The notes under the pieces are model-generated. The model was not told the DNA's origin. It did not search any database and worked only from the letters and a program-made list of their open reading frames with translations. Positions 1-64,000 of a stretch of DNA of 64,000 nucleotides are shown here, piece by piece (the first letter of the stretch is position 1; the number at the start of each line of letters is the position of its first letter). The stretch comes from Streptomyces sp. BV286 (lineage in GTDB: Bacteria; Actinomycetota; Actinomycetes; Streptomycetales; Streptomycetaceae): NCBI RefSeq assembly GCF_019090165.1, contig NZ_JAHRIB010000172.1, forward strand, positions 1 to 64,000. Direction: 5' to 3'. Both the position numbers and the translations under genes were made by a program.

Positions 1-1
1 G

Positions 2-2629
2 GTCCCGGACCGCCGGGGGCCCGACCCCGCTTCGTACAGCCATGGACCCGGGGCGGCGCCGCACCCCGCCCCGGCACCGGACGCGGGGCACCGCGGCGCC
101 AGGTCCGGGATGCGGGAGCGTGCCGTGGTCCTCGGCAACCTCCGGGCCCGGCTCACCTCCTTCGTCGGCCGGAGCACCGACCTCGCGACCATCCGCGACG
201 ACCTCGCGTCGGCGCGGCTCGTCACGCTGCTCGGGCCCGGCGGCGCCGGGAAGACCCGGCTCTCGCAGGAAGCGGCGGAGAGCGTCGCCGAGACCCTGCC
301 CGACGGGGTGTGGCTGGCCGAACTCGCTCCCGTGGACGACCCGGAGGCCGTCCCCGAGGCCGTCCTCACCGCGCTCGGGGCCCGCGAGACCGTGCTGCGC
401 GGCGCCGGGGCCGAGGAGATGCGGGCCGTCACCGACCGGCACGACGACCCGCTCGTTCGGCTCACCGAGCACTGCGCCAAACGCCGCATGCTGATCGTCC
501 TCGACAACTGCGAACACGTCGTGGACGCCGCGGCCCGGCTCGTCGAGCAACTGCTGGAGCGCTGCCCGGGACTGACCGTCCTCGCCACGAGCCGTGAACC
601 CCTCGGTGTGCCGGGGGAGTTGCTGAGGCCCGTCGAGCCGCTGCCCGAGCCGTACGCGCTGAAGCTGCTCGCCGACCGGGGAGCGGCCGCCCGGCCCGGC
701 TTCCGCATCGAGGACGACCCGGAGGCCGCCGCCGAGATCTGCCGGCGGCTCGACGGGCTGCCGCTCGCCATCGAACTCGCCGCCGCCCGGCTGCGGATGC
801 TCACCCCGCGTCAGATCGCCGACCGTCTCGACAACCGCTTCCGTCTCCTCACCTCCGGCAGCCGTACCGTCCTGCCCCGCCAGCAGACCCTGCGGGCCGT
901 CGTTGACTGGTCCTGGGAACTCCTGGACGAGGACGAACGCGACGTACTGCGGCGGCTGTCCGTGTTCGCGGGCGGCTGCGACCTCGCCGCCGCCGAGGCC
1001 GTCTGCGGCCCCGCCGCACTGGAGGCTCTCGGCTCGCTCGTCGACAAGTCCCTCGTGGTGGCCGCCCCTTCGGGCGGCGGCGAGATGCGCTACCGGCTCC
1101 TGGAGACGGTCGCCGAGTACGCCGGGCAGCGGCTCGACGAGTCCGGCGACCGCCCCGCGACCGAGCGCGCCCACCTCACGTACTACCGCGAACTCGCGCG
1201 CACCACCGACCCCGCACTGCGTGGCCCCGGCCAGCGCGCGGCGATCGAACTGCTCCAGCGCGAGGGCGAGAACATGCGCGCGGCCCTGCAGCACGCCGTC
1301 GCCGAACACGACGAGCAGGAGGCGCTCAGCCTCGTCCTCTCCCTCGCCTGGTACTGGCAGATCCGCGACGCGCGCACAGCGCTCCGCAACTGGTCCCGCG
1401 AGGTCATCGCACTGGGCCCCGACCCGTTCGCGCCGCCCGCGGAGCCGGCCGTCCCCCTGTACGAACCGTGCACCGCGACGCCGCCGCCGATGCGGCCAGA
1501 GGTCCTCCAGGAGGCCCGGCGCGGTGTCCACCTCATCCATCTCGCCTGCATGGACCTGGAGCTGGAGACCTGGAGCACGCCCGAGGCCGAGGCGAAGCTG
1601 CTGGCCATCACCGAGGCCTACCGGCCGGGGCTCCCGCAGGTCTGCCGCAACCCCGGCTACCTCTGGTTCTTCGCCGTGATGCTGACCGGCGACATGGACC
1701 GGCTGCGCGAGGTGGTCGACGCGAGCGTCGACACCTGTCGCGAGCTCGGTTACCGGTGGGAGCTGGCCGTCGCCCTGCAGATGGGCGCCAACGTCCTGGC
1801 CAACCGCAGCGACTGGGCCGGCGACGCGACCCGTGACGCCGACGAGTCACTGGAGATCTTCGCCGGCATCGGGGACGCCTGGGGCACCGCCGAGGCGCTC
1901 TCCGTCCGCGGTGAGGCCCACGAACGCCAGGGCGACAACGCCCTGGCCGCCGCGGACTACACGCGGGCCATCACCCACGCCGAACGCCTCGGCGCCCGCG
2001 CCCAGACGGCCATCCTCACCACCCGCCTCGGCAGCGTCCTCATCGACTCGGGCGAGACCGAGCGGGGCGAGGGGCTGCTGCGCGACGTCCTGGAGGAAGG
2101 ACAGGGCGCACACAACGAGGCCATGCCGGCGGCCCGGCTCTCCCTCACGATGTGGCTCAGCCGCACCGGCCGCGTCCCCGAGGCCCGTGAGCAGATCAGC
2201 AGGCTGCGCGCCGAGTTCGCCGCCGTGCGCTTCGTGGTCTTCAACGGATACGTCCTCGGTGTCGAGGCCTGGCTGGACGTCCAGGAGGGCCTCTACGAGG
2301 AGGCGTCGGTGAAGATCCGGGGTGCCCTGGCGCAGGCGGACGACCCCCTGACCCGCATGTTGTCGCCGCACATGAGGTCCATGCAGTTGACCACCGCCGC
2401 CCTCGTGCTGTCCGGCCTGGACGGTGGCCGGCGTGCCCGGGACGCCGCCCGCTGCCTCGGCGTCGCCGACGGGCTGCTGCCGCCCGCCTACTTCCGGGCC
2501 ACCGCTGAGCGGGAGGCACGGGACCGGGCCGAGTCCGAGGCACGCGCGGTCCTCGGCGAGGAGGCCTACGAGACCGCGTACGCGGAGGGCGGCAGCCTCT
2601 CCTTCGAGGAGGCCACCGCCCTGCTCTGA
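2..2629 (+). CDS. AfsR/SARP-type STAND regulator, C-terminal part (partial, runs off left edge)
   Basis: The reading frame is open from the first bases of the window, so the true start lies to the left. An internal ATG at 110 is not a convincing start, because the residues after it (GNLRARLTSFVGR) match the linker that follows the BTAD domain in AfsR-like proteins. Counting from that ATG, an NB-ARC-type NTPase has its P-loop GPGGAGKT at 42-49 and a Walker B-like VLDNCEHV near 130. A DGLPLAIELAAARLR motif, a helical bundle and a long TPR-like C-terminus follow. Such proteins are ATP-dependent transcriptional regulators, often of secondary metabolism. The DNA-binding part is not visible, so a non-SARP STAND ATPase remains possible. 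The next gene is on the opposite strand, converging. Confidence 0.85.
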   Translation, partial: VPDRRGPDPASYSHGPGAAPHPAPAPDAGHRGARSGMRERAVVLGNLRARLTSFVGRSTDLATIRDDLASARLVTLLGPGGAGKTRLSQEAAESVAETLPDGVWLAELAPVDDPEAVPEAVLTALGARETVLRGAGAEEMRAVTDRHDDPLVRLTEHCAKRRMLIVLDNCEHVVDAAARLVEQLLERCPGLTVLATSREPLGVPGELLRPVEPLPEPYALKLLADRGAAARPGFRIEDDPEAAAEICRRLDGLPLAIELAAARLRMLTPRQIADRLDNRFRLLTSGSRTVLPRQQTLRAVVDWSWELLDEDERDVLRRLSVFAGGCDLAAAEAVCGPAALEALGSLVDKSLVVAAPSGGGEMRYRLLETVAEYAGQRLDESGDRPATERAHLTYYRELARTTDPALRGPGQRAAIELLQREGENMRAALQHAVAEHDEQEALSLVLSLAWYWQIRDARTALRNWSREVIALGPDPFAPPAEPAVPLYEPCTATPPPMRPEVLQEARRGVHLIHLACMDLELETWSTPEAEAKLLAITEAYRPGLPQVCRNPGYLWFFAVMLTGDMDRLREVVDASVDTCRELGYRWELAVALQMGANVLANRSDWAGDATRDADESLEIFAGIGDAWGTAEALSVRGEAHERQGDNALAAADYTRAITHAERLGARAQTAILTTRLGSVLIDSGETERGEGLLRDVLEEGQGAHNEAMPAARLSLTMWLSRTGRVPEAREQISRLRAEFAAVRFVVFNGYVLGVEAWLDVQEGLYEEASVKIRGALAQADDPLTRMLSPHMRSMQLTTAALVLSGLDGGRRARDAARCLGVADGLLPPAYFRATAEREARDRAESEARAVLGEEAYETAYAEGGSLSFEEATALL

Positions 2630-2665
2630 CGCGCGTGCGAGGCGAGGACGGGGCCCCGGCCCAGG

Positions 2666-3493
2666 TCAGCTCTTCGTGCGGAACTTGTGGATCGCGACCG
2701 GCGCCATCACCGCGGTGATCGCCACCGACCAGCCGAGGGTCACCCACAGGTCGTGCGCGACCGGGCCGCCCACCATCAGCCCACGGGCCGCGTCCGCGAG
2801 CGTGGACAGCGGGTTGTAGTCGGTGAACGCCTGCAGCCAGCCGGGCATCGACGCCGTCGGGGCGAAGATCGACGAACCGAACTGCAGCGGGAACAGCACG
2901 AGGAATCCCATCGCCTGGACGGACTGCGCGTTCTTCAGGATCACGCCCAGGGTGAGGAACACCCACATGATCGACGAGGCGAACACCGCGGCCAGGCCCA
3001 CGGCCGCGAACAGGCCGGGCCAGCTGTTGATGTCGAACCCGACGAGGACGGCGACGATCATCAGCACGGTCGTCGCGAACAGCATGCGGACCAGTTCCAC
3101 CGAGACCTTCGCGAACAGCACCGAGCCCCGCCCGATCGGCAGCGACCGGAAGCGGTCCATGACACCGGAGTTGAAGTCCTGACTGAAGCCCGTGCCGACG
3201 CCCTGGGACAGCGTCATGCTCATCATCGCGATCATGCCGGGGATCACGTACTGCACGTACCCGTCCTGCCCGCCGCCCAGGGCCTGCCCGATCGAGCCGC
3301 CGAAGACGTACACGAACAGCAGGGTGAAGACGACCGGCATCAGCAGCGCGTCGAACATCGACTCGGGGTCCTGCCGGATCCACAGCAGGTTGCGGCGGAC
3401 GAGGGCGCCGGTGTGGCGCAGGTGACCGCGCAGCGAGATCCGGGCGTCCGCCTTGAGGTCGTCGGCGGACAGAGTGGTGGCGGCGGCGCTCAT
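2666..3493 (-). CDS. ABC-2 type transporter permease (DrrB-like)
   Basis: A 275-residue integral membrane protein of the ABC-2 permease family, with about six hydrophobic segments after a roughly 45-residue cytoplasmic N-terminus. The segment from PGMIAMMSMTLSQG to MDRFRSLPIGR is typical of DrrB-type exporters (family knowledge). It would form the membrane channel for the ATPase encoded just upstream. The two genes overlap by 4 bp (ATGA at 3490-3493), which implies translational coupling in one operon. The likely role is drug or metabolite export. No substrate can be read from the sequence. Confidence 0.9.
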   Translation of the reverse strand: MSAAATTLSADDLKADARISLRGHLRHTGALVRRNLLWIRQDPESMFDALLMPVVFTLLFVYVFGGSIGQALGGGQDGYVQYVIPGMIAMMSMTLSQGVGTGFSQDFNSGVMDRFRSLPIGRGSVLFAKVSVELVRMLFATTVLMIVAVLVGFDINSWPGLFAAVGLAAVFASSIMWVFLTLGVILKNAQSVQAMGFLVLFPLQFGSSIFAPTASMPGWLQAFTDYNPLSTLADAARGLMVGGPVAHDLWVTLGWSVAITAVMAPVAIHKFRTKS

Positions 3494-4524
3494 ACGGCGA
3501 CCTCCTCGAGGTCGGGGGCGGGCGTGGCGTCCTGCGGGGCACTGGCACGGTGGCCGGTGAGGGAGAGGAACACCTCGTCCAGGCTGGGCAGTTCGGTGGT
3601 GATGGAGGAGAGCGTGATGCCGCGCGCGGTGACCGCGCCGACCACGGCCGTCAGCTGCTCGTCACTGAGGATCGGGACGATGACGTCACCGCGGTCGGTG
3701 TCCACGGTCGAGGTGGCCAGCCCGGTGAGGCCCATCTCGTCGAGCGCGACGGCCAGCGGCCGCAGCTGCAGTGGATCGACCGGGCGGACCCGCAGACTGC
3801 GGCCGCCGACCTTCGCCTTCAGCTCCTCGATGGCGCCGTTGGCTATGACCTTGCCGCGGTCCACGACGGTCAGCTCGGAGGCGAGCTGCTCGGCCTCCTC
3901 CATGTACTGGGTGGTGAGCAGGACGGTGACACCGTCGCCGACCATGCGCTTGACCTCGGTCCACACCTCGTTGCGGGTGCGCGGGTCGAGACCGGTGGTG
4001 GGCTCGTCGAGGAAGAGGACGGAGGGCTGCCCGATCATCGACGCGGCCAGGTCCAGCCGCCGCCGCATACCTCCGGAGTACGTGCTCGCCGGACGCCTGG
4101 CGGCGTCGGTGAGCGAGAAGCGCTCCAGCAGCTCGTCGGCGCGGGCGCGGGCGTCCTTGCGGGGCAGGTCGAGGAGCCGGCCGATCATGTAGAGGTTCTC
4201 CCAGCCCGGGAGCTTCTCGTCGACGGAGGCGTACTGCCCGGTCAGGCCGATCACCCGGCGCAATTGCCGGGGCTGGCGCAGGACGTCGTAACCGGCGACG
4301 GTCGCCTGCCCGGTGTCGGGCATGAGAAGGGTGGACAGGATCCGTACGAGGGTGGTCTTGCCTGCGCCGTTCGGTCCGAGCACACCCATCACGGTGCCCT
4401 CGCGCACGTCCAGGTCCACGCCGTCCAGTGCCTTGGTCTCGCCGTAGTGCTTGACCAGTCCCCGGACGGTGACGGCGTCACGGCGGCCGCCTTCTTGCCG
4501 GGGGTTCTTGTCGATTCGCGTCAT
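3490..4524 (-). CDS. ABC transporter ATP-binding protein (DrrA family)
   Basis: A 344-residue nucleotide-binding subunit with Walker A GPNGAGKT at about 50-57, a signature-like YSGGMRRRLDLA, Walker B LFLDEPTTGLDP and an H-loop region (LLTTQYMEEAEQL). The C-terminal DUF4162-like extension after about residue 230 is typical of daunorubicin-resistance DrrA proteins. It energises the permease encoded immediately downstream, with a 4-bp overlap. No regulator lies next to it. The region upstream of its start (4525-4740) contains a dispersed intergenic repeat and the panB terminator, but no operator I could identify. Confidence 0.92.
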   Translation of the reverse strand: MTRIDKNPRQEGGRRDAVTVRGLVKHYGETKALDGVDLDVREGTVMGVLGPNGAGKTTLVRILSTLLMPDTGQATVAGYDVLRQPRQLRRVIGLTGQYASVDEKLPGWENLYMIGRLLDLPRKDARARADELLERFSLTDAARRPASTYSGGMRRRLDLAASMIGQPSVLFLDEPTTGLDPRTRNEVWTEVKRMVGDGVTVLLTTQYMEEAEQLASELTVVDRGKVIANGAIEELKAKVGGRSLRVRPVDPLQLRPLAVALDEMGLTGLATSTVDTDRGDVIVPILSDEQLTAVVGAVTARGITLSSITTELPSLDEVFLSLTGHRASAPQDATPAPDLEEVAV

Positions 4525-4604
4525 GCCGCCAAGGTGTCAGCCCTCACCGACAAACCACCGACAGCCCACCGACAGGCTCGACGTACCACCGACAGCCCGC
4601 TTTC

Positions 4605-4632
4605 AGGGGCGCGGGGAACTGCGCGACCGGCC
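4605..4632 (+). repeat. dispersed Streptomyces intergenic repeat, copy 1
   Basis: A GC-rich block beginning AGGGGCGCGGGGAACTGCG and continuing to 4632. Close relatives lie at 7415-7441 and 10797-10810, and on the other strand at 53205-53232. All four are intergenic. I recall this sequence family as common in Streptomyces intergenic regions. No function is visible. Confidence 0.6.
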
Positions 4633-4688
4633 GAGACGGACCCGCCGCCGCATGCCGTGCCCCCCGGTGCGAAACGGGAGCGCAAAAC

Positions 4689-4724
4689 GGCAGCCCGCCG
4701 ACGGGGGAAGATCGGCGGGCTGCC
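4689..4724 (-). terminator. intrinsic terminator downstream of panB
   Basis: Perfect 13-bp inverted repeat (GGCAGCCCGCCGA at 4689-4701 against 4712-4724) with a 10-nt loop. On the minus strand it is followed by GTTTTG. It lies 17 bp after the panB stop and so most likely ends the panB transcript. Confidence 0.75.
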
Positions 4725-4740
4725 TTGGTGCCGCAGTGGA

Positions 4741-5625
4741 CTAGTGGACGGAGTGCTCCTCCTGCGGGAACGTTCCGCCGACGACGTCGTCGGCGAACGC
4801 CTTCGCGGCGTTGCCCATGACCTCACGCAGGTTCGCGTACTGCTTCACGAAGCGCGGCATCTTGCCGCCCGTGAGCCCGAGCATGTCGGTCCACACGAGA
4901 ACCTGCGCGTCCGTGTCGGGCCCGGCACCGATACCGACCGTCGGAATGTGCAGCACCCGGGTGACCTCGGCGGCCAGCTCGGCCGGCACGAGCTCCAGCA
5001 CGACCGCGAACGCACCCGCGTCCTGGACGGCCTTCGCGTCCCGCAGCAGCTGCTGGGCGGCCTCCTCGCCGCGGCCCTGGACGCGGTATCCCATGGAGTT
5101 CACCGACTGGGGCGTCAGGCCGATGTGCGCCATGACGGGGATGCCGGACTCCACGAGCAGCTCGATCTGCCGGTGCGAGCGCTCGCCGCCCTCCAGCTTC
5201 ACCGCGCCGACCCCGGCCTCCTTCACCAGCCGCGTGGCCGACCGGAGCGCCTGCACGGGCCCCTCCTGGTACGACCCGAAGGGCAGGTCACCCACGATGA
5301 GGGCGCGCGAGGTGCCCCGTACGACGGCGGCCGACAGCATGGTCATCTCGTCGAGCGTGACGGGCACGGTCGTCTCGTAGCCCAGGTGACAGTTGCCCGC
5401 CGAGTCACCGACGAGCATGACCGGGATGCCGGCCTCGTCGAAGACGGACGCGGTCATCGCGTCGTACGCGGTGAGCATCGGCCACTTCTCGCCGCGTTCC
5501 TTGGCGACGGTGATGTCGCGGACGGTGATACGGCGTGTGCCCTTGCCCCCGTACAGCGCATTGCTGCTGCTGTCGGTGGTCCGGGCAGCCGAAAGCTGCG
5601 TCATGGCAACGGCTCCTTCTGTCAT
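4741..5625 (-). CDS. panB: 3-methyl-2-oxobutanoate hydroxymethyltransferase
   Basis: A 294-residue PanB of normal length, with about 25 extra N-terminal residues if the first ATG is used (MTEGAV). An alternative ATG 7 codons later (MTQLSAARTT) also has upstream purines. PanB transfers a hydroxymethyl group from methylene-tetrahydrofolate to ketoisovalerate, the first committed step of pantothenate and CoA synthesis, in the cytosol. Recognised by MLTAYDAMTASVFDEAG, the metal-binding region MLVGDSAGN, KLEGGE, and GHIGLTPQ-like MAHIGLTPQSVN followed by GIGAGP. It is divergent from the MFS gene at 5812 and ends in its own hairpin terminator. Confidence 0.96.
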   Translation of the reverse strand: MTEGAVAMTQLSAARTTDSSSNALYGGKGTRRITVRDITVAKERGEKWPMLTAYDAMTASVFDEAGIPVMLVGDSAGNCHLGYETTVPVTLDEMTMLSAAVVRGTSRALIVGDLPFGSYQEGPVQALRSATRLVKEAGVGAVKLEGGERSHRQIELLVESGIPVMAHIGLTPQSVNSMGYRVQGRGEEAAQQLLRDAKAVQDAGAFAVVLELVPAELAAEVTRVLHIPTVGIGAGPDTDAQVLVWTDMLGLTGGKMPRFVKQYANLREVMGNAAKAFADDVVGGTFPQEEHSVH

Positions 5626-5763
5626 CTCGAGGCACCCTGACGGTGTCCCCGGATCACGTCCATGGTGGCACCTCGTGCCCTCGAACGGCTAGGGGGGCCA
5701 CCACGGCCCTGCTCCGCCGGGCCCCGAAGCGGCCTCCACGGTGCGTAAGGCTTCGGTAAGAGA

Positions 5764-5792
5764 TTTCGATACGAGACGGTCTCGTATCGAAA
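5764..5792. promoter_or_regulatory. 29-bp perfect palindromic operator upstream of MFS exporter
   Basis: Left arm TTTCGATACGAGAC (5764-5777), a central G (5778) and a fully complementary right arm (5779-5792). It lies 19 bp before the ATG of the exporter at 5812 and in the panB divergent region. The size and symmetry fit a TetR-family dimer-pair site. The TetR gene at 7586, immediately downstream of the exporter, is the obvious candidate regulator (inference). Confidence 0.85.
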
Positions 5793-5811
5793 ACTGCATA
5801 GCCTTTCAGCC

Positions 5812-7386
5812 ATGACAACACCTGCCGTTCCCGCCTCCCGGACACCGGAAGCCGTGCACCGGCGACGCTGGGCGATCCTCGGCGTCCTGATGCTGAGCCT
5901 GCTGATCGTCGTCCTCGACAACTCGATCCTCAACGTCGCCATCAAGACCATCTCGACACCCGCCCCGACCGGCCTGGGAGCCACCCAGAGCGAGCTGGAA
6001 TGGGCCATCAACTCCTACACCCTCGTCTTCGCGGGCCTGCTCTTCTCCGCGGGCCTGCTCGGCGACCGGCTCGGGCGCAAGAAGGTCCTCCTCGGCGGCC
6101 TCCTCGTGTTCGGCATCGGCTCGGCGCTCGCCGCCTCCTCCGGCTCCCCGGCCGAGCTCGTCGCGTTCCGTGCGGTGATGGGCCTCGGCGCCGCCTTTGT
6201 GATGCCGGCCACGCTCGCCGTCCTCATGAACGTCTTCGAGCGCGACGAACAGCCGAAGGCCATCGGCATCTGGGCGGGCGGAGTGGGCCTGGCCATCGCG
6301 ATCGGCCCGATCACCGGAGGGGTCCTGCTCGACCACTTCTGGTGGGGATCCGTCTTCCTGGTCAACGTGCCGATCGTGGTCGTGGCGCTCGCCCTGATGG
6401 TCTGGCTCGTCCCCGACTCCCGCGACCCCGCGCCCGGCCGGATCGACCCGGTGGGCGTCGGGCTGTCCGTCGTCGGGCTCGTCCTGCTGGTGTACGGCAT
6501 CATCAAGGGCGGCCAGCTCGCCGATTTCACCGACCCCACGGTCCTCGCGACCATCGGCGCCGGGCTCGCCGTACTCGTCGGCTTCGTCGTGCACCAGAAG
6601 CACAGCGACCACCCGTCCATCGACGTCGGCCACTTCCGGAACAAGGTCTTCTCGGCCGCCATCGCCGCCATCGCGCTCGTGTTCTTCGCGCTGATGGGCG
6701 TGACCTTCTTCGCCGTCTTCTACACACAGAGCGTGCGCGGATACTCGCCCCTGCAGACCGGCCTGCTGATGCTGCCGCTGGCCGTCGCGCAACTCGTCTT
6801 CGCGCCGCGCGCCCGGCTCGTCGTGGACCGCTTCGGCAACAAGGCCACCACGACCGGCGGCATGCTCACCATCGCCGCGATGCTGGCCGCGTTCGCCACG
6901 CTGGAGGCGGACACGCCGATCTGGATCCTGGAGGTCGTCTTCTTCCTGATGGGCGCGGGAATGGCGCACATCATGACGCCGACCAGCGTGGTGATCATGC
7001 AGGCCCTGCCCCGTGAGAAGGCGGGTTCCGCCTCCGCGCTCAGCAACACGTTCCGGCAGGTCGGCGGCGCCCTGGGCATCGCCGTGCTCGGTTCGGTCCT
7101 GTCCGCCGCGTACCGCTCGGGCATCGAGGACGAGCTGCCCGCCGCCGCACGGCACACCGCGGGGGAGTCCATCGAGGCGACCCTCGGCTTCGCCGCGAAG
7201 CTCGGCCCGAAGGGGGACGCCCTCGTCGGCCCGGCCAACGACGCCTTCCTGCACGCGATGCACGTCACGGCCCTGTGCGGCGCGGGCGTCGCCCTCGTGG
7301 GCGCGGTGGTCGTGGGCCTGTACCTGCCGGGCCGCACCCCGAACCCGGCCGACACGGAGACTGAACTGGTGGGCGCCGACCACTGA
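5812..7386 (+). CDS. MFS exporter, DHA2 (14-TM, EmrB/QacA) family
   Basis: A 524-residue transporter with about 14 hydrophobic segments. It has the motif A region [14 protein letters not shown] after TM2 and a motif C-like [21 protein letters not shown] in TM5, both typical of proton-antiport drug exporters. The N-terminal [10 protein letters not shown] is the D1-type motif of the 14-TM family. The start is the ATG at 5812, directly after a 29-bp palindromic operator. A TetR gene follows on the same strand (7586), so the pair forms a likely local efflux unit in which ligand binding releases repression. The substrate is unknown. Confidence 0.93.
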
Positions 7387-7387
7387 A

Positions 7388-7421
7388 GCGCCCCCGAAGC
7401 GAGGGCTCCCGAAGGGGGCGC
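7388..7421 (+). terminator. hairpin after the DHA2 exporter
   Basis: Inverted repeat GCGCCCCC (7388-7395) / GGGGGCGC (7414-7421) with an 18-nt loop, just after the exporter stop. Its right arm merges into copy 2 of the dispersed intergenic repeat (7415-7441). There is no T-run, so termination is only suggested. Confidence 0.4.
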
Positions 7422-7441
7422 GGGGAACTGCGCGCCCGGCC
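7415..7441 (+). repeat. dispersed Streptomyces intergenic repeat, copy 2
   Basis: GGGGCGCGGGGAACTGCGC followed by a CCGG-rich tail. It closely resembles the copy at 4605 and lies in the 198-bp gap between the exporter and its TetR gene. Confidence 0.6.
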
Positions 7442-7585
7442 ACGACACGCCCGCGGGCGACCCATCGGCCTCCCGCCGGGGCGTACGGCTCGGCCGGACG
7501 GGCCGCCGTCGCCCGGTCGGCCAGGGACAATCGACTTGGCCGGGAGCGGCGGAACAGTGCGCCGGCGCGGGGACAGGACAGCGGC

Positions 7586-8239
7586 ATGCGAGGAGAGCGG
7601 AGCGAACACGTGGGCGGCGCGGAGCGCGAGGCGGGTACGGCCGTACGGGGCGGGGCCGCCAGAGGGCGCCCCCGCAGCGAGGCGGTGGAACGCTCGATCG
7701 TCGAGGGCGTCATGAAGCTGCTGGAGGAGGGCGTTCCGCTCGCGGACATCTCCATCGAGCGGGTCGCGCGCATCGCCGGTGTGGGAAAGGCCACCATCTA
7801 CCGGCGCTGGAGCGGCCGCGAGGAGCTCTTCTGCGACGTGCTGCGCACCGCCGAGCCGCCCGACCCGGAACTGCCCGGCACGTCCATGCGGGACGACCTG
7901 ATCGTCCTGCTCGAATCGCTGCGGCAGCGCGGGCTGGTGAGCCGTTCGTCGGCGATCATGCACAACGTCTTCGCGCAGATGAAGAGCAGTCCCAAGCTGT
8001 GGAAGGTGTACCACGCGGCCGTCGTCGAGCCGCGCCGCCTGAGGGCGCTCGACGTGCTGCGCCGCGGCCAGGAGAACGGCGAGATCCGCGCGGACGTCGA
8101 CGTCGAACTGGCCAACGACCTCTTCGTGGGGCCCATGCTCGTACGCGCCGTCATCCGCCCGGACGCGGAGCTGGAGGAGGGCCTGTCCGAACGGATCGTC
8201 GACACCGTCCTCGCCGGGCTGGGACCCGCCGCCCCCTGA
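7586..8239 (+). CDS. TetR/AcrR family transcriptional regulator
   Basis: A 217-residue regulator. The ATG at 7586 is chosen because the frame upstream (back to 7013) only overlaps the exporter gene. After about 30 polar residues, a TetR helix-turn-helix spans roughly 40-85 with the signature IERVARIAGVGKATIYRRWSGREELF. The remaining helical part is the ligand and dimerisation domain. It lies downstream of the DHA2 exporter and probably represses it through the palindrome at 5764-5792. This is inferred from position and symmetry, not shown. Confidence 0.9.
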   Translation: MRGERSEHVGGAEREAGTAVRGGAARGRPRSEAVERSIVEGVMKLLEEGVPLADISIERVARIAGVGKATIYRRWSGREELFCDVLRTAEPPDPELPGTSMRDDLIVLLESLRQRGLVSRSSAIMHNVFAQMKSSPKLWKVYHAAVVEPRRLRALDVLRRGQENGEIRADVDVELANDLFVGPMLVRAVIRPDAELEEGLSERIVDTVLAGLGPAAP

Positions 8240-8435
8240 GCCGCGCCCCGGCTCCCGGGCGAATGTGCACGTTTCGTCACAAGCCACCCCGATGGGCGCG
8301 CTGCCGGAACTCGGCACACCCACTTCCTCGTCCTCGTGCCCGTACGGCCGTCAAGAGACGGCGGGAACGGACGCGATCATCCCCTAGGGTCTTAGACGCG
8401 GGGACGATGTGAACGGCAGTTGGTGAGGCGACGGT

Positions 8436-9473
8436 ATGGCGCAGGCGTACATGACGGAGACGGGCAGCGGCGGCCAGGGGCCCGACCGCAGAGGAACCCG
8501 GCTCCGGCGCCTGTTCTCCACGCTCCGCGCCGACCGGGGCATCTGGCGCCGGGGAATCGTCCTCGCCGCGTTCGCCCTCGTGCTCGCCCTGGTGATGGTG
8601 CTGCACGCGCAGATCCCGAACACCATCGGCAACCTCGGCAGTCTCCTGGAGACCTTCCTGCCCTGGCTGGGCCTCTTCGTGCCGGTGCTGCTCGTCCTCG
8701 CCCTGGTCCGCAGGTCCGCGACCGCGCTGATCGCCGTGCTGCTGCCGGCCGTCGTGTGGCTCAACCTCTTCGGCGGGCTGCTCGTCGACCGGACGGGCCC
8801 CGGCGGGGACCTCACCGTCGCCACGCACAACGTCAACGCCGACAACCCGGACCCGGCCGGCACGGCCCGCGACGTCGCCGCGTCCGGCGCGGACGTGGTG
8901 GCCCTGGAGGAACTGACGACCTCGGCGGTCCCGGTGTACGAGAAGGCCCTCGCCTCGACGTACCGGTACCACTCCGTGCAGGGCACGGTCGGCCTGTGGA
9001 GCAAGTACCCGCTGAGCGCGTCCAGGCCCGTCGACATCAAGCTCGGCTGGACGCGCGCGATGCGGGCGACGGTCACCGCGCCCGAGGGGCGGCTCGCGGT
9101 GTACGTGGCCCATCTCCCCTCCGTACGCGTGAAGCTGGAGGCCGGATTCACCGCGCGGCAGCGCGACAAGAGCGCCGACGCGCTCGGTGAGGCCATCGCC
9201 GACGAGAGGCTGCCGCAGATCGCCCTCCTCGGCGACCTGAACGGCACGATGAACGACCGCGCGCTGAACGCCGTCACCTCGCAGATGCGCTCCACGCAGG
9301 GCGCCGCGGGCAGCGGCTTCGGGTTCAGCTGGCCGGCGTCGTTCCCGATGGCCCGGATCGACCAGATCATGGTCAAGGGCGTCGAGCCGGTCACCTCGTG
9401 GACCCTCCCCGGGACGGGCAGTGACCATCTTCCGATCGCCGCCCGCGTGAAGCTTTCGGCAACCACCCCGTAA
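8436..9473 (+). CDS. membrane-anchored endonuclease/exonuclease/phosphatase family protein
   Basis: A 345-residue protein with three hydrophobic segments between about residues 45 and 115, then an extracytoplasmic EEP-fold domain. The family motifs are THNVNADNPD (metal site), the catalytic LEELT, LGDLNG and the C-terminal GSDHLPIAA. EEP enzymes are divalent-cation phosphoesterases, and actinomycete membrane-anchored members are uncharacterised for substrate. The start could be the ATG at 8436 or at 8451. A GGTGAGG-type ribosome binding site precedes 8436. The gene appears monocistronic, and the next gene (9560) has its own promoter-region repeat. Confidence 0.85.
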   Translation: MAQAYMTETGSGGQGPDRRGTRLRRLFSTLRADRGIWRRGIVLAAFALVLALVMVLHAQIPNTIGNLGSLLETFLPWLGLFVPVLLVLALVRRSATALIAVLLPAVVWLNLFGGLLVDRTGPGGDLTVATHNVNADNPDPAGTARDVAASGADVVALEELTTSAVPVYEKALASTYRYHSVQGTVGLWSKYPLSASRPVDIKLGWTRAMRATVTAPEGRLAVYVAHLPSVRVKLEAGFTARQRDKSADALGEAIADERLPQIALLGDLNGTMNDRALNAVTSQMRSTQGAAGSGFGFSWPASFPMARIDQIMVKGVEPVTSWTLPGTGSDHLPIAARVKLSATTP

Positions 9474-9502
9474 CCCCTGGGAATACCAGGCGCGGGATGC
9501 TT

Positions 9503-9535
9503 TGTTCCGTAGATGAACATAAGCTGTACGGAACA
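9503..9535. promoter_or_regulatory. inverted repeat (probable operator) upstream of MFS exporter
   Basis: Perfect 9-bp arms TGTTCCGTA (9503-9511) and TACGGAACA (9527-9535) separated by 15 bp, ending 24 bp before the ATG at 9560. This supports choosing 9560 rather than the in-frame ATG at 9497, since coding would otherwise run through the repeat. The binding protein is unknown, as no regulator gene is adjacent. Confidence 0.65.
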
Positions 9536-9559
9536 CCGCACTCGTTTGGAAGGTCCCTC

Positions 9560-10777
9560 ATGCCCCTGGCCCTGCTCGCCCTAGCCGTGGGCGCCTTCGG
9601 CATCGGCACCACCGAGTTCGTGATGATGGGCCTGCTGCCCGACGTCGCGGACGACCTGGGCATCTCGATCCCCACCGCGGGACACCTGGTCTCGGCGTAC
9701 GCGATCGGCGTCGTCATCGGCGCCCCGCTGCTCGCCGCGGTGACCGCCCGCATGTCCCGCCGCAAGGTCCTCATCGGTCTCATGGTGCTGTTCGTCGCGG
9801 GCAACGCGCTCTCGGCCCTCGCCCCCGACTACCACTGGCTGGTCGCCGCCCGCTTCCTGAGCGGCCTGCCCCACGGCGCCTTCTTCGGTGTGGGCGCCGT
9901 CGTCGCCACCGGCCTCGTCGCCCCCGAGCGCAAGGCCCGCGCGGTCTCCCTGATGTTCCTCGGCCTGACCGTCGCGAACATCGCCGGAGTGCCCGCCGCG
10001 ACCCTGGTGGGCCAGAACTTCGGCTGGCGCGCCACGTTCCTGGGCGTCAGCGTGATCGGCCTCGCGGCCATCGCGTCCCTCGCACTGGTACTGCCCCGCG
10101 ACCACGCGCACGCCCCCGCCGCCGGCCTGCGCGGCGAACTGGCCGCCCTCAGGTCGCTCCCGGTCTGGCTCGCCCTCGGCACGACCGTCGCGGGCTTCGG
10201 CGCGCTCTTCTCGGCGTACAGCTACATCACGCCGATGCTCACGGACTCCGCCGGATACGCCGACTCCAGCGTGACCCTGCTGCTTGCGCTGTTCGGCGTG
10301 GGCGCGACCGCGGGCAACCTGCTCGGCGGCCGCCTGGCCGACCGGTCGATGCGTGCCACCCTGTTCGGCGGGCTCATCTCGCTGGTGGCGGTCCTGGCCG
10401 TCTTCCCGGCCCTGATGGCCACGGCGTGGAGCGCGGCCCTCGCCGTGGTCCTGCTCGGCACGGCGGCGTTCGTCACCAGCTCCCCGCTCCTGCTGATGGT
10501 CATGGAGAAGGCGTCCTCGGCCCCCTCGCTGGCGTCCTCCGCCAATCAGGCCGCCTTCAACCTCGCGAACGCCGGCGGCGCCTGGATCGGCGGCCTCGCC
10601 CTCGCGGCAGGCTTCGGCGTGACGTCCCCGGCCCTCGCGGGCGCGGCCCTCGCCGTACTGGGACTCGGCGTGGCGACGATCGCGTACGTGGTGGACCGGC
10701 GCCGGACCACCCCCCACAAGGGCCGCGTGGTGGCGACACACACCCCCCACCCCACGGAGACCCCCGCCCACCTCTGA
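9560..10777 (+). CDS. MFS transporter, DHA1 (12-TM, AraJ/Cmr-like) family
   Basis: A 405-residue transporter with about 12 hydrophobic helices. The start MPLALLALAVGAFGIGTTEF is the usual N-terminus of the family, so the ATG at 9560 is preferred over 9497, which would add 21 unusual residues. The GTTEFVMMGLLPDVA motif and the loop 2-3 segment RMSRRKVLI are visible. Homologues export chloramphenicol-like drugs or sugars. The substrate here cannot be told. A strong bidirectional terminator separates it from the convergent nadE. Confidence 0.9.
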   Translation: MPLALLALAVGAFGIGTTEFVMMGLLPDVADDLGISIPTAGHLVSAYAIGVVIGAPLLAAVTARMSRRKVLIGLMVLFVAGNALSALAPDYHWLVAARFLSGLPHGAFFGVGAVVATGLVAPERKARAVSLMFLGLTVANIAGVPAATLVGQNFGWRATFLGVSVIGLAAIASLALVLPRDHAHAPAAGLRGELAALRSLPVWLALGTTVAGFGALFSAYSYITPMLTDSAGYADSSVTLLLALFGVGATAGNLLGGRLADRSMRATLFGGLISLVAVLAVFPALMATAWSAALAVVLLGTAAFVTSSPLLLMVMEKASSAPSLASSANQAAFNLANAGGAWIGGLALAAGFGVTSPALAGAALAVLGLGVATIAYVVDRRRTTPHKGRVVATHTPHPTETPAHL

Positions 10778-10796
10778 CGAACGGCTCAGCCGTTCG

Positions 10797-10810
10797 AGGG
10801 GCGCGGGGAA
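10797..10810 (+). repeat. partial dispersed intergenic repeat, copy 3
   Basis: AGGGGCGCGGGGAA, matching the first half of the repeats at 4605 and 7415, between the MFS stop and the nadE terminator. Only half of the element is present. Confidence 0.45.
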
Positions 10811-10820
10811 GAACAACAAG

Positions 10821-10854
10821 AAGGGGGCGCCCGGCCGACACCGGGCGCCCCCTT
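10821..10854. terminator. bidirectional terminator between MFS gene and nadE
   Basis: Perfect 14-bp arms (AAGGGGGCGCCCGG at 10821-10834 against 10841-10854) with a 6-nt loop, followed by T on the plus strand and preceded by A on the other. It is placed exactly between two convergent genes. Confidence 0.85.
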
Positions 10855-10867
10855 TCTCGTACCCCTG

Positions 10868-12622
10868 TCAGACGCTCTCCCGCCACCGATTGGTGATCGG
10901 CAGCCGCCGGTCCTTGCCGAACCCCTTGGCGGAGATCTTGGTCCCCGGCGGGTACTGCCGCCGCTTGTACTCCGCCGTGTCGACCATGCGCAGGGTCTTC
11001 ATGACCACCTCGCGGTCGTACCCCGCGGCCACGATCGCGTCGGCCCCCGTGTCACGGTCGACGTACAGCTCCAGAATCCCGTCCAGGACGGGGTAGTCCG
11101 GCAGCGAGTCCGTGTCGACCTGGCCGGGACTCAGCTCGGCGCTCGGCGGCTTGGAGATGGAGTTCTCCGGGATCGGCGGGGTCTGCCCGCGCTCGGCCGC
11201 CGCGCGGTTGCGCCACTCGGCCAGCCGGAAGATCGACGTCTTGTAGACGTCCTTGATCGGCCCGTACGCGCCCACCGAGTCGCCGTACAGCGTCGAATAC
11301 CCCACCGCCAGCTCGGACTTGTTGCCCGGCGCCAGCACGATGTGCCCCTCCTGGTTGGAGAGGGCCATGAGCAGGGTGCCGCGCAGCCGTGACTGGAGGT
11401 TCTCCTCGGCCAGACCGGTGAGCCCCAGTGACCCCATGTACGCGTCGAACATCGGCTCGATCGGTACGGTCCGGAAGTTGAGCCCGGTCCGCCGGGCCAG
11501 CTCCGCCGCGTCACCCCTGGAGTGGTCCGAGGAGTACTTGGACGGCATCGACACGCCGTACACGTTCTGTGCGCCGAGCGCGTCGCAGGCGATCGCGGCG
11601 ACGATCGCGGAGTCGATACCGCCCGAGAGCCCGATCAGCACGGACCGGAAGCCGTTCTTCGCCGCGTACGCCCGCAGCCCCACCACGAGCGCGGAGTACA
11701 CCTCCTCGTCGTCGTCCAGCCGCTCGGCGTACCCGCCGGAGAGCTCCGGCTCGTACGCGGGCAGCGGCTCCTCGGAGAGGACGAGGTGGTCGATGCGCAG
11801 CCCGTCGTCCACGACCCCCGACGGAACCTCGGTGGCAGCGGCTGGCAGGTCCAGGTCGAGGACGATGCATCCCTCGGCGAACTGCGGGGCCCGCGCGACG
11901 ACTTCGCCGTGGCGGTCGACGACGATCGAGTCGCCGTCGAAGACGAGCTCGTCCTGACCGCCGATCATGGCCAGGTACGCGGTCGTGCAGCCGGCCTCCT
12001 GCGCGCGCTTGCGCACGAGACCGAGCCGGGTGTCGTCCTTGTCGCGCTCGTACGGCGAGGCGTTGATCGACACCAGCAGACCGGCCCCGGCGGAACGGGC
12101 CGCCGGGACCCGGCCGCCGTCCTGCCAGAGGTCCTCACAGATGGCGAGCGCGACGTCGACGCCGCGCACCCGCACGACCGGCAGGGTGTCACCGGGCACG
12201 AAGTAGCGGAACTCGTCGAACACGCCGTAGTTCGGCAGGTGGTGCTTGGCGAAGGTGAGGACCACCTCACCGCCGTGCAGCACGGCCGCCGCGTTCCGCG
12301 GGGCGCCCGCCGGCTGGCCGTACTTGGGCTGGGCCTTCTCGGAGCGGTCGAGGTAGCCGACGACGACCGGCAGCTCCCCGAACCCCTCGTCGGCGAGCCG
12401 CGCGGCGAGCGAGCGCAGGGCCGCGCGGGACGCCTCCACGAAGGACGAGCGCAGAGCCAGGTCCTCGACGGGATACCCGGTCAGCACCATCTCGGGGAAC
12501 GCCACCAGATGCGCACCCTGCTCGGCGGAGTGCCGGGTCCAACGGACGATCGCCTCGGCGTTCCCGGCGAGATCGCCGACGGTCGAGTCGATCTGATTCA
12601 GAGCGAGACGTAGTTGAGGCAC
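10868..12622 (-). CDS. nadE: glutamine-dependent NAD+ synthetase
   Basis: A 584-residue two-domain enzyme. The N-terminal nitrilase-fold glutaminase (about 1-260) shows the triad as Glu in FPEMVLTGYP, Lys in KHHLPNYGVFDE and Cys in AICEDLWQDG. The C-terminal ATP-dependent synthetase (about 290-560) has the P-loop LSGGIDSAIVAAI. It converts deamido-NAD+ to NAD+ using glutamine-derived ammonia, in the cytosol. The GTG at 12622 (VPQLRLALNQID) is chosen because homologues begin there. The frame stays open upstream to 12844, but that stretch is low-complexity and unlike the family. Confidence 0.95.
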   Translation of the reverse strand: MPQLRLALNQIDSTVGDLAGNAEAIVRWTRHSAEQGAHLVAFPEMVLTGYPVEDLALRSSFVEASRAALRSLAARLADEGFGELPVVVGYLDRSEKAQPKYGQPAGAPRNAAAVLHGGEVVLTFAKHHLPNYGVFDEFRYFVPGDTLPVVRVRGVDVALAICEDLWQDGGRVPAARSAGAGLLVSINASPYERDKDDTRLGLVRKRAQEAGCTTAYLAMIGGQDELVFDGDSIVVDRHGEVVARAPQFAEGCIVLDLDLPAAATEVPSGVVDDGLRIDHLVLSEEPLPAYEPELSGGYAERLDDDEEVYSALVVGLRAYAAKNGFRSVLIGLSGGIDSAIVAAIACDALGAQNVYGVSMPSKYSSDHSRGDAAELARRTGLNFRTVPIEPMFDAYMGSLGLTGLAEENLQSRLRGTLLMALSNQEGHIVLAPGNKSELAVGYSTLYGDSVGAYGPIKDVYKTSIFRLAEWRNRAAAERGQTPPIPENSISKPPSAELSPGQVDTDSLPDYPVLDGILELYVDRDTGADAIVAAGYDREVVMKTLRMVDTAEYKRRQYPPGTKISAKGFGKDRRLPITNRWRESV

Positions 12623-12791
12623 GCGTTCCAGTGTAATCGTCAGAGCGACGCGATGGGCCGGGGGAGGGGTGTGGGGCGCCCCACCCGGCATGCCCGCGCG
12701 GTCCCACCGGGCGGGCGCGGCCGGCCGCGGACAACACGCGGGTGCCCGAACGGCATGCGAACCCCCGCCCGCGCCCCGATCATGGTCGTCG

Positions 12792-13535
12792 ATGACCACA
12801 CCACGCACGGCCGCAGCCGTCCTCCTGGCCCTCGGCGCGCTCACCTACACGGCCTGGGCACTCGAAGCCGTCCTGCCGACAGGCCTTTCCCCGGTGCACG
12901 CGTACGTGAGTGAACTGGCCGCGGCCGACCAGCCGTACGGCACCCTGTTCCGCACGACGGACCTCGTCGCGGGCGTGCTCGTGGCGGCCGGCGGCCTGCT
13001 GGCCCTCCGCGAGCGGCCCCGCGGGCGACCGGGAGCGCTCGTCGGCCGGGCCGCGCTCGTCCTCTTCGGCACGGCCACCGCGGTGGACTCCCGCCTGCCG
13101 CTCAGCTGCACCCCCACCGCGGACCCGGTGTGCGCCGCACAGGAACGCACGGGCCTGGTGCCCTGGGCCCACTCCGCGCACACCGTGAGCAGCACGGTCG
13201 CCCTGTGTGCCGTCCTCGTCGCCATGGTGGCCCTCACACCCACCGCCCGGCGCCGCGCGCCCGGGCCGCCGCCGGCCCGCTCCGGTGTCGGCCTCGTCGT
13301 GCTCGAACTGGGCGCCACCGCCTGGACGCTGGCCGCGATCGCCGCCCTGGAGACCGGCCACGGGGACTGGGGCGTCGGCCTCGCCCAACGGCTCCAGGTG
13401 GGCGTCGTCGCCATCTGGCTGGGCGTACTGGCCCTCTCCCTCCTGCGCGCCCCGGCGCCCGGCGCACCCCTCCGAGGCGGGATCCCCGAGGTGCGGGGCG
13501 GCGAACGCGTGCCCTCCCGGGACGCCCGGCCATGA
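12792..13535 (+). CDS. DUF998 family membrane protein
   Basis: A 247-residue protein with about six hydrophobic segments. The ATG at 12792 (MTTPRTAAAVLLALGALTY) places a membrane helix at the very N-terminus, as in the DUF998 family. The periplasmic-side loop HAYVSELAAADQPYG is family-typical. The function of DUF998 is unknown. Its stop overlaps the ATG of the hydrolase gene (ATGA at 13532-13535), so the two are translationally coupled and may act on a shared lipophilic substrate (inference). Confidence 0.8.
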   Translation: MTTPRTAAAVLLALGALTYTAWALEAVLPTGLSPVHAYVSELAAADQPYGTLFRTTDLVAGVLVAAGGLLALRERPRGRPGALVGRAALVLFGTATAVDSRLPLSCTPTADPVCAAQERTGLVPWAHSAHTVSSTVALCAVLVAMVALTPTARRRAPGPPPARSGVGLVVLELGATAWTLAAIAALETGHGDWGVGLAQRLQVGVVAIWLGVLALSLLRAPAPGAPLRGGIPEVRGGERVPSRDARP

Positions 13536-14398
13536 CCTTCGTCCGTATAGGTGGCGTCCCCCACCACATCCGGGTCGAAGGCACCGGCCCCGCGTGCCTG
13601 CTCAGCGTCGGCCTGGGCATGGCGTGGTTCGACTGGGACCCGGTCGTACCGCTCCTCGCCCCGCACCGCACGGTCGTCCGCTTCGACCGGCCGGGCCTCG
13701 GGCTCAGCGGCCACGCGCGCGCGTGGCCCACGCTCACCGGCGAGGCGGAGCGCATCGCGCGCGTGCTCGACGCGGCAGGCGTCGGCACACCCGCCACCGT
13801 GGTCGGCCACTCGCTCGCCGGATTCCACTGCGAGGCCTTCGCACGGCTGTACCCGGAGCGGACGGCCGGGCTCGTCCTGGTCGACACCGCGGTCGAGGAG
13901 AACCCGCGCCCGAGGGCCGCCCCCGCGCTCCGGGACGCCGCCACGCGCGCGTGCGGCACGCTGCTGGCCGGCGCGGGCCTCCCACGGGCCCTCGGACCAC
14001 TCCTGCGGCGTACCGCGGTCCGGGCAGGCAGCCGCGGCGGCGACCCGGCCCCGGCAGGCCTCGTCCGGCGCGCCTACTCCACCAGCCGCTTCCTGCGGGC
14101 CGTCCTCGCCGAGAACGCCCGCTACCGGGACCAGGCCGTCGAGCTCGCCTCGTTGCGGCAGTGGCTTCCGCTGGACGCGCGCGTCACCGTGCTCGCCGCG
14201 CACGCCGGCGGCTCGCGGCGGTGGCTGGAGCGGCAGGAACGCCTCGCCGAGCGGCTCGGTGGCACGTTCCGGGTGTCCGCCCCCGCCGGTCACCTCGTCA
14301 TGCTCGACCGCCCCCGGGACGTGGCGGACGCGGTCCTGGACACAGGGACGCGCCCGCCCCTCGCCGACGAGGACGAGGGACGGGCGAGAGAGGCCTGA
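13532..14398 (+). CDS. alpha/beta-fold hydrolase
   Basis: A 288-residue alpha/beta hydrolase starting at the ATG that overlaps the preceding stop. The nucleophile elbow is GHSLAG at about 94-99, the oxyanion region is GLGMAWFDWD, and the catalytic His is probably in PAGHLVML near the C-terminus. The catalytic acid is not obvious. The substrate cannot be predicted. Coupling to the DUF998 membrane protein suggests a small two-gene operon. It converges on the S53 peptidase gene with only 5 bp between stops. Confidence 0.85.
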   Translation: MTFVRIGGVPHHIRVEGTGPACLLSVGLGMAWFDWDPVVPLLAPHRTVVRFDRPGLGLSGHARAWPTLTGEAERIARVLDAAGVGTPATVVGHSLAGFHCEAFARLYPERTAGLVLVDTAVEENPRPRAAPALRDAATRACGTLLAGAGLPRALGPLLRRTAVRAGSRGGDPAPAGLVRRAYSTSRFLRAVLAENARYRDQAVELASLRQWLPLDARVTVLAAHAGGSRRWLERQERLAERLGGTFRVSAPAGHLVMLDRPRDVADAVLDTGTRPPLADEDEGRAREA

Positions 14399-14403
14399 AA
14401 GCC

Positions 14404-16353
14404 TCAGTGGCGGTACGAGTTCACGTATCCGGGTGCGGGCGAACCCACGCCGGTGACGTCGTCGTACCCCCGGACGGCCTTCAGCGAGCTGTCCTTGCCG
14501 AGGCTGCGGACCGAGGTCAGCAGACCCCCCGACGCGTCGAACGAGTTGACGAAGTCGACCCGCGCCACCGCGAGTTCACGGCCCGTGGGGCGGTCCGTGA
14601 CGTCGTGGTACAGCTTCGTGCCGTACCGGTCGTAGATCGCCGGGTTGGCGAAACCGATCGGCCGGCCGCCGCGCTGCTGCTGGGCCAGCGCCTGGATGCC
14701 CGCGATGACCGGCGAGGCCAGCGAGGTGCCGCCGATGCGGTACTCGCCGTACTTCTGCGTCCCGTCCGGGAAGGTCTGCGTCTGCCCGACCAGGAAGCCC
14801 GTGTTGGGGTCGGCGATCGCGGAGATGTCCGGCACCGTGCGCATGGCCTGCTTGCCGTTCGCCTTCGCGAGGGCGGACGGCACCACACCCCGCTGGTAGA
14901 ACGGCTGCTTCACCGTCGCGCTGGTGCCGCCGCCCGCGCCGGAGGTGTAGGCGCCCGGGAAGTCCGTCCAGCTCCTGCCGTTGTCCGACAGCGTGGCCTT
15001 GAGCGTGCCCCAGCCGGTCTCCCACTTGTACGCGTCGCCCTTGCCGACGGCCAGCGAGGTGCCGCCGACCGCCGTCACCCACGCCGAGTTGGCGGGGGTG
15101 TCGACCTGCTTCGTACCGGTGTTGGCGACCTCGTCGCCGTTGTCGCCGGAGGAGAAGTAGAAGCCGATGCCCTCGATGGCGCCCAGCTGGAAGACCTGGT
15201 CGTAGGCGGCGGCGAGGTCCGGGGTCTGGTTGGCCTCGATGTCGCCCCACGAGTTGGAGACGATGTCGGCCAGGTGCCCGTCGACGACCTTGCCGAGCGA
15301 GTCGAGCAGATCGTCGTCGTAGCAGGACGCGGCGCCCACGTAGACGATGTCCGAGGCGGGCGCGACCGCGTGCACGGCCTGGACGTCGAGGGTCTCCTCG
15401 CCGTACCAGCCTGCCGCCCCGCACTCCTCGGTCCGCGTGTACGCGCCGGGCAGCACCTGCCGCAACTGGCCGCCGCCGTACGCCGCGTCGCCGTGCCTGC
15501 CCGCGTACGTGGCCGCGTCCGCCGCGATCGTCGGCGAGGCGTACGCGTCCGTGATCGCCACGGTCACGCCCTTGCCGGTCGCCCGGCCCGCCCCGTAGGC
15601 GGCCCGCAACTGCTTGCCGGTGTAGCCCTTCACGGCGTACGGGATCTTCGTGCCGTACGCGCCCGGGAGGGTCGTCGCGGTCTTCGAGCCGTAGTACGAG
15701 GAGAACGGCCCGGCGTTGCGGAACACCGCGTCCGGCGGCGGCAGCGTGTCGGAGTGGTCCGCCTTGTGCGGGGCGTTGTCCAGGCCGGTCACGGTGAGGA
15801 CGGCGCCGTTCAGGCCGCCCGGTGCCGAGGCCGCCTCGGCGGGGGCGCGGTAGGTCTTCCCGCCCTTGGCGTAGTTGTGCAGCTGGGTGCCGAACGCCCT
15901 CTCGGCGTCGGCCACTTCACCGGTCACCGACACGTAGTGCCGACTGGTACCGGTGACGGTCAGCCCCGCCGACCTGAGCCAGGCGGTCACCTCGGCCACC
16001 TGGGCCCTGGTCGCACCGAAGCGCGCCTGGGCCTGCCGCGCGCCGAGGTACTTCCCGTACGAGGCCGACGACGGGTCGGACACGGCCTTGGCGTAGGCGC
16101 TCAGGCCCGCCGCGTCCTGGCCGGCGAGATAGACCCGGGCCGACACCCGGGAGCCGTTCGCCGTGGCCCCCTTGTCCGCCCGCGCCGTGGCCCACAGGGG
16201 CTTGGTGCCCTGGAGCGTGTCGCGGCCGGCCGGGGCGTCGGAGGCGTGTGCCGCGGGTATGCCGAGCGCCAGCGCACCGGCGAGCAGAGGCAGTGTCGCC
16301 GCCATGCTCACACCGGCGCGCACCGAGGCACGGTTGGATCTCTTGGATCTCAT
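14404..16353 (-). CDS. secreted S53 family (sedolisin) serine-carboxyl peptidase
   Basis: A 649-residue preproprotein. It has a Sec-type signal peptide (basic MRSKRSNRASVR, hydrophobic core, cleavage near AHASDA at about 38), a Pro-kumamolisin activation domain (about 50-200) and a catalytic S53 domain. The triad is visible as Glu and Asp in EETLDVQAVHA, an oxyanion Asp in SSGDNGDE and the catalytic Ser in GGTSLASPV. The C-terminal VTGVGSPAPGYVN fits the calcium-binding end. Members digest proteins outside the cell, usually at low pH. It is monocistronic, and 16354-16566 upstream shows no clear operator. Confidence 0.93.
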   Translation of the reverse strand: MRSKRSNRASVRAGVSMAATLPLLAGALALGIPAAHASDAPAGRDTLQGTKPLWATARADKGATANGSRVSARVYLAGQDAAGLSAYAKAVSDPSSASYGKYLGARQAQARFGATRAQVAEVTAWLRSAGLTVTGTSRHYVSVTGEVADAERAFGTQLHNYAKGGKTYRAPAEAASAPGGLNGAVLTVTGLDNAPHKADHSDTLPPPDAVFRNAGPFSSYYGSKTATTLPGAYGTKIPYAVKGYTGKQLRAAYGAGRATGKGVTVAITDAYASPTIAADAATYAGRHGDAAYGGGQLRQVLPGAYTRTEECGAAGWYGEETLDVQAVHAVAPASDIVYVGAASCYDDDLLDSLGKVVDGHLADIVSNSWGDIEANQTPDLAAAYDQVFQLGAIEGIGFYFSSGDNGDEVANTGTKQVDTPANSAWVTAVGGTSLAVGKGDAYKWETGWGTLKATLSDNGRSWTDFPGAYTSGAGGGTSATVKQPFYQRGVVPSALAKANGKQAMRTVPDISAIADPNTGFLVGQTQTFPDGTQKYGEYRIGGTSLASPVIAGIQALAQQQRGGRPIGFANPAIYDRYGTKLYHDVTDRPTGRELAVARVDFVNSFDASGGLLTSVRSLGKDSSLKAVRGYDDVTGVGSPAPGYVNSYRH

Positions 16354-16566
16354 GGAGAACCCCCTGAAGGATCACTGGATGGGGGTCACTCTTGCGATCA
16401 ACCATTCATGCCAGGGGAATGGCCGGGGCACGGCTGGGCCAAAAGGAGCCCAAGGAACCGTATACGCAAAGGATTTGGGGCGCGATGACCGACATAAAGC
16501 CGGGTCGCGCCCCAGCGGAGCCGGTGCTTGACCGCCGAGGGATGTCTCGGCGGATCCGGCACCGCG

Positions 16567-17190
16567 TCAGTTCGGCGGCTTGGCGCCGCGCTGCTTCAGC
16601 AGGTCCGAGATCAGCTTCATCTCCGACTCCTGGGCCTGCACCATGCCCCGCGCGAGCCGCCGCTCCACACCGACCCGGCACCGCTCCACACACCCCTCGG
16701 CCATGTGCACGCCGCCCACGTGGTGCGTGTACATGAGCTGCAGGTAGCGGATCTCGGCCGCCTTGCCGCTCAGCTTGCGCAGCGAGTCCATCTGCGTGTT
16801 GGTCGCCATGCCCGGCATGAGCGCGCCGTCCTCACCGGTCCCCATGCCGGCCATGCCCATCCACTCCATGGGCGGATCGGCGGACACCTTGGGCAGCTCC
16901 CACAGGTCCAGCCAGCCGATCAGCATGCCGCGCTGGTTGGCCTGGGTCTGCGCGATGTCGTACGCGAGGCGGCGCACCTCCTCGTCGTCCGTGCGGTCGC
17001 GCACGATGTACGACATCTCGACGGCCTGCTGGTGGTGCACGGCCATGTCACGGGCGAAGCCGGCGTCCGCCGAGTCGGCCGCGGGTGGCTTCATCCCGGA
17101 GTCGTCGCCGTCGGCCACCGCGTACGTGATCGCCCCGGCCGCCACGAGGACGGCCGCGGCGGCCCCGCTGATCCAGCCGGCGGACTTCAT
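16567..17190 (-). CDS. DUF305 family protein
   Basis: About 207 residues from the ATG at 17190 (MKSAGWISGAAAAVLV). A GTG at 17199 would overlap the previous stop (GTGA) and add three residues, so the start is uncertain. It has an N-terminal membrane anchor followed by two DUF305 half-domains rich in His and Met: DMAVHHQQAVEM, and MYTHHVGGVHMAEGC. DUF305 proteins are ferritin-like four-helix bundles often linked to metals. A metal-handling role is an inference. It lies directly downstream of the DUF3105 gene, an arrangement I recall as common in Streptomyces. Confidence 0.85.
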   Translation of the reverse strand: MKSAGWISGAAAAVLVAAGAITYAVADGDDSGMKPPAADSADAGFARDMAVHHQQAVEMSYIVRDRTDDEEVRRLAYDIAQTQANQRGMLIGWLDLWELPKVSADPPMEWMGMAGMGTGEDGALMPGMATNTQMDSLRKLSGKAAEIRYLQLMYTHHVGGVHMAEGCVERCRVGVERRLARGMVQAQESEMKLISDLLKQRGAKPPN

Positions 17191-17195
17191 CTTCC

Positions 17196-17864
17196 TCACT
17201 TCGACAGGCCGTTGGTGCAGGCGGCGCCCGGCTCGGGCGTCTGCTTGCCCTGGACGTACGTCTCGAAGAACTTGGCGACGTCCGGGTCGCTCGCACCCTT
17301 CACCGTCCGCTGGTGGCCCCACGCGGAGAGCATGATCGGGTCCTTCTGGTCGTCGACGGGACTCATCAGCGAGTACGGCGTCTTCTTGACCTTCGCGGCG
17401 AGTGCCTTCACGTCGGCGTCCGACGCCTTGCTGTTGTACGTCACCCAGACCGCGCCGTGCTCCAGCGAGTGCACGGCGTTCTCGTTCTTGATCGCCTGGT
17501 CGTAGACGTCGCCGTTGCAGTTCATCCAGACCTGGTTGTGGTCACCGCCGACCGGGGGCTCCATCGGGTACGTCACGTTCTTCGTGACGTGGTTCTGCGT
17601 GAGCTTCGTGCTCCACGTCTTCACGCCGTCCTTGCCCGTGACGAACTTCCCCGACACCGACTTGGAGTCGCTCGACGCGCTGCTCTCGTCGTCGGCCTGC
17701 GACTTGATCAGGAACGCGCCACCGGCGACGAGACCGGCGACGACGATCACGCTGGCGGTGATCGTGAGGAACCGGTTGCGGCGCTCACGGGCCTGCTCGG
17801 CGCGCCGCATCTCCTCTATCCGCGCCTTGCGCGACGTGGTCTCTGTCTTCTTGGCGGAACCCAT
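17196..17864 (-). CDS. DUF3105 family membrane-anchored protein
   Basis: 222 residues from the ATG at 17864, which has an AAGGA-type ribosome binding site 8 bp upstream. The longer open frame (to 18317) runs through nsrR and is not used. A charged coiled N-terminus (about 1-35), one transmembrane helix (ASVIVVAGLVAGGAFLI) and an extracytoplasmic DUF3105 domain with NCNGDVYDQ, SLEHGAVWVTY and a C-terminal CTNG follow. The role of the family is unknown. It forms an operon with the DUF305 gene (6-bp spacing) and is divergent from nsrR. Confidence 0.85.
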   Translation of the reverse strand: MGSAKKTETTSRKARIEEMRRAEQARERRNRFLTITASVIVVAGLVAGGAFLIKSQADDESSASSDSKSVSGKFVTGKDGVKTWSTKLTQNHVTKNVTYPMEPPVGGDHNQVWMNCNGDVYDQAIKNENAVHSLEHGAVWVTYNSKASDADVKALAAKVKKTPYSLMSPVDDQKDPIMLSAWGHQRTVKGASDPDVAKFFETYVQGKQTPEPGAACTNGLSK

Positions 17865-17980
17865 GGGGTGGTCCTTCTGGGGAAAAGAGGCAGTGGAGTG
17901 GTCAGCTGATCGTAGTGGGGGAGAAGCCGGAGTAGGCGGGGAGCCCGCAGGAATGGCCGAAGCCGGGACCCCGGACGATA

Positions 17981-18011
17981 ATTTGAACCCTGAATGCGCA
18001 TTATTTACGCT
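17981..18011 (+). promoter_or_regulatory. possible NsrR-type autoregulatory site and promoter of nsrR
   Basis: An AT-rich patch in otherwise GC-rich DNA. It contains the palindrome AATGCGCATT (17993-18002), ends a few bases before the nsrR ATG at 18018, and includes a -10-like TATTTA. NsrR proteins autoregulate through 23-bp AT-rich inverted repeats (family knowledge). The symmetry here is weaker than at hmp. Confidence 0.4.
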
Positions 18012-18017
18012 GGCGGT

Positions 18018-18449
18018 ATGCGGCTGTTGCGATCCACCGACCTGGCACTGCGCGTCCTGATGCGGCTCGCCGTCACCGAGGGGACGACGCCGACGACCCG
18101 GGAGGTCGCGGCCGCCATGGAGGTGCCGTACACGCACGCCGCGAAGGTGGTCGCCGAGCTCCAGCACCTCGGCCTGCTCGACGCCCGCCGTGGCCGCGGC
18201 GGCGGCCTCGCCCTGACCGGGGAGGGACGGACGGCCTCGGTCGGCGCGGTCGTACGGGCCTTCGAGGGCGACGGCGACGTCGTCGACTGCGAGGGGTCCG
18301 CGCCCTGCCCCCTGCACTCGGGATGCCGGCTGCGTGGGGCCCTGCGCCGGGCCCAGGAGGCCTTCTACGCCTCCCTGGACCCGCTGACCGTCACGGACAT
18401 GGTCGCCGCCCCCACCGGTCCGCTGCTGCTGGGCATCACGAGACGGTAG
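18018..18449 (+). CDS. nsrR: Rrf2-family nitric-oxide-sensing repressor NsrR
   Basis: 143 residues from the ATG at 18018. The in-frame ATG at 17994 would lie inside the AT-rich promoter. An N-terminal winged helix (MRLLRSTDLALRVLMRLA, then TTREVAAAMEVPYTHAAKVV) is followed by three cysteines in the pattern C-x5-C-x5-C (CEGSAPC, then SGC). These are the iron-sulphur ligands of NsrR. NO destroys the cluster and derepresses targets. The flavohaemoglobin gene 136 bp downstream on the opposite strand carries a near-ideal NsrR box in its promoter. Confidence 0.92.
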   Translation: MRLLRSTDLALRVLMRLAVTEGTTPTTREVAAAMEVPYTHAAKVVAELQHLGLLDARRGRGGGLALTGEGRTASVGAVVRAFEGDGDVVDCEGSAPCPLHSGCRLRGALRRAQEAFYASLDPLTVTDMVAAPTGPLLLGITRR

Positions 18450-18585
18450 GGCCGGGCCCGCGGAGTGCCCGGCCCCGGGGAGCGTCAGGCCCCGCGGCGC
18501 CCGGGTCCGGCGGGCCCAGGCCTTCGGGCGCCGGCCACGGACCCGGTCGCGTCGCCGGCGCGTGGCCGACGTCCCGTCTCCGCTG

Positions 18586-19785
18586 TCAGCCCCGGGCGAG
18601 CCAGAGGTCGGGCCCGAACACCTCGTAGTGGATGTCGGCGGGCGCGACCCCCTTCTCGATCAGCCCGCCGCGCACCGCTCGCATGAAGGGCAGCGGACCG
18701 CACAGGTACGCGCGCGTGCCCGGCGCGACCGCCACCCCGGAGAGGTCCACCAGCCCCGTGCGGTCGGCCGGGTGGCCCGGCTCCGGCCGCTCGTACCAGA
18801 AGTGCGCCTCCGCGTCCGCGAGCTTCGCCGTGTGGGCCTCGTGCTCGTCGCGCAGGGCGTGCTCGGCGGGGGAGCGGTCCGCGTGCACCACGGTCACCGG
18901 GGCGCGGTGTCCGCGGACCACGAGGTGCTCCAGCATGGCGATCATCGGCGTCACACCGATACCCGCCGAGACGAGGAGCAGCGGCGTCCGCGGGGCGTCG
19001 TCGAGAGCGAGATCGCCGTACGGGGCGGACACCTCGATGGTGTCGCCGGCCCGCACGCGCGCGTGGAGGTGGTTCGAGACCTCCCCGTCGGGCGCCGCGC
19101 CGCCGCGCACCCGCTTCACGGCGATCCGGCGCACGGCCGGGCCGGGTGCACCGACGAGGCTGTACTGGCGCGTCTGACGGGCCCCGTCGGGCAGCTCGAC
19201 GCGCACGGAGACGTACTGGCCGGGCCTGAAGTCCGGTGCGGGGGCGCCGTCGGCCGGGCGTATCAGGAAGGTGGCCACCTCCGCGGTCTCCTCGACGCGT
19301 TCGACGACCTCCCAGGTGCGCGGGCCGCCCCCGCCGGTGGCCTCGCTCGCCGCGTACAGCCGCTTCTCGACGGCGATGAGCGCGTTCGCCATCAGCCAGT
19401 ACACCTCGGTCCAGGCGGCGGCCACCTCCGGGGTGACCGCCTCGCCGAGGACCTCGCCGATGGCGGCGAAGAGGTGCTCGTGGACGACCGGGTACTGCTC
19501 GGGGGCGATACCCAGGGAGGCGTGCTTGTGCGCGATGCGGTTCAGCATCGCGTCGGGCCGCTCGTCCGGCCGCTCGACGAGCTGGGCGGCGAACGCGGCG
19601 AAGGCGCCCGCCAGTGCCTGGCGCTGGGTGCCGGAGGCCTGGTTGCCGCGGTTGAAGAGATCGCGCAGCAGCTCGGGGTGGGCCGCGAACAGCCTCGCGT
19701 AGAAGCGGTCGCTGATCTCTCCCAGGGCCCCGCCGACGGCGGGAAGGGTGGCGCGGACGGTGGCGGCGGACTGCTCGGACAGCAT
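18586..19785 (-). CDS. hmp: flavohaemoglobin / nitric oxide dioxygenase
   Basis: 399 residues, the usual Hmp length. It has an N-terminal globin domain (1-138) with the proximal His in AHKHASLGI and TyrB10 in the RFYARLF region, an FAD-binding domain with RQYSLVG, and an NAD-binding domain with SAGIGVTPM and YLCGPLPFM. It oxidises NO to nitrate with O2 and NADPH/NADH in the cytoplasm. Transcribed leftwards from a promoter containing an NsrR box at 19823-19845. It converges on nsrR, so NsrR loss should raise its expression. Confidence 0.95.
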   Translation of the reverse strand: MLSEQSAATVRATLPAVGGALGEISDRFYARLFAAHPELLRDLFNRGNQASGTQRQALAGAFAAFAAQLVERPDERPDAMLNRIAHKHASLGIAPEQYPVVHEHLFAAIGEVLGEAVTPEVAAAWTEVYWLMANALIAVEKRLYAASEATGGGGPRTWEVVERVEETAEVATFLIRPADGAPAPDFRPGQYVSVRVELPDGARQTRQYSLVGAPGPAVRRIAVKRVRGGAAPDGEVSNHLHARVRAGDTIEVSAPYGDLALDDAPRTPLLLVSAGIGVTPMIAMLEHLVVRGHRAPVTVVHADRSPAEHALRDEHEAHTAKLADAEAHFWYERPEPGHPADRTGLVDLSGVAVAPGTRAYLCGPLPFMRAVRGGLIEKGVAPADIHYEVFGPDLWLARG

Positions 19786-19822
19786 CAGGGCTCCTCGGAC
19801 TCGGCTGCCCGCACGGTATTAA

Positions 19823-19845
19823 AACTTGCATCTGAGATGCAAATT
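19823..19845 (-). promoter_or_regulatory. NsrR box in the hmp promoter
   Basis: Perfect 8-bp arms TTGCATCT (19826-19833) and AGATGCAA (19835-19842) around a central G, with partial symmetry to 23 bp (AAC/ATT ends). It is centred 49 bp upstream of the hmp start. The sequence matches my recollection of actinomycete NsrR boxes (AAC, then GCATCT, spacer, AGATGC). Confidence 0.85.
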
Positions 19846-20094
19846 AAGGGAGATGCGGGAAGGAGGCGGAGAGACGGCAGTGGTCGGCCATTACATGTAC
19901 GGCACTCAGCAGGCAAGATGGGCGACAGAGCAGTACACCCGCCGGTCGTGAGGCGTTCAGCCGGAAGCCGACGGGGCGATCAAGGTCCGCAACGCGCATG
20001 AAACGCTGTTGTGGTGTGATGCTCAGGTGCCCGACCGCCTCCCACGGGACGGGAGCAGGCGGCCTGACCAGCAAGGATTGGGTGGAAGCGGAAG
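19846..20094. other. hmp-glnA2 intergenic region
   Basis: About 250 bp of upstream DNA for glnA2. I see no open gene of convincing composition and no GlnR-box-like repeat that I would defend. A GGAAG-type ribosome binding site precedes the glnA2 ATG. Confidence 0.4.
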
Positions 20095-21456
20095 ATGGAC
20101 AAGCAGCAGGAGTTCGTGCTCCGTACGTTGGAGGAGCGCGACATCCGTTTCGTACGCCTGTGGTTCACGGATGTGCTGGGCTTCCTCAAGTCCGTGGCCG
20201 TGGCCCCGGCCGAGCTGGAACAGGCATTCGACGAGGGCATCGGCTTCGACGGGTCGGCCATCGAGGGCTTCGCCCGCGTGTACGAGTCCGACATGATCGC
20301 CAAGCCGGACCCGTCGACGTTCCAGGTCCTCCCGTGGCGGGCGGAGGCACCCGGCACGGCGCGCATGTTCTGCGACATCCTGATGCCGGACGGCTCCCCG
20401 TCCTTCGCGGACCCGAGGTACGTGCTGAAGCGGGCGCTGGCCAAGGCCTCCGACCTGGGCTTCACCTTCTACACCCACCCGGAGATCGAGTTCTTCCTGC
20501 TGAAGGACAAGCCGACGGACGGCTCGCGGCCGACCCCGGCCGACAACTCCGGCTACTTCGACCACACCCCGCACAACGTCGGCATGGACTTCCGCCGCCA
20601 GGCGATCACCATGCTGGAGTCGATGGGCATCTCGGTCGAGTTCTCGCACCACGAGGGCGCGCCGGGCCAGCAGGAGATCGACCTCCGCTACGCGGACGCC
20701 CTCTCCACGGCCGACAACATCATGACGTTCCGCCTGGTCATGAAGCAGGTGGCGCTGGAGCAGGGCGTCCAGGCGACGTTCATGCCGAAGCCGTTCAGCG
20801 AGCACCCGGGCTCGGGCATGCACACGCACCTCTCCCTCTTCGAGGGCGACCGCAACGCGTTCTACGAGTCGGGCTCCGAGTACCAGCTCTCCAAGGTCGG
20901 CCGCTCCTTCATCGCGGGCCTGCTCAAGCACTCGGCGGAGATCGCCGCCATCACCAACCAGTGGGTCAACTCGTACAAGCGCATCTGGGGCGGCTCCGAG
21001 CGCACCGCCGGCGCCGGCGGCGAGGCCCCCTCGTACATCTGCTGGGGCCACAACAACCGCTCGGCCCTGGTCCGCGTGCCGATGTACAAGCCCGGCAAGA
21101 CGGGCTCGGCACGGGTGGAGGTCCGCTCCCTCGACTCGGGCGCGAACCCCTACCTGTCGTACGCGGTCCTGCTGGCCGCCGGCCTCAAGGGCATCGAGGA
21201 GGGCTACGAGCTGCCCCCAGGCGCCGACGACGACGTCTGGGCCCTCTCGGACGCCGAGCGCCGCGCGATGGGCATCGAGCCCCTGCCCCAGAACCTGGGC
21301 GAGTCCCTCACCCTCATGGAACGCAGCGAACTGGTCGCCGAAACCCTCGGCGAACACGTCTTCGACTTCTTCCTGCGCAACAAGCGCCAGGAGTGGGAGG
21401 AGTACCGCTCCGAGGTGACCGCCTTCGAGCTGCGGAAGAACCTGCCGGTGCTGTAG
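20095..21456 (+). CDS. glnA2: type I glutamine synthetase paralogue GlnA2
   Basis: 453 residues. It has the beta-grasp domain (RFVRLWFTDVLG; latch GFDGSAIEGFA) and the catalytic barrel with metal ligands in PEIEFFL and GQQEIDLRY, then HTHLS, the ammonia/substrate region NQWVNSYKRI and the ATP site NRSALVRVP. A Y-E-L-P motif sits where GSI enzymes carry the adenylylatable Tyr. Whether it is modified cannot be told. Length and sequence fit the SCO2241-like GlnA2. The last 28 codons (21370-21453) plus terminator are duplicated at 36280 and 40048: an AICE is integrated in the 3' end, so the present C-terminus is probably element-derived but still intact. Confidence 0.95.
   Translation: MDKQQEFVLRTLEERDIRFVRLWFTDVLGFLKSVAVAPAELEQAFDEGIGFDGSAIEGFARVYESDMIAKPDPSTFQVLPWRAEAPGTARMFCDILMPDGSPSFADPRYVLKRALAKASDLGFTFYTHPEIEFFLLKDKPTDGSRPTPADNSGYFDHTPHNVGMDFRRQAITMLESMGISVEFSHHEGAPGQQEIDLRYADALSTADNIMTFRLVMKQVALEQGVQATFMPKPFSEHPGSGMHTHLSLFEGDRNAFYESGSEYQLSKVGRSFIAGLLKHSAEIAAITNQWVNSYKRIWGGSERTAGAGGEAPSYICWGHNNRSALVRVPMYKPGKTGSARVEVRSLDSGANPYLSYAVLLAAGLKGIEEGYELPPGADDDVWALSDAERRAMGIEPLPQNLGESLTLMERSELVAETLGEHVFDFFLRNKRQEWEEYRSEVTAFELRKNLPVL
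21370..21456 (+). repeat. attL: attL: glnA2 3' end, copy L of the att repeat
   Basis: The 24 bp from 21370 (beginning TTCCTGCGCAACAAGCGC) are identical at 36280 and 40048. The following codons to the stop are conserved with copy M (36280-36366) except for synonymous changes. Tyrosine-integrase crossover should lie within the shared 24 bp. Everything to its right here would be left-end element DNA. Confidence 0.85.
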
Positions 21457-21493
21457 GGGCAGGTCAGAGCGGGTTTTCTCGCCAACCAGACGA

Positions 21494-21524
21494 TTGGGCC
21501 GACGGTCGCATACCGTCGGCCCAA
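21494..21524. terminator. bidirectional terminator shared by glnA2 and int
   Basis: Perfect 13-bp arms TTGGGCCGACGGT (21494-21506) / ACCGTCGGCCCAA (21512-21524) with a 5-nt loop, between the glnA2 stop and the convergent int stop. A near-identical hairpin follows copy M (36404-36434), so the element carries its own version. Confidence 0.85.
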
Positions 21525-21531
21525 CGCTGTC

Positions 21532-22800
21532 TTACTGCCCCTGGGCCGTCTGTGGGCCGTCCGACGCCGGATCGGCCCCGTCATACAGGCTGTCCACGGC
21601 CATGCGGGCGCGGGCGTCGCTGTTCGGCATGAGGTGGGTGTAGACCCGGAGCGTGAATCCAGGGTCGTTGTGTCCGAGGTAGCGGCTCAGCGCCTTGATG
21701 TTCTCCCCCGCGTTCAGCAGGACCGACGCGTAGAAGTGTCTCAGGGCGTGCATGCCGTGTTCGCGGGCGGCTTGGTGACGCTCGCCCGGCTTCGGCTCTG
21801 GTAGCACCCCGGCCGCTACGAGAGCAGGTTTCCATGCGCGGTCGTTGAAATCGGTTCGCCGAACCGCGCCCGTACCGTCAAGGCGGGTGAACAGCAACTG
21901 CCGTGTCACCGGGCGGCCGTCCTTCCGAAGCCACGGCAAGGTGATCGAGACCGGCGGGAACGCCTTCATGTGGCTCTTGAGGATGTCCGCCACGCGATCG
22001 GACAGGGGAACGTCGCGAAGCTTGTCCCGTTTCGGCGGACCGAACACGAGCCCCCCGGTCGTCACCTTGACCTGATTCACGACGTGCAGCCATCCGGAAT
22101 CGAAGTCAATTTCGTCGACAGGTAGCCCGAAGATCTCCCCTTGCCGCATCCCGCACCCCGCCCCGAGATCGACCGCCGCGCGGAAGCGCTCCGGCAGCGC
22201 TTCCCGGACGCCGAAGACGCGTTCAGCCGTCCACGGCACTACCCGGCCGGCTCCCGGCGCAGGAGGGCGTACGGACTGCGCGCGACACGGGTTCTTCAAC
22301 AGGTGGGCGTCATCGACGGCCGCGTTGAGGATCGTCGATACGCTGTTGTAGATCACCCGTCGGTACGACGACGCAGGTAGGGCCCGTTCCAACTCGCTCA
22401 GCCAGTCCCGGATGTGTTCAGGCTTGAAGGACCCGAGGGGGCGCGTCCCGATATATGGGATCGCGTGACCGCGAACCGCAGAGGTGACCGTCTCGCGGGT
22501 CGTCAAGTCGGTGGTCTGGGTACTCAGCCACTTCTCGGCGTACTGCCCGAACGTCACACGGCCGGCGGCCTGGTCCACGTAAGTGCCGCTGTCCATGTCG
22601 GCTTCCGTCTTCGTGAGCCACTTCTCGGCGAGTCGCTTCTGTCCGTCGGGGAAGCTTTTGGACTTCTCGGTGCCGTCGGGGCCGATGTACCGGGCCCGGT
22701 AGCGCAGGCCGCTTCCATGGCGGTCGCTCTTGATGCGGACGGCCTTGCCGGCCGCGTTGGTCTCGGTCTTGAACCAGCGGTCTTGGATGTGGCCTGCCAT
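21532..22800 (-). CDS. int: tyrosine recombinase / integrase
   Basis: 422 residues. It has an N-terminal arm/AP2-like region (about 20-70; YRARYIGPDGTEKSKSF), a SAM-like core-binding domain (about 75-170) and a catalytic domain with Arg in GAGCGMRQGEIFGL, His-x-x-Arg in MHALRHFYAS and the nucleophile Tyr in LRVYTHLMP. It would recombine attP with attB in the glnA2 3' end. It is convergent to glnA2 and adjacent to attL, the usual AICE position. The last residues contain SDGPQTA, encoded by a 19-bp sequence repeated near the right end (36156). xis lies upstream with a hairpin between them. Confidence 0.95.
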   Translation of the reverse strand: MAGHIQDRWFKTETNAAGKAVRIKSDRHGSGLRYRARYIGPDGTEKSKSFPDGQKRLAEKWLTKTEADMDSGTYVDQAAGRVTFGQYAEKWLSTQTTDLTTRETVTSAVRGHAIPYIGTRPLGSFKPEHIRDWLSELERALPASSYRRVIYNSVSTILNAAVDDAHLLKNPCRAQSVRPPAPGAGRVVPWTAERVFGVREALPERFRAAVDLGAGCGMRQGEIFGLPVDEIDFDSGWLHVVNQVKVTTGGLVFGPPKRDKLRDVPLSDRVADILKSHMKAFPPVSITLPWLRKDGRPVTRQLLFTRLDGTGAVRRTDFNDRAWKPALVAAGVLPEPKPGERHQAAREHGMHALRHFYASVLLNAGENIKALSRYLGHNDPGFTLRVYTHLMPNSDARARMAVDSLYDGADPASDGPQTAQGQ

Positions 22801-22824
22801 GTGGCGGCGGTCCTCTCAACACGC

Positions 22825-22860
22825 AGCAGGGAGAGCCGCCGGGTAGCGGCTCTCCCTGCT
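22825..22860 (-). terminator. hairpin between xis and int
   Basis: Perfect 15-bp arms (AGCAGGGAGAGCCGC at 22825-22839 against 22846-22860) with a 6-nt loop, after the xis stop and 25 bp before the int start. There is no T-run. It could reduce read-through from xis into int. Confidence 0.55.
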
Positions 22861-22879
22861 GTCTGCGGTGGGTGTCGGG

Positions 22880-23122
22880 TCAGGCGGCGGCGTGGTCTGC
22901 GGTCTTGCGCTGAGTGACGTAGGCGCGGACGTCGGTGGGGTCGTAGCGGAGGTGCTTGCCGATGCGGAATCCGGGCGGGCCGATTCGCTTCTTGCGCCAC
23001 TGGTAGACGGTCTCTTTGGGGACCTCGAAGATTCCGGCGATGTCGTCGGGGGTGAGATAGCGGTCCGGCAGCCCGGCGCGGAGCGTGGCGCGCGGGTCCG
23101 GCTGTTCATGTGCAGTACTCAT
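22880..23122 (-). CDS. xis: excisionase / MerR-like helix-turn-helix protein
   Basis: 80 residues from the ATG at 23122 (MSTAHEQPD), preferred over an upstream in-frame start because the latter runs into the repeat region. It is a HTH_17-type winged helix (YLTPDDIAGIFEVPKETVYQWRK, then GFRIGKHLRYDPTDVRAYV). Proteins of this type next to AICE and phage integrases act as excisionases or directionality factors. It lies between the iteron array and int, transcribed toward int. Confidence 0.85.
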   Translation of the reverse strand: MSTAHEQPDPRATLRAGLPDRYLTPDDIAGIFEVPKETVYQWRKKRIGPPGFRIGKHLRYDPTDVRAYVTQRKTADHAAA

Positions 23123-23188
23123 GGCATGTCCTCCGTGCGCGGGCCGGGGCAGGCTTCGGGGTGCGTGTGTGTCCGAGGTGGGGATTTC

Positions 23189-23406
23189 TGCGTCACCCGC
23201 GTCATCTGCGTCATGCACGCGTCTGACCTGCGGGTTTGGGGTGACGCAGAGGTTTGGGTGTGCGTCATCGGTGACGCAGGCTGTCCGTCATCGGTGACGC
23301 AGGTGACGCAGGTGACGCACGGTGACGCAGAGATATGCCGTCTGCGTCACCCGCGTCCGTGCAGGTCACCCGCCGTTTTGTGGGGTCGGGTGACGCAGGT
23401 GACGCA
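23189..23406. repeat. GTGACGCA iteron array (candidate replication origin)
   Basis: Ten exact copies of the octamer. Eight are direct (starting at 23241, 23271, 23294, 23303, 23312, 23322, 23390, 23399) and two inverted (23189, 23343), plus TGCGTCAT variants. The central copies are spaced 9-10 bp apart, about one helical turn. It sits in the 461-bp gap between xis and rep, a normal place for a Rep-bound origin. Binding by the element's own replication proteins is inferred. A regulatory role for xis is the main alternative. Confidence 0.7.
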
Positions 23407-23520
23407 GCGTTCCCCTACTTAGGAAAAAAGGAGCGGGTTTCTGTGGTGGTGCGGTGCGCCTCAGGAAGTGAAGAAGGAGCCGCTTCGCGGCACGTCCTTG
23501 GCCGCCGCGGCGGCGGCGAA

Positions 23521-23564
23521 CAAGCAAGAGGAGCACGCCGGGCCGGGGGTGCTCCTCTTGCTTG
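23521..23564 (-). terminator. terminator downstream of rep
   Basis: Perfect 16-bp arms CAAGCAAGAGGAGCAC (23521-23536) against 23549-23564 with a 12-nt loop, 19 bp after the stop of the leftward rep gene. It separates the replication operon from the iteron array. Confidence 0.8.
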
Positions 23565-23583
23565 TATGCGGTAGGCGAGCCGG

Positions 23584-25056
23584 TCAGAACGCCCGTTCCT
23601 GCTCGTGCGGGGGTGGGGCGAGTCGGGTGATTTCGATGTAGCGGCCCTCTTTGGTACGGCCGGAGTCGATGATCACGCCCCGGGCGGCGAGGGTGGGCTG
23701 AAGACGCTTGAGCCGGTCGGAGAGAACCTTTCCGGTGGTCGGCCACCCCTTCGGCAGGGCGCGCAGTTCCTCGCCCGCGTAGAGGCGGCTGAGGCAGTGC
23801 AGCCACTGCGTGGACGTCATCCGCTCCTCCGCGCCCGCCTCCATGCCCGCCGCGTGCGCGATCACGGTCTGCGCCAACAGGTCGCCCTCGATCACGTCGT
23901 CGTTCAGGTCATCGAGACTGGCCCGGTAGGCGCTGAGCGCTCCCAGACCGGTCGCGGCATCGAGCTGCGCGCACAGGTGCGCGAAGTCCGCCATCCGCAG
24001 GTCCGTGGGAGTCTCGGCTGCAACAGCGCGGACCTTGACCGTGAGATCCAGCAGCGAGCCGAGAACGACGGGCAGGACCTCCGCGTACTCCGTCCACAGC
24101 TCATCCTCGGTACGCCGCACCCGGGGGCGCTCCAACCGCAGCGGCAGGAGCCGTTCCGCCAGGTCGGGGCGGATGACTCCCACGTCGATGCCGGTCAGGA
24201 GGAGAGGGCGGCGGTAGCCGACGCGGAACACGTCTCCGTCGGTGAACAGGGCGCGTTTGACGCTTTCGGCTCCGGTGACGATGCAGCACATGGCGTCGGA
24301 CAGGTCCGGCGTCATGTGGGACAGGTTGTCCAGCGCGGTCACCCACCCCGCGGCCACGGCCGCGATCAGGTTCTCTTCGTCCTTGGGTGCGCGGCGCAGG
24401 TCGCCGGTCATGCCCTCGATGATCCGCACGAGCATCCGCCCGCCCGTGGACTTGCCCGCGCCCTGCGGTCCGGTGAGGAACGGCGCGGGGACGGGCACGG
24501 ACGGTCCGAGGCAGCCGATGAGCCAGGCGATGGCCAGGCACTCGGTCTCTGCGGTGGCGAAGTTGCACAGCCTCATCAGGAGGTCGATGCCCTTGCCGTC
24601 GGTGTCCTTGACGGGCAGGGGCAGTTCGCCGGTGAGTTGTGTGCGTCGCCAGCAGACCTCGCGCGGGTCGGGGGTGAGGATGTCCCAGCCCGAAGGGTGG
24701 ATGCGGACGGACTGTCCGTCATCGCGGCCCAGGTCCAGCCACGTCGCGCCGTCGAATCCCGGGGCAACGCGGATGTGGACGGGCTGTACGTCCTCGGTCA
24801 GGGCGAGTGCTTCGATCAAGTCCAACGCCTCCTTGAGTGCACTGCCGTTGAACACGCCGGCCCCGTCGCGGAAGAGGCCGACCATGAGTTCCTGCCGGTG
24901 GCTGCCCGTGGTGCCCTGGGAGCGGATCGGACGGGCCACGGGGTGGGCGTTCTTCTGCGCGTACACGGTTCCGTCGGCGGTGCGGAAGTACCGGAAGTGC
25001 GCTTGCGCGTAGTCGGTGATGACCTTGCGAGCTGGGTCCTTCTCGTCCTCAGACAT
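23584..25056 (-). CDS. AICE replication protein: D5/P4-like ATPase/helicase
   Basis: 490 residues from the ATG at 25056 (MSEDEKDPARK). The open frame continues upstream only as an antisense shadow of the primase gene. The central NTPase has Walker A FLTGPQGAGKS and Walker B-like WVTALDNLSH, followed by a C-terminal winged-helix-like region (about 430-490). It resembles plasmid and phage DNA-primase-associated helicases. It is separated by only 2 bp from the prim-pol gene upstream, so the two are co-translated. In AICEs with prim-pol replication modules such a pair replaces the rolling-circle RepSA protein (family knowledge). Confidence 0.8.
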   Translation of the reverse strand: MSEDEKDPARKVITDYAQAHFRYFRTADGTVYAQKNAHPVARPIRSQGTTGSHRQELMVGLFRDGAGVFNGSALKEALDLIEALALTEDVQPVHIRVAPGFDGATWLDLGRDDGQSVRIHPSGWDILTPDPREVCWRRTQLTGELPLPVKDTDGKGIDLLMRLCNFATAETECLAIAWLIGCLGPSVPVPAPFLTGPQGAGKSTGGRMLVRIIEGMTGDLRRAPKDEENLIAAVAAGWVTALDNLSHMTPDLSDAMCCIVTGAESVKRALFTDGDVFRVGYRRPLLLTGIDVGVIRPDLAERLLPLRLERPRVRRTEDELWTEYAEVLPVVLGSLLDLTVKVRAVAAETPTDLRMADFAHLCAQLDAATGLGALSAYRASLDDLNDDVIEGDLLAQTVIAHAAGMEAGAEERMTSTQWLHCLSRLYAGEELRALPKGWPTTGKVLSDRLKRLQPTLAARGVIIDSGRTKEGRYIEITRLAPPPHEQERAF

Positions 25057-25058
25057 GG

Positions 25059-25913
25059 CTACAGCCCCAATGCGGTACGGGCGTTGGTCCACGCGTCGGT
25101 GCAGTGCCGGACGGTTTCGCCCTTGGCCTGCGCGGCGGTGAACAGCCGCGCGGCGTGGGTGTCGGTGAGGCAGCCGCACCGGCCGTGCGTGGACAGCACC
25201 GCGAGGAACGTCCGGTAGACGGTCGCATGCACCGCGCTGGACGCCTCGGTGATGCGCTGTACGGCCATGGCAATGCCACGGTCCAGATAGGCGGGCGTGC
25301 GATGCGGGCACGCCCCGCCCTGACCTCTCAGGGGCACTGTGACGGCCTGTGGCGCCCTGCGGGCGGGGGACGTCTCCTTTACTGCGAGCGCGCGCACCAC
25401 GGCGGGGATAGCGGCTGTGGTGCCGGTGCCGGGTCCGAGCCAACGGGCGTACGCCATAAGGGACTTGATGTCCACGCCGGGCCTGACCGCGTTCACGGAC
25501 TGCATGACGCCCTGGTAGATCCAGTGCTCGCCCCGCGTCGTCGCCACCGTGCGCGTCGCGGGCAGGGTGGCGCGGGCCCATTCGATGGCCGCCGCGTCGT
25601 CCAGGTCGACCACAGTCAGCCCTGCCCCGCCGGGGTGGTAGGCGACCGCAGCGGCCGTACGCCACGCGGTCGCCCACTGCGGGGAGTTGAGGGTGTGCGG
25701 GTCGGTGGTGGCGGCGGCCCACGCGTGGCAGGGGTACGGGCAGGCGCAGGGCCCGGGGGTCCGCATGTTCGGCCGGCCGCCGCACACGTTCCGGGCGCAG
25801 GAACGGCAGTTGCCGAATGGGCCTTTCCCTGCTCGCAGGGGCAGCACGGGCACGCCGTGCGCGGCGAGTGTGAGCGCGGCGGGCACTCGCCGAATGTCGG
25901 TGGGTTGCGTCAT
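25059..25913 (-). CDS. bifunctional DNA primase/polymerase (prim-pol) domain protein
   Basis: 284 residues from the ATG at 25913 (MTQPTDIRRVP). It is a prim-pol fold protein with VPVLPLRAGKGPFG, the acidic metal motif VVDLDDAAAIEW and the nucleotide-binding TTRGEHWIYQG. A Cys-rich insertion (CRSCARNVCGG, CACPYPC) between the first two motifs probably binds zinc. It would prime and perhaps extend DNA at the element's origin. The stop is 2 bp before the start of the helicase gene, which gives a compact replication operon. Confidence 0.85.
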   Translation of the reverse strand: MTQPTDIRRVPAALTLAAHGVPVLPLRAGKGPFGNCRSCARNVCGGRPNMRTPGPCACPYPCHAWAAATTDPHTLNSPQWATAWRTAAAVAYHPGGAGLTVVDLDDAAAIEWARATLPATRTVATTRGEHWIYQGVMQSVNAVRPGVDIKSLMAYARWLGPGTGTTAAIPAVVRALAVKETSPARRAPQAVTVPLRGQGGACPHRTPAYLDRGIAMAVQRITEASSAVHATVYRTFLAVLSTHGRCGCLTDTHAARLFTAAQAKGETVRHCTDAWTNARTALGL

Positions 25914-26002
25914 GCTGGGAGGCCTCCAACAGGTCTGAAGAGGGCTGGTTGGCAAGGGCGGCCCCGGGTTCTTGGCGGAATGGGGGGCCGCCCTCGGCGT
26001 AG

Positions 26003-26338
26003 CTACTGGCCGTCGGCGGTGAAGCTGAGGGCGTACTGATGGCGGACGTAGGCGCGCGGGTCGCAGGTCACGTCCGGCTGGTCGATGTCCGCCAGGTAGC
26101 GGGCCGCCGCAACGGCGGTTTCGGTGGCGTCGCAGGGGGCGTCGGGCTCGTCCAGCAGCGCGATGCGGTCGAGCAGTGCGGCCTTGCGCAGGTAGAAGTC
26201 CCGGTCCAGCTCGGTGAAGCACTCCAGGTTGGCCAGGGTGCGGGCGGTCCATCCGATCTCGTCGAGGATGCTGGGGGCGTTCGCGTACGCCTGCTCCGGC
26301 GTGGGGAACGGTCCGTGGAGGGTGGGGAGGCGGGTCAT
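26003..26338 (-). CDS. hypothetical protein of the AICE
   Basis: 111 residues from the ATG at 26338 (MTRLPTLHGPFPTPEQ). The protein is mostly helical and acidic and ends RAYVRHQYALSFTADGQ. I do not recognise a domain. The frame is open further upstream but becomes Ser/Pro-rich shadow of the membrane-protein gene, so the internal ATG is preferred. It lies between that gene (17-bp gap) and the primase gene (89-bp gap), on the same strand, and is probably part of the replication/transfer transcript. Confidence 0.6.
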   Translation of the reverse strand: MTRLPTLHGPFPTPEQAYANAPSILDEIGWTARTLANLECFTELDRDFYLRKAALLDRIALLDEPDAPCDATETAVAAARYLADIDQPDVTCDPRAYVRHQYALSFTADGQ

Positions 26339-26354
26339 GGGTGGTGGTCTCCTG

Positions 26355-26663
26355 TCAGCGCTTGGAGCCGAAGAGCCTGAGGCTGATGCCGCCGATGCCG
26401 AGCGTTCCGGCGACGCCTCCGACGGTGGCGGCGGTCTGTGCGGCGAAGTCGAGCAGGGCGAGGAACGCGGCGACGAGGCCGAAGACGCCCATGACGCCGG
26501 CGCCCGCGATGGCGAGCGGGTACAGGTAGTGGCGCAGGGGCCGGCCGGTCCGGTCGGTGCTCTGCACGACGATGACGACCGGTTGTCCGGTGGCTTCGGC
26601 GCGGCGGTAGGCGTCGGCGGGGATGTGCGGGGCGATGATCCCCGGCGGGTCACGGTGGCTCAT
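26355..26663 (-). CDS. small membrane protein of the AICE (Spd-like position)
   Basis: 102 residues. A soluble N-terminus (HIPADAYRRAEATGQPVVIVV) is followed by two predicted membrane helices (LYPLAIAGAGVMGVFGLVAAF, and about 75-95) and a short basic tail (LRLFGSKR). No family is recognised with confidence. Small two-helix proteins near traB are often spread (Spd) proteins that help intramycelial plasmid spreading (family knowledge). It lies downstream of traB, beyond the repeat cluster at 26688-26866. Confidence 0.65.
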   Translation of the reverse strand: MSHRDPPGIIAPHIPADAYRRAEATGQPVVIVVQSTDRTGRPLRHYLYPLAIAGAGVMGVFGLVAAFLALLDFAAQTAATVGGVAGTLGIGGISLRLFGSKR

Positions 26664-26687
26664 CCGGAATCCCTTCTCGGAATGGTT

Positions 26688-26866
26688 CAGGGAGGCGGAA
26701 GCACCCCCTGAGGTGAGCGTGTGGAGCGGGTTTCAGGGGTGTTGACCTGCGGGCCTCCCTGACTCCCTGAGAGATCATTTGTGCAGGTCAGGTCCAGGGA
26801 TGCGGGCCAGGGAGGGGTTCAGGGAGTTCTCCCTGCCTCCCTGCCCCGCTACCGGTCGGCTCCCTG
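26688..26866. repeat. clt: CTCCCTG repeat cluster after traB (candidate clt)
   Basis: Eight exact copies of CTCCCTG or its complement in 179 bp. Five are forward (26755, 26763, 26829, 26837, 26860) and three reverse (26688, 26808, 26820). Two pairs are spaced exactly 8 bp. In Streptomyces conjugative plasmids and AICEs the cis-acting transfer locus is a group of short repeats just after traB, read by the TraB C-terminal winged helix (family knowledge). The last copy abuts the traB stop. Isolated copies also occur near 22828 and 22853, so specificity is not proven. Confidence 0.6.
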
Positions 26867-28984
26867 TCACTCAGCGGCAGAAGCGGAACCGTCGATGTCG
26901 CGGTTGGTGAGGGCGCGGGTGAGGCGGTCGCGGCCGATGACCATGACGCCGTCGGACTTGTAGGGCTCGGCTCCGGTGCCGTCGAGAACGCGGGTGAGGT
27001 CACCGAACGACCAGTCGCCGTAGGCGTCTGCGTTGAGGGCGGACAGCCGCTTGATGACGTCCTGGGTGCGTACCCGGGAGGCGGTGCCGACCACGGATGC
27101 GATGTCGGTGAGCGGGTCGCGGTCCTCGCCCCGTTCGATGACGTGCAGGGTGGTGACGCCGTCCCGGAGTGCTTTGGCGCGGTCGGCGATGGCGTGGGCC
27201 GCGTCGGTGTCGATGTAGTGCGTGCGCACCGTGATGGATGCCTGCCCGGCGGGGATCTCGATGCCGTCGGACGCGACGACCAGGGTTCCCTTGTCGAGCC
27301 CGGGGCGTAGCAGGTGCGGGGCGGCGCCGCCGTCGACGGCCTTGTCGCTCAGGGCCATGCGGGCCTGCGACTCGGTACCGAGCGCGAGGGAGGCGCGGGT
27401 GTGGGCTCCCTCGCGGACCAGCTTGGGGAGGTTCTGGTCGGTGGGGTCCTGGGTGCCCTGCCACAGCAGCACGTTCACGGCGCGGCCCTGGTTGTGGACC
27501 TTGCGGCAGGCCATGAAGTACCGGGAGTTGGCCTTGGACCCGCCATAGGGTCGCTTGTCCTCGTCCTTGGCGGGGCACATGAACGCGACCTGTGCCTCGT
27601 CGACCAGCAGGATGAGCGGCGGGAACGCGGTGCCGGGCGGGGCCTGGAGACGGCGGTTCATCTCCTCCACACCGCTTTCCAGCATCTCGGTCGCCTCGAT
27701 CACGTGCTCATCCGTGGGCCCTTGGATGAGGACGGTGGCGAGGCCGTCGAACATGGCCCAGTCGCCGGCGCCCTTCAGGTCGGCCACCCGGAACTCGACC
27801 GTGCGGTCCAGTGCGATCCACAGCGCGAGTGCACGCAGGGCGGCGGTCTTGCCCTGGTTGGACATGCCGGTCACCAGCAGCATTCGCTGAAACAGGCTCA
27901 GCAGGGCGGCATCGCCGCGCAGGTCCTGTCCCCAGGGGGCGCGGCCCTTGGTGTAGTCGGCGGTCATCGTCTCGTCCGTGACGAGCGGAGACGGGCCGAT
28001 CGGCTCATCGAGCGCTCCGGAGTCGGCTACCCACAGCCGCACGGTGCGGGCCGCCTGCGGGATAGCGATGAACACCTCGTGCTCATGGCGGGTGAGGTTC
28101 TCGGCGAGCTTGCGGCGCTTGCCCTGCACTTCGTTCGTCGACACCCCGGAGGGCAGGGTGACGTCGACTTCGACGCCGCATCCGGCGATCCGGATCGGAC
28201 CGAGCATGCTCGCGCCGGCGTCGCCCATGTCCTTGATGGCGTTGCGCAGGGCGGGCACTCCGAGGTCGCGCAGGGCCTTGACGACGATCGAGGGGGTGAT
28301 CGGTTCGCCCTCGCCGTTGCGGACGTTGTCGGGCAGGGCCCATGCGGGGGCGGCCTGCTGCTTGCTGCCGACCGCCCACAGCGCGAGCAGCGCGAGGAAC
28401 GGGCCGATCGTCAGCGCGGGTCCCCAGACGACCTGGACGATGGTGATCAGCAGATTGATGAAGTCGACCACGGCCATCAAAGGCGTGACGACGTGCGTGA
28501 CGTCCTTCGTCGCAATGGCCATCACGATGCCGAGGGCGACCAGCGAGCCGATCCCCATCCCCGTCCCGACCAGCACACCCTTGGCCGCGTCGATGGGTGA
28601 GGTGAGAAGGTCCATCCGGCGGCGGTGCCGCGCGTCACGGAAGCGCTGCCCGCGCTCCTCCCACTCCGCGGCCACCTCGTAGTTGCCCTGCGCTTCGGCG
28701 GCACGCAGGAGGCGTTCGTAGCGGGCGGCGGTACGGCCGTCCCAGGTCCGGCGGGCCGCGATCCGTGCCCCGCCCACAACGTAGAGGCTGTGGCGGGCGA
28801 GTGCCCGGGCGCCGGTCTTGGTGCGGTCGTGCGTAACGGCCGTCTTCACGGCGCGGCCGGAGCGCACCCACAGCGGTACCACGGGAGCGGCCGGCGGGTC
28901 GGGGACCACGGTCAGTGTGGTCACGGACGCGACCGGGGCAGGGAGATTGGTGTCTTTGCGCAGGTTGATGACGTTCTCGGACAT
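26867..28984 (-). CDS. traB: FtsK/SpoIIIE-type conjugative DNA translocase (TraB/TraSA)
   Basis: 705 residues. A cytoplasmic N-terminus of about 140 residues is followed by two to three membrane helices (about 145-225), then an FtsK-like motor with Walker A GMSNQGKT and Walker B LILLVDEAQVAF, and a C-terminal winged-helix region (about 630-690; TQDVIKRLSALNADAYG, then LTRALTNRDIDG). A membrane hexamer of TraB transfers double-stranded DNA between hyphae without a relaxase. The CTCCCTG cluster directly after its stop is the likely recognition site. It is the lead gene of the leftward block, with the metallopeptidase-like gene 95 bp upstream. Confidence 0.93.
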   Translation of the reverse strand: MSENVINLRKDTNLPAPVASVTTLTVVPDPPAAPVVPLWVRSGRAVKTAVTHDRTKTGARALARHSLYVVGGARIAARRTWDGRTAARYERLLRAAEAQGNYEVAAEWEERGQRFRDARHRRRMDLLTSPIDAAKGVLVGTGMGIGSLVALGIVMAIATKDVTHVVTPLMAVVDFINLLITIVQVVWGPALTIGPFLALLALWAVGSKQQAAPAWALPDNVRNGEGEPITPSIVVKALRDLGVPALRNAIKDMGDAGASMLGPIRIAGCGVEVDVTLPSGVSTNEVQGKRRKLAENLTRHEHEVFIAIPQAARTVRLWVADSGALDEPIGPSPLVTDETMTADYTKGRAPWGQDLRGDAALLSLFQRMLLVTGMSNQGKTAALRALALWIALDRTVEFRVADLKGAGDWAMFDGLATVLIQGPTDEHVIEATEMLESGVEEMNRRLQAPPGTAFPPLILLVDEAQVAFMCPAKDEDKRPYGGSKANSRYFMACRKVHNQGRAVNVLLWQGTQDPTDQNLPKLVREGAHTRASLALGTESQARMALSDKAVDGGAAPHLLRPGLDKGTLVVASDGIEIPAGQASITVRTHYIDTDAAHAIADRAKALRDGVTTLHVIERGEDRDPLTDIASVVGTASRVRTQDVIKRLSALNADAYGDWSFGDLTRVLDGTGAEPYKSDGVMVIGRDRLTRALTNRDIDGSASAAE

Positions 28985-29079
28985 GCTTGAGGTCTCCTCG
29001 ACTCCCCCAGGTCCGGGGGCGGTAAGGGCAAGAACGGTGAGGGTGGGCCGCCCCGCGCAGACAGGCGCGGGGCGGCGGG

Positions 29080-29634
29080 TCAGGCAGCGGCGGCGGGAAC
29101 GATCTGGCGGGCGAGGTGCTCTTTGCCGTGCGCTTCGCGTTCGTCCTGCTCAAGCAGGTGCAGGAACTCGCGGGCCTGCCGGCGGGACTGGCGCTCGATA
29201 CCCAGGGCGTCGCGCTTGTCGCGCACGAGCCGCTCGACGACGTCCTTGCGGCTGAACTGCATGGCGTGCACGAGTTCGTGGACGAGGGTCACGGCGAACT
29301 CGCCGTCGTCGCGGTGCTTGTCGGCGATGACCAGCACCAACGCGCTTCCGTCGGGGCGTGGGATCGCACAGGCAAGAACGCCGCGCGCCACCTGCTTCGC
29401 CTCGCGTTCCGCCCGGGAGGTTGCTTTGCGGTCGGTGCTGCCGACCAGGGCCAGCGTGGCGGCGGCGGCCAGTTCGGCCATGCCGCGTTCGGTGGTCAGG
29501 GTGACCTCAACGTCGGGCATCCGGCCGGGAACGGCCCGGTTGACGATCCGGACTGCCTGCTCGGTCAGCCGCTTCGCGGTGCGGAGGGTGGCGCCATATC
29601 CGGGGAGTTTGTGCGTGCTCACAGTGGTCTTCAC
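29080..29634 (-). CDS. zincin-like HExxH protein of the transfer region
   Basis: 184 residues from a GTG at 29634 with GGAG 8 bp upstream. The first ATG of the open frame (29784) lies inside the next gene and is unlikely. The centre carries LVHELVHAMQ, an HExxH zinc-binding motif, with no clear third ligand. The C-terminus is long, charged and helical (RQARDFLHLLEQDE-like). I recognise only a zinc-peptidase-like fold. Such proteins occur in AICE transfer operons without assigned roles. Remodelling of peptidoglycan-linked proteins is speculative. Confidence 0.65.
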   Translation of the reverse strand: MKTTVSTHKLPGYGATLRTAKRLTEQAVRIVNRAVPGRMPDVEVTLTTERGMAELAAAATLALVGSTDRKATSRAEREAKQVARGVLACAIPRPDGSALVLVIADKHRDDGEFAVTLVHELVHAMQFSRKDVVERLVRDKRDALGIERQSRRQAREFLHLLEQDEREAHGKEHLARQIVPAAAA

Positions 29635-29662
29635 ACGTGTCTCCGTCTCGAATTTCCGCAGG

Positions 29663-30040
29663 TCAAGCGGGGAGGTGGGTGAGGCAGGTGCCGCACATGC
29701 CGAGCGAGGTCGGGATGCAGTACCCGGCATCGAGTCGGCAGCGCGGGCAGGTGCGGCGGGCGAGCATCGCCAACGCGAGCGCACCCCACTTGCGCGACGT
29801 CATCGGCCGGACGGGCTTGGCCAGGTCCTCGCGGTAGAGATAGGCGACACGGACTGTGCCGCGCCGCCGGTTGACCCGCATGACCTGCGCCTGGATCGGC
29901 TGACCACCCGGACGCAGACCCTTCGCGCGGAGCTGACGGCGGGTCGCGAGACCCTCGTCGGGGGCGAGCCGCCACGGGTAGGTGGGGATGCCGTGACGGG
30001 CACCGGTGGGGTCGAAGCACTGGGCGTAGATGCCGGGCAT
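29663..30040 (-). CDS. RRQRL-motif zinc-binding protein
   Basis: 125 residues from the ATG at 30040, which shares its A with the stop of the upstream gene (TGATG). A RRQLRAKGLRPGGQP segment is followed by VRVAYLYREDLAKPVRP and a C-terminal treble-clef-like CPRC...CGTC pair of cysteines. This matches the RRQRL-motif zinc-binding proteins found in actinomycete mobile elements (recognised from memory). The function is unknown. The tight coupling puts it in the transfer/spread operon. Confidence 0.75.
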   Translation of the reverse strand: MPGIYAQCFDPTGARHGIPTYPWRLAPDEGLATRRQLRAKGLRPGGQPIQAQVMRVNRRRGTVRVAYLYREDLAKPVRPMTSRKWGALALAMLARRTCPRCRLDAGYCIPTSLGMCGTCLTHLPA

Positions 30041-30903
30041 CAGGCGACCATCCGCTTCCACGCCGCCCGAAGGCGGACCTCAGAGGCGGAGTGGCCGGCC
30101 GCGCGGAAGCGCACCGCCATCTCCCGGTAGGACAGTGCGGGCGACTCGCTGTGCCGGATCTCATCGACCAGCGCATCCAGCGCCGCATCCGTGAGGGCGG
30201 GTGCCGCTTCCAGCCGGAACGCGGAAACCGGCTCCACCGGGCCCCACACGGGGAGCTCCCAGCGGGGCGTGACGTCGGCTGTGACGCGGGCCGTCACGCT
30301 GGTCAGGGCCCTGCCGGTGTCTTCGCCCTCACGCGCTGATTCCAGCGTCGACCACGCCCGCGACAGACTCTGTGCGGTCTTGGCCTGGACGCGGGCGACG
30401 CGGGCGCCGGCCTCGGTCACGGCCGTCAACCGGGTCTCTTCGGTCGCGGCCTCAGAACGCAACCGGGCGCGGGCCACGGCCGCTTCATCACGGGCCTCCT
30501 GCTGGATACCGCGGATCGCCCCGAGGGCGTTGGGGGTGAGGGCGGTGCGCTCCCACAGCCCGTGGACCAGCCACAGGGCTTTGGCCGCGATGGGCAGCCA
30601 GGCCACGGCCAGCCACGCACCCGGGTTGTCCTCGCCAGTGAGGGCGTGAGCGATCAGGACTCCGGTCGCAACCAGGCCGAAGGACCAGCCGACGGCGGTC
30701 ACGGCGTTGCTGTGGTCGCCCTGCGCGGCCAGGCGCCGTTCGTAGGCGAGGGTGGCGAGCCATCCGCCGTCGATCCCGAGACCGACGATGAGGGCGACCG
30801 GCCACGGCATCGCCCCGCCGAGCCACATCACCACCACAGCCAGCGTGAGAACCATGGACACGGCCGTCATCGCGACGGCGGGCAGTACGGTCTTGGCGCT
30901 CAT
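30040..30903 (-). CDS. DUF2637 / SpdB-like membrane spread protein
   Basis: 287 residues. Four hydrophobic helices lie in the first about 120 residues (VVVMWLGGAMPWPVALIVGLG, GLVATGVLIAHAL, AWLAVAWLPIAAKALWLV), followed by a long alanine-rich coiled-coil region and a C-terminal helical tail with a HTH-like sequence (ALSYREMAVRFRAAGHSASEVRLR). DUF2637 proteins occur in Streptomyces plasmids and AICEs, where Spd proteins support intramycelial spread. It is coupled at both ends: ATGA with the DUF6284 gene and TGATG with the zinc protein. Confidence 0.8.
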   Translation of the reverse strand: MSAKTVLPAVAMTAVSMVLTLAVVVMWLGGAMPWPVALIVGLGIDGGWLATLAYERRLAAQGDHSNAVTAVGWSFGLVATGVLIAHALTGEDNPGAWLAVAWLPIAAKALWLVHGLWERTALTPNALGAIRGIQQEARDEAAVARARLRSEAATEETRLTAVTEAGARVARVQAKTAQSLSRAWSTLESAREGEDTGRALTSVTARVTADVTPRWELPVWGPVEPVSAFRLEAAPALTDAALDALVDEIRHSESPALSYREMAVRFRAAGHSASEVRLRAAWKRMVA

Positions 30904-31166
30904 GCGCCCACCCCCGGAACCTGCATCGCGGCGGTGTTCGCCAGCGTGCGGCGAGCGGCCAGCACCTTGCGGTGGGCCCGGCGGATACGCCGCGCGTCCA
31001 GCTCCGTCGGGATGCGGTCCAGCGTGATGATCTGTGCGTCCAGCAGCTCGATGTTCGCCTGGATGACGGGCATCTCGCGGTCGATCGCGTCCAGCTCCGC
31101 GGACGTCGGCTCGCGGTCGAACTCAGCGGCGGTAACAAGCGCCTGAACAGTGACGATGGAGTTCAT
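30900..31166 (-). CDS. small coiled-coil protein (DUF6284-like)
   Basis: 88 residues, strongly helical with heptad-like spacing (DAIDREMPVIQANIELLDAQIITLDRIP) and a basic segment RRIRRAHRKVLAARR. It resembles DUF6284 proteins of Streptomyces mobile elements. The role is unknown. Its stop overlaps the DUF2637 start (ATGA), and its own ATG overlaps the stop of a further small open frame upstream (31163-31495). Confidence 0.7.
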   Translation of the reverse strand: MNSIVTVQALVTAAEFDREPTSAELDAIDREMPVIQANIELLDAQIITLDRIPTELDARRIRRAHRKVLAARRTLANTAAMQVPGVGA

Positions 31167-31664
31167 GGGTCGTGTTCTCCCTGCAAGGTGGCAACGGCCC
31201 GAACCGCGCCCTCGGTGTTAGAGCACCGGGGGCGCTTGCCGTTGGGGTCGGAACATCCGGCTCCCCGCGCCCCGCCCGTACGGCCTCCGCAAGATGCGGG
31301 ACCGGACGGCCGGAGGAGGCAACCGACGCAGCACGAGCCGCCGCGAAGGCTGGAAGAGAAGGTGGACCGAGCTACCGCCCAGGCGACGCCGACCGGTCCA
31401 TCACGGCGACGCCCAAGGCTGTCGTTGACGCATCTGGACTCCCGAAGATCGAAGGGGCAAGGAATTGCACTGCAAGGGGGACTACGTCCCCACACGCCGG
31501 CCGTTGCTCGCGGTCACCGGGCCACCTCGCCAGTCGGGCCGAAGCCCTGTTCATCTGGCCTTTAGCGGGATTGCAGCGTCCCCGCCCTTTGCGATTCGTG
31601 CAGGTCAAGCACTTGCGAACACAGCCGGTGAAGCCCTTCCGGGCCCGCCGCGCTGTCCTGACCT

Positions 31665-31686
31665 CAGATTGACCTAGGTCAATCTG
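31665..31686. promoter_or_regulatory. 22-bp perfect palindrome, operator O1 of the GntR repressor
   Basis: CAGATTGACCT (31665-31675) followed by its exact reverse complement (31676-31686). It lies 62 bp before the gntR ATG and between the divergent transfer operon and gntR. It is the likely binding site for autoregulation and for repression of transfer genes. Confidence 0.8.
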
Positions 31687-31715
31687 GCTGTCAAGGGGAT
31701 GCGAAGACGGATCAG

Positions 31716-31730
31716 AGATTGACCTAGGTC
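31716..31730. promoter_or_regulatory. second GntR operator O2 (half-degenerate)
   Basis: AGATTGACCTAGGTC, sharing the left half and core palindrome GACCTAGGTC (31721-31730) with O1 but lacking the last five symmetrical bases. The centres of O1 and O2 are exactly 50 bp apart, about five helical turns, which would allow cooperative binding. It ends 17 bp before the gntR ATG. Confidence 0.75.
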
Positions 31731-31747
31731 CGGTTACTCTCGAAGCC

Positions 31748-32143
31748 ATGGACCAGAGCCCCGAAGCGCCCAAGCAGACGCCCACGGCCAAGGAGATCGC
31801 GGCGGAGTTCCGCGAGAAGATCACGGGCCCCGACCGCGAGTACGAGCCGGGCGTCCAGCTCCCAGCCGCTCGGAAGCTCGCCAAGGAACTTGGCGTGCAG
31901 CTCATGACTGTTCAGAGCGCGTTCGGTCAACTCCGCGACGAGGGGTTGGTTCTCACTCAGCAGGGCCGCGGAACGTTCGTCCGTGATCCCTCCGTGCCCC
32001 TCGGCACCGAGCCGGGTAGTAGCCCGGCGTTCACGGCCTTGGCGGCAGAGCTCAGCACGATTCATGACGCCCTCCACTTGCTCGGGGAGCGTCTAGACCG
32101 GCTTGAGCGGCTCGTGGGTAGCGAGACTCCACCGTCGCCGTGA
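31748..32143 (+). CDS. GntR-family repressor (KorSA-like)
   Basis: 131 residues, with a winged helix at about 12-80 (TAKEIAAEFREKI, GVQLPAARKLAKELGVQLMTVQSAFGQLRDEGLV, then GRGTFVRD) and only a short helical tail for dimerisation. It has no UTRA or FCD effector domain. KorSA of pSAM2 has this architecture and represses replication and transfer genes (family knowledge). It is divergent from the leftward AICE operons, with two operator palindromes upstream. It is the probable master switch of the element. Confidence 0.88.
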   Translation: MDQSPEAPKQTPTAKEIAAEFREKITGPDREYEPGVQLPAARKLAKELGVQLMTVQSAFGQLRDEGLVLTQQGRGTFVRDPSVPLGTEPGSSPAFTALAAELSTIHDALHLLGERLDRLERLVGSETPPSP

Positions 32144-32282
32144 GTTCGTCCGCGCGCCTCAGCAGTCGTTGGACCTTGACGCGCGCCTTGCTCAAACTCG
32201 CTTTGATCAAAGCGAGTTCAGCAGGAGTCATGCCTTCCAGCTCGCCGCTTCGCTCATTGATCCCTGACATGCCAATGAGCAT
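32052..32282 (-). CDS. small helical hypothetical protein antisense to gntR end
   Basis: Up to 76 residues (an ATG 12 bp further in is an alternative start). The non-overlapping part reads like a real coiled-coil protein (MTPAELALIKASLSKARVKV, then RLLRRADELTATVESRY). The last 30 codons overlap the gntR 3' end on the other strand. There is no recognised domain. It may be a genuine small AICE gene or a chance frame. The terminator hairpin at 32298 lies just upstream. Confidence 0.35.
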   Translation of the reverse strand: MLIGMSGINERSGELEGMTPAELALIKASLSKARVKVQRLLRRADELTATVESRYPRAAQAGLDAPRASGGRHESC

Positions 32283-32297
32283 GTGGCCGGGAACGGC

Positions 32298-32328
32298 AGA
32301 GGACCCGGACAGTCTGTCCGGGTCCTCT
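32298..32328. terminator. terminator between gntR side and flavoprotein gene
   Basis: Perfect 14-bp arms AGAGGACCCGGACA (32298-32311) / TGTCCGGGTCCTCT (32315-32328), loop GTC, followed by TTT on the plus strand. It lies 32 bp beyond the stop of the leftward flavoprotein gene and can serve both directions. Confidence 0.8.
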
Positions 32329-32359
32329 TTCCTTGCAGATCAGGAGGGTTGACGACTCG

Positions 32360-32923
32360 TCATCGAGTGACTTCGTCCACGGCGTCCAGCACTGCCTCCC
32401 ACGGGAGGTCACGCCCCGCCGGCGCTTCGCGCGGCTCGTACAACGGCCAGACGTCGGGGCCGTAGACGATGCGCACGGCCCCTGCTCGGAGAGTGTCGAT
32501 GTGGTGCTGCCATGCAGGGTGGCGAGCGTGCGCCGCGTTCACACGAGGGAAGACGACTACGGGCAACCCGAGGGTGCCGATCGCCTCGCCCACCTGAGTC
32601 AACGCCTGGTTGTCCATCAGGCCCGTGGCGAGCTTGGCCACCATGTTGGCCGACGCAGGGGCTACCACGTAACAGTCAGCCGGCGGGTGCGGCCGGGCCT
32701 TGCCGGGCAAGCGCGGTTCATCGCGCACGGGCAGGCCGGTCAGCTTCTCCATTTGCTCGACCTCGCCACTCATCCGCAGCCACTGGCCTGCCGTCGGCGT
32801 CAGAGTGACTGCCACCTGCCATCCTCGCTCCATCGCGGGCTCGACCAGGCCGGTGCGCAACACCTCTACGCCTCCGGCTGCGGACCCGACGACTCCGAGC
32901 ACCCCGCGCTTGCCTGAACTCAC
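32360..32923 (-). CDS. flavoprotein (phosphopantothenoylcysteine decarboxylase-like fold)
   Basis: 187 residues from a GTG at 32923 that overlaps the XRE stop (GTGA). A GTG 5 codons upstream is an alternative. The N-terminal GVLGVVGSAAGGVEVL, central VVAPASANMVAKLATGLMDN and Pro-rich loops match the flavoprotein family (PF02441), FMN-dependent decarboxylase-fold proteins. The substrate is unknown. The two-gene arrangement XRE regulator plus flavoprotein recurs in Streptomyces and is probably one functional unit. As AICE cargo its role is unclear. Confidence 0.8.
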   Translation of the reverse strand: MSSGKRGVLGVVGSAAGGVEVLRTGLVEPAMERGWQVAVTLTPTAGQWLRMSGEVEQMEKLTGLPVRDEPRLPGKARPHPPADCYVVAPASANMVAKLATGLMDNQALTQVGEAIGTLGLPVVVFPRVNAAHARHPAWQHHIDTLRAGAVRIVYGPDVWPLYEPREAPAGRDLPWEAVLDAVDEVTR

Positions 32924-34155
32924 TGAACCGCCCTGCACCGTTGAGCCATCACGAACACCTCGGACGATCGCGAGCCACCGGTGACCGGTGATTGCTTGAT
33001 CAGGTCTCGCAGTGTCTCGCGCACCCTGGGATTGTTGCGCACGAGCTGAGGCGAGGTGCGCTCAGCCGTGCGGAGTTCCGTGAACGCCTCATCGCCTTGT
33101 CCGTTGAGCGACAGGGCACGCGCGAAGTCGATGCGGTGTGACACGCCGCGTTCCTGTGGCATGTGGTCGACGTTGATCCGGCCGTGTTCCACCACGTACG
33201 ACACATTGTCGAGGTCCAGTTCAACCGACAGACGGTGAAGCAGGGCGTTCGTGGGCCCGAAGCTGGTCTGCCAGTAGTTTTCATCCGAGCCAAGGTCATC
33301 CGCGAGTTCCTCGGCTCGATCCAGCAGACCGGTTGCCGTGGGCCGGTCCTGGTGGCGGGCCGCTGCCACAGCGGCTCGGAGATGGATCATCCCCAGCAGA
33401 CTCAGTGCCGCAGGGTCGTAGTCGGTCACCTGAGACGAGAGCCATGCGGCGGCCGTGTTGCCCAGCTCCAACGCGTCGTCGTACCGGCCGTTGGCCAACA
33501 GGGCGTGCGTGCCGGACCGTGCGGCAGACGCCAACACGAGCGGGTTGTCAGACTCGTCCGCAGCACGCATTGCGCGCTCGGCAGCGAGCCATGAGATGTC
33601 CGATTCACCGATCTTCGCGAGCGTCGTTGCTGCGAGGTGGTGGGTACGTGCCGATACTGCCCAGCAGTCGCTACGGTCCTCGCCGCGCCGTGCAGCTCGC
33701 TCCTCCAGTTCTTGTGCAGTCTGGAGGAGCGCGGGAAGCGCGGCGATGACGCTGCCGAGCCGCCCGCTCTGGTAGTCGTTCCACGCCTGCTCCACACGCA
33801 CGGCCACGGGTGCAGGTGTGGGGAGTTGCACCTCAGCCTCAGGGCCGAAGAGCAGGCGAGACAGCCGGCGTGGGCTCATGAGGGCGTCGCGCACGGCCGG
33901 AACGTCGTCCTGCTGCCTTTCGTCCTCCATGAGCACGGTCTGACCGAGAAGGTCTCCGAGGGGCACACGCAGGATGCGCGACAGCTCCGCGAGCATGTCG
34001 ATCCGGGGAGGCTTCCGGCGCCCTGTCTCGATCTTCGCCAACCAGTCGGTGCTACGTCCGACCAGGCCGGCAAGCACCTCTTGGGTGTAGCCGCGACGCT
34101 TGCGGTAGAAAGCGATCCGTTCACCGATGCTGAGGTGATCTCCAAGACCACGCAT
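32920..34155 (-). CDS. XRE-family regulator with TPR-like C-terminal region
   Basis: 411 residues from the ATG at 34155 with GGAGG upstream. The N-terminal HTH_XRE spans about 10-65 (IGERIAFYRKRRGYTQEVLAGLVGRSTDWLAKIETGRRKP). A long all-helical C-terminal domain, TPR-like with alternating aromatic and alanine residues (about 125-400), is of the type seen in Streptomyces regulators that sense peptides or small ligands. It is translationally coupled to the flavoprotein gene. A 23-bp palindrome at 34229-34251, 74 bp upstream of the start, is a probable autoregulatory operator. Confidence 0.85.
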   Translation of the reverse strand: MRGLGDHLSIGERIAFYRKRRGYTQEVLAGLVGRSTDWLAKIETGRRKPPRIDMLAELSRILRVPLGDLLGQTVLMEDERQQDDVPAVRDALMSPRRLSRLLFGPEAEVQLPTPAPVAVRVEQAWNDYQSGRLGSVIAALPALLQTAQELEERAARRGEDRSDCWAVSARTHHLAATTLAKIGESDISWLAAERAMRAADESDNPLVLASAARSGTHALLANGRYDDALELGNTAAAWLSSQVTDYDPAALSLLGMIHLRAAVAAARHQDRPTATGLLDRAEELADDLGSDENYWQTSFGPTNALLHRLSVELDLDNVSYVVEHGRINVDHMPQERGVSHRIDFARALSLNGQGDEAFTELRTAERTSPQLVRNNPRVRETLRDLIKQSPVTGGSRSSEVFVMAQRCRAVQ

Positions 34156-34228
34156 AGCGTGCTGCCTCCTGCGGAGTTGTGGGGGACCGTCTAGCGGTAC
34201 AGAGAGCTTGGCGGCCCCCGGGTTCACT

Positions 34229-34251
34229 CACCCTGACAGTTTGTCAGGGTG
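34229..34251. promoter_or_regulatory. palindrome upstream of XRE/flavoprotein operon
   Basis: Perfect 10-bp arms CACCCTGACA (34229-34238) / TGTCAGGGTG (34242-34251) with a GTT centre. It lies between the OLD gene stop (34275) and the XRE start, so it could be either an operator for XRE or a weak terminator for the OLD gene. A related CCTGACAGG core occurs at about 36057-36065, upstream of the OLD gene, which favours an operator. Confidence 0.6.
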
Positions 34252-34274
34252 GGGATCTCTTGGCACCGCAACGT

Positions 34275-36020
34275 TCACGCAGTGTGGTTCGCTGCTTCGA
34301 TGAATTGAATTATTTTAGCGAGCTGCTTCGACAGGTGAGATTTCTGGTCAGGGAGCTCACCCCAGCCGCTGCATACTGTCCGAGCGATCTTATTTTTGTC
34401 TGGATGGAATAGGTCGCCTGACGTTTTACGCAGTGCAAGTGGATTGGTCCATCGGTCTCCATTCCATGTGAACTTCGGGGCATTAGGGTGTACGTCAGCT
34501 ACTGCCGCCGCAAGAAGCTTAGAGGGCGCATAATTCTCGATCGTGTATCCCTCTGTGACCCAGGCGAATCCCGTGGTTAGGTCTCTCTCGAACTCGTCAA
34601 TCACTCTCTTCTTTGTCGGAGAAATTCTGGCTCTACCTGATGTTTTATCACTATCGATGATGATAGAGGTGTACCGATTCAAGCGGCGAAGCTCGATAAA
34701 GTCCGTCACCTCGTTATCGCTTACGGTGAGATGATTGAGAAGCCTCCCTCCGTAGAACATGATTGAGTAGTGCAGGCCTTCAATCAGGTCCGGATTGAGC
34801 TGTGAGATCCAATGTTGAAGGTAGATTCGATCGGATGGACCCTCGACCCAGATGATCGCATTTGTTTGCAAGATGTCTGATGGTCTATAGCCGAGGTCGA
34901 CACACACTTCCGAAAGCTCTGCCGGCGTAGTGGCTGGCGCCAACGTGCTTTGTTTTCCATCGTGAGTTACATGGACAATGTTTGACCTCTTATAGTCCAA
35001 CAGGTGGGCGGAGTGCGTAGCGATGACGTATTGGTTTGTGGTTTGACTGTACAGGTATCTGATTAGTTTCCTTTGATATTCAGGGTGCATGTGTACTTCC
35101 GGTTCTTCAATGCACACGACCGACCCCTGAAGGACTGTGGCTGCAACCGCCAGGATCACCACCTGGTGGATGCCGGTACCCAAGTGCTCTAGTGGCAGCA
35201 CCTTTCCATCATGATGGATGTTGAGTGTTTGGGCGCCGTACGGCACTTCGAGTCTCGCGTCGGCGTCCCCCAGAATGTTTCTTAGGAAGTCATTGACGGC
35301 TACGAAGCGAGCGGAGTCCGCTTTGTAAGAGACTGCCGGAGGATTCTGGAGTTGTTGGAGTTGATTTAGAAGGCCCGTACCGTCATAAGACTCCACGGCG
35401 TCCGCAGAGGTTATTTTCCTAAACGCTTCGATTGTCACGCAAGGCGGCAACTTCAACTTTTCCGCGGTCAAGATTTTTTGAAGGAGGTTTTTAGCGTTCT
35501 CGATAGTTGAGGTGACAGGGTCATTTTGATTGTACCCGCGCGTCAGGTCATTGCTGGCTTGCATTGACTGATTGTAGAGCTCGGGAGGAGCTATCGATGC
35601 GAGCTGCTTCGGGTCGAGTGATCGTTCCTCCGTGAAGCGAAACCAAGTATATTCACTGCCGTTCGGATGTAGTTCTGGGTTTTCAATTAGCTTGAGCAGG
35701 AAAGCGCCAGCCTGGGACTGATCGATCCTCTCTGGCAGCTGCGGGAAGGTCTTCCGAATCTCCTCCGGGGTTAGTCTGATTGGGATTGAGTACGTAAAGT
35801 AGTCATCTCTCTCCGCGTGTTCAGGAGTGTCAAGCTCGTCAAATGAGATACGTCCAGATCCCTTCAGCACTTTGGCTACGGATCGAAGGAAATTCGACTT
35901 TCCGGAATTATTTTGTCCGGCCAGGAGGTTGACCTCAGCGAACGGCCCTGCCTGTTGCACATGACGGCCGAAGCTGCGGTAGTTAGAAACTCCGAATCCA
36001 CGTAGAAGAACTCGACTCAT
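34275..36020 (-). CDS. OLD-family AAA ATPase with TOPRIM nuclease domain
   Basis: 581 residues from the ATG at 36020 (MSRVLLRGFGVSNYRSFGRH). The ABC/SMC-like ATPase has Walker A AGQNNSGKS at about 34-42, a signature-like LEHLGTGIHQ, Walker B VVCIEEPEVHMHP and a His switch ATHSAHLLD. A C-terminal TOPRIM domain follows with WVEGPSDRIYL (Glu), YGGRLL and IIIDSDKTS (DxD). The set matches overcoming-lysogenization-defect (OLD) nucleases. No UvrD-like partner is adjacent, so it is not a Gabija pair. Codon use is clearly lower in GC than the neighbours, which suggests recent acquisition as AICE cargo. Anti-phage function is plausible, not shown. Confidence 0.88.
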   Translation of the reverse strand: MSRVLLRGFGVSNYRSFGRHVQQAGPFAEVNLLAGQNNSGKSNFLRSVAKVLKGSGRISFDELDTPEHAERDDYFTYSIPIRLTPEEIRKTFPQLPERIDQSQAGAFLLKLIENPELHPNGSEYTWFRFTEERSLDPKQLASIAPPELYNQSMQASNDLTRGYNQNDPVTSTIENAKNLLQKILTAEKLKLPPCVTIEAFRKITSADAVESYDGTGLLNQLQQLQNPPAVSYKADSARFVAVNDFLRNILGDADARLEVPYGAQTLNIHHDGKVLPLEHLGTGIHQVVILAVAATVLQGSVVCIEEPEVHMHPEYQRKLIRYLYSQTTNQYVIATHSAHLLDYKRSNIVHVTHDGKQSTLAPATTPAELSEVCVDLGYRPSDILQTNAIIWVEGPSDRIYLQHWISQLNPDLIEGLHYSIMFYGGRLLNHLTVSDNEVTDFIELRRLNRYTSIIIDSDKTSGRARISPTKKRVIDEFERDLTTGFAWVTEGYTIENYAPSKLLAAAVADVHPNAPKFTWNGDRWTNPLALRKTSGDLFHPDKNKIARTVCSGWGELPDQKSHLSKQLAKIIQFIEAANHTA

Positions 36021-36155
36021 GGGTGTCAGCCTCCTGGGCGCGTTCGGTATCACCAATCCTGACAGGATCATTGTTGCGCTTCATGGCCCCGGGCACCCCG
36101 GGAACCCGTGGAGAGGGAGGTGACGAGCGCGCAGGAGGTTCAAGCCGTGCGAGAC

Positions 36156-36174
36156 GGGCCGTCTGTGGGCCGTC
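36156..36174 (+). repeat. 19-bp direct repeat shared by both element ends (possible integrase arm site)
   Basis: GGGCCGTCTGTGGGCCGTC here is identical to 21543-21561 at the left end. Both copies are inside the element and within about 150 bp of the att cores. Internally it is two GGGCCGTC units around TGT. At the left end it also encodes the integrase C-terminus. Confidence 0.5.
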
Positions 36175-36190
36175 GGAGGGTGGCCCACAG

Positions 36191-36208
36191 CGACCAACAA
36201 CGACCAAC
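36191..36208 (+). repeat. tandem CGACCAAC repeats near the right att
   Basis: Two copies of CGACCAAC (36191-36198, 36201-36208) on a 10-bp period, between the 19-bp repeat and att copy M. They are possible additional protein-binding sites for excision. No copy was seen at the left end. Confidence 0.35.
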
Positions 36209-36279
36209 GACGACTGTCCGACCGCAGGTCAGCGCTGCGCCGACGTCGATCGCGGGAGGTCGCTCCGGGCCGACGTCAC

Positions 36280-36366
36280 TTCCTGCGCAACAAGCGCCAG
36301 GAGTGGGAGGAGTACCGCAGCGAGGTGACGGCCTTCGAGCTGCGGAAGAACCTGCCTGTGCTGTAG
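36280..36366 (+). repeat. att copy M: second glnA2 3' end
   Basis: 28 codons plus stop of glnA2. The first 40 bp (from 36279) are identical to copy L. The remaining differences in the coding part (Ser, Thr and Pro codons) are all synonymous. It is the right end of the AICE and the left end of the second segment. A hairpin terminator follows, so this copy was probably once the working end of glnA2. Confidence 0.85.
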
Positions 36367-36403
36367 GTGCAGGCCATTGCAGTTTTCCCGCCAGAACGAC
36401 ACG

Positions 36404-36434
36404 TGGGGCCGACGGTTGCGAACCGTCGGCCCCA
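36404..36434 (+). terminator. terminator hairpin after glnA2 copy M
   Basis: Perfect 14-bp arms TGGGGCCGACGGTT (36404-36417) against 36421-36434, loop GCG. Ten inner bases of each arm match the hairpin after the real glnA2 (21494-21524), and the spacing from the stop is the same within a few bases. Confidence 0.8.
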
Positions 36435-36611
36435 TGGCGTCTGACCCGATCCGGGCCGTCGCCGGACGCGCCTCTGGTCCGACCGGCACCGCATCGCCGC
36501 CCGTGTCCAGCGGGCCTCAGCCAGGATTCCGTGAATCTCGTTGTGCCCACTCCCCATCTCGCTACGCTGCTCGCACGGCGTGACAGAGCGGTCACGGACG
36601 ACAGTGAGGAC

Positions 36612-37097
36612 ATGCGCGTGCTGAATGAGGTGTTGATGGCGCTGTCCGCGGCGGGTGGTACCGCTGTGGTACAGGCAGCGGGTACTGACGCGTGGGCGGG
36701 TTTTCGGGGCAGGGTCGCCAAGCTTTTCAGCCGGGGAGACGCGCAGCGTGAGGCCACCGAACTGGAACGGCTCGATCAGACAGCGGTCGCTGTCGTGGGG
36801 GCCGGCCCGGGAGAGACCGAGCGGGTAAGGATTCGTCAGGAGTCGTCCTGGCAGACGCGCTTCGAAAGCCTCCTGGAGGGCCTGAGCGCCGACGAACGCG
36901 ACCAGGTTGCCGCTGAACTGCGTGCCGTGCTCGACGAACACGCCGACGTGTTGGGGTCGGTGTCGGCCGGACCGGGTGGGCTGGCCGTCGGCGGGAACCT
37001 GGACATCCGCGCCGAGGACGGTTCGATCGCGGCAGGAGTGATCAACGGAGGTGCGGCGATCGGTTCCCCTCCGAAGCCGGATCCGGTTCAGGGCTGA
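36612..37097 (+). CDS. small STAND-partner-like protein
   Basis: 161 residues from the ATG at 36612. GTG starts at about 36531 and 36543 are alternatives. Helical N-terminus (NEVLMALSAAGGTAVVQ, then WAGFRGRVAKLFSRGD), central helices ending VAAELRAVLDEHADVLG, and a Gly-rich C-terminus with VSAGPGGLAVGGN. I recall similar proteins encoded directly before NB-ARC/TPR proteins in Streptomyces, with no assigned function. The next gene's N-terminal region carries a related motif (VSASDQSIAVGY), which suggests the two interact or share an effector-association domain. This is inference. Confidence 0.7.
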   Translation: MRVLNEVLMALSAAGGTAVVQAAGTDAWAGFRGRVAKLFSRGDAQREATELERLDQTAVAVVGAGPGETERVRIRQESSWQTRFESLLEGLSADERDQVAAELRAVLDEHADVLGSVSAGPGGLAVGGNLDIRAEDGSIAAGVINGGAAIGSPPKPDPVQG

Positions 37098-37189
37098 CCG
37101 GACCGGCTATAAGCGGCCCTCCTGCTTTTCGTCCAGGTACCGCACGGGAGAACGGTCTCGTCGTCAGCGCGAGCGACCAGAGCATCGCT

Positions 37190-39841
37190 GTGGGCTACGC
37201 CGCTCAGGTCGTTCAGTACGCAGCCGAACGGCAGCCTGTGGCATGGCCGTACCGGATGGGTGTCATCCCTGCGGAGGCGCACTGTTTCCAGCATCGCAGT
37301 GCCGTGGACCATCTCGACGCGGCAATGGCCGACGGTGGGACGGCGGTGCTGTGCCAGGTGCTGTCGGGTACCGGCGGTGTCGGCAAGACACAGCTCGCGG
37401 CTCGCTACGCGCGCCATCAGTGGAGCGCCGGCACGGTGGATCTGCTGGTCTGGGTCACTGCGGGCAACCGGGACGCGATCGTTTCCAGCTACGCGCATGC
37501 CGGCCGGAAGCTGGCCGGTGCGGATGGTGGAGATCCTGAACAGGCCGCCCAGGACTTCCTGATCTGGCTGGAGGTCACTGACCGCCGTTGGCTTGTCGTA
37601 CTGGATGACCTCGCTGACCCTGGTGATCTGCGGAGCCTGTGGCCCCCGGAGCACCCAACGGGGCGTGTGGTGGTAACCACACGACGTCAGGATGCCGCAC
37701 TGGCCCACGACCGGCGGCGGTTCATCACCGTCGGTCTGTTCACGCCGGAAGAGGCCACGGCCTACCTCGTTGCCAAGTTCGCCGAACGCGACATACGGGA
37801 CGACCCTGAGGAGATCCGGGGACTCGCCGCGGATCTGGGCTGTCTGCCGCTCGCCCTCGCGCAAGCCACCGCCTACATGGCTGACCGGCGTATGGGCTGC
37901 GGCGAGTATCGAAGGCGACTGGCCGACCGGCGGAGCGCGCTCTCGGAGATTCTTCCCGAGGACGGAGCGCTGCCGGACGAGCAGCGCTCGACCGTGGCCG
38001 CCACATGGTCGCTGTCGATCGAACTGGCCGATCAGCTCAAACCGGTCGGTCTGGCCCGTCCCATGCTCCGACTGGCCAGCATGCTCAACCCCAACGGCAT
38101 CCCCCTCCCTGTGCTGACCAGCCCCGCGGCCCTGGCCTGCCTGGGGCCAACCGCCCGCCTGCCCGAAACCGCCCGCGAAGCGATGCTGTGCCTGCAGCGG
38201 CTGAGCCTCGTCGACGTCGACCTCGTGGAAGGCAGTCTGCGAGTCCACAGTCTCATTCAGCGGGCCACCCGGGACGAGTCCGTGGCGGCCGGGGACGAGT
38301 TCGGCCGGATCACCGAGACGGCAGCGCAGGCACTGCTGGAGGCCTGGCCTGCCGTCGAGGCGGACATGGGCGGTGAGGTACTTCGAGCCAACACCGAGGC
38401 GCTGCACAGGAATTCGGGATCGATCCTCTGGTCGGCGGGCACCCATGACGTGTTGCTACGGGCGGGACGCAGCCTGGGCAGGGCTGGACAGTTGGCTTCG
38501 GCGATCGACTACTGGGAGAAGCTGCAGAACGTCGCCGAGGACTGCCTCGGCCCTGATCACCCCGACTCGCTCGCCATCCGCGGTCACCTGATCGGCTCGC
38601 GCTTTCGCACCGGGGACCGGATGGGGGCGATCACCGCGGCCACCCATCTGCTCGACGACTGGAAGCGGAGCCGAGGCCCCGACCACCTCGGCACGCTGAC
38701 CATCCGAAGCAACATCGCCGAGTGGCTCGGCCGGTCGGGAGATCTGGACGCGGCCATATCTGCCACCAGTTCACTACTCGCCGATCAGACGCAGGTGCTG
38801 GGCGCGGAGCACTCCGACACGTGGGCCACCCACCGCATGCTCATTCACTGGCATCTCAGTGCCAGCGATCCCGGATCCGCGATCGCCGAATTGCGGAAGC
38901 TGTACGCCATTCAGCTTCGGGCGCTGGGGCCCGAGCACTCCCAAGTTCTCTTCATCCGCCGCCGACTGGCCATGCACATGCTCGACACGGGAGAGAGTCC
39001 ATTGGCGGAGGTGGAGCTGAGAGAAGTTCTTGCCATCCTGAATCGCACACTGGGCCCGGAACATTCCGAGACCGTACGCACCAGCCGCGCGCTTACGCAC
39101 TGTGTACGACTGGTTGCGAAGCTGAAGCGCCAGCAGCAGGCCGAGGAATCTCGTGACGGTCCCCACAGCGCCGCTGCATCCGGCACTGCGAAGAGCGTAC
39201 CCAAGCAGGCGAAAGGGAAGCCGAAATCCCAGGCAGTCATTGCTTTGGAAGGTCATATCGCGGCCCGCAGAGTGAGAGCCGGAAACAATGGGGCATCCAT
39301 CAGCATTCTCCGCCGTCACCTCGCACTTCAGCGTGAGCAGGAGGACGGTCGAACGGACGCGGTGGCCGCACTGCGTTTGGCTCGCGATGACATCGAACGA
39401 AATCTCGGCCCGGATCACCGTGAAACGCTCGCGGTCCGGGGTGCCATCGCTGAATGGCTGAAGCGGGCCGGCCGCCTGACCGACGCGGCCTCCATGCTGG
39501 AGGTACTGCTCGACGACACCGAGCGGTTGTTTGGTCAGAAGGACCGTGCCACTGTGGCGACGCGCGCGCACCTCCGCAGTGTGCTCCAGCTCCGCGGGGG
39601 AGATGCCAGGTCATGGCACGGTCGTATTCACAGGACTACGTCCCCGCCGTCCGCCTCAAAGTCCGCCTATTTCCTGCGCTGGCGTGCGGCCGACGGCACT
39701 CCACAGTCGATGGGCCCTTTCGAGAGCGGCGATGTCGCGCGGCAGGCGGGCGTATATGCGAGAAACGGGGGTGGCACAGCGATACAAGTGGTCAAGCAGG
39801 AGGCCGATGACCGGTCCACCAAAGAAGACCCGCTTCCCTGA
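37190..39841 (+). CDS. STAND NTPase with C-terminal TPR repeats (possible conflict/defence protein)
   Basis: 883 residues from a GTG at 37190. The frame is open further upstream (ENGLVVSASDQSIAVGY) without a start codon between 37097 and 37190, so the true N-terminus is uncertain. The NB-ARC-type NTPase has Walker A GTGGVGKT at about 60-67, Walker B RWLVVLDDLAD, RxGR-like TGRVVVTTR and LGCLPLALAQA. From about 430 there are kinesin-light-chain-type TPRs (repeated LGPDH/LGPEH with TL..R) and then a distinct C-terminal domain (YFLRWRAADGTPQSMGPFE). STAND/TPR proteins often sense invaders. No effector domain is visible. Confidence 0.85.
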   Translation: MGYAAQVVQYAAERQPVAWPYRMGVIPAEAHCFQHRSAVDHLDAAMADGGTAVLCQVLSGTGGVGKTQLAARYARHQWSAGTVDLLVWVTAGNRDAIVSSYAHAGRKLAGADGGDPEQAAQDFLIWLEVTDRRWLVVLDDLADPGDLRSLWPPEHPTGRVVVTTRRQDAALAHDRRRFITVGLFTPEEATAYLVAKFAERDIRDDPEEIRGLAADLGCLPLALAQATAYMADRRMGCGEYRRRLADRRSALSEILPEDGALPDEQRSTVAATWSLSIELADQLKPVGLARPMLRLASMLNPNGIPLPVLTSPAALACLGPTARLPETAREAMLCLQRLSLVDVDLVEGSLRVHSLIQRATRDESVAAGDEFGRITETAAQALLEAWPAVEADMGGEVLRANTEALHRNSGSILWSAGTHDVLLRAGRSLGRAGQLASAIDYWEKLQNVAEDCLGPDHPDSLAIRGHLIGSRFRTGDRMGAITAATHLLDDWKRSRGPDHLGTLTIRSNIAEWLGRSGDLDAAISATSSLLADQTQVLGAEHSDTWATHRMLIHWHLSASDPGSAIAELRKLYAIQLRALGPEHSQVLFIRRRLAMHMLDTGESPLAEVELREVLAILNRTLGPEHSETVRTSRALTHCVRLVAKLKRQQQAEESRDGPHSAAASGTAKSVPKQAKGKPKSQAVIALEGHIAARRVRAGNNGASISILRRHLALQREQEDGRTDAVAALRLARDDIERNLGPDHRETLAVRGAIAEWLKRAGRLTDAASMLEVLLDDTERLFGQKDRATVATRAHLRSVLQLRGGDARSWHGRIHRTTSPPSASKSAYFLRWRAADGTPQSMGPFESGDVARQAGVYARNGGGTAIQVVKQEADDRSTKEDPLP

Positions 39842-39914
39842 CGCTCGGTTGTCCGCGCGCTCGATCCGAACCGCCGCCCGTCGGCGTCGGCGGACGACCG
39901 GATCGGTCACTGCT

Positions 39915-40047
39915 GGGCGCCCATCCGTTGCCGTCCGGTTCTTGAAGTATATGAACGTGGCGCCGTCGTCGAATGCGTACGACCTCGGCTCGGACACCTC
40001 AAGACCGCGTTCGGTCAGTTCGGCGTGGGCCGCCTTGATGCCGGTGG
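39915..40047 (-). pseudogene. fragment of a VOC/glyoxalase-like gene, cut at att copy R
   Basis: On the minus strand the frame reads ELTERGLEVSEPRSYAFDDG, closely matching ELTARGLEVSEPVQYAPQDG of the intact VOC gene at 40905. One base is missing before the EPDGNGWA-like segment. The N-terminal half of the gene is absent and the fragment stops exactly where the R repeat begins (40048). It is a non-functional relic of a second glnA2-VOC-type locus or of an earlier recombination. Confidence 0.75.
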
Positions 40048-40134
40048 TTCCTGCGCAACAAGCGCCAGGAGCGGGAGGAGTGCCGCAGCGAGGTGACGGC
40101 CTTCGAACTGCGGAAGAATCTGCCTGTGCCGTAG
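40048..40134 (+). repeat. attR: att copy R: third, decaying glnA2 3' end
   Basis: The first 24 bp are identical to copies L and M. Over the 28 codons there are five further differences from M, three of which change amino acids (Trp to Arg, Tyr to Cys, final Leu to Pro). Such changes fit loss of selection after displacement. No strong hairpin follows at the position seen after L and M. It is probably the original chromosomal end. Confidence 0.8.
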
Positions 40135-40171
40135 CGGCAGGTCGAGCGCCAAGAGAGCGGAGTCGTGAAGC

Positions 40172-40741
40172 ATGGGAGAATCAGCTCACTCTGAGACGCA
40201 AAAGACCGGCTGGGGCAGTGTGTTGTTCAGGTCGGGTGGCATGAAAGCCCCTTCTGATCCGCCTGTAGGCCAAGGGGGCCTCGCTGTTGTTTCCTACTAT
40301 GTTGAATCCTACGAGAAAGAGTATGCCAGGATACGAAATTTCTCTAAAATGAGAGTAAGCGGTGTGATTACTCTTGTTGCGACTCTTAATGCAGGGATCG
40401 CCGTCCTGGGAGTGGCCAGCGCGGCCTGGAAATATCCGTGGTTCGGTCTGGCGAGTACTGCCCTTGCTGGGGTTGTCGGAATTCTGGCAGCTCGGAATAA
40501 CCTGTTCCGTGATCAGGAGCTCTGGCAGCTCAGATCCATGATTCTGTCGAAACTTCAGCAGATCAAGAGAGAGATGAGGTACCGCATTGCGAGCGGTGAG
40601 GACGAGCAGCTCGTGGCATCTGAGATCATGAAGAAGCTCGACGAAATTCTGGATCAGGATCTGGCCGGCTGGTCCGGCGTGAGTCGTTCCGCGAGTGCGC
40701 CTGCTGAAAATACTTCACCAAGGTTGAACTCTACGAATTAG
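40172..40741 (+). CDS. SLATT-like two-helix membrane protein (orphan effector candidate)
   Basis: 189 residues (an ATG at 40241 is an alternative start). A cytoplasmic region with YYVESYEKEYARIRNFSKMR is followed by two adjacent membrane helices (VITLVATLNAGIAVLGVASA; GLASTALAGVVGILAA), then ARNNLFRDQELWQLRSMILSKL and a helical tail. The arrangement matches SLATT/DUF4231-type proteins, which act as pore-forming effectors in nucleotide-signal defence systems (family knowledge). No cyclase or SLOG gene is nearby. Codon use is less GC-rich than the surroundings, which points to transfer. It lies just outside att copy R. Confidence 0.65.
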   Translation: MGESAHSETQKTGWGSVLFRSGGMKAPSDPPVGQGGLAVVSYYVESYEKEYARIRNFSKMRVSGVITLVATLNAGIAVLGVASAAWKYPWFGLASTALAGVVGILAARNNLFRDQELWQLRSMILSKLQQIKREMRYRIASGEDEQLVASEIMKKLDEILDQDLAGWSGVSRSASAPAENTSPRLNSTN

Positions 40742-40904
40742 ATGCTGTCGACTGCGTAATGAGGCTGAGGTTTGGCGGCCCACCTGGGCAGAGACGGATT
40801 TCTGGCTCGCTGAGGATGTCACCCAACCCCGCGCCCTCTGCGAGGCGCGGGGCACCATTGGCGATTGCCGACGTTTCAGGGCCGGAGAGGCCCGGTTACG
40901 GCGT
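40742..40904. other. junction between foreign region and host genes
   Basis: 163 bp with no gene. It contains a GCGCCCTCTGCGAGGCGCGG-type imperfect hairpin (about 40839-40853) that may end the SLATT transcript. I found no fourth copy of the att repeat here. Confidence 0.35.
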
Positions 40905-41345
40905 CTACCGCGCCTGGTCCGACGAATCCTTCATCAGTTGGTGCAAGGGCTTCGTGGCGCGCTCGCGGAATTCCTGGATGGCCCAGCCGTTGCCGTCCGG
41001 GTCCGTGAAGTGCATGAACGTGCCGCCGTCCTGAGGGGCGTACTGGACGGGCTCGCTCACCTCCAGGCCCCGGGCCGTCAGCTCCTCGTACGCCGCCTTG
41101 GCGTCCGCCACGACCAGCTGCATGCCGTGGTACGTGCCCGGCTGGGGCGTACCCGTCGGGATCGGCACACCCTGGGCGAGCGCGATCGAACAGCCGGAGC
41201 CCGGGGGCGTCAGCTGTACCACGCGGGTACCCGGCATGACCTCCTGGTCGAGGTCGACGTGGAAGCCGACCTTGTCCTGGTAGAAGGCCTTGGACCGGTC
41301 GATGTCGGAGACCGGCAGCACCATCACTTCGAAGGCCATGTCCAT
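40905..41345 (-). CDS. VOC (glyoxalase/bleomycin-resistance fold) family protein
   Basis: 146 residues, with two beta-alpha-beta-beta-beta units: FEVMVLPVSDIDRSKAFYQD and YHGMQLVVADAKAAYEELTARG, ending FTDPDGNGWAIQEF with the usual metal-ligand positions. Family members are metalloenzymes (glyoxalase I, dioxygenases) or binding proteins. The substrate is not deducible. The start is the first ATG (41345), with MAFEV two codons later as an alternative. A diverged fragment of a sister gene abuts att copy R at 39915-40047. The PPOX gene is upstream on the same strand (43 bp). Confidence 0.88.
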   Translation of the reverse strand: MDMAFEVMVLPVSDIDRSKAFYQDKVGFHVDLDQEVMPGTRVVQLTPPGSGCSIALAQGVPIPTGTPQPGTYHGMQLVVADAKAAYEELTARGLEVSEPVQYAPQDGGTFMHFTDPDGNGWAIQEFRERATKPLHQLMKDSSDQAR

Positions 41346-41388
41346 GGACGACTCCTTTGTCGTACGCGATGAGTAGGTCGTACGTCAG

Positions 41389-41907
41389 TCAGCAGGTCGT
41401 GCGTCGGTCGAACCGCCAGCGGGTCTGGCTGAACGGCTCCCCCTTACCGAAGCCGAAAACGGTCCCGGGCGCCACCGAGAAGACGAGGGCTTTGCCGGAA
41501 CCGTGGTGGAAGTGCCCGTTCCGCACCTCGAAGTGCCAGAAACTGCCGTACTTGCTCTCCCAGGCCGCGGCCAGCTCGCGCAGCCTGTCGTCGTCGGAGA
41601 CGCGGACCGCCTCGCCCTCGGCCACGAGGTCGTACCCCTCGTTCCAGGTGTTGGTGCCGGTGGTCAGTACGACGTGCGGGTTCAGGGCGAGGTTGCGTGC
41701 CTTGCGCTCCTCGGGGCCGGTGCAGAAGTGCAGCGCGCCCCGCGACCACACCGCGGGCAGCGGTGTCACATGCGGCCGCCCGTCGGGCCGTACTGTCGAG
41801 ATCCAGAACAGCTCCGCTTCACGGAGCAGGGCCTCGGCCTCGGACCAGGGGCGGGCGGTGGCGGTCTCGTCGCTGTACCGGGCATCCAGTTCGGACCGTG
41901 GTTCCAT
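41389..41907 (-). CDS. pyridoxamine 5'-phosphate oxidase-like (FMN split-barrel) protein
   Basis: 172 residues from the ATG at 41907 with AGGAGG 7 bp upstream. The much longer open frame (to 43062) is antisense to glnE. A split-barrel fold is recognisable from FWISTVRPDGRPHVTPLPAVW, LHFCTGPEERKARNLALNPHVV and the C-terminal KGEPFSQTRWRF. Such proteins bind FMN or F420 and reduce small substrates. The specific function is unknown. It shares a strand with the VOC gene and may form an operon with it. Confidence 0.88.
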   Translation of the reverse strand: MEPRSELDARYSDETATARPWSEAEALLREAELFWISTVRPDGRPHVTPLPAVWSRGALHFCTGPEERKARNLALNPHVVLTTGTNTWNEGYDLVAEGEAVRVSDDDRLRELAAAWESKYGSFWHFEVRNGHFHHGSGKALVFSVAPGTVFGFGKGEPFSQTRWRFDRRTTC

Positions 41908-42216
41908 GAGCTCTCCTCCTGGACCTGGTGGACTGCGGGTGGTCCTCGGCGGACCACGGGGGTTTCCCACAAGGGCAGACCCCGGTCCGCGGCGGAATTC
42001 ATCGGTCCGCGCGACCCGTTCCCCCCTCGCGCGGCCGTCGGCTCCCCTCGCGCGGTCAGCGCCCAGGGGAGCGGGCGGGCCGGCGCGGTGGCCCGTGACG
42101 GTGGCCGAGGCGCGTGGGGCGTCGAAACCGTCCTCCGCGTCCAGGCGCTTCGCCCAGGCTCTCCGGTTAGGCTCGACCCCGTACGACCTTGATCGTGTGG
42201 GAGGACGGAGGCCGGG
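41908..42216. other. PPOX-glnE intergenic region
   Basis: 309 bp separating divergent genes. Very GC-rich. I see no clear operator or RNA gene. A GGAGG-like ribosome binding site lies just before the glnE ATG at 42217. Confidence 0.4.
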
Positions 42217-45213
42217 ATGACGGTGCCGGGACGCAGGAGCAGTACCTTCACGCGTCTGCTGCGGCACGGTTTCACCGATCCGTCGGCCGCCGAGCGGCTG
42301 CTGGACAGCGCGGAACTCGCGGCGGTGACGAACGACCCGGTGCTGCTCGACGCGCTGGGAGCCACCGCCGACCCGGATCTGGCCCTGCTCGGGCTCGTAC
42401 GACTCGTCGAGGCGCAGGAGAGCCCCGCGGGACAGCGGGAACTGCTCGACACGCTGATCGCGTCGAAGCCGCTGCGCGACCGGCTGCTCGGGGTCCTCGG
42501 CGCGTCCACCGCGCTCGGCGACCACCTCGCGCGCCATCCCCTCGACTGGCAGGCCCTCGTGACGTACGAGGCGCAGGACCTGCACCCGGGCGTAGTGGAG
42601 TTCGAGCGCGGGCTCGCCGACGCCACCGATCCCGTGTCGCTGCGGGTCGCCTACCGGCGGTGCCTGCTGTCCATCTCGGCCCGTGACGTGTGCGGGACGA
42701 CCGACGTCGTGCAGGCCGCGGCCGAGCTCGCCGACCTCGCGACCGCCACCCTGCGGGCCGCGCTCGCCATCGCCCGGACCGCCGCGCCCGAGGACGCCGC
42801 GATGTGCCGTCTCGCGGTGATCGCGATGGGCAAGTGCGGTGGCCACGAGCTGAACTACGTGTCCGACGTCGACGTCATCTTCGTCGGTGAGGCCGTGGAG
42901 GGAGCCGACGAGGACAAGGCCCTGCGGGCCGCCACCCGGCTGGCGTCCCACCTGATGCGGATCTGCTCCGAGACCACCGTCGAGGGATCCATCTGGCCCG
43001 TGGACGCCAACCTGCGGCCCGAGGGGCGCAACGGACCGCTCGTACGGACGCTCAGCAGCCACCTCGCCTACTACCAGCGGTGGGCCAAGACCTGGGAGTT
43101 CCAGGCCCTGTTGAAGGCCCGGGCCGTCGCCGGGGACGTCGACCTGGGCGAGAAGTACGTCGCCACGCTGTCACCGCTGGTGTGGCAGGTCGCCGAGCGG
43201 GACAACTTCGTCACCGACGTGCAGAAGATGCGGCGGCGCGTCGTCGAGAACATTCCGCCCGCCGAGATCGAGCGTGAACTGAAGCTGGGGCCCGGCGGGT
43301 TGCGGGACGTCGAATTCGCTGTACAAATGCTGCAGTTGGTGCACGGCCGGGTCGATACCTCGCTGCGGAGCGGGACCACGCTGGACGCCCTGAAGGCGCT
43401 GGCCGCGGGCGGGTACGTGGGGCGCGTCGACGCCGTCCAGTTCGACGAGGCCTACCGGTTCCTGCGGTCCATGGAGCACCGCATACAGCTCTTCCGGCTG
43501 CGGCGTACGCACCTCGTGCCCGAGGACGAGGCCGATCTGCGGCGTATCGGGCGCTCGCTCGGGCTGCGGACCGACCCCGTCACCGAGCTGAACCGTGAGT
43601 GGAAACGGCACGCCGGTGTGGTGCGGCGCCTCCACGAGAAGCTCTTCTACCGTCCGCTGCTCGACGCCGTCGCCCAACTCGCGCCGGGCGAAGTCCGGTT
43701 GAGTCCGGGCGCGGCCAGGGAGCGGATGGTCGCCCTGGGCTACGCGGACCCCGCCGCCGCGTTGCGGCACCTGGAGGCGCTGGCCTCCGGCGTCTCCCGC
43801 AAGGCCGCCATCCAGCGGACCCTGCTGCCCGTCCTGCTGGGCTGGTTCGCGGACTCCGCCAACCCCGACGCGGGCCTGCTCAACTTCCGCAAGGTCTCGG
43901 ACGCGCTGGGCAAGACGCCCTGGTACCTGCGGCTGCTGCGGGACGAGGGGGCCGCCGCCGAGAACCTCGCCCGGGTCCTGTCCGCCGGGCGGCTCGCCCC
44001 CGACCTGCTGATGCGCGCGCCCGAGGCCGTGGCACTGCTCGGGAACGGGGACAGCGGCGGCCTCGAACCCCGGGCCCGGCCCCATCTGGAGCAGGAGATC
44101 CTCTCCGCGGTGGGACGGGCCGCCGGGGGAGAGGCCGCGGTCAACGCCGCCCGTGGCGTGCGGCGGCGGGAGCTGTTCCGCACGGCTGCCATCGACATCG
44201 TCAGCTCGTACGGCACCGAGGAGACGCCGGCCAACGCCGACCAGGGCGCGCTGGTGGACCTGGTCGGGGGTGCCATCTCGGATCTGACGGCGGCGACGAT
44301 CGCGGGCACCCTGCGGGCCGTCGTCCGGGACGGCTGGGGCGACACCCTGCCCACCCGCTTCGCCGTCATCGGCATGGGCCGCTTCGGCGGACACGAACTG
44401 GGTTACGGGTCCGACGCGGACGTGCTGTTCGTGCACGAGCCCCGGGACGGCGTGGGCGAGGAGGAGGCCGCCCGGGCCGCCAGCGCCGTCGTCTCCGAGA
44501 TGCGGCGGCTGCTGCAGATGTCCAGCGCCGACCCGCCGCTGCTCATCGACGCCGACCTGCGGCCCGAGGGCAAGTCCGGCCCGCTCGTACGGACGTTGAA
44601 GTCCTACGAGGCCTACTACCGCCGGTGGTCGCTGGTGTGGGAGTCGCAGGCACTGCTGCGGGCCGAAGTCGTCGCCGGGGACGAGGAGTTGGGGCAGCGG
44701 TTCCTGGAGCTCGCCGATCCGCTGCGGTATCCGGCGGAAGGGCTCGGGGAGGACGCCGTGCGGGAGATCCGGCGGCTGAAGGCCCGGATGGAGTCGGAGC
44801 GGATGCCCCGCGGGGCCGACCCGACGCTGCACACCAAGCTGGGACGGGGCGGCCTGTCCGACGTGGAGTGGACCGTGCAGCTGCTCCAACTCCAGCACGG
44901 GTGGGCGGAGCCGGGGCTGCGGACCACGCGTACGCGCGAGGCCCTGGCCGCGGCGTGTGCGGCCGGGCTGATCTCCGGCGAGGACGCCGGGATCCTGGAC
45001 GAGGCCTGGGTGCTCGCCACCCGGGTGCGCAACGCCGTGATGCTGGTGCGCGGGCGGGCCGGCGACACGTTCCCCTCCGACGGGCGCGAACTGGCGGCGG
45101 TGGGGCGGTACCTGGGGTACGGGCCGGGTCACGTGGGGGACATGCTCGACGACTATCGGCGTACGACGCGACGGGCCCGGGCCGTGGTGGACGAGCGGTT
45201 CTACGGGGCGTGA
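42217..45213 (+). CDS. glnE: bifunctional glutamine synthetase adenylyltransferase/deadenylase
   Basis: 998 residues, the normal GlnE length. Two nucleotidyltransferase modules are visible: the N-terminal with GKCGGHELNYVSDVDVIFV and DANLRPEGRNGPLVRTL, and the C-terminal with GMGRFGGHELGYGSDADVLF and DADLRPEGKSGPLVRTLKS. Each carries the G-G-x-E-x(4-5)-S-D-x-D metal motif. It adds or removes AMP on the adenylylatable Tyr of GSI to tune activity to nitrogen supply. It lies close to glnA2, from which it is now separated by the integrated elements. Confidence 0.97.
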   Translation: MTVPGRRSSTFTRLLRHGFTDPSAAERLLDSAELAAVTNDPVLLDALGATADPDLALLGLVRLVEAQESPAGQRELLDTLIASKPLRDRLLGVLGASTALGDHLARHPLDWQALVTYEAQDLHPGVVEFERGLADATDPVSLRVAYRRCLLSISARDVCGTTDVVQAAAELADLATATLRAALAIARTAAPEDAAMCRLAVIAMGKCGGHELNYVSDVDVIFVGEAVEGADEDKALRAATRLASHLMRICSETTVEGSIWPVDANLRPEGRNGPLVRTLSSHLAYYQRWAKTWEFQALLKARAVAGDVDLGEKYVATLSPLVWQVAERDNFVTDVQKMRRRVVENIPPAEIERELKLGPGGLRDVEFAVQMLQLVHGRVDTSLRSGTTLDALKALAAGGYVGRVDAVQFDEAYRFLRSMEHRIQLFRLRRTHLVPEDEADLRRIGRSLGLRTDPVTELNREWKRHAGVVRRLHEKLFYRPLLDAVAQLAPGEVRLSPGAARERMVALGYADPAAALRHLEALASGVSRKAAIQRTLLPVLLGWFADSANPDAGLLNFRKVSDALGKTPWYLRLLRDEGAAAENLARVLSAGRLAPDLLMRAPEAVALLGNGDSGGLEPRARPHLEQEILSAVGRAAGGEAAVNAARGVRRRELFRTAAIDIVSSYGTEETPANADQGALVDLVGGAISDLTAATIAGTLRAVVRDGWGDTLPTRFAVIGMGRFGGHELGYGSDADVLFVHEPRDGVGEEEAARAASAVVSEMRRLLQMSSADPPLLIDADLRPEGKSGPLVRTLKSYEAYYRRWSLVWESQALLRAEVVAGDEELGQRFLELADPLRYPAEGLGEDAVREIRRLKARMESERMPRGADPTLHTKLGRGGLSDVEWTVQLLQLQHGWAEPGLRTTRTREALAAACAAGLISGEDAGILDEAWVLATRVRNAVMLVRGRAGDTFPSDGRELAAVGRYLGYGPGHVGDMLDDYRRTTRRARAVVDERFYGA

Positions 45214-45280
45214 CCTCGCGGGCGGCGAGCCGGTCAGCGGGCACGCGGCCGCACCCGAATCCGGTGCCCCGCCGCCGCCC

Positions 45281-46294
45281 CTACCCGTCCTGTCCCTTCA
45301 GGGCCGCCGCGCCCTCGAGCCCCCGCTTCAGCCCGCGCGTCGGAGCCTCGCCGTCCTTGGAGTCCTCGGCGTCCTCGGAGTCCTTGGAGTCTTCGGACAC
45401 CGCCGGACGGGCCGTGATGCCGTCCGGGACGCCGGCGCGGCGGGGGCGGCTCAGTGCCACTCCTGCCAGGACCACTCCCATGCCCACGATCACGCGCAGC
45501 CCGATCTCCTCGTCCAGTACCAGTGCGCCCAGCGCCACGGAGACCACCGGGAGCAGATAGCCGACCGTGGCCGCGCTCGTGGGCCCCTCCTCCGCTATCA
45601 GCCGGTAGTTGAGGTAGAAGGTGACGCCGGTGCCGAGGATGCCGAGGGCGGCGATCGCCAAGAGGCCGGTGGCGTCGGTGCGCGGCGGGCCGGCCGCGGG
45701 GAGTGCCAGGGTGGTCCAGGCGGTGGCGGTCAAAAGTTGGGCGGCGGAGACGGCCAGGGGCACGCCCCGGCCGGTGAGCGTGCGGGCCATGTACGCGAAG
45801 GCGACGGCGTAGCTCGCCGCGGCGGCCAGGAGAGCCAGGGCGCCCCAGGTCAGCAGGCCCGAGCGGTGCCAGGGGGCGAAGATCAGGAGCGTGCCCGCGA
45901 AGCCCAGGAACAGGCCGGTCAGGCGGGTGCGGCCGAGTCCGCGGTCCGTGCCCAGGCCGATGCCGATCAGCAGTGACCAGAGGGGGGTCGTCGCGTTCAG
46001 TACGCCCGCGACACCGGAGTCCACCGTCTGCTCGCCGATGCTGAAGAGAGCGAACGGGACGGCGTTGCAGAACAGGGCGGCGACGATCAGGTGGGCCCAG
46101 GTCCCGCGGTCGCGGGGGAGGCGCTGGCCCGCCGAGCGTGCCAGGAGAAGAAGTACGCCCGTGCCCAGCGCACAGCGGGCGATGGTGATCTGGGCCGGGG
46201 ACAGACCGTGGTTCAGGGCGATCTTGATCCAGAGGAATCCGGAGCCCCACAGGAGTGCCAGGGCGGCCATGCGCAGGGAAGAGGTGAGCGGCAT
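45281..46294 (-). CDS. EamA/DMT-superfamily transporter
   Basis: 337 residues from the ATG at 46294 (MPLTSSLRMAALALLWGSGF). The upstream in-frame start at 46345 would invade the divergent promoter. About ten hydrophobic helices form two EamA repeats (LLWGSGFLWIKIAL; LGILGTGVTFYLNYRLI). The C-terminal tail has an unusual run of acidic/Lys SEDSKDSEDAEDSKD repeats before a basic end. Such proteins export amino acids or metabolites. It is divergent from a LysR gene that probably regulates it. Confidence 0.88.
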   Translation of the reverse strand: MPLTSSLRMAALALLWGSGFLWIKIALNHGLSPAQITIARCALGTGVLLLLARSAGQRLPRDRGTWAHLIVAALFCNAVPFALFSIGEQTVDSGVAGVLNATTPLWSLLIGIGLGTDRGLGRTRLTGLFLGFAGTLLIFAPWHRSGLLTWGALALLAAAASYAVAFAYMARTLTGRGVPLAVSAAQLLTATAWTTLALPAAGPPRTDATGLLAIAALGILGTGVTFYLNYRLIAEEGPTSAATVGYLLPVVSVALGALVLDEEIGLRVIVGMGVVLAGVALSRPRRAGVPDGITARPAVSEDSKDSEDAEDSKDGEAPTRGLKRGLEGAAALKGQDG

Positions 46295-46365
46295 GCGTCC
46301 ACGGTCCGCCAACGGGACTGTAAGGACAAGTGAAAGATCTTGCATGCACTGTTAACCTCACCTAC

Positions 46366-47289
46366 ATGCTTGATGTGCGACGCATGCAGATGCTGAGGGC
46401 CGTGGTGACCAGCGGGTCCGTGACGGCGGCGGCGACGCGGCTCGGCTACACGCCGTCGGCGGTCAGCCAGCAGATCGCGGTGCTGGAGAAGGAGGCCCGC
46501 ACCCCCCTGCTCGAACGGGTGGGGCGCGGTGTGCGGCCCACCCGGGCGGGGCTGTTGCTCACCGAGTACGCGGACGCCATCGGGCGCCAGGTCGCCGAGG
46601 CGGAGACCGCGCTCGACGACCTGCGGGAGGGGCGCACGGGACGGCTCGCCGTGCGGTACTTCGCGACGGCGGGGGCCGCGCTGGTCGCCCCGGCGGTGGC
46701 CCGGGTACGAGTCGAACACCCGGGCGTACAGGTGGAGTTGAAGCTCATCGACCCCGAGGACCCGCTGCCGGCCGTCCGGGAGGGCCGGGCGGACCTGGCT
46801 CTGGTGGTGCGGCCGGACGCCGAGGACCGGGAAGAGGAGGAGGGGGCGGGTGGCGTACGGCTGGTGCGGCTGCTCGACGATCCGTACCTCGCCGTGCTGC
46901 CGAAGGGGCACCGGCTGGCGGGGCGGCGGACCGTGGCGCTCGCCGACCTCGCCGAGGAGCCCTGGGTCGGCAGCGAGTGGCCGGGGCCCTGTCTCGACGC
47001 GCAGCTCTCGGCGTGCGAGGCCGCCGGGTTCCGGCCCCGGTTCGTGGTGGAGAGCGAGGACTACGTGACCGCGCAGGGGTTCGTCGCGGCGGGGCTCGGC
47101 GTGAGCCTGGTCCCGCGGCTGGGCCTCGGCAGCCCGCACCCCGACGTGGCCGTACGGCAGGTCCGGCGGCCGGAGCCGGCACGGGTGATCTTCGCGGCCG
47201 TACGGGAGTCGGCGGCCCCGACGCCCGCCCTGCGCAGCTTCCTGGCGGCGCTGCGGGAGGCCGCGGAGAGGAGCGGCGCGGCTTCCTGA
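46366..47289 (+). CDS. LysR-family transcriptional regulator
   Basis: 307 residues from the ATG at 46366 (MLDVRRMQMLRAVVTSGSVT). The upstream ATG at 46330 adds 12 residues uncharacteristic of the family. The N-terminal winged helix is at 1-60 (AAATRLGYTPSAVSQQIAVLEKE) and the LysR substrate-binding domain at about 90-295. The 71-bp gap to the EamA gene (46295-46365) must contain both promoters and the LysR site. I could not identify a single convincing T-N11-A box. Confidence 0.9.
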   Translation: MLDVRRMQMLRAVVTSGSVTAAATRLGYTPSAVSQQIAVLEKEARTPLLERVGRGVRPTRAGLLLTEYADAIGRQVAEAETALDDLREGRTGRLAVRYFATAGAALVAPAVARVRVEHPGVQVELKLIDPEDPLPAVREGRADLALVVRPDAEDREEEEGAGGVRLVRLLDDPYLAVLPKGHRLAGRRTVALADLAEEPWVGSEWPGPCLDAQLSACEAAGFRPRFVVESEDYVTAQGFVAAGLGVSLVPRLGLGSPHPDVAVRQVRRPEPARVIFAAVRESAAPTPALRSFLAALREAAERSGAAS

Positions 47290-47309
47290 CCAGGTCGCTC
47301 CGCCCGCGG

Positions 47310-48182
47310 CTAGGCCTTCTTCGGCAGCCGGAACCGGCCGGGCTCTCTCGCCGGGACCAGTTGCGGCAGCGCGTACGGCAGGGAGCCGTACCAGAGCCTC
47401 GCGACCGTGAAGCCGAACGCCAGGCACGCCATGCCGCCCACCGCGTCCAGCCAGAAGTGGTTGGCCGTGGCGACGATGACCACCAGGGTCGCCGTGGGGT
47501 AGAGCAGGCCCAGGACGCGGACCCAGGGGACCGAGGCCAGGGCGAAGATCGTCAGGCCGCACCACAGGGACCAGCCGATGTGCATGGAGGGCATCGCCGC
47601 GTACTGGTTCGACATGTTCTTCAGGTCGCCGGAGGCCATGGAGCCCCAGGTCTGGTGGACGACGACCGTGTCGATGAAGTCGCCGCCGTTCATCAGGCGC
47701 GGCGGGGCCAGCGGATACAGGTAGTAACCGACCAGGGCCACACCCGTCGTCGCGAAGAGGACCATGCGGGTCGCCGCGTACCGGCCCGGGTGACTGCGGT
47801 AGAGCCACACCAGGACACCGAGGGTCACCACGAAGTGCAGCGTCGCGTAGTAGTAGTTCATGCCGACGATCAGCCAAGTCACCGAGTTCACGGCGTGGTT
47901 GACGGACTCCTCCACGGCGATGCCGAGGTGGTGCTCCACCTTCCAGATCCAGTCGGCGTTCTCCAGCGCCTGCGCCTTCTGCTCCGGAACGGCGTTACGG
48001 ATCAGTGAGTACGTCCAGTAACTCACCGCGATGAGCAGGATCTCGAACCAGAGCCGGGGGCGGCGGGGCGTACGCAGCCGGCGCAGGAAACGGTGTCCCG
48101 CGCGGCCGTTCGCCTCGTCCGCGACGGGCTGTGGAGGGGCCTGCTCCTGGCCTTCCAGTGTCGTCACGGTGCTCTCACCCAT
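47310..48182 (-). CDS. PAP2-superfamily membrane phosphatase/transferase
   Basis: 290 residues. A polar N-terminus of about 45 residues is followed by about six membrane helices. The PAP2 signatures are APPR in YPLAPPRLMNGG, PSMHIGWSLW (motif 2, His) and ANHFWLDAVGG (motif 3, His and Asp). Family members hydrolyse or transfer lipid-linked phosphates at the outer face of the membrane, and this subtype resembles the Aur1/inositolphosphoryl transferase-like group. The substrate is unknown. It converges on the LysR gene (20-bp gap). Confidence 0.88.
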   Translation of the reverse strand: MGESTVTTLEGQEQAPPQPVADEANGRAGHRFLRRLRTPRRPRLWFEILLIAVSYWTYSLIRNAVPEQKAQALENADWIWKVEHHLGIAVEESVNHAVNSVTWLIVGMNYYYATLHFVVTLGVLVWLYRSHPGRYAATRMVLFATTGVALVGYYLYPLAPPRLMNGGDFIDTVVVHQTWGSMASGDLKNMSNQYAAMPSMHIGWSLWCGLTIFALASVPWVRVLGLLYPTATLVVIVATANHFWLDAVGGMACLAFGFTVARLWYGSLPYALPQLVPAREPGRFRLPKKA

Positions 48183-48280
48183 AGGGACAGAGTCTGCCAG
48201 ATGAGCCTTTCCTCACCGATCATCCCTCGGGTGGGTCCTGGTCGCACGTTCTACACCTGGAGTAGGTGGGGCCCTACTGC

Positions 48281-49315
48281 TTACGCACGACTGCGGTCCC
48301 CGGGGGCCGAGGCCGTCGACCCCCGCACGACCAGTTCCGGCATGAACACGAACTCACTGTGGGGAGCCGGCGTCCCGCCGATCTCCTCCAGCAACGTGCG
48401 CACCGCGGCCTGGCCCATCGCCGGAACCGGCTTGCGGACCGTGGTGAGGGGCGGGTCCGTGAACGCGATCAGCGGGGAGTCGTCGAAGCCGACGACGGAG
48501 ACGTCCTTCGGGACGTCGAGGCCACGCTGCCGGGCGGCCCGTATGGCGCCGAGGGCCATCATGTCGCTCGCGCAGACGACGGCCGTGCAGTCGCGGTCGA
48601 TCAGCGCCGCCGTGGCCGCCTGGCCGCCCTCCAGCGTGTACAGGGAGTGCTGGACCAGACGCTGTTCGACGTCGTCCGCGGTCAGGCCCAGCAGATCCTG
48701 CATCGTGCGGACGAAGCCCTCGATCTTGCGCTGCACCGGCACGAACCGCTTGGGACCCAGGGCGAGACCGATCCGGGTGTGGCCGAGGGACACGAGGTGG
48801 GTGACCGCAAGGGCCATCGCCGCCCGGTCGTCCGGCGAGATGAAGGGAGCCTGCACCTTCGGCGAGAACCCGTCGACGAGGACGAACGGCACCCCCTGGC
48901 CGCGCAGCTGCTCGTACCGCTGCATGTCCGCGGAGGTGTCCGCGTGCAGCCCGGAGACGAAGATGATGCCGGCGACCCCCCGGTCGACCAGCATCTCGGT
49001 CAGTTCGTCCTCGGTGGAACCGCCCGGGGTCTGGGTCGCGAGGACCGGCGTGTAGCCCTGCCGCGTCAGTGCCTGGCCGATCACCTGGGCCAGGGCCGGG
49101 AATATCGGGTTCTCCAGCTCCGGGGTTATCAGCCCGACGAGCCCCTCACTGCGCTGCCGCAGACGTACGGGCCGCTCGTAGCCGAGCACGTCGAGCGCGG
49201 CGAGAACGGACTGGCGGGTGGTCGCGGCGACGCCCGGCTTCCCGTTCAGGACGCGGCTGACGGTCGCTTCGCTCACCCCCGCCTGGGCTGCGATGTCGGC
49301 AAGCCGTGTGGTCAC
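48281..49315 (-). CDS. malR: LacI-family maltose regulon repressor
   Basis: 344 residues from a GTG at 49315 (VTTRLADIAAQAGVSEATVS). The frame continues upstream to 49408, but homologues start here and the HTH would otherwise be displaced. The LacI HTH and hinge (about 3-60, VSRVLNGKPGVAATTRQSV) are followed by a periplasmic-binding-protein-like effector domain (VGLITPELENPIFPALAQVI ... VVGFDDSPLIAFTDPPLTTV). MalR represses maltose and amylase genes in the absence of maltodextrins (family knowledge). It is divergent from malE, with CTTGCA-type sites in the 475-bp gap. Confidence 0.93.
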   Translation of the reverse strand: MTTRLADIAAQAGVSEATVSRVLNGKPGVAATTRQSVLAALDVLGYERPVRLRQRSEGLVGLITPELENPIFPALAQVIGQALTRQGYTPVLATQTPGGSTEDELTEMLVDRGVAGIIFVSGLHADTSADMQRYEQLRGQGVPFVLVDGFSPKVQAPFISPDDRAAMALAVTHLVSLGHTRIGLALGPKRFVPVQRKIEGFVRTMQDLLGLTADDVEQRLVQHSLYTLEGGQAATAALIDRDCTAVVCASDMMALGAIRAARQRGLDVPKDVSVVGFDDSPLIAFTDPPLTTVRKPVPAMGQAAVRTLLEEIGGTPAPHSEFVFMPELVVRGSTASAPGDRSRA

Positions 49316-49533
49316 GGGATGGGACTGTACCGGCCGGGTCTCGCCCTGCCCACCGACAGAACGCCGTGTGCGGGCACCTGGACGGCCCGCTCCGGGCTGC
49401 TGCGTCATCGCGTTCCCTCGTGATTCTGGTCGGCATTCCGGTCACTGTCCGCCGCGTGCGCCCGTGGGGACGGGCTCGTTCCTGCAAGGCGCCCCGGGCC
49501 GATGATCCCCGCGACGGACGGCTGTGGCAAGAG

Positions 49534-49549
49534 CTTGCAGAGTCTTGCA
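49534..49549 (+). promoter_or_regulatory. MalR-type direct repeat in malR-malE gap
   Basis: Two CTTGCA units (49534-49539, 49544-49549) exactly 10 bp apart, 219 bp from the malR start and 242 bp from malE. They match the CTTGCAG motif known from Streptomyces amylase and mal promoters. Confidence 0.65.
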
Positions 49550-49635
49550 CAGTGGCTCCACTCCCGGTGAACGGGCCTGTACCAAGGCCTCGGAGTGGTC
49601 GAGGGGAGGTCACGGCGGGGTAACTCTCCGTCGGT

Positions 49636-49656
49636 CTTGCACTTTTTTGCTGCAAG
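49636..49656. promoter_or_regulatory. MalR-type inverted repeat upstream of malE
   Basis: CTTGCA (49636-49641) and TGCAAG (49651-49656) flank a T-rich 9-bp spacer, 135 bp before the malE ATG. Probably overlaps the malE promoter. The rest of 49316-49790 holds no gene. Confidence 0.7.
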
Positions 49657-49790
49657 GTCTTTCGCGCCGCTTTCATCGCTGTTACGTTCACGTCGCCCGA
49701 CGGCGGCAACGGTGCGGTCGGCGAGTCGGGAGGGGCGGCGGACGGGGCCGCTCCCTCGAGCACACGGGCTTTCACCCTCAAGGAGAACTC

Positions 49791-51065
49791 ATGCGGCGTG
49801 GCATAGCGGCCACCGCACTGGTGGCGTCCCTCGCCCTCGCGGCGACGGCCTGCGGCGGAGACAGCGACGACAGTGGCAAGGCGGACGGCCCGGTCACCAT
49901 CACGTGGTGGGACACGTCCAACGCCACGAACGAGGCACCGACGTACAAGGCCCTCGCGAAGGCATTCGAGAAGGCCAACCCGGACATCAAGGTCAAGTAC
50001 GTCAACGTGCCCTTCGACCAGGCGCAGAACAAGTTCGACACCGCCGCCGGTTCCAAGGGCGCCCCGGACATCCTGCGCTCCGAGGTCGGCTGGACCCCCG
50101 CGTTCGCCAAGAAGGGCTTCTTCCTGCCGCTCGACGGCACCGAGGCCCTCGCGGACCAGGGCAAGTTCCAGCCCAGCCTGATCGAGCAGGCCAAGTACGA
50201 GGGCAAGACGTACGGTGTGCCGCTGGTCACCGACACCCTCGCGCTGGTCTACAACAAGGAACTCTTCAAGAAGGCCGGCATCGACGGGGCGCCCACCACC
50301 TGGGCCGACCTCAAGACGGACGCCGCGACGATCAAGAAGGAGACGGGCGTCGACGGCTACTGGGGATCCACCCAGGCCTACTACGCGCAGTCCTTCCTCT
50401 ACGGCGAGGGCACCGACACGGTCGACGCCGACGCCAAGAAGATCACTGTCGCCTCGCCCGCGGCCAAGAAGGCCTACGGCACCTGGAAGGGCCTGTTCGA
50501 CGGCAAGGGCCTGCACAAGGCCGACACCACCGCCGACGCGTACGCCCACATCCAGGACGCGTTCGTCAACGGCAAGGTCGCCTCGATCGTCCAGGGCCCG
50601 TGGGAGATCACCAACTTCTACAAGGGCTCGGCCTTCAAGGACAAGACCAACCTCGGTATCGCCACCGTCCCGGCCGGCTCCAGCGGCAAGGCGGGCGCCC
50701 CGACCGGCGGCCACAACCTCTCCGTGTACGCGGGCTCGGACAAGGCCCACCAGGAGGCCTCGCTCAAGTTCCTGAAGTTCATGACCTCGGCGAAGTCCCA
50801 GGAGACCATCGCCCTCAAGAACTCCACGCTGCCGACCCGCGACGACGCCTACACCACCGAGGTCAAGTCCGACCCGGGCATCGCCGGCTACCAGGGCGTG
50901 CTCTCCGCCGCCCAGCCGCGCCCGGCGCTGCCCGAGTACAGCTCGCTGTGGGGCCCGCTCGACACCGAGCTGCCGAAGATCGCCGGTGGCAAGGAGTCCC
51001 TCGACAAGGGCCTGGGCAACGCGGAGACCGCGATCGCCAAGCTGGTCCCGGACTTCAGCAAGTGA
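49791..51065 (+). CDS. malE: maltose/maltodextrin ABC transporter substrate-binding lipoprotein
   Basis: 424 residues from the ATG at 49791 with AAGGAG upstream. A lipoprotein signal with lipobox LAATAC (Cys at about 24) is followed by a class-1 extracellular solute-binding fold (ITWWDTSNATNEAP, DILRSEVGWTPAFAKKG, VPLVTDTLALVYNKELF, VNGKVASIVQGPWEI). It captures maltodextrins outside the membrane for MalFG. First gene of malE-malF-malG, with malF 153 bp downstream. No ATPase gene is in the cluster, so a shared MsiK-type ATPase encoded elsewhere is expected (family knowledge). Confidence 0.93.
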   Translation: MRRGIAATALVASLALAATACGGDSDDSGKADGPVTITWWDTSNATNEAPTYKALAKAFEKANPDIKVKYVNVPFDQAQNKFDTAAGSKGAPDILRSEVGWTPAFAKKGFFLPLDGTEALADQGKFQPSLIEQAKYEGKTYGVPLVTDTLALVYNKELFKKAGIDGAPTTWADLKTDAATIKKETGVDGYWGSTQAYYAQSFLYGEGTDTVDADAKKITVASPAAKKAYGTWKGLFDGKGLHKADTTADAYAHIQDAFVNGKVASIVQGPWEITNFYKGSAFKDKTNLGIATVPAGSSGKAGAPTGGHNLSVYAGSDKAHQEASLKFLKFMTSAKSQETIALKNSTLPTRDDAYTTEVKSDPGIAGYQGVLSAAQPRPALPEYSSLWGPLDTELPKIAGGKESLDKGLGNAETAIAKLVPDFSK

Positions 51066-51218
51066 GCCCGGGTGGCCGCGGGATCCTCTCAGGGGGGACG
51101 GATCCCGCGGCCACCGGCCGTGCGCGCGACCGCCACCGCAACCGGTAGGCGTCCACGCCCCGCCCGTCGAGCCTCCAGACGTGCGCCCAACGCCAGATTT
51201 TCCAGAAGGTGTCGAACC

Positions 51219-52223
51219 ATGACAGTCGTCATCGACCGCGCGACCGGCAAGCGCCGCGGTGACCGGGCCCCACGCCCCGGTCCGCTCCAGCGCATGAAGC
51301 ACTCGTACCAGAAGTACTGGTACGCGTACGCGATGACCGCCCCGGTGGTCCTCGTGCTCGGTGTGCTGGTGCTCTATCCGCTGGTGCGGGGCATCTACCT
51401 GACGTTCACCGACGCCAACAGCCTCAACTCGGCCCGCACGATCGGCGTCAACCACATCGACGCCACCTACAAGTTCATCGGCCTCGACAACTACGCCGAC
51501 ATCCTGTGGGGCCCCACCGCGTACGACCGCTTCTGGTCGCACTTCATCTGGACGATCGTGTGGACGGCCCTGTGCGTGCTGCTCCACTACGCCATCGGCC
51601 TCGGTCTCGCCCTGCTGCTCAACCAGAAGCTGCGGGGCCGGACCTTCTACCGCCTCGTCCTCGTCCTGCCGTGGGCCGTGCCGACGTTCGTCACCGTCTT
51701 CGGCTGGCGCTTCATGCTCGCCGACGGCGGAGTCATCAACTCCATGCTGGACGCGGTGCATCTGCCCACACCGCTGTGGCTGGAGGACACCTTCTGGCAG
51801 CGGTTCGCCGCCATCATGGTCAACACCTGGTGCGGAGTGCCGTTCATGATGGTCTCGCTGCTCGGCGGCCTGCAGTCCATCGACGGCGCCCTGTACGAGG
51901 CCGCTGAGATGGACGGTGCGAACGCCTGGCAGCGGTTCCGGCACGTGACCCTGCCGGGCCTGCGGTCGGTCAGCTCCACCGTCGTACTGCTCGGCGTCAT
52001 CTGGACGTTCAACCAGTTCGCCATCATCTTCCTGCTCTTCGGCGACACCGCACCGGACGCGCAGATCCTCGTCACCTGGGCCTACTACCTGGGATTCGGC
52101 CAGCAGCCGCGCGACTACGCGCAGTCCGCCGCGTACGGCGTCCTGCTGCTCTCGATCCTGATCGTCTTCACCTCCGTCTACCGACGCTGGCTGGCCCGCA
52201 ACGAGCAGCAGCTCGCGATCTGA
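51219..52223 (+). CDS. malF: maltose ABC transporter permease MalF
   Basis: 334 residues from the ATG at 51219 (MTVVIDRATGKRRG). The upstream open frame is non-coding in character. About six helices after a 40-residue polar N-terminus, with the EAA loop EAAEMDGANAWQRFRHVTLP for contact with the ATPase. It pairs with MalG (13-bp gap) to form the channel. The N-terminal sequence YAYAMTAPVVLVLGVLVLYP is typical of MalF in actinomycetes. Confidence 0.93.
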   Translation: MTVVIDRATGKRRGDRAPRPGPLQRMKHSYQKYWYAYAMTAPVVLVLGVLVLYPLVRGIYLTFTDANSLNSARTIGVNHIDATYKFIGLDNYADILWGPTAYDRFWSHFIWTIVWTALCVLLHYAIGLGLALLLNQKLRGRTFYRLVLVLPWAVPTFVTVFGWRFMLADGGVINSMLDAVHLPTPLWLEDTFWQRFAAIMVNTWCGVPFMMVSLLGGLQSIDGALYEAAEMDGANAWQRFRHVTLPGLRSVSSTVVLLGVIWTFNQFAIIFLLFGDTAPDAQILVTWAYYLGFGQQPRDYAQSAAYGVLLLSILIVFTSVYRRWLARNEQQLAI

Positions 52224-52236
52224 GGCAGGAGTCCCC

Positions 52237-53148
52237 ATGAGCACCACGACAGTCAAGTCCTCCGCCCCGGCGGACAGGGATCCCGCGGGCACCGCGCCGG
52301 CGGGCAAGGGACCACGACGCGGCGAGCGCAGCCTCGCCGGAACCCTGACCTCGCACGGCATCCTCGGCGTCGCGAGCCTGATCGCACTCTTCCCGATCGC
52401 GTGGCTGATCTACCTGTCCCTCGGGCCGGACAAGGACGACTACCTGCACCCCGGGGGCATCCTCGGGAAGATGACGTTCGACAACTACTCGTTCGTGTTG
52501 CAGCACACGCCGTTCTTCGACTGGCTGAAGAGCACGCTCATCGTGTCGCTGGGGACGACCGTCATCGGCGTCATGGTCGCCGCCACCACCGGGTACGCGG
52601 TCTCCCGCATGCGCTTCCCCGGCTACCGGAAGTTCATGTGGGTGCTGCTGGTGACCCAGATGTTCCCGGTCGCCGTACTGATGGTCCCGATGTACGAGAT
52701 CCTCAGCGAACTCCAGCTCATCGACAACTACTTCGGCCTGATCCTCGTCTACTGCTCGACCGCGGTGCCGTACTGCGCGTGGCTGCTCAAGGGCTACTTC
52801 GACACCATCCCCTTCGAGATCGACGAGGCGGGGCGCGTCGACGGGCTCTCGCCCTTCGGCACGTTCACGCGGCTGATCCTGCCGCTCGCCAAGCCCGGCC
52901 TGGCCGTTGCCGCGTTCTACAGTTTCATCACCGCGTTCGGCGAGGTCGCGTTCGCCTCGACGTTCATGCTGTCCGACACGAAGTACACCTTCGCGGTCGG
53001 CCTGCAGAGCTTCGTCAGCGAGCACGACGCTCAGCGCAACCTCATGGCCGCCACCGCGGTGCTGGTGGCGATCCCGGTCTCCGCGTTCTTCTACCTTGTG
53101 CAGAAGAACCTGGTGACCGGACTGACCGCGGGCGGCACGAAGGGGTGA
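52237..53148 (+). CDS. malG: maltose ABC transporter permease MalG
   Basis: 303 residues with about six membrane helices after a 45-residue cytoplasmic tail. The EAA loop is IDEAGRVDGLSPFGTFTRLILP. The partner of MalF in the membrane, it is the last transporter gene. aglA follows after 202 bp that include a dispersed intergenic repeat on the minus strand, so aglA may be read through or have its own weak promoter. Confidence 0.93.
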   Translation: MSTTTVKSSAPADRDPAGTAPAGKGPRRGERSLAGTLTSHGILGVASLIALFPIAWLIYLSLGPDKDDYLHPGGILGKMTFDNYSFVLQHTPFFDWLKSTLIVSLGTTVIGVMVAATTGYAVSRMRFPGYRKFMWVLLVTQMFPVAVLMVPMYEILSELQLIDNYFGLILVYCSTAVPYCAWLLKGYFDTIPFEIDEAGRVDGLSPFGTFTRLILPLAKPGLAVAAFYSFITAFGEVAFASTFMLSDTKYTFAVGLQSFVSEHDAQRNLMAATAVLVAIPVSAFFYLVQKNLVTGLTAGGTKG

Positions 53149-53204
53149 CGCTCCCCTGAAGGGCCGCGATGCGTCCGCCGTCGATCGACTGCGGCGCCGT
53201 CGTG

Positions 53205-53232
53205 GCCGGTCGCACAGTTCCCCGCGCCCTTT
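53205..53232 (-). repeat. dispersed Streptomyces intergenic repeat, copy 4
   Basis: The complement begins AGGGCGCGGGGAACTGTGCG and continues ACCGGCC, matching the copies at 4605 and 7415 with a few changes. It lies between malG and aglA. Confidence 0.55.
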
Positions 53233-53350
53233 TGGGGCGCGCGGGTGGCGGCCGTGGTCACCATCCGACCCCGCTGTGACCGCGGCCGCCTCATCACCCC
53301 GCCGCCTACCTGACCCTGACCCGATGACTCCGTTACGTACCAAGGAAGCC

Positions 53351-55033
53351 ATGAGCCAGCACTCCGCCGACCCGGCACCGAACTCCGCTCTCGCAACCGT
53401 CGCCGACCGCCGCGACTGGTGGCGCGACGCGGTGATCTACCAGGTCTATCCGCGCAGCTTCGCCGACAGCAACGGCGACGGCATGGGCGACCTGGAGGGC
53501 GTACGTTCCAGACTCCCGTATCTGCGCGACCTCGGTGTGGACGCCGTGTGGCTCAGCCCCTTCTACGCCTCGCCGCAGGCCGACGCGGGCTACGACGTGG
53601 CGGACTACCGGGCCGTGGACCCCATGTTCGGCAACCTCCTCGACGCCGACGCGCTGATCCGCGACGCCCACGACCTCGCCCTGCGGATCATCGTCGACCT
53701 CGTGCCCAACCACTCCTCCGACCAGCACGAGTGGTTCAAGCGGGCTCTCGCGGAAGGGCCGGGCTCGCCGCTGCGGGAGCGCTACCACTTCCGTCCCGGC
53801 AAGGGCGCGAACGGCGAACTGCCGCCCAACGACTGGGAGTCCATCTTCGGCGGCCCCGCCTGGACCCGGGTCACCGAGCCGGACGGCACCCCGGGGGACT
53901 GGTACCTCCACCTCTTCGCGCCCGAACAGCCCGACTTCAACTGGGACCACCCGGCCGTCGGCGACGAGTTCCGCTCCATCCTGCGGTTCTGGCTCGACAT
54001 GGGTGTCGACGGATTCCGTATCGACGTGGCACACGGGCTGGTGAAGGCGGACGGGCTGCCGGACCTTGGATCCCACGAGCAGCTCAAGCTGCTGGGCAAC
54101 GATGTCATGCCGTTCTTCGACCAGGACGGTGTGCACGAGGTCTACCGGGCCTGGCGGATCGTCCTCGACGAGTACGCGGGCGAGAGGATCTTCGTCGCCG
54201 AGGCGTGGACGCCGACCATCGAGCGCACCGCCAACTACGTGCGCCCCGACGAGCTGCACCAGGCTTTCAACTTCCAGTACCTGAGCACCCATTGGGACTC
54301 CGGGGAACTGCGCTCCTGCATCGACCGCACCCTCGACGCGATGCGTCCCGTGGGCGCTCCCGCCACCTGGGTGCTGTCCAACCACGACGTGACCCGGCAC
54401 GCGACGCGGTTCGCCAACCCGGCGGGGCTCGGCACCCAGATCCGCACCGCCGGGGACCGCGGACTGGGCCTGCGCCGGGCACGCGCGGCGACCCTGCTGA
54501 TGCTGGCACTGCCGGGCTCCGCGTACCTGTACCAGGGCGAGGAACTGGGCCTGCCGGACGTAGTCGACCTGCCGGACGAGGTGCGCCAGGACCCGGCGTA
54601 CTTCCGCGGCGCCGGCCAGGACGGGTTCCGCGACGGATGCCGGGTGCCGATCCCGTGGACCCGGGACGGCTCGTCGTACGGCTTCGGCAGCGGTGGCAGC
54701 TGGCTGCCGCAGCCCTCGGGATGGGGTGAGTTGAGCGTCGAGGCGCAGACCGGCGTCGCGGGCTCGACCCTGGAGCTGTACCGGTCCGCGCTCGCCGTCC
54801 GGAGCGAGCGGGCCGACCTCGGCGCGGGCGACCGTGTCGAGTGGCTGAAGGCGCCCGAGGGCGTACTCGCCTTCCGGCGGGGGGCGTTCGCCTGCACCAC
54901 CAACACCGGCGGTGAGTCGGTGACCGTCCCCGCGTACGGGAGGGTGCTGCTCGCGAGCGGCGAGGTGACCGTGACGGACGACGGCGAGGCGAAGCTGCCC
55001 GCCGACGCCACGGTGTGGTGGATCGCTGACTGA
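53351..55033 (+). CDS. aglA: alpha-glucosidase, GH13 (AglA)
   Basis: 560 residues from the ATG at 53351 (MSQHSADP) with an AAGGA site upstream. Earlier in-frame ATGs lack homology. No signal peptide, so cytoplasmic. GH13 motifs: VDLVPNHSS, the nucleophile Asp in GFRIDVAHG, the acid/base Glu in FVAEAW and the transition-state Asp in [27 protein letters not shown] is typical of oligo-1,6- and alpha-glucosidases. It hydrolyses imported maltodextrins. Placed after malEFG as in other streptomycetes. Confidence 0.92.
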
Positions 55034-55055
55034 CCGTTCATCAACCGAGGGGTTC

Positions 55056-55154
55056 TGCAAGAACTTTCCGGCATTTTCAGAAGCCCGTCTTCCGCTTTGG
55101 AAGGCGGGCTTCTACTATCTGGCGCACCGCCTGGCGGTTGAATCTTGCAGCAAG
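55056..55154 (+). promoter_or_regulatory. MalR-type sites upstream of alpha-amylase gene
   Basis: TGCAAG at 55056-55061 and the palindrome CTTGCAGCAAG at 55144-55154 (symmetric to 13 bp, TCTTGCAGCAAGA). The second ends 27 bp before the amylase ATG, over the expected transcription start, where a repressor would block initiation. Confidence 0.7.
55079..55113 (+). terminator. terminator after aglA
   Basis: 15-bp arms (AGAAGCCCGTCTTCC at 55079-55093 against 55099-55113) with one G-T pair and a 5-nt loop, 45 bp after the aglA stop. No long T-run. Confidence 0.6.
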
Positions 55155-55181
55155 AACCTTCAACGGAGAAGGACCCCCCCC

Positions 55182-56564
55182 ATGGCCAAGAGAGCTCTCC
55201 GCGCCTCGCTCGCCCTCGCGGCGGCCGCGCTCGTCTTCCCCGCGGGCACCACGGGCACCGCGTACGCCGCCCCTCCGGGCACCAAGGACGTCACCGCCGT
55301 CCTCTTCGAGTGGAACTTCGCTTCCGTGGCCAAGGAGTGCACCAACCGACTGGGCCCCGCCGGTTACGGATACGTCCAGGTCTCGCCGCCCGCCGAGCAC
55401 ATACAGGGCTCGCAGTGGTGGACCTCGTACCAGCCCGTCAGCTACCGGATCGCCGGGCGCCTCGGCGACCGTACGGCTTTCCAGAACATGGTGAACACCT
55501 GCCACGCGGCCGGGGTGAAGGTCGTCGCCGACACGGTGATCAACCACATGTCGGCCGGCAGCGGTACCGGCACGGGCGGCTCGTCCTACTCGAAGTACAC
55601 CTACCCGGGGCTGTACTCCGCGCCCGACTTCGACAACTGCACCGCGCAGATCACGAACTACCAGGATCGCGGGAACGTACAGAACTGCGAGCTGGTCGGG
55701 CTCGCCGACCTGGACACCGGCGAGGAGTACGTCCGCTCGGCCATCGCCAAGTACCTCAACGACCTGCTCTCGCTGGGCGTCGACGGCTTCCGCATCGACG
55801 CGGCCAAGCACATCCCGGCCGCCGACCTCGCCAACATCAAGGGCCGGCTGAGCAACACGTCCGCGTACTGGAAGCAGGAGGCCATCTTCGGCTCCGGCGA
55901 GGCGGTCCAGCCCACCGAGTACACGGGCACCGGCGACGTGCAGGAGTTCCGGTACGCGTTCGACCTCAAGCGGGTCTTCAACAACGAGAACCTCGCCTAT
56001 CTGAAGAACTACGGCGAGGGCTGGGGCTACATGGCCAGTGGCGTCTCGGGCGTCTTCGTCGACAACCACGACACCGAGCGCAACGGCTCCACGCTCAGCT
56101 ACAAGGACAACGCCAACTACACCCTGGCGAACGTCTTCATGCTGGCGTACCCGTACGGCGCGCCCGACATCAACTCCGGCTACGAGTTCTCCTCCACGGA
56201 CGCGGGCCCGCCGAACGGCGGTACGGTCAACGCCTGTTGGCAGGATGGCTGGAAGTGCCAGCACGCCTGGCCGGAGATCCAGTCGATGGTCGCCTTCCGC
56301 AACGCCACCCGGGGCGAGTCCGTCACCAACTGGTGGGACAACGGGGGCGACGCCATCGCGTTCGGCCGGGGCGGCAAGGGCTTCGTGGCCGTCAACCACG
56401 AGTCGTCGTCGCTGACCCGCACCTACCAGACCTCGCTCGCGGCGGGCACGTACTGCAACGTGCAGAGCAACACGACCGTGACGGTCGACGGCTCGGGCCG
56501 GCTCACCGCGACCCTCGCCTCCCAGACCGCACTGGCGGTCCACGCGGGCAAGTCGAGCTGCTGA
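55182..56564 (+). CDS. secreted alpha-amylase (GH13)
   Basis: 460 residues. A Sec-type signal peptide ([19 protein letters not shown]..., cleavage near AYAAPP at about 29) is followed by a GH13 barrel: [10 protein letters not shown], the nucleophile Asp in [12 protein letters not shown], acid/base Glu in the QEAIFGSGE region and Asp in [12 protein letters not shown]-terminal domain C follows ([14 protein letters not shown]). No starch-binding CBM20 is present, so it is the short form. It degrades starch outside the cell to maltodextrins for MalEFG. Preceded by a MalR-type palindrome. Confidence 0.94.
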
Positions 56565-56962
56565 CAGCCGCGTCCGGCTCGGGCGGCGTGCGCGCCGCCG
56601 GCCGGCGCGGGGTGGGCGGCAGGATCAGCGCCACGGGTACGTGGACCGCCGGGCCGGGGACGGGTACGCCCCCGGCCCGGCGGTCACCGTGAGCGCACCA
56701 CGGAGCTCCGGGTGACCGGTGCCTTCGGCGAGGTCTCCATCGAGGTCTTCCGTCGCGCATTCGGCCACACATCGGGCAAGGGGAACGCCTGCAAGGGGAA
56801 CAACCGCCAAGATTGACGCTGAAATATCTTGCTGTTGTTTTCAAGACTCTTGCTGTAAGGCTTTCGTTGGCGATACCGTCACGCGGGCGCCCGGCACCGT
56901 AGCCGTGCCGCGGCGCGCGGGGTCGGACCCGATTGAGCCGTAATCGCAAGGAGTTCACGCCT
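56565..56962. other. amylase-pullulanase intergenic region
   Basis: 398 bp. The first 150 bp are extremely GC-rich with dyads (CGCCGGCCGGCG-type near 56600, CCGGGCCGGGG near 56650) and may terminate amylase transcription. The last 140 bp are AT-richer and hold the CTTGC motifs of the pullulanase promoter. No gene seen. Confidence 0.5.
56827..56858 (+). promoter_or_regulatory. MalR-type sites upstream of pullulanase gene
   Basis: CTTGC at 56827-56831 and CTTGCTGTAAG at 56848-56858, 21 bp apart, about 105-136 bp before the GTG start. The symmetry is weaker than at the amylase site but the core is shared. Confidence 0.6.
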
Positions 56963-62410
<5,448 letters not shown>

Positions 62411-62424
62411 CAGGGCACTACCTT

Positions 62425-62460
62425 GGTGGGGCGGACCCGGAATCCCGGGTCCGCCCCACC
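62425..62460 (+). terminator. terminator after pullulanase gene
   Basis: Perfect 16-bp arms (GGTGGGGCGGACCCGG at 62425-62440 against 62445-62460) with an AATC loop, 14 bp after the stop. It ends just before the start region of the next gene, so that gene must be read from a promoter overlapping or following the hairpin, or by read-through. Confidence 0.85.
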
Positions 62461-62481
62461 GGTGTGTCCAAGGACTGGCAG

Positions 62482-64000
62482 ATGGACGTCAACGGCAAGC
62501 GGACAGACGCGACCGTGCTGCTCGTCGACGACGTGGCGGCCGGCCGGTATGCCATGGCCGCCCTGCTGCGCCGGGCCGGCCACCAGGTGGTCCCGGTCGC
62601 CTCCGGCCACGAGGCGCTCGTCGAACTCGACGCACGGCTGCGCCGGGGGACCCTGCCCGACGTGGCCCTCGTCGACGTGACCCTGCCGGACATGAGCGGC
62701 TTCGAACTGTGCCGCAGACTCAAGGACCGGCCGCACATGGCAGGCCTGCCCGTCGTGCACTTCTCCGCCTCGCCCGTGGCCCCCGGCGACCGCTGCCGGG
62801 GACTGGACGCGGGCGGGGAGGCGTTCGTGACGGTGCCCGCGGAGCCCGAGGAGATCGACGCGGTCGTCCGGGCCGCGGTGCGCGCCGCCCGGCTGCGGGC
62901 CGACGACCAGGCGCTGGCACGGCGGCTGACGCTCCTGTCGGAGACCATCGTCACCATCCAGGCGGCCCGCTCCCTCCAGGAACTCGCCGACGCCGCCGCC
63001 AACGGCACCGCACGGCTCACCGGCGGCCCCGCCGCCGTCTTCTTCCTCGGCCCGGACGACGTGCTGTACCGCGGCATCTCCCGGGACCGCACCTCGCTCG
63101 CCCTGCCGGACGAGGGCGCCCACCGGACCGTGGCCGGGCTGCTCCGGCGCCTGACCCGCGGACAGGCCGGGGTGCGGATCACCACGGTGGCCGCGCCGCT
63201 GTGGCCCGCCGGGTTCTTCCGGCCCGGCGTGCAGCACGACGCCCGCCTGGTGCTGAACCTCACCCAGGACGGCAAGGCCGCCGTGTGCCTGGCCACGCCC
63301 ACCCGCGGGGTGCGCAGGGTCAATCCCGAGGAGGAGACGCTGGTGGCCCGGCTCGCCCAGGCCGCGGCCCTGGCCGCCGAACCCCTGCTCATGTACCAGG
63401 TCGAACGGCACGTCGCCCTCACCCTCCAGCACAGCTTCCTGCCCCAGCCGCACCGGCTGCCGGAACTGCCGGGCCTCGACGTCGCGGTCCGGTACGTGCC
63501 CGCCTCTCAGGAGACCGAGATCGGCGGCGACTTCTACGCCGCCCTGCGCACCCGTGACGGCGTGCTCGCCGCGGTGGGCGACGTCGTCGGACACTCGCTG
63601 GAGGCGGCCACCGTCATGGTCGAGATCCGGCACGCGCTGCGCGCCTACTGCGTCGACGAGAGCGACCCGGCCGTGCTCGCCGAGCGCCTCGACCGGATGC
63701 TCCAGCACTACCACCCGGAGGTCACCGCCACCGTCTGCCTGGCCCTGATCGACCCCGCCACCGGGCGTGTGCTCATCGCGAACGCCGGCCACATCCCGCC
63801 GCTGATCATCGGGGACGGCAGCGCCGACTACGCCAAGGCCGCCGGCCCGCTGCTCGGGGTGGGGCTGCCCCACCCGGCGCCGACCGAGCTGTTCCTCGCA
63901 GCGGGCGACCGGCTCCTCATGGTCACCGACGGCCTGATCGAGACCCGGGGCACGGACCTCGCGACCTCGATGGACCACCTTCGCGCGGCCTCCGCCGGAG
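62482..64000 (+). CDS. response regulator-SpoIIE-type phosphatase (partial, runs off right edge)
   Basis: At least 506 residues from the ATG at 62482. A GTG at 62464 is an in-frame alternative. A receiver domain (about 8-125) has the phospho-acceptor Asp in VALVDVTLPDMSG and acidic LLVDDV. A GAF-like sensor region (about 140-310) is followed by a PP2C/SpoIIE serine phosphatase with EIGGDFYAALRTRDG, AVGDVVGHSLEAA, NAGHIPPLII and MVTDGLIETRG (metal Asp/Gly residues present). Such proteins control anti-sigma-factor antagonists by dephosphorylation in response to a sensor kinase. The end is outside the window. Confidence 0.9.
   Translation, partial: MDVNGKRTDATVLLVDDVAAGRYAMAALLRRAGHQVVPVASGHEALVELDARLRRGTLPDVALVDVTLPDMSGFELCRRLKDRPHMAGLPVVHFSASPVAPGDRCRGLDAGGEAFVTVPAEPEEIDAVVRAAVRAARLRADDQALARRLTLLSETIVTIQAARSLQELADAAANGTARLTGGPAAVFFLGPDDVLYRGISRDRTSLALPDEGAHRTVAGLLRRLTRGQAGVRITTVAAPLWPAGFFRPGVQHDARLVLNLTQDGKAAVCLATPTRGVRRVNPEEETLVARLAQAAALAAEPLLMYQVERHVALTLQHSFLPQPHRLPELPGLDVAVRYVPASQETEIGGDFYAALRTRDGVLAAVGDVVGHSLEAATVMVEIRHALRAYCVDESDPAVLAERLDRMLQHYHPEVTATVCLALIDPATGRVLIANAGHIPPLIIGDGSADYAKAAGPLLGVGLPHPAPTELFLAAGDRLLMVTDGLIETRGTDLATSMDHLRAASAG

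Follow-up and report, generated by a model that had tools for sequence, protein, structure and literature searches.

A repeat array beside the replication operon of an integrated Streptomyces element as a candidate iteron origin read by the element's own Rep

The window, by which we mean the whole 64-kb stretch of DNA analysed, carries an integrated element with the minus-strand transcription order prim-pol, rep, 17-bp hairpin, array, xis, and int. The prim-pol gene (25059-25913; PF09250, E 2.7e-9) lies just upstream of rep in the same operon, and rep (23584-25056) encodes a predicted D5-like AAA+/SF3-type helicase with a C-terminal winged helix. Past rep come a perfect and conserved 17-bp inverted repeat (23520-23565; arms 23520-23536 and 23549-23565), a probable terminator, and then the array, between the 3' end of the replication operon and the 5' end of xis-int. 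The next gene past the array, xis (22880-23122; HTH_17), is not tied to it across loci and is followed by the tyrosine integrase gene int (21532-22800; PF00589); these genes and the hairpin are all on the minus strand. A TraB-type FtsK/SpoIIIE translocase is encoded on the same strand at 26867-28984, with a sub-threshold PF01580 match (20.3 bits against a cut-off of 24, E 4e-4), and a GntR regulator (31748-32143) likewise lies further up. An integrase (PF00589), Rep/prim-pol (PF09250), and an FtsK-type Tra protein (PF01580, sub-threshold as stated) are thus present in one element, the combination by which an AICE is recognised.

Exactly ten GTGACGCA octamers were counted in the window, eight forward and two inverted, every one within 23189-23406. 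This exact count confirmed the description in the first-pass annotation, which had reported eight direct and two inverted copies with a core spacing of 9-10 bp. The forward copies are found at 23241-23248 and 23271-23278, in a core of four (23294-23329; starts 23294, 23303, 23312, and 23322, spacing 9, 9, and 10 bp), and in a right-hand pair (23390-23406; starts 23390 and 23399, spacing 9 bp); the inverted ones lie at 23189-23196 and 23343-23350. That inventory stood for the ten GTGACGCA sites but had overlooked the conserved non-iteron boxes and two inverted copies of the variant ATGACGCA (23207-23214 and 23261-23268, minus strand); adding the latter gives an array of 12 RTGACGCA sites. The description of the gap between xis and rep (about 23123-23583) as gene-free was fair, because none of the mechanical ORFs crossing it is gene-like. 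The whole-window total of ten GTGACGCA copies is mildly unusual (expected mean 4.16; ten reached in 1 of 100 shuffles). Their clustering is not due to chance: 60 third-order Markov sequences, with 3.5 copies on average and 9 at most, never held more than two per 218 bp, in keeping with the earlier claim of a density far above chance. When 8-mer density was scanned in 218-bp stretches at 20-bp steps, only GTGACGCA and two octamers overlapping it in register reached at least six copies. A search of the 9.4-Mb genome assembly for the tandem iteron pair gave four overlapping matches, every one of them within the array.

Relatives of Rep, close and distant, were found in 97 of 246 sampled Streptomyces genomes (E 0.001). 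Loci were sampled from 120 fetched stretches and 80 named loci (the best 80 of 345 relatives); the 201 loci were reduced to 187 by merging those with an identical rep plus gap, and removal of 19 with rep below 80% left 168. In the first 60 loci, Rep was 82-96% identical in 55 and 39-61% in 5, and int, xis, traB, and gntR ranged from close relatives to none detectable; most of the 55 loci with a close Rep had an RTGACGCA array at the same place. Judged from these sequences, the array follows rep rather than int, xis, traB, or gntR. A rep-independent signature that combines the right-hand iterons with the CTTAGG box (RTGACGCAGRTGACGCAGN{0,12}TTAGG) was present at 49 places in 41 of the 246 genomes, and all 49 were situated 150-212 bp past a rep 3' end, on the opposite strand (at a few loci the gene is a rep fragment). 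The reversed control pattern gave none among the matches listed.

Of 40 loci scanned (L156-L207), 16 included a tRNA gene (for Cys, Thr, Tyr, Ser, or Arg) in the fetched sequence and 24 had none, which suggests that the integration module is exchanged freely. The AICE SLP1 uses tRNA-Tyr. A Rep relative with 91% identity in S. violaceoruber (L177) lies about 2.2 kb from tRNA-Tyr, an indirect hint that the present Rep may be of the RepPP kind; SLP1 itself encodes the prim-pol SCO4617 and RepPP SCO4618, and the cited descriptions of SLP1 mention no origin array.

Among the 168 distinct loci with Rep at least 80% identical, 92 arrays were of the GTGACGCA type (G class), 48 of the ATGACGCA type (A class), 10 mixed, and 18 low; class tests were run on the 140 G/A loci, the 28 mixed and low loci being unscored. 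In the 14 of 18 low loci that were inspected, intact octamers were few and the commonest 7-mers were mostly partial copies such as GTGACGC and GGTGACG. Both types can coexist in neighbouring elements: one genome holds an A-type and a G-type array beside rep genes 13 kb apart (L036 and L066). The first base at 23399 was the best class separator in the array (0.873 bits), and the first base of the inverted copy at 23343-23350 also co-varied with class (0.727 bits at 23350).

When the 140 class A/G loci were aligned, a conserved skeleton emerged that delimits a putative origin at 23171-23425, comprising a left box, the 12 RTGACGCA iterons, TGACCTGC/GCAGGTCA boxes, and a right box, CTTAGGA. The strongly conserved segments were the left box TGTCCGAGGTG-GGATTTCTGCGTCA, TGACCTGCGG-TTT, GCAGGTCA, and CTTAGGA. 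The TGACCTGC box (23224-23231) has an inverted partner, GCAGGTCA, at 23361-23368, and this pair is conserved irrespective of iteron class; on either strand, TGACCTGC occurred in 149 of 168 arrays (expected 0.066 per 310 bp), and 77 of the 168 had two or more TGACCTGC/GCAGGTCA boxes. The conserved CTTAGGA box at the right boundary (23418-23424), partly used in the signature, is followed by an A run, and together they form a candidate melting region.

Rep matched no Pfam, NCBIfam, or PHROGs family at E 0.001, nor RepAM or any other Pfam-defined replication family at that threshold; the best Pfam match was VapE-like (E 0.11), and a sequence search of the PDB returned nothing better than E 0.13. 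An AlphaFold model built from 31 sequences (mean pLDDT 85.9, pTM 0.85) predicted a C-terminal winged helix with a recognition helix at residues 441-456 and strands at 460-467 and 470-477; residues 468-469 form the turn between these strands, that is, the wing tip (Rep residue numbering omits the start Met). The best Foldseek matches of the model were AsfvPrimPol, vaccinia D5, and the SaPI5 primase-helicase. The top VIA-align 2 match was SaPI5 (Z 20.1, rmsd 6.0, 375 residues aligned, model range 1-470), and comparison with 7ola/7om0 gave Z 20.1 and 19.6. The 50 structural matches listed did not include the P4 alpha origin-binding domain, which excludes nothing.

When the columns of the element's proteins were compared with array class, Rep column 468 carried 0.705 of the 0.928 bits, the next best Rep column reaching 0.366. 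In the window this residue is the wing-tip Lys468 (469 counting the start Met), encoded at 23650-23652 on the minus strand. Lys, Arg, Asn, or His at 468 accompanied the G class, and Ser, Phe, Met, Tyr, Ala, or Gln the A class. Residue 470 modified the effect of serine: arrays were A-type in 36 of 36 loci with Ser468 and Gly470 and never A-type with Ser468 and Ala470 (10 low, 6 G). Residue 468 alone fitted 133 of the 140 loci and the two-residue rule (468, 470) fitted 139, the lone rule-breaker among those scored being L063, with Arg468 and an A-type array. The base preceding the octamer shifted too, being G in 88% of 775 sites with Lys468 and C in 72% of 47 sites with Phe468. On the best tree of rep DNA without its C-terminal part, class changed 24 times, and of 13 supported independent pairs for residue 468, 12 changed the same way, none the opposite way, and one showed no difference (sign test median p 0.0005).

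The rule was frozen in writing before hold-out scoring. A family-wide search gave 31 new loci, of which six duplicated known arrays; among the 25 left, one was a 5:5 tie, and the array class of all 24 scorable loci was predicted correctly (17 G, 7 A). These loci are not fully independent, as they share one protein family; two of them belong to the window's genus, and most represent other genera within its family. The exception made for Ser468/Ala470 derives from the training set, and no locus of that kind occurred in the hold-out.

Prim-pol, Xis, TraB, and Int did not track the motif. In tests requiring 80% column filling and 45% identity, which supersede earlier prim-pol, Xis, and Int values of up to 0.354 from sparsely filled columns, the best prim-pol column reached 0.127 bits, inside the shuffled-class range (maximum 0.178). 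Prim-pol was rejected as the protein reading the array on this value, and the helicase looks the likelier reader. The best columns of Xis (0.232 bits vs a shuffled maximum of 0.436; 49 loci with related Xis), TraB (0.247 vs 0.372; 56 loci sharing the TraB family), and Int (0.313 vs 0.407; 48 loci with related Int) also stayed within their shuffled ranges, and Rep468 carried 0.931 of 0.931 bits in the Xis subset, 0.918 of 0.918 in the Int subset, and 0.575 of 0.782 in the TraB subset.

These values bear on two further readings of the repeats. The octamers might be a clt/TRS site gripped by the FtsK-like TraB for conjugative transfer: the element encodes a TraB, and the TraB/TraA targets described in the cited passages of PMC3583192 and PMC4170104 are short direct repeats, as are the clt/TRS loci of pSVH1, pJV1, and pIJ101 on Streptomyces mobile DNA. 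Those loci are read by TraB, however, whereas the present motif does not follow it, since arrays are of the GTGACGCA type at L037 and L051, where TraB is only 25-29% identical, yet of the ATGACGCA type at L036, where it is 75% identical. With the array adjoining rep at every signature place as well, we consider a transfer site very unlikely. The position immediately upstream of xis-int would also fit Xis operators or excision sites, or a promoter region controlling xis-int. Besides the class values, the array is kept at several loci where no relative of the window's xis can be recognised (e.g., L036, L041, and L044), and six plasmids have parA instead of xis past it; this reading is highly improbable. 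Binding by Xis or GntR had been named beforehand as the outcome that would speak against a replication array. Xis is disfavoured as binder, no column of it tracking the motif, and GntR solely because most of the first 60 loci, the majority of which retain the array, have either no recognisable relative of it or a divergent one.

Proximity had to be weighed for the link between the wing and the array, as the C-terminal codons of Rep lie about 250 bp from the repeats. If the rep 3' end and the array moved as one cassette with nothing bound, they would co-vary by hitch-hiking, and the 24 class changes on the tree built without the C-terminal part are compatible with such movement. Rep columns 402, 486, and 464 (0.31-0.37 bits, above the shuffled maximum of 0.129) and position 23417, 11 bp past the last iteron (0.456 bits), co-vary moderately, and some of the signal is therefore due to common ancestry or joint transfer. 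However, the linker DNA between rep and array (23420-23586) reached at most 0.181 bits (a value that lacks a separate shuffled control), which speaks against mere hitch-hiking, and column 486, nearer to the array, carried 0.340 bits vs 0.705 at 468. The wing rule was also correct in other genera, and hitch-hiking as the whole explanation is extremely improbable. The co-variation indicates that the Rep wing and the array are functionally tied; where replication starts is a separate matter.

The association extends to free plasmids. Rep matched 31 plasmid records, of which seven were fetched, and six of these (NZ_CP109021, CP109214, NZ_CP107980, NC_023068 (pFP12), NZ_CP060743, and NZ_CP109564; Rep 58-67% identical) showed the gene order rep, array, parA, so that parA takes the position held by xis in the window's element. 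In five of these plasmids an annotated prim-pol immediately precedes rep; in pFP12, rep is at the record end and the preceding gene falls outside the record. Three of the plasmids have GGTGACGCAG arrays with one short wing type, and three have GGGGGGACGCAG arrays with a longer Rep wing (SGRRSRHEDPNRSR) and an unchanged recognition helix. The same longer wing and a GGGGGGACGCAG array are found at a genome locus with Rep 61% identical (L090), which is one of four loci (with L254, L258, and L259) where long-wing Reps with the same recognition helix pair with GGGGGGACGCAG arrays. In the distant plasmid pFP11 (Rep 34.5%), no array was found in the rep 3' gap.

Among distant Reps (32-36%, L137-L148), GGACGCTG was present in 5-9 copies within 800 bp past the rep match in 11 of 12 loci, the exception being L140, with no copy in that range; those closest to the rep match may still belong to coding sequence, and additional copies are found elsewhere at many of these loci. 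The GGACGCTG repeats are a candidate for a further iteron type that shares the GACGC core, and the comparison suggests that this core is old and that the ends change. No copy of the three motifs tested was found past rep at L092, L136, and L140 (Rep 35-42%), and L094 (Rep 41%) had at most one copy of each.

The closest known arrangement is that of the staphylococcal pathogenicity islands, in which an origin of iterons directly downstream of rep is bound by the Rep C-terminal domain (PMC7581432, cited passages). The SaPI pri-rep-ori modules (SaPI5, SaPIbov1 Rep) combine a primase and an initiator helicase with a short-repeat origin just downstream of rep, and the present locus likewise has an AEP-type primase beside rep, a predicted D5-like core with a winged helix, and repeats 3' of rep. 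Unlike SaPI5, whose Rep holds both the primase and the helicase domain and is 9% identical in the structural alignment, prim-pol is here a separate protein; the phylum and the element type differ, and the element has its own TraB and is not a phage satellite. In SCCmec, the C-terminal domain of the helicase Cch2, which occurs with CCPol-MP, similarly binds repeats downstream of the operon (PMC7581432, same passages), but the iterons are three of 5 nt and the primase is of a different polymerase type. According to the cited part of PMC4234260, pRN1 ORF904 and phage BIP-1 join an archaeo-eukaryotic primase, an SF3 helicase, and a winged helix, with the origin downstream of the rep gene as here; the pRN1 origin, however, is a 100-bp stem-loop rather than iterons, and its protein is a single fusion. 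Replication of the Streptomyces theta plasmid pWTY27 needs repAB plus a 300-bp iteron region, all three being required; its RepB is a predicted prim-pol, and RepA was shown to bind the nearby repeat region (PMC3583192, cited passages). The pWTY27 repeats are different (GTGGGAAC/TTCCCAC), and no specificity code is described in those passages.

We consider that the array is very probably an iteron-type replication origin of the integrated element, read by the element's own Rep, as judged from comparative sequence evidence. The best reading is a SaPI-like iteron origin, read by Rep, of a common actinomycete element class. The first-pass annotation had suggested that the helicase-type replication protein may recognise the array and had called for a comparison with the iterons of related elements. 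That comparison favours the suggestion: the array adjoins rep at all 49 signature places, is kept at loci with different int, xis, TraB, and GntR or with parA in place of xis, and has a first base that follows the Rep wing.

Some plasmids and phage P4 carry groups of iterons away from their origins. The array could accordingly be a Rep-binding control locus (copy number, incompatibility, or autoregulation) with strand opening elsewhere, a role compatible with an added origin role. The present tests bear on co-variation with Rep and not on the replication start, and no classical long AT-rich region was identified. Against a control locus alone, all exact octamers of the window are in the array, the whole skeleton and the flanking boxes are conserved, as expected of an origin 3' of rep, and origins 3' of rep are also described for SaPIs (PMC7581432) and pRN1 (PMC4234260) in the passages cited above; we regard this reading as unlikely.

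From the computed array, its close link to rep, the co-variation with the Rep wing, and the predicted fold, we infer physical binding, the assignment of Rep parts to bases, assembly, melting, priming, and origin activity. In the origin reading, Rep, a D5/SaPI5-like helicase, would dock on the repeats through the winged helix at its C-terminus. The invariant GACGCAG stretch would be read by the recognition helix at about residues 441-456, and the preceding base or bases by residues 468 and 470 at the wing tip. A helicase assembled from several Rep molecules would open the adjoining DNA, probably at the CTTAGGA/A-rich box; the prim-pol of the same operon would lay primers, and host enzymes would complete copying once the element has excised.

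A wider hypothesis, which we hold to be somewhat better than evenly balanced on the pattern of wings and repeats, is that a large family of actinomycete elements and plasmids shares an initiator-origin lock and key. The conserved recognition helix would fix the GACGCAG half-site, and the preceding bases would be re-keyed by a wing tip that evolves fast, through residues 468 and 470 or through a wing six residues longer, with GTGACGCA/ATGACGCA switching many times and GGGGGGACGCAG as a further key; elements with different keys may belong to different incompatibility groups and so be able to live together in one host. In a hand count of same-genome class A/G pairs (one of two identical G069 loci dropped), 8 of 17 pairs differed, about as class frequencies predict; there is no avoidance signal, so the incompatibility idea is without support so far.

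In the cited descriptions, AICE prim-pol modules are called only likely or putative replication modules, and among the papers listed by an open-access literature search no described origin was recognised for prim-pol AICEs. The present analysis places a candidate origin to about 250 bp, names its probable reader, and predicts the coupling of one amino acid and one base. If this is true, it would provide small new replicons for Streptomyces vectors and a rational route to compatible ones.

The borders of the element were also considered. The 3' end (21369-21535) of a glutamine synthetase gene (20095-21456) is repeated at 36279-36445 and 40048-40148 with 85-89% identity, and these repeats are att candidates of the element. 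They suggest that the att sites lie within a protein-coding gene and that another element has accreted at about 36.4-40.1 kb. An AAA ATPase of the AAA_15/AAA_21 kind, possibly defence cargo, is encoded inside the element (34275-36071, minus strand), and the accreted stretch encodes an NB-ARC plus TPR protein (37190-39841, plus strand).
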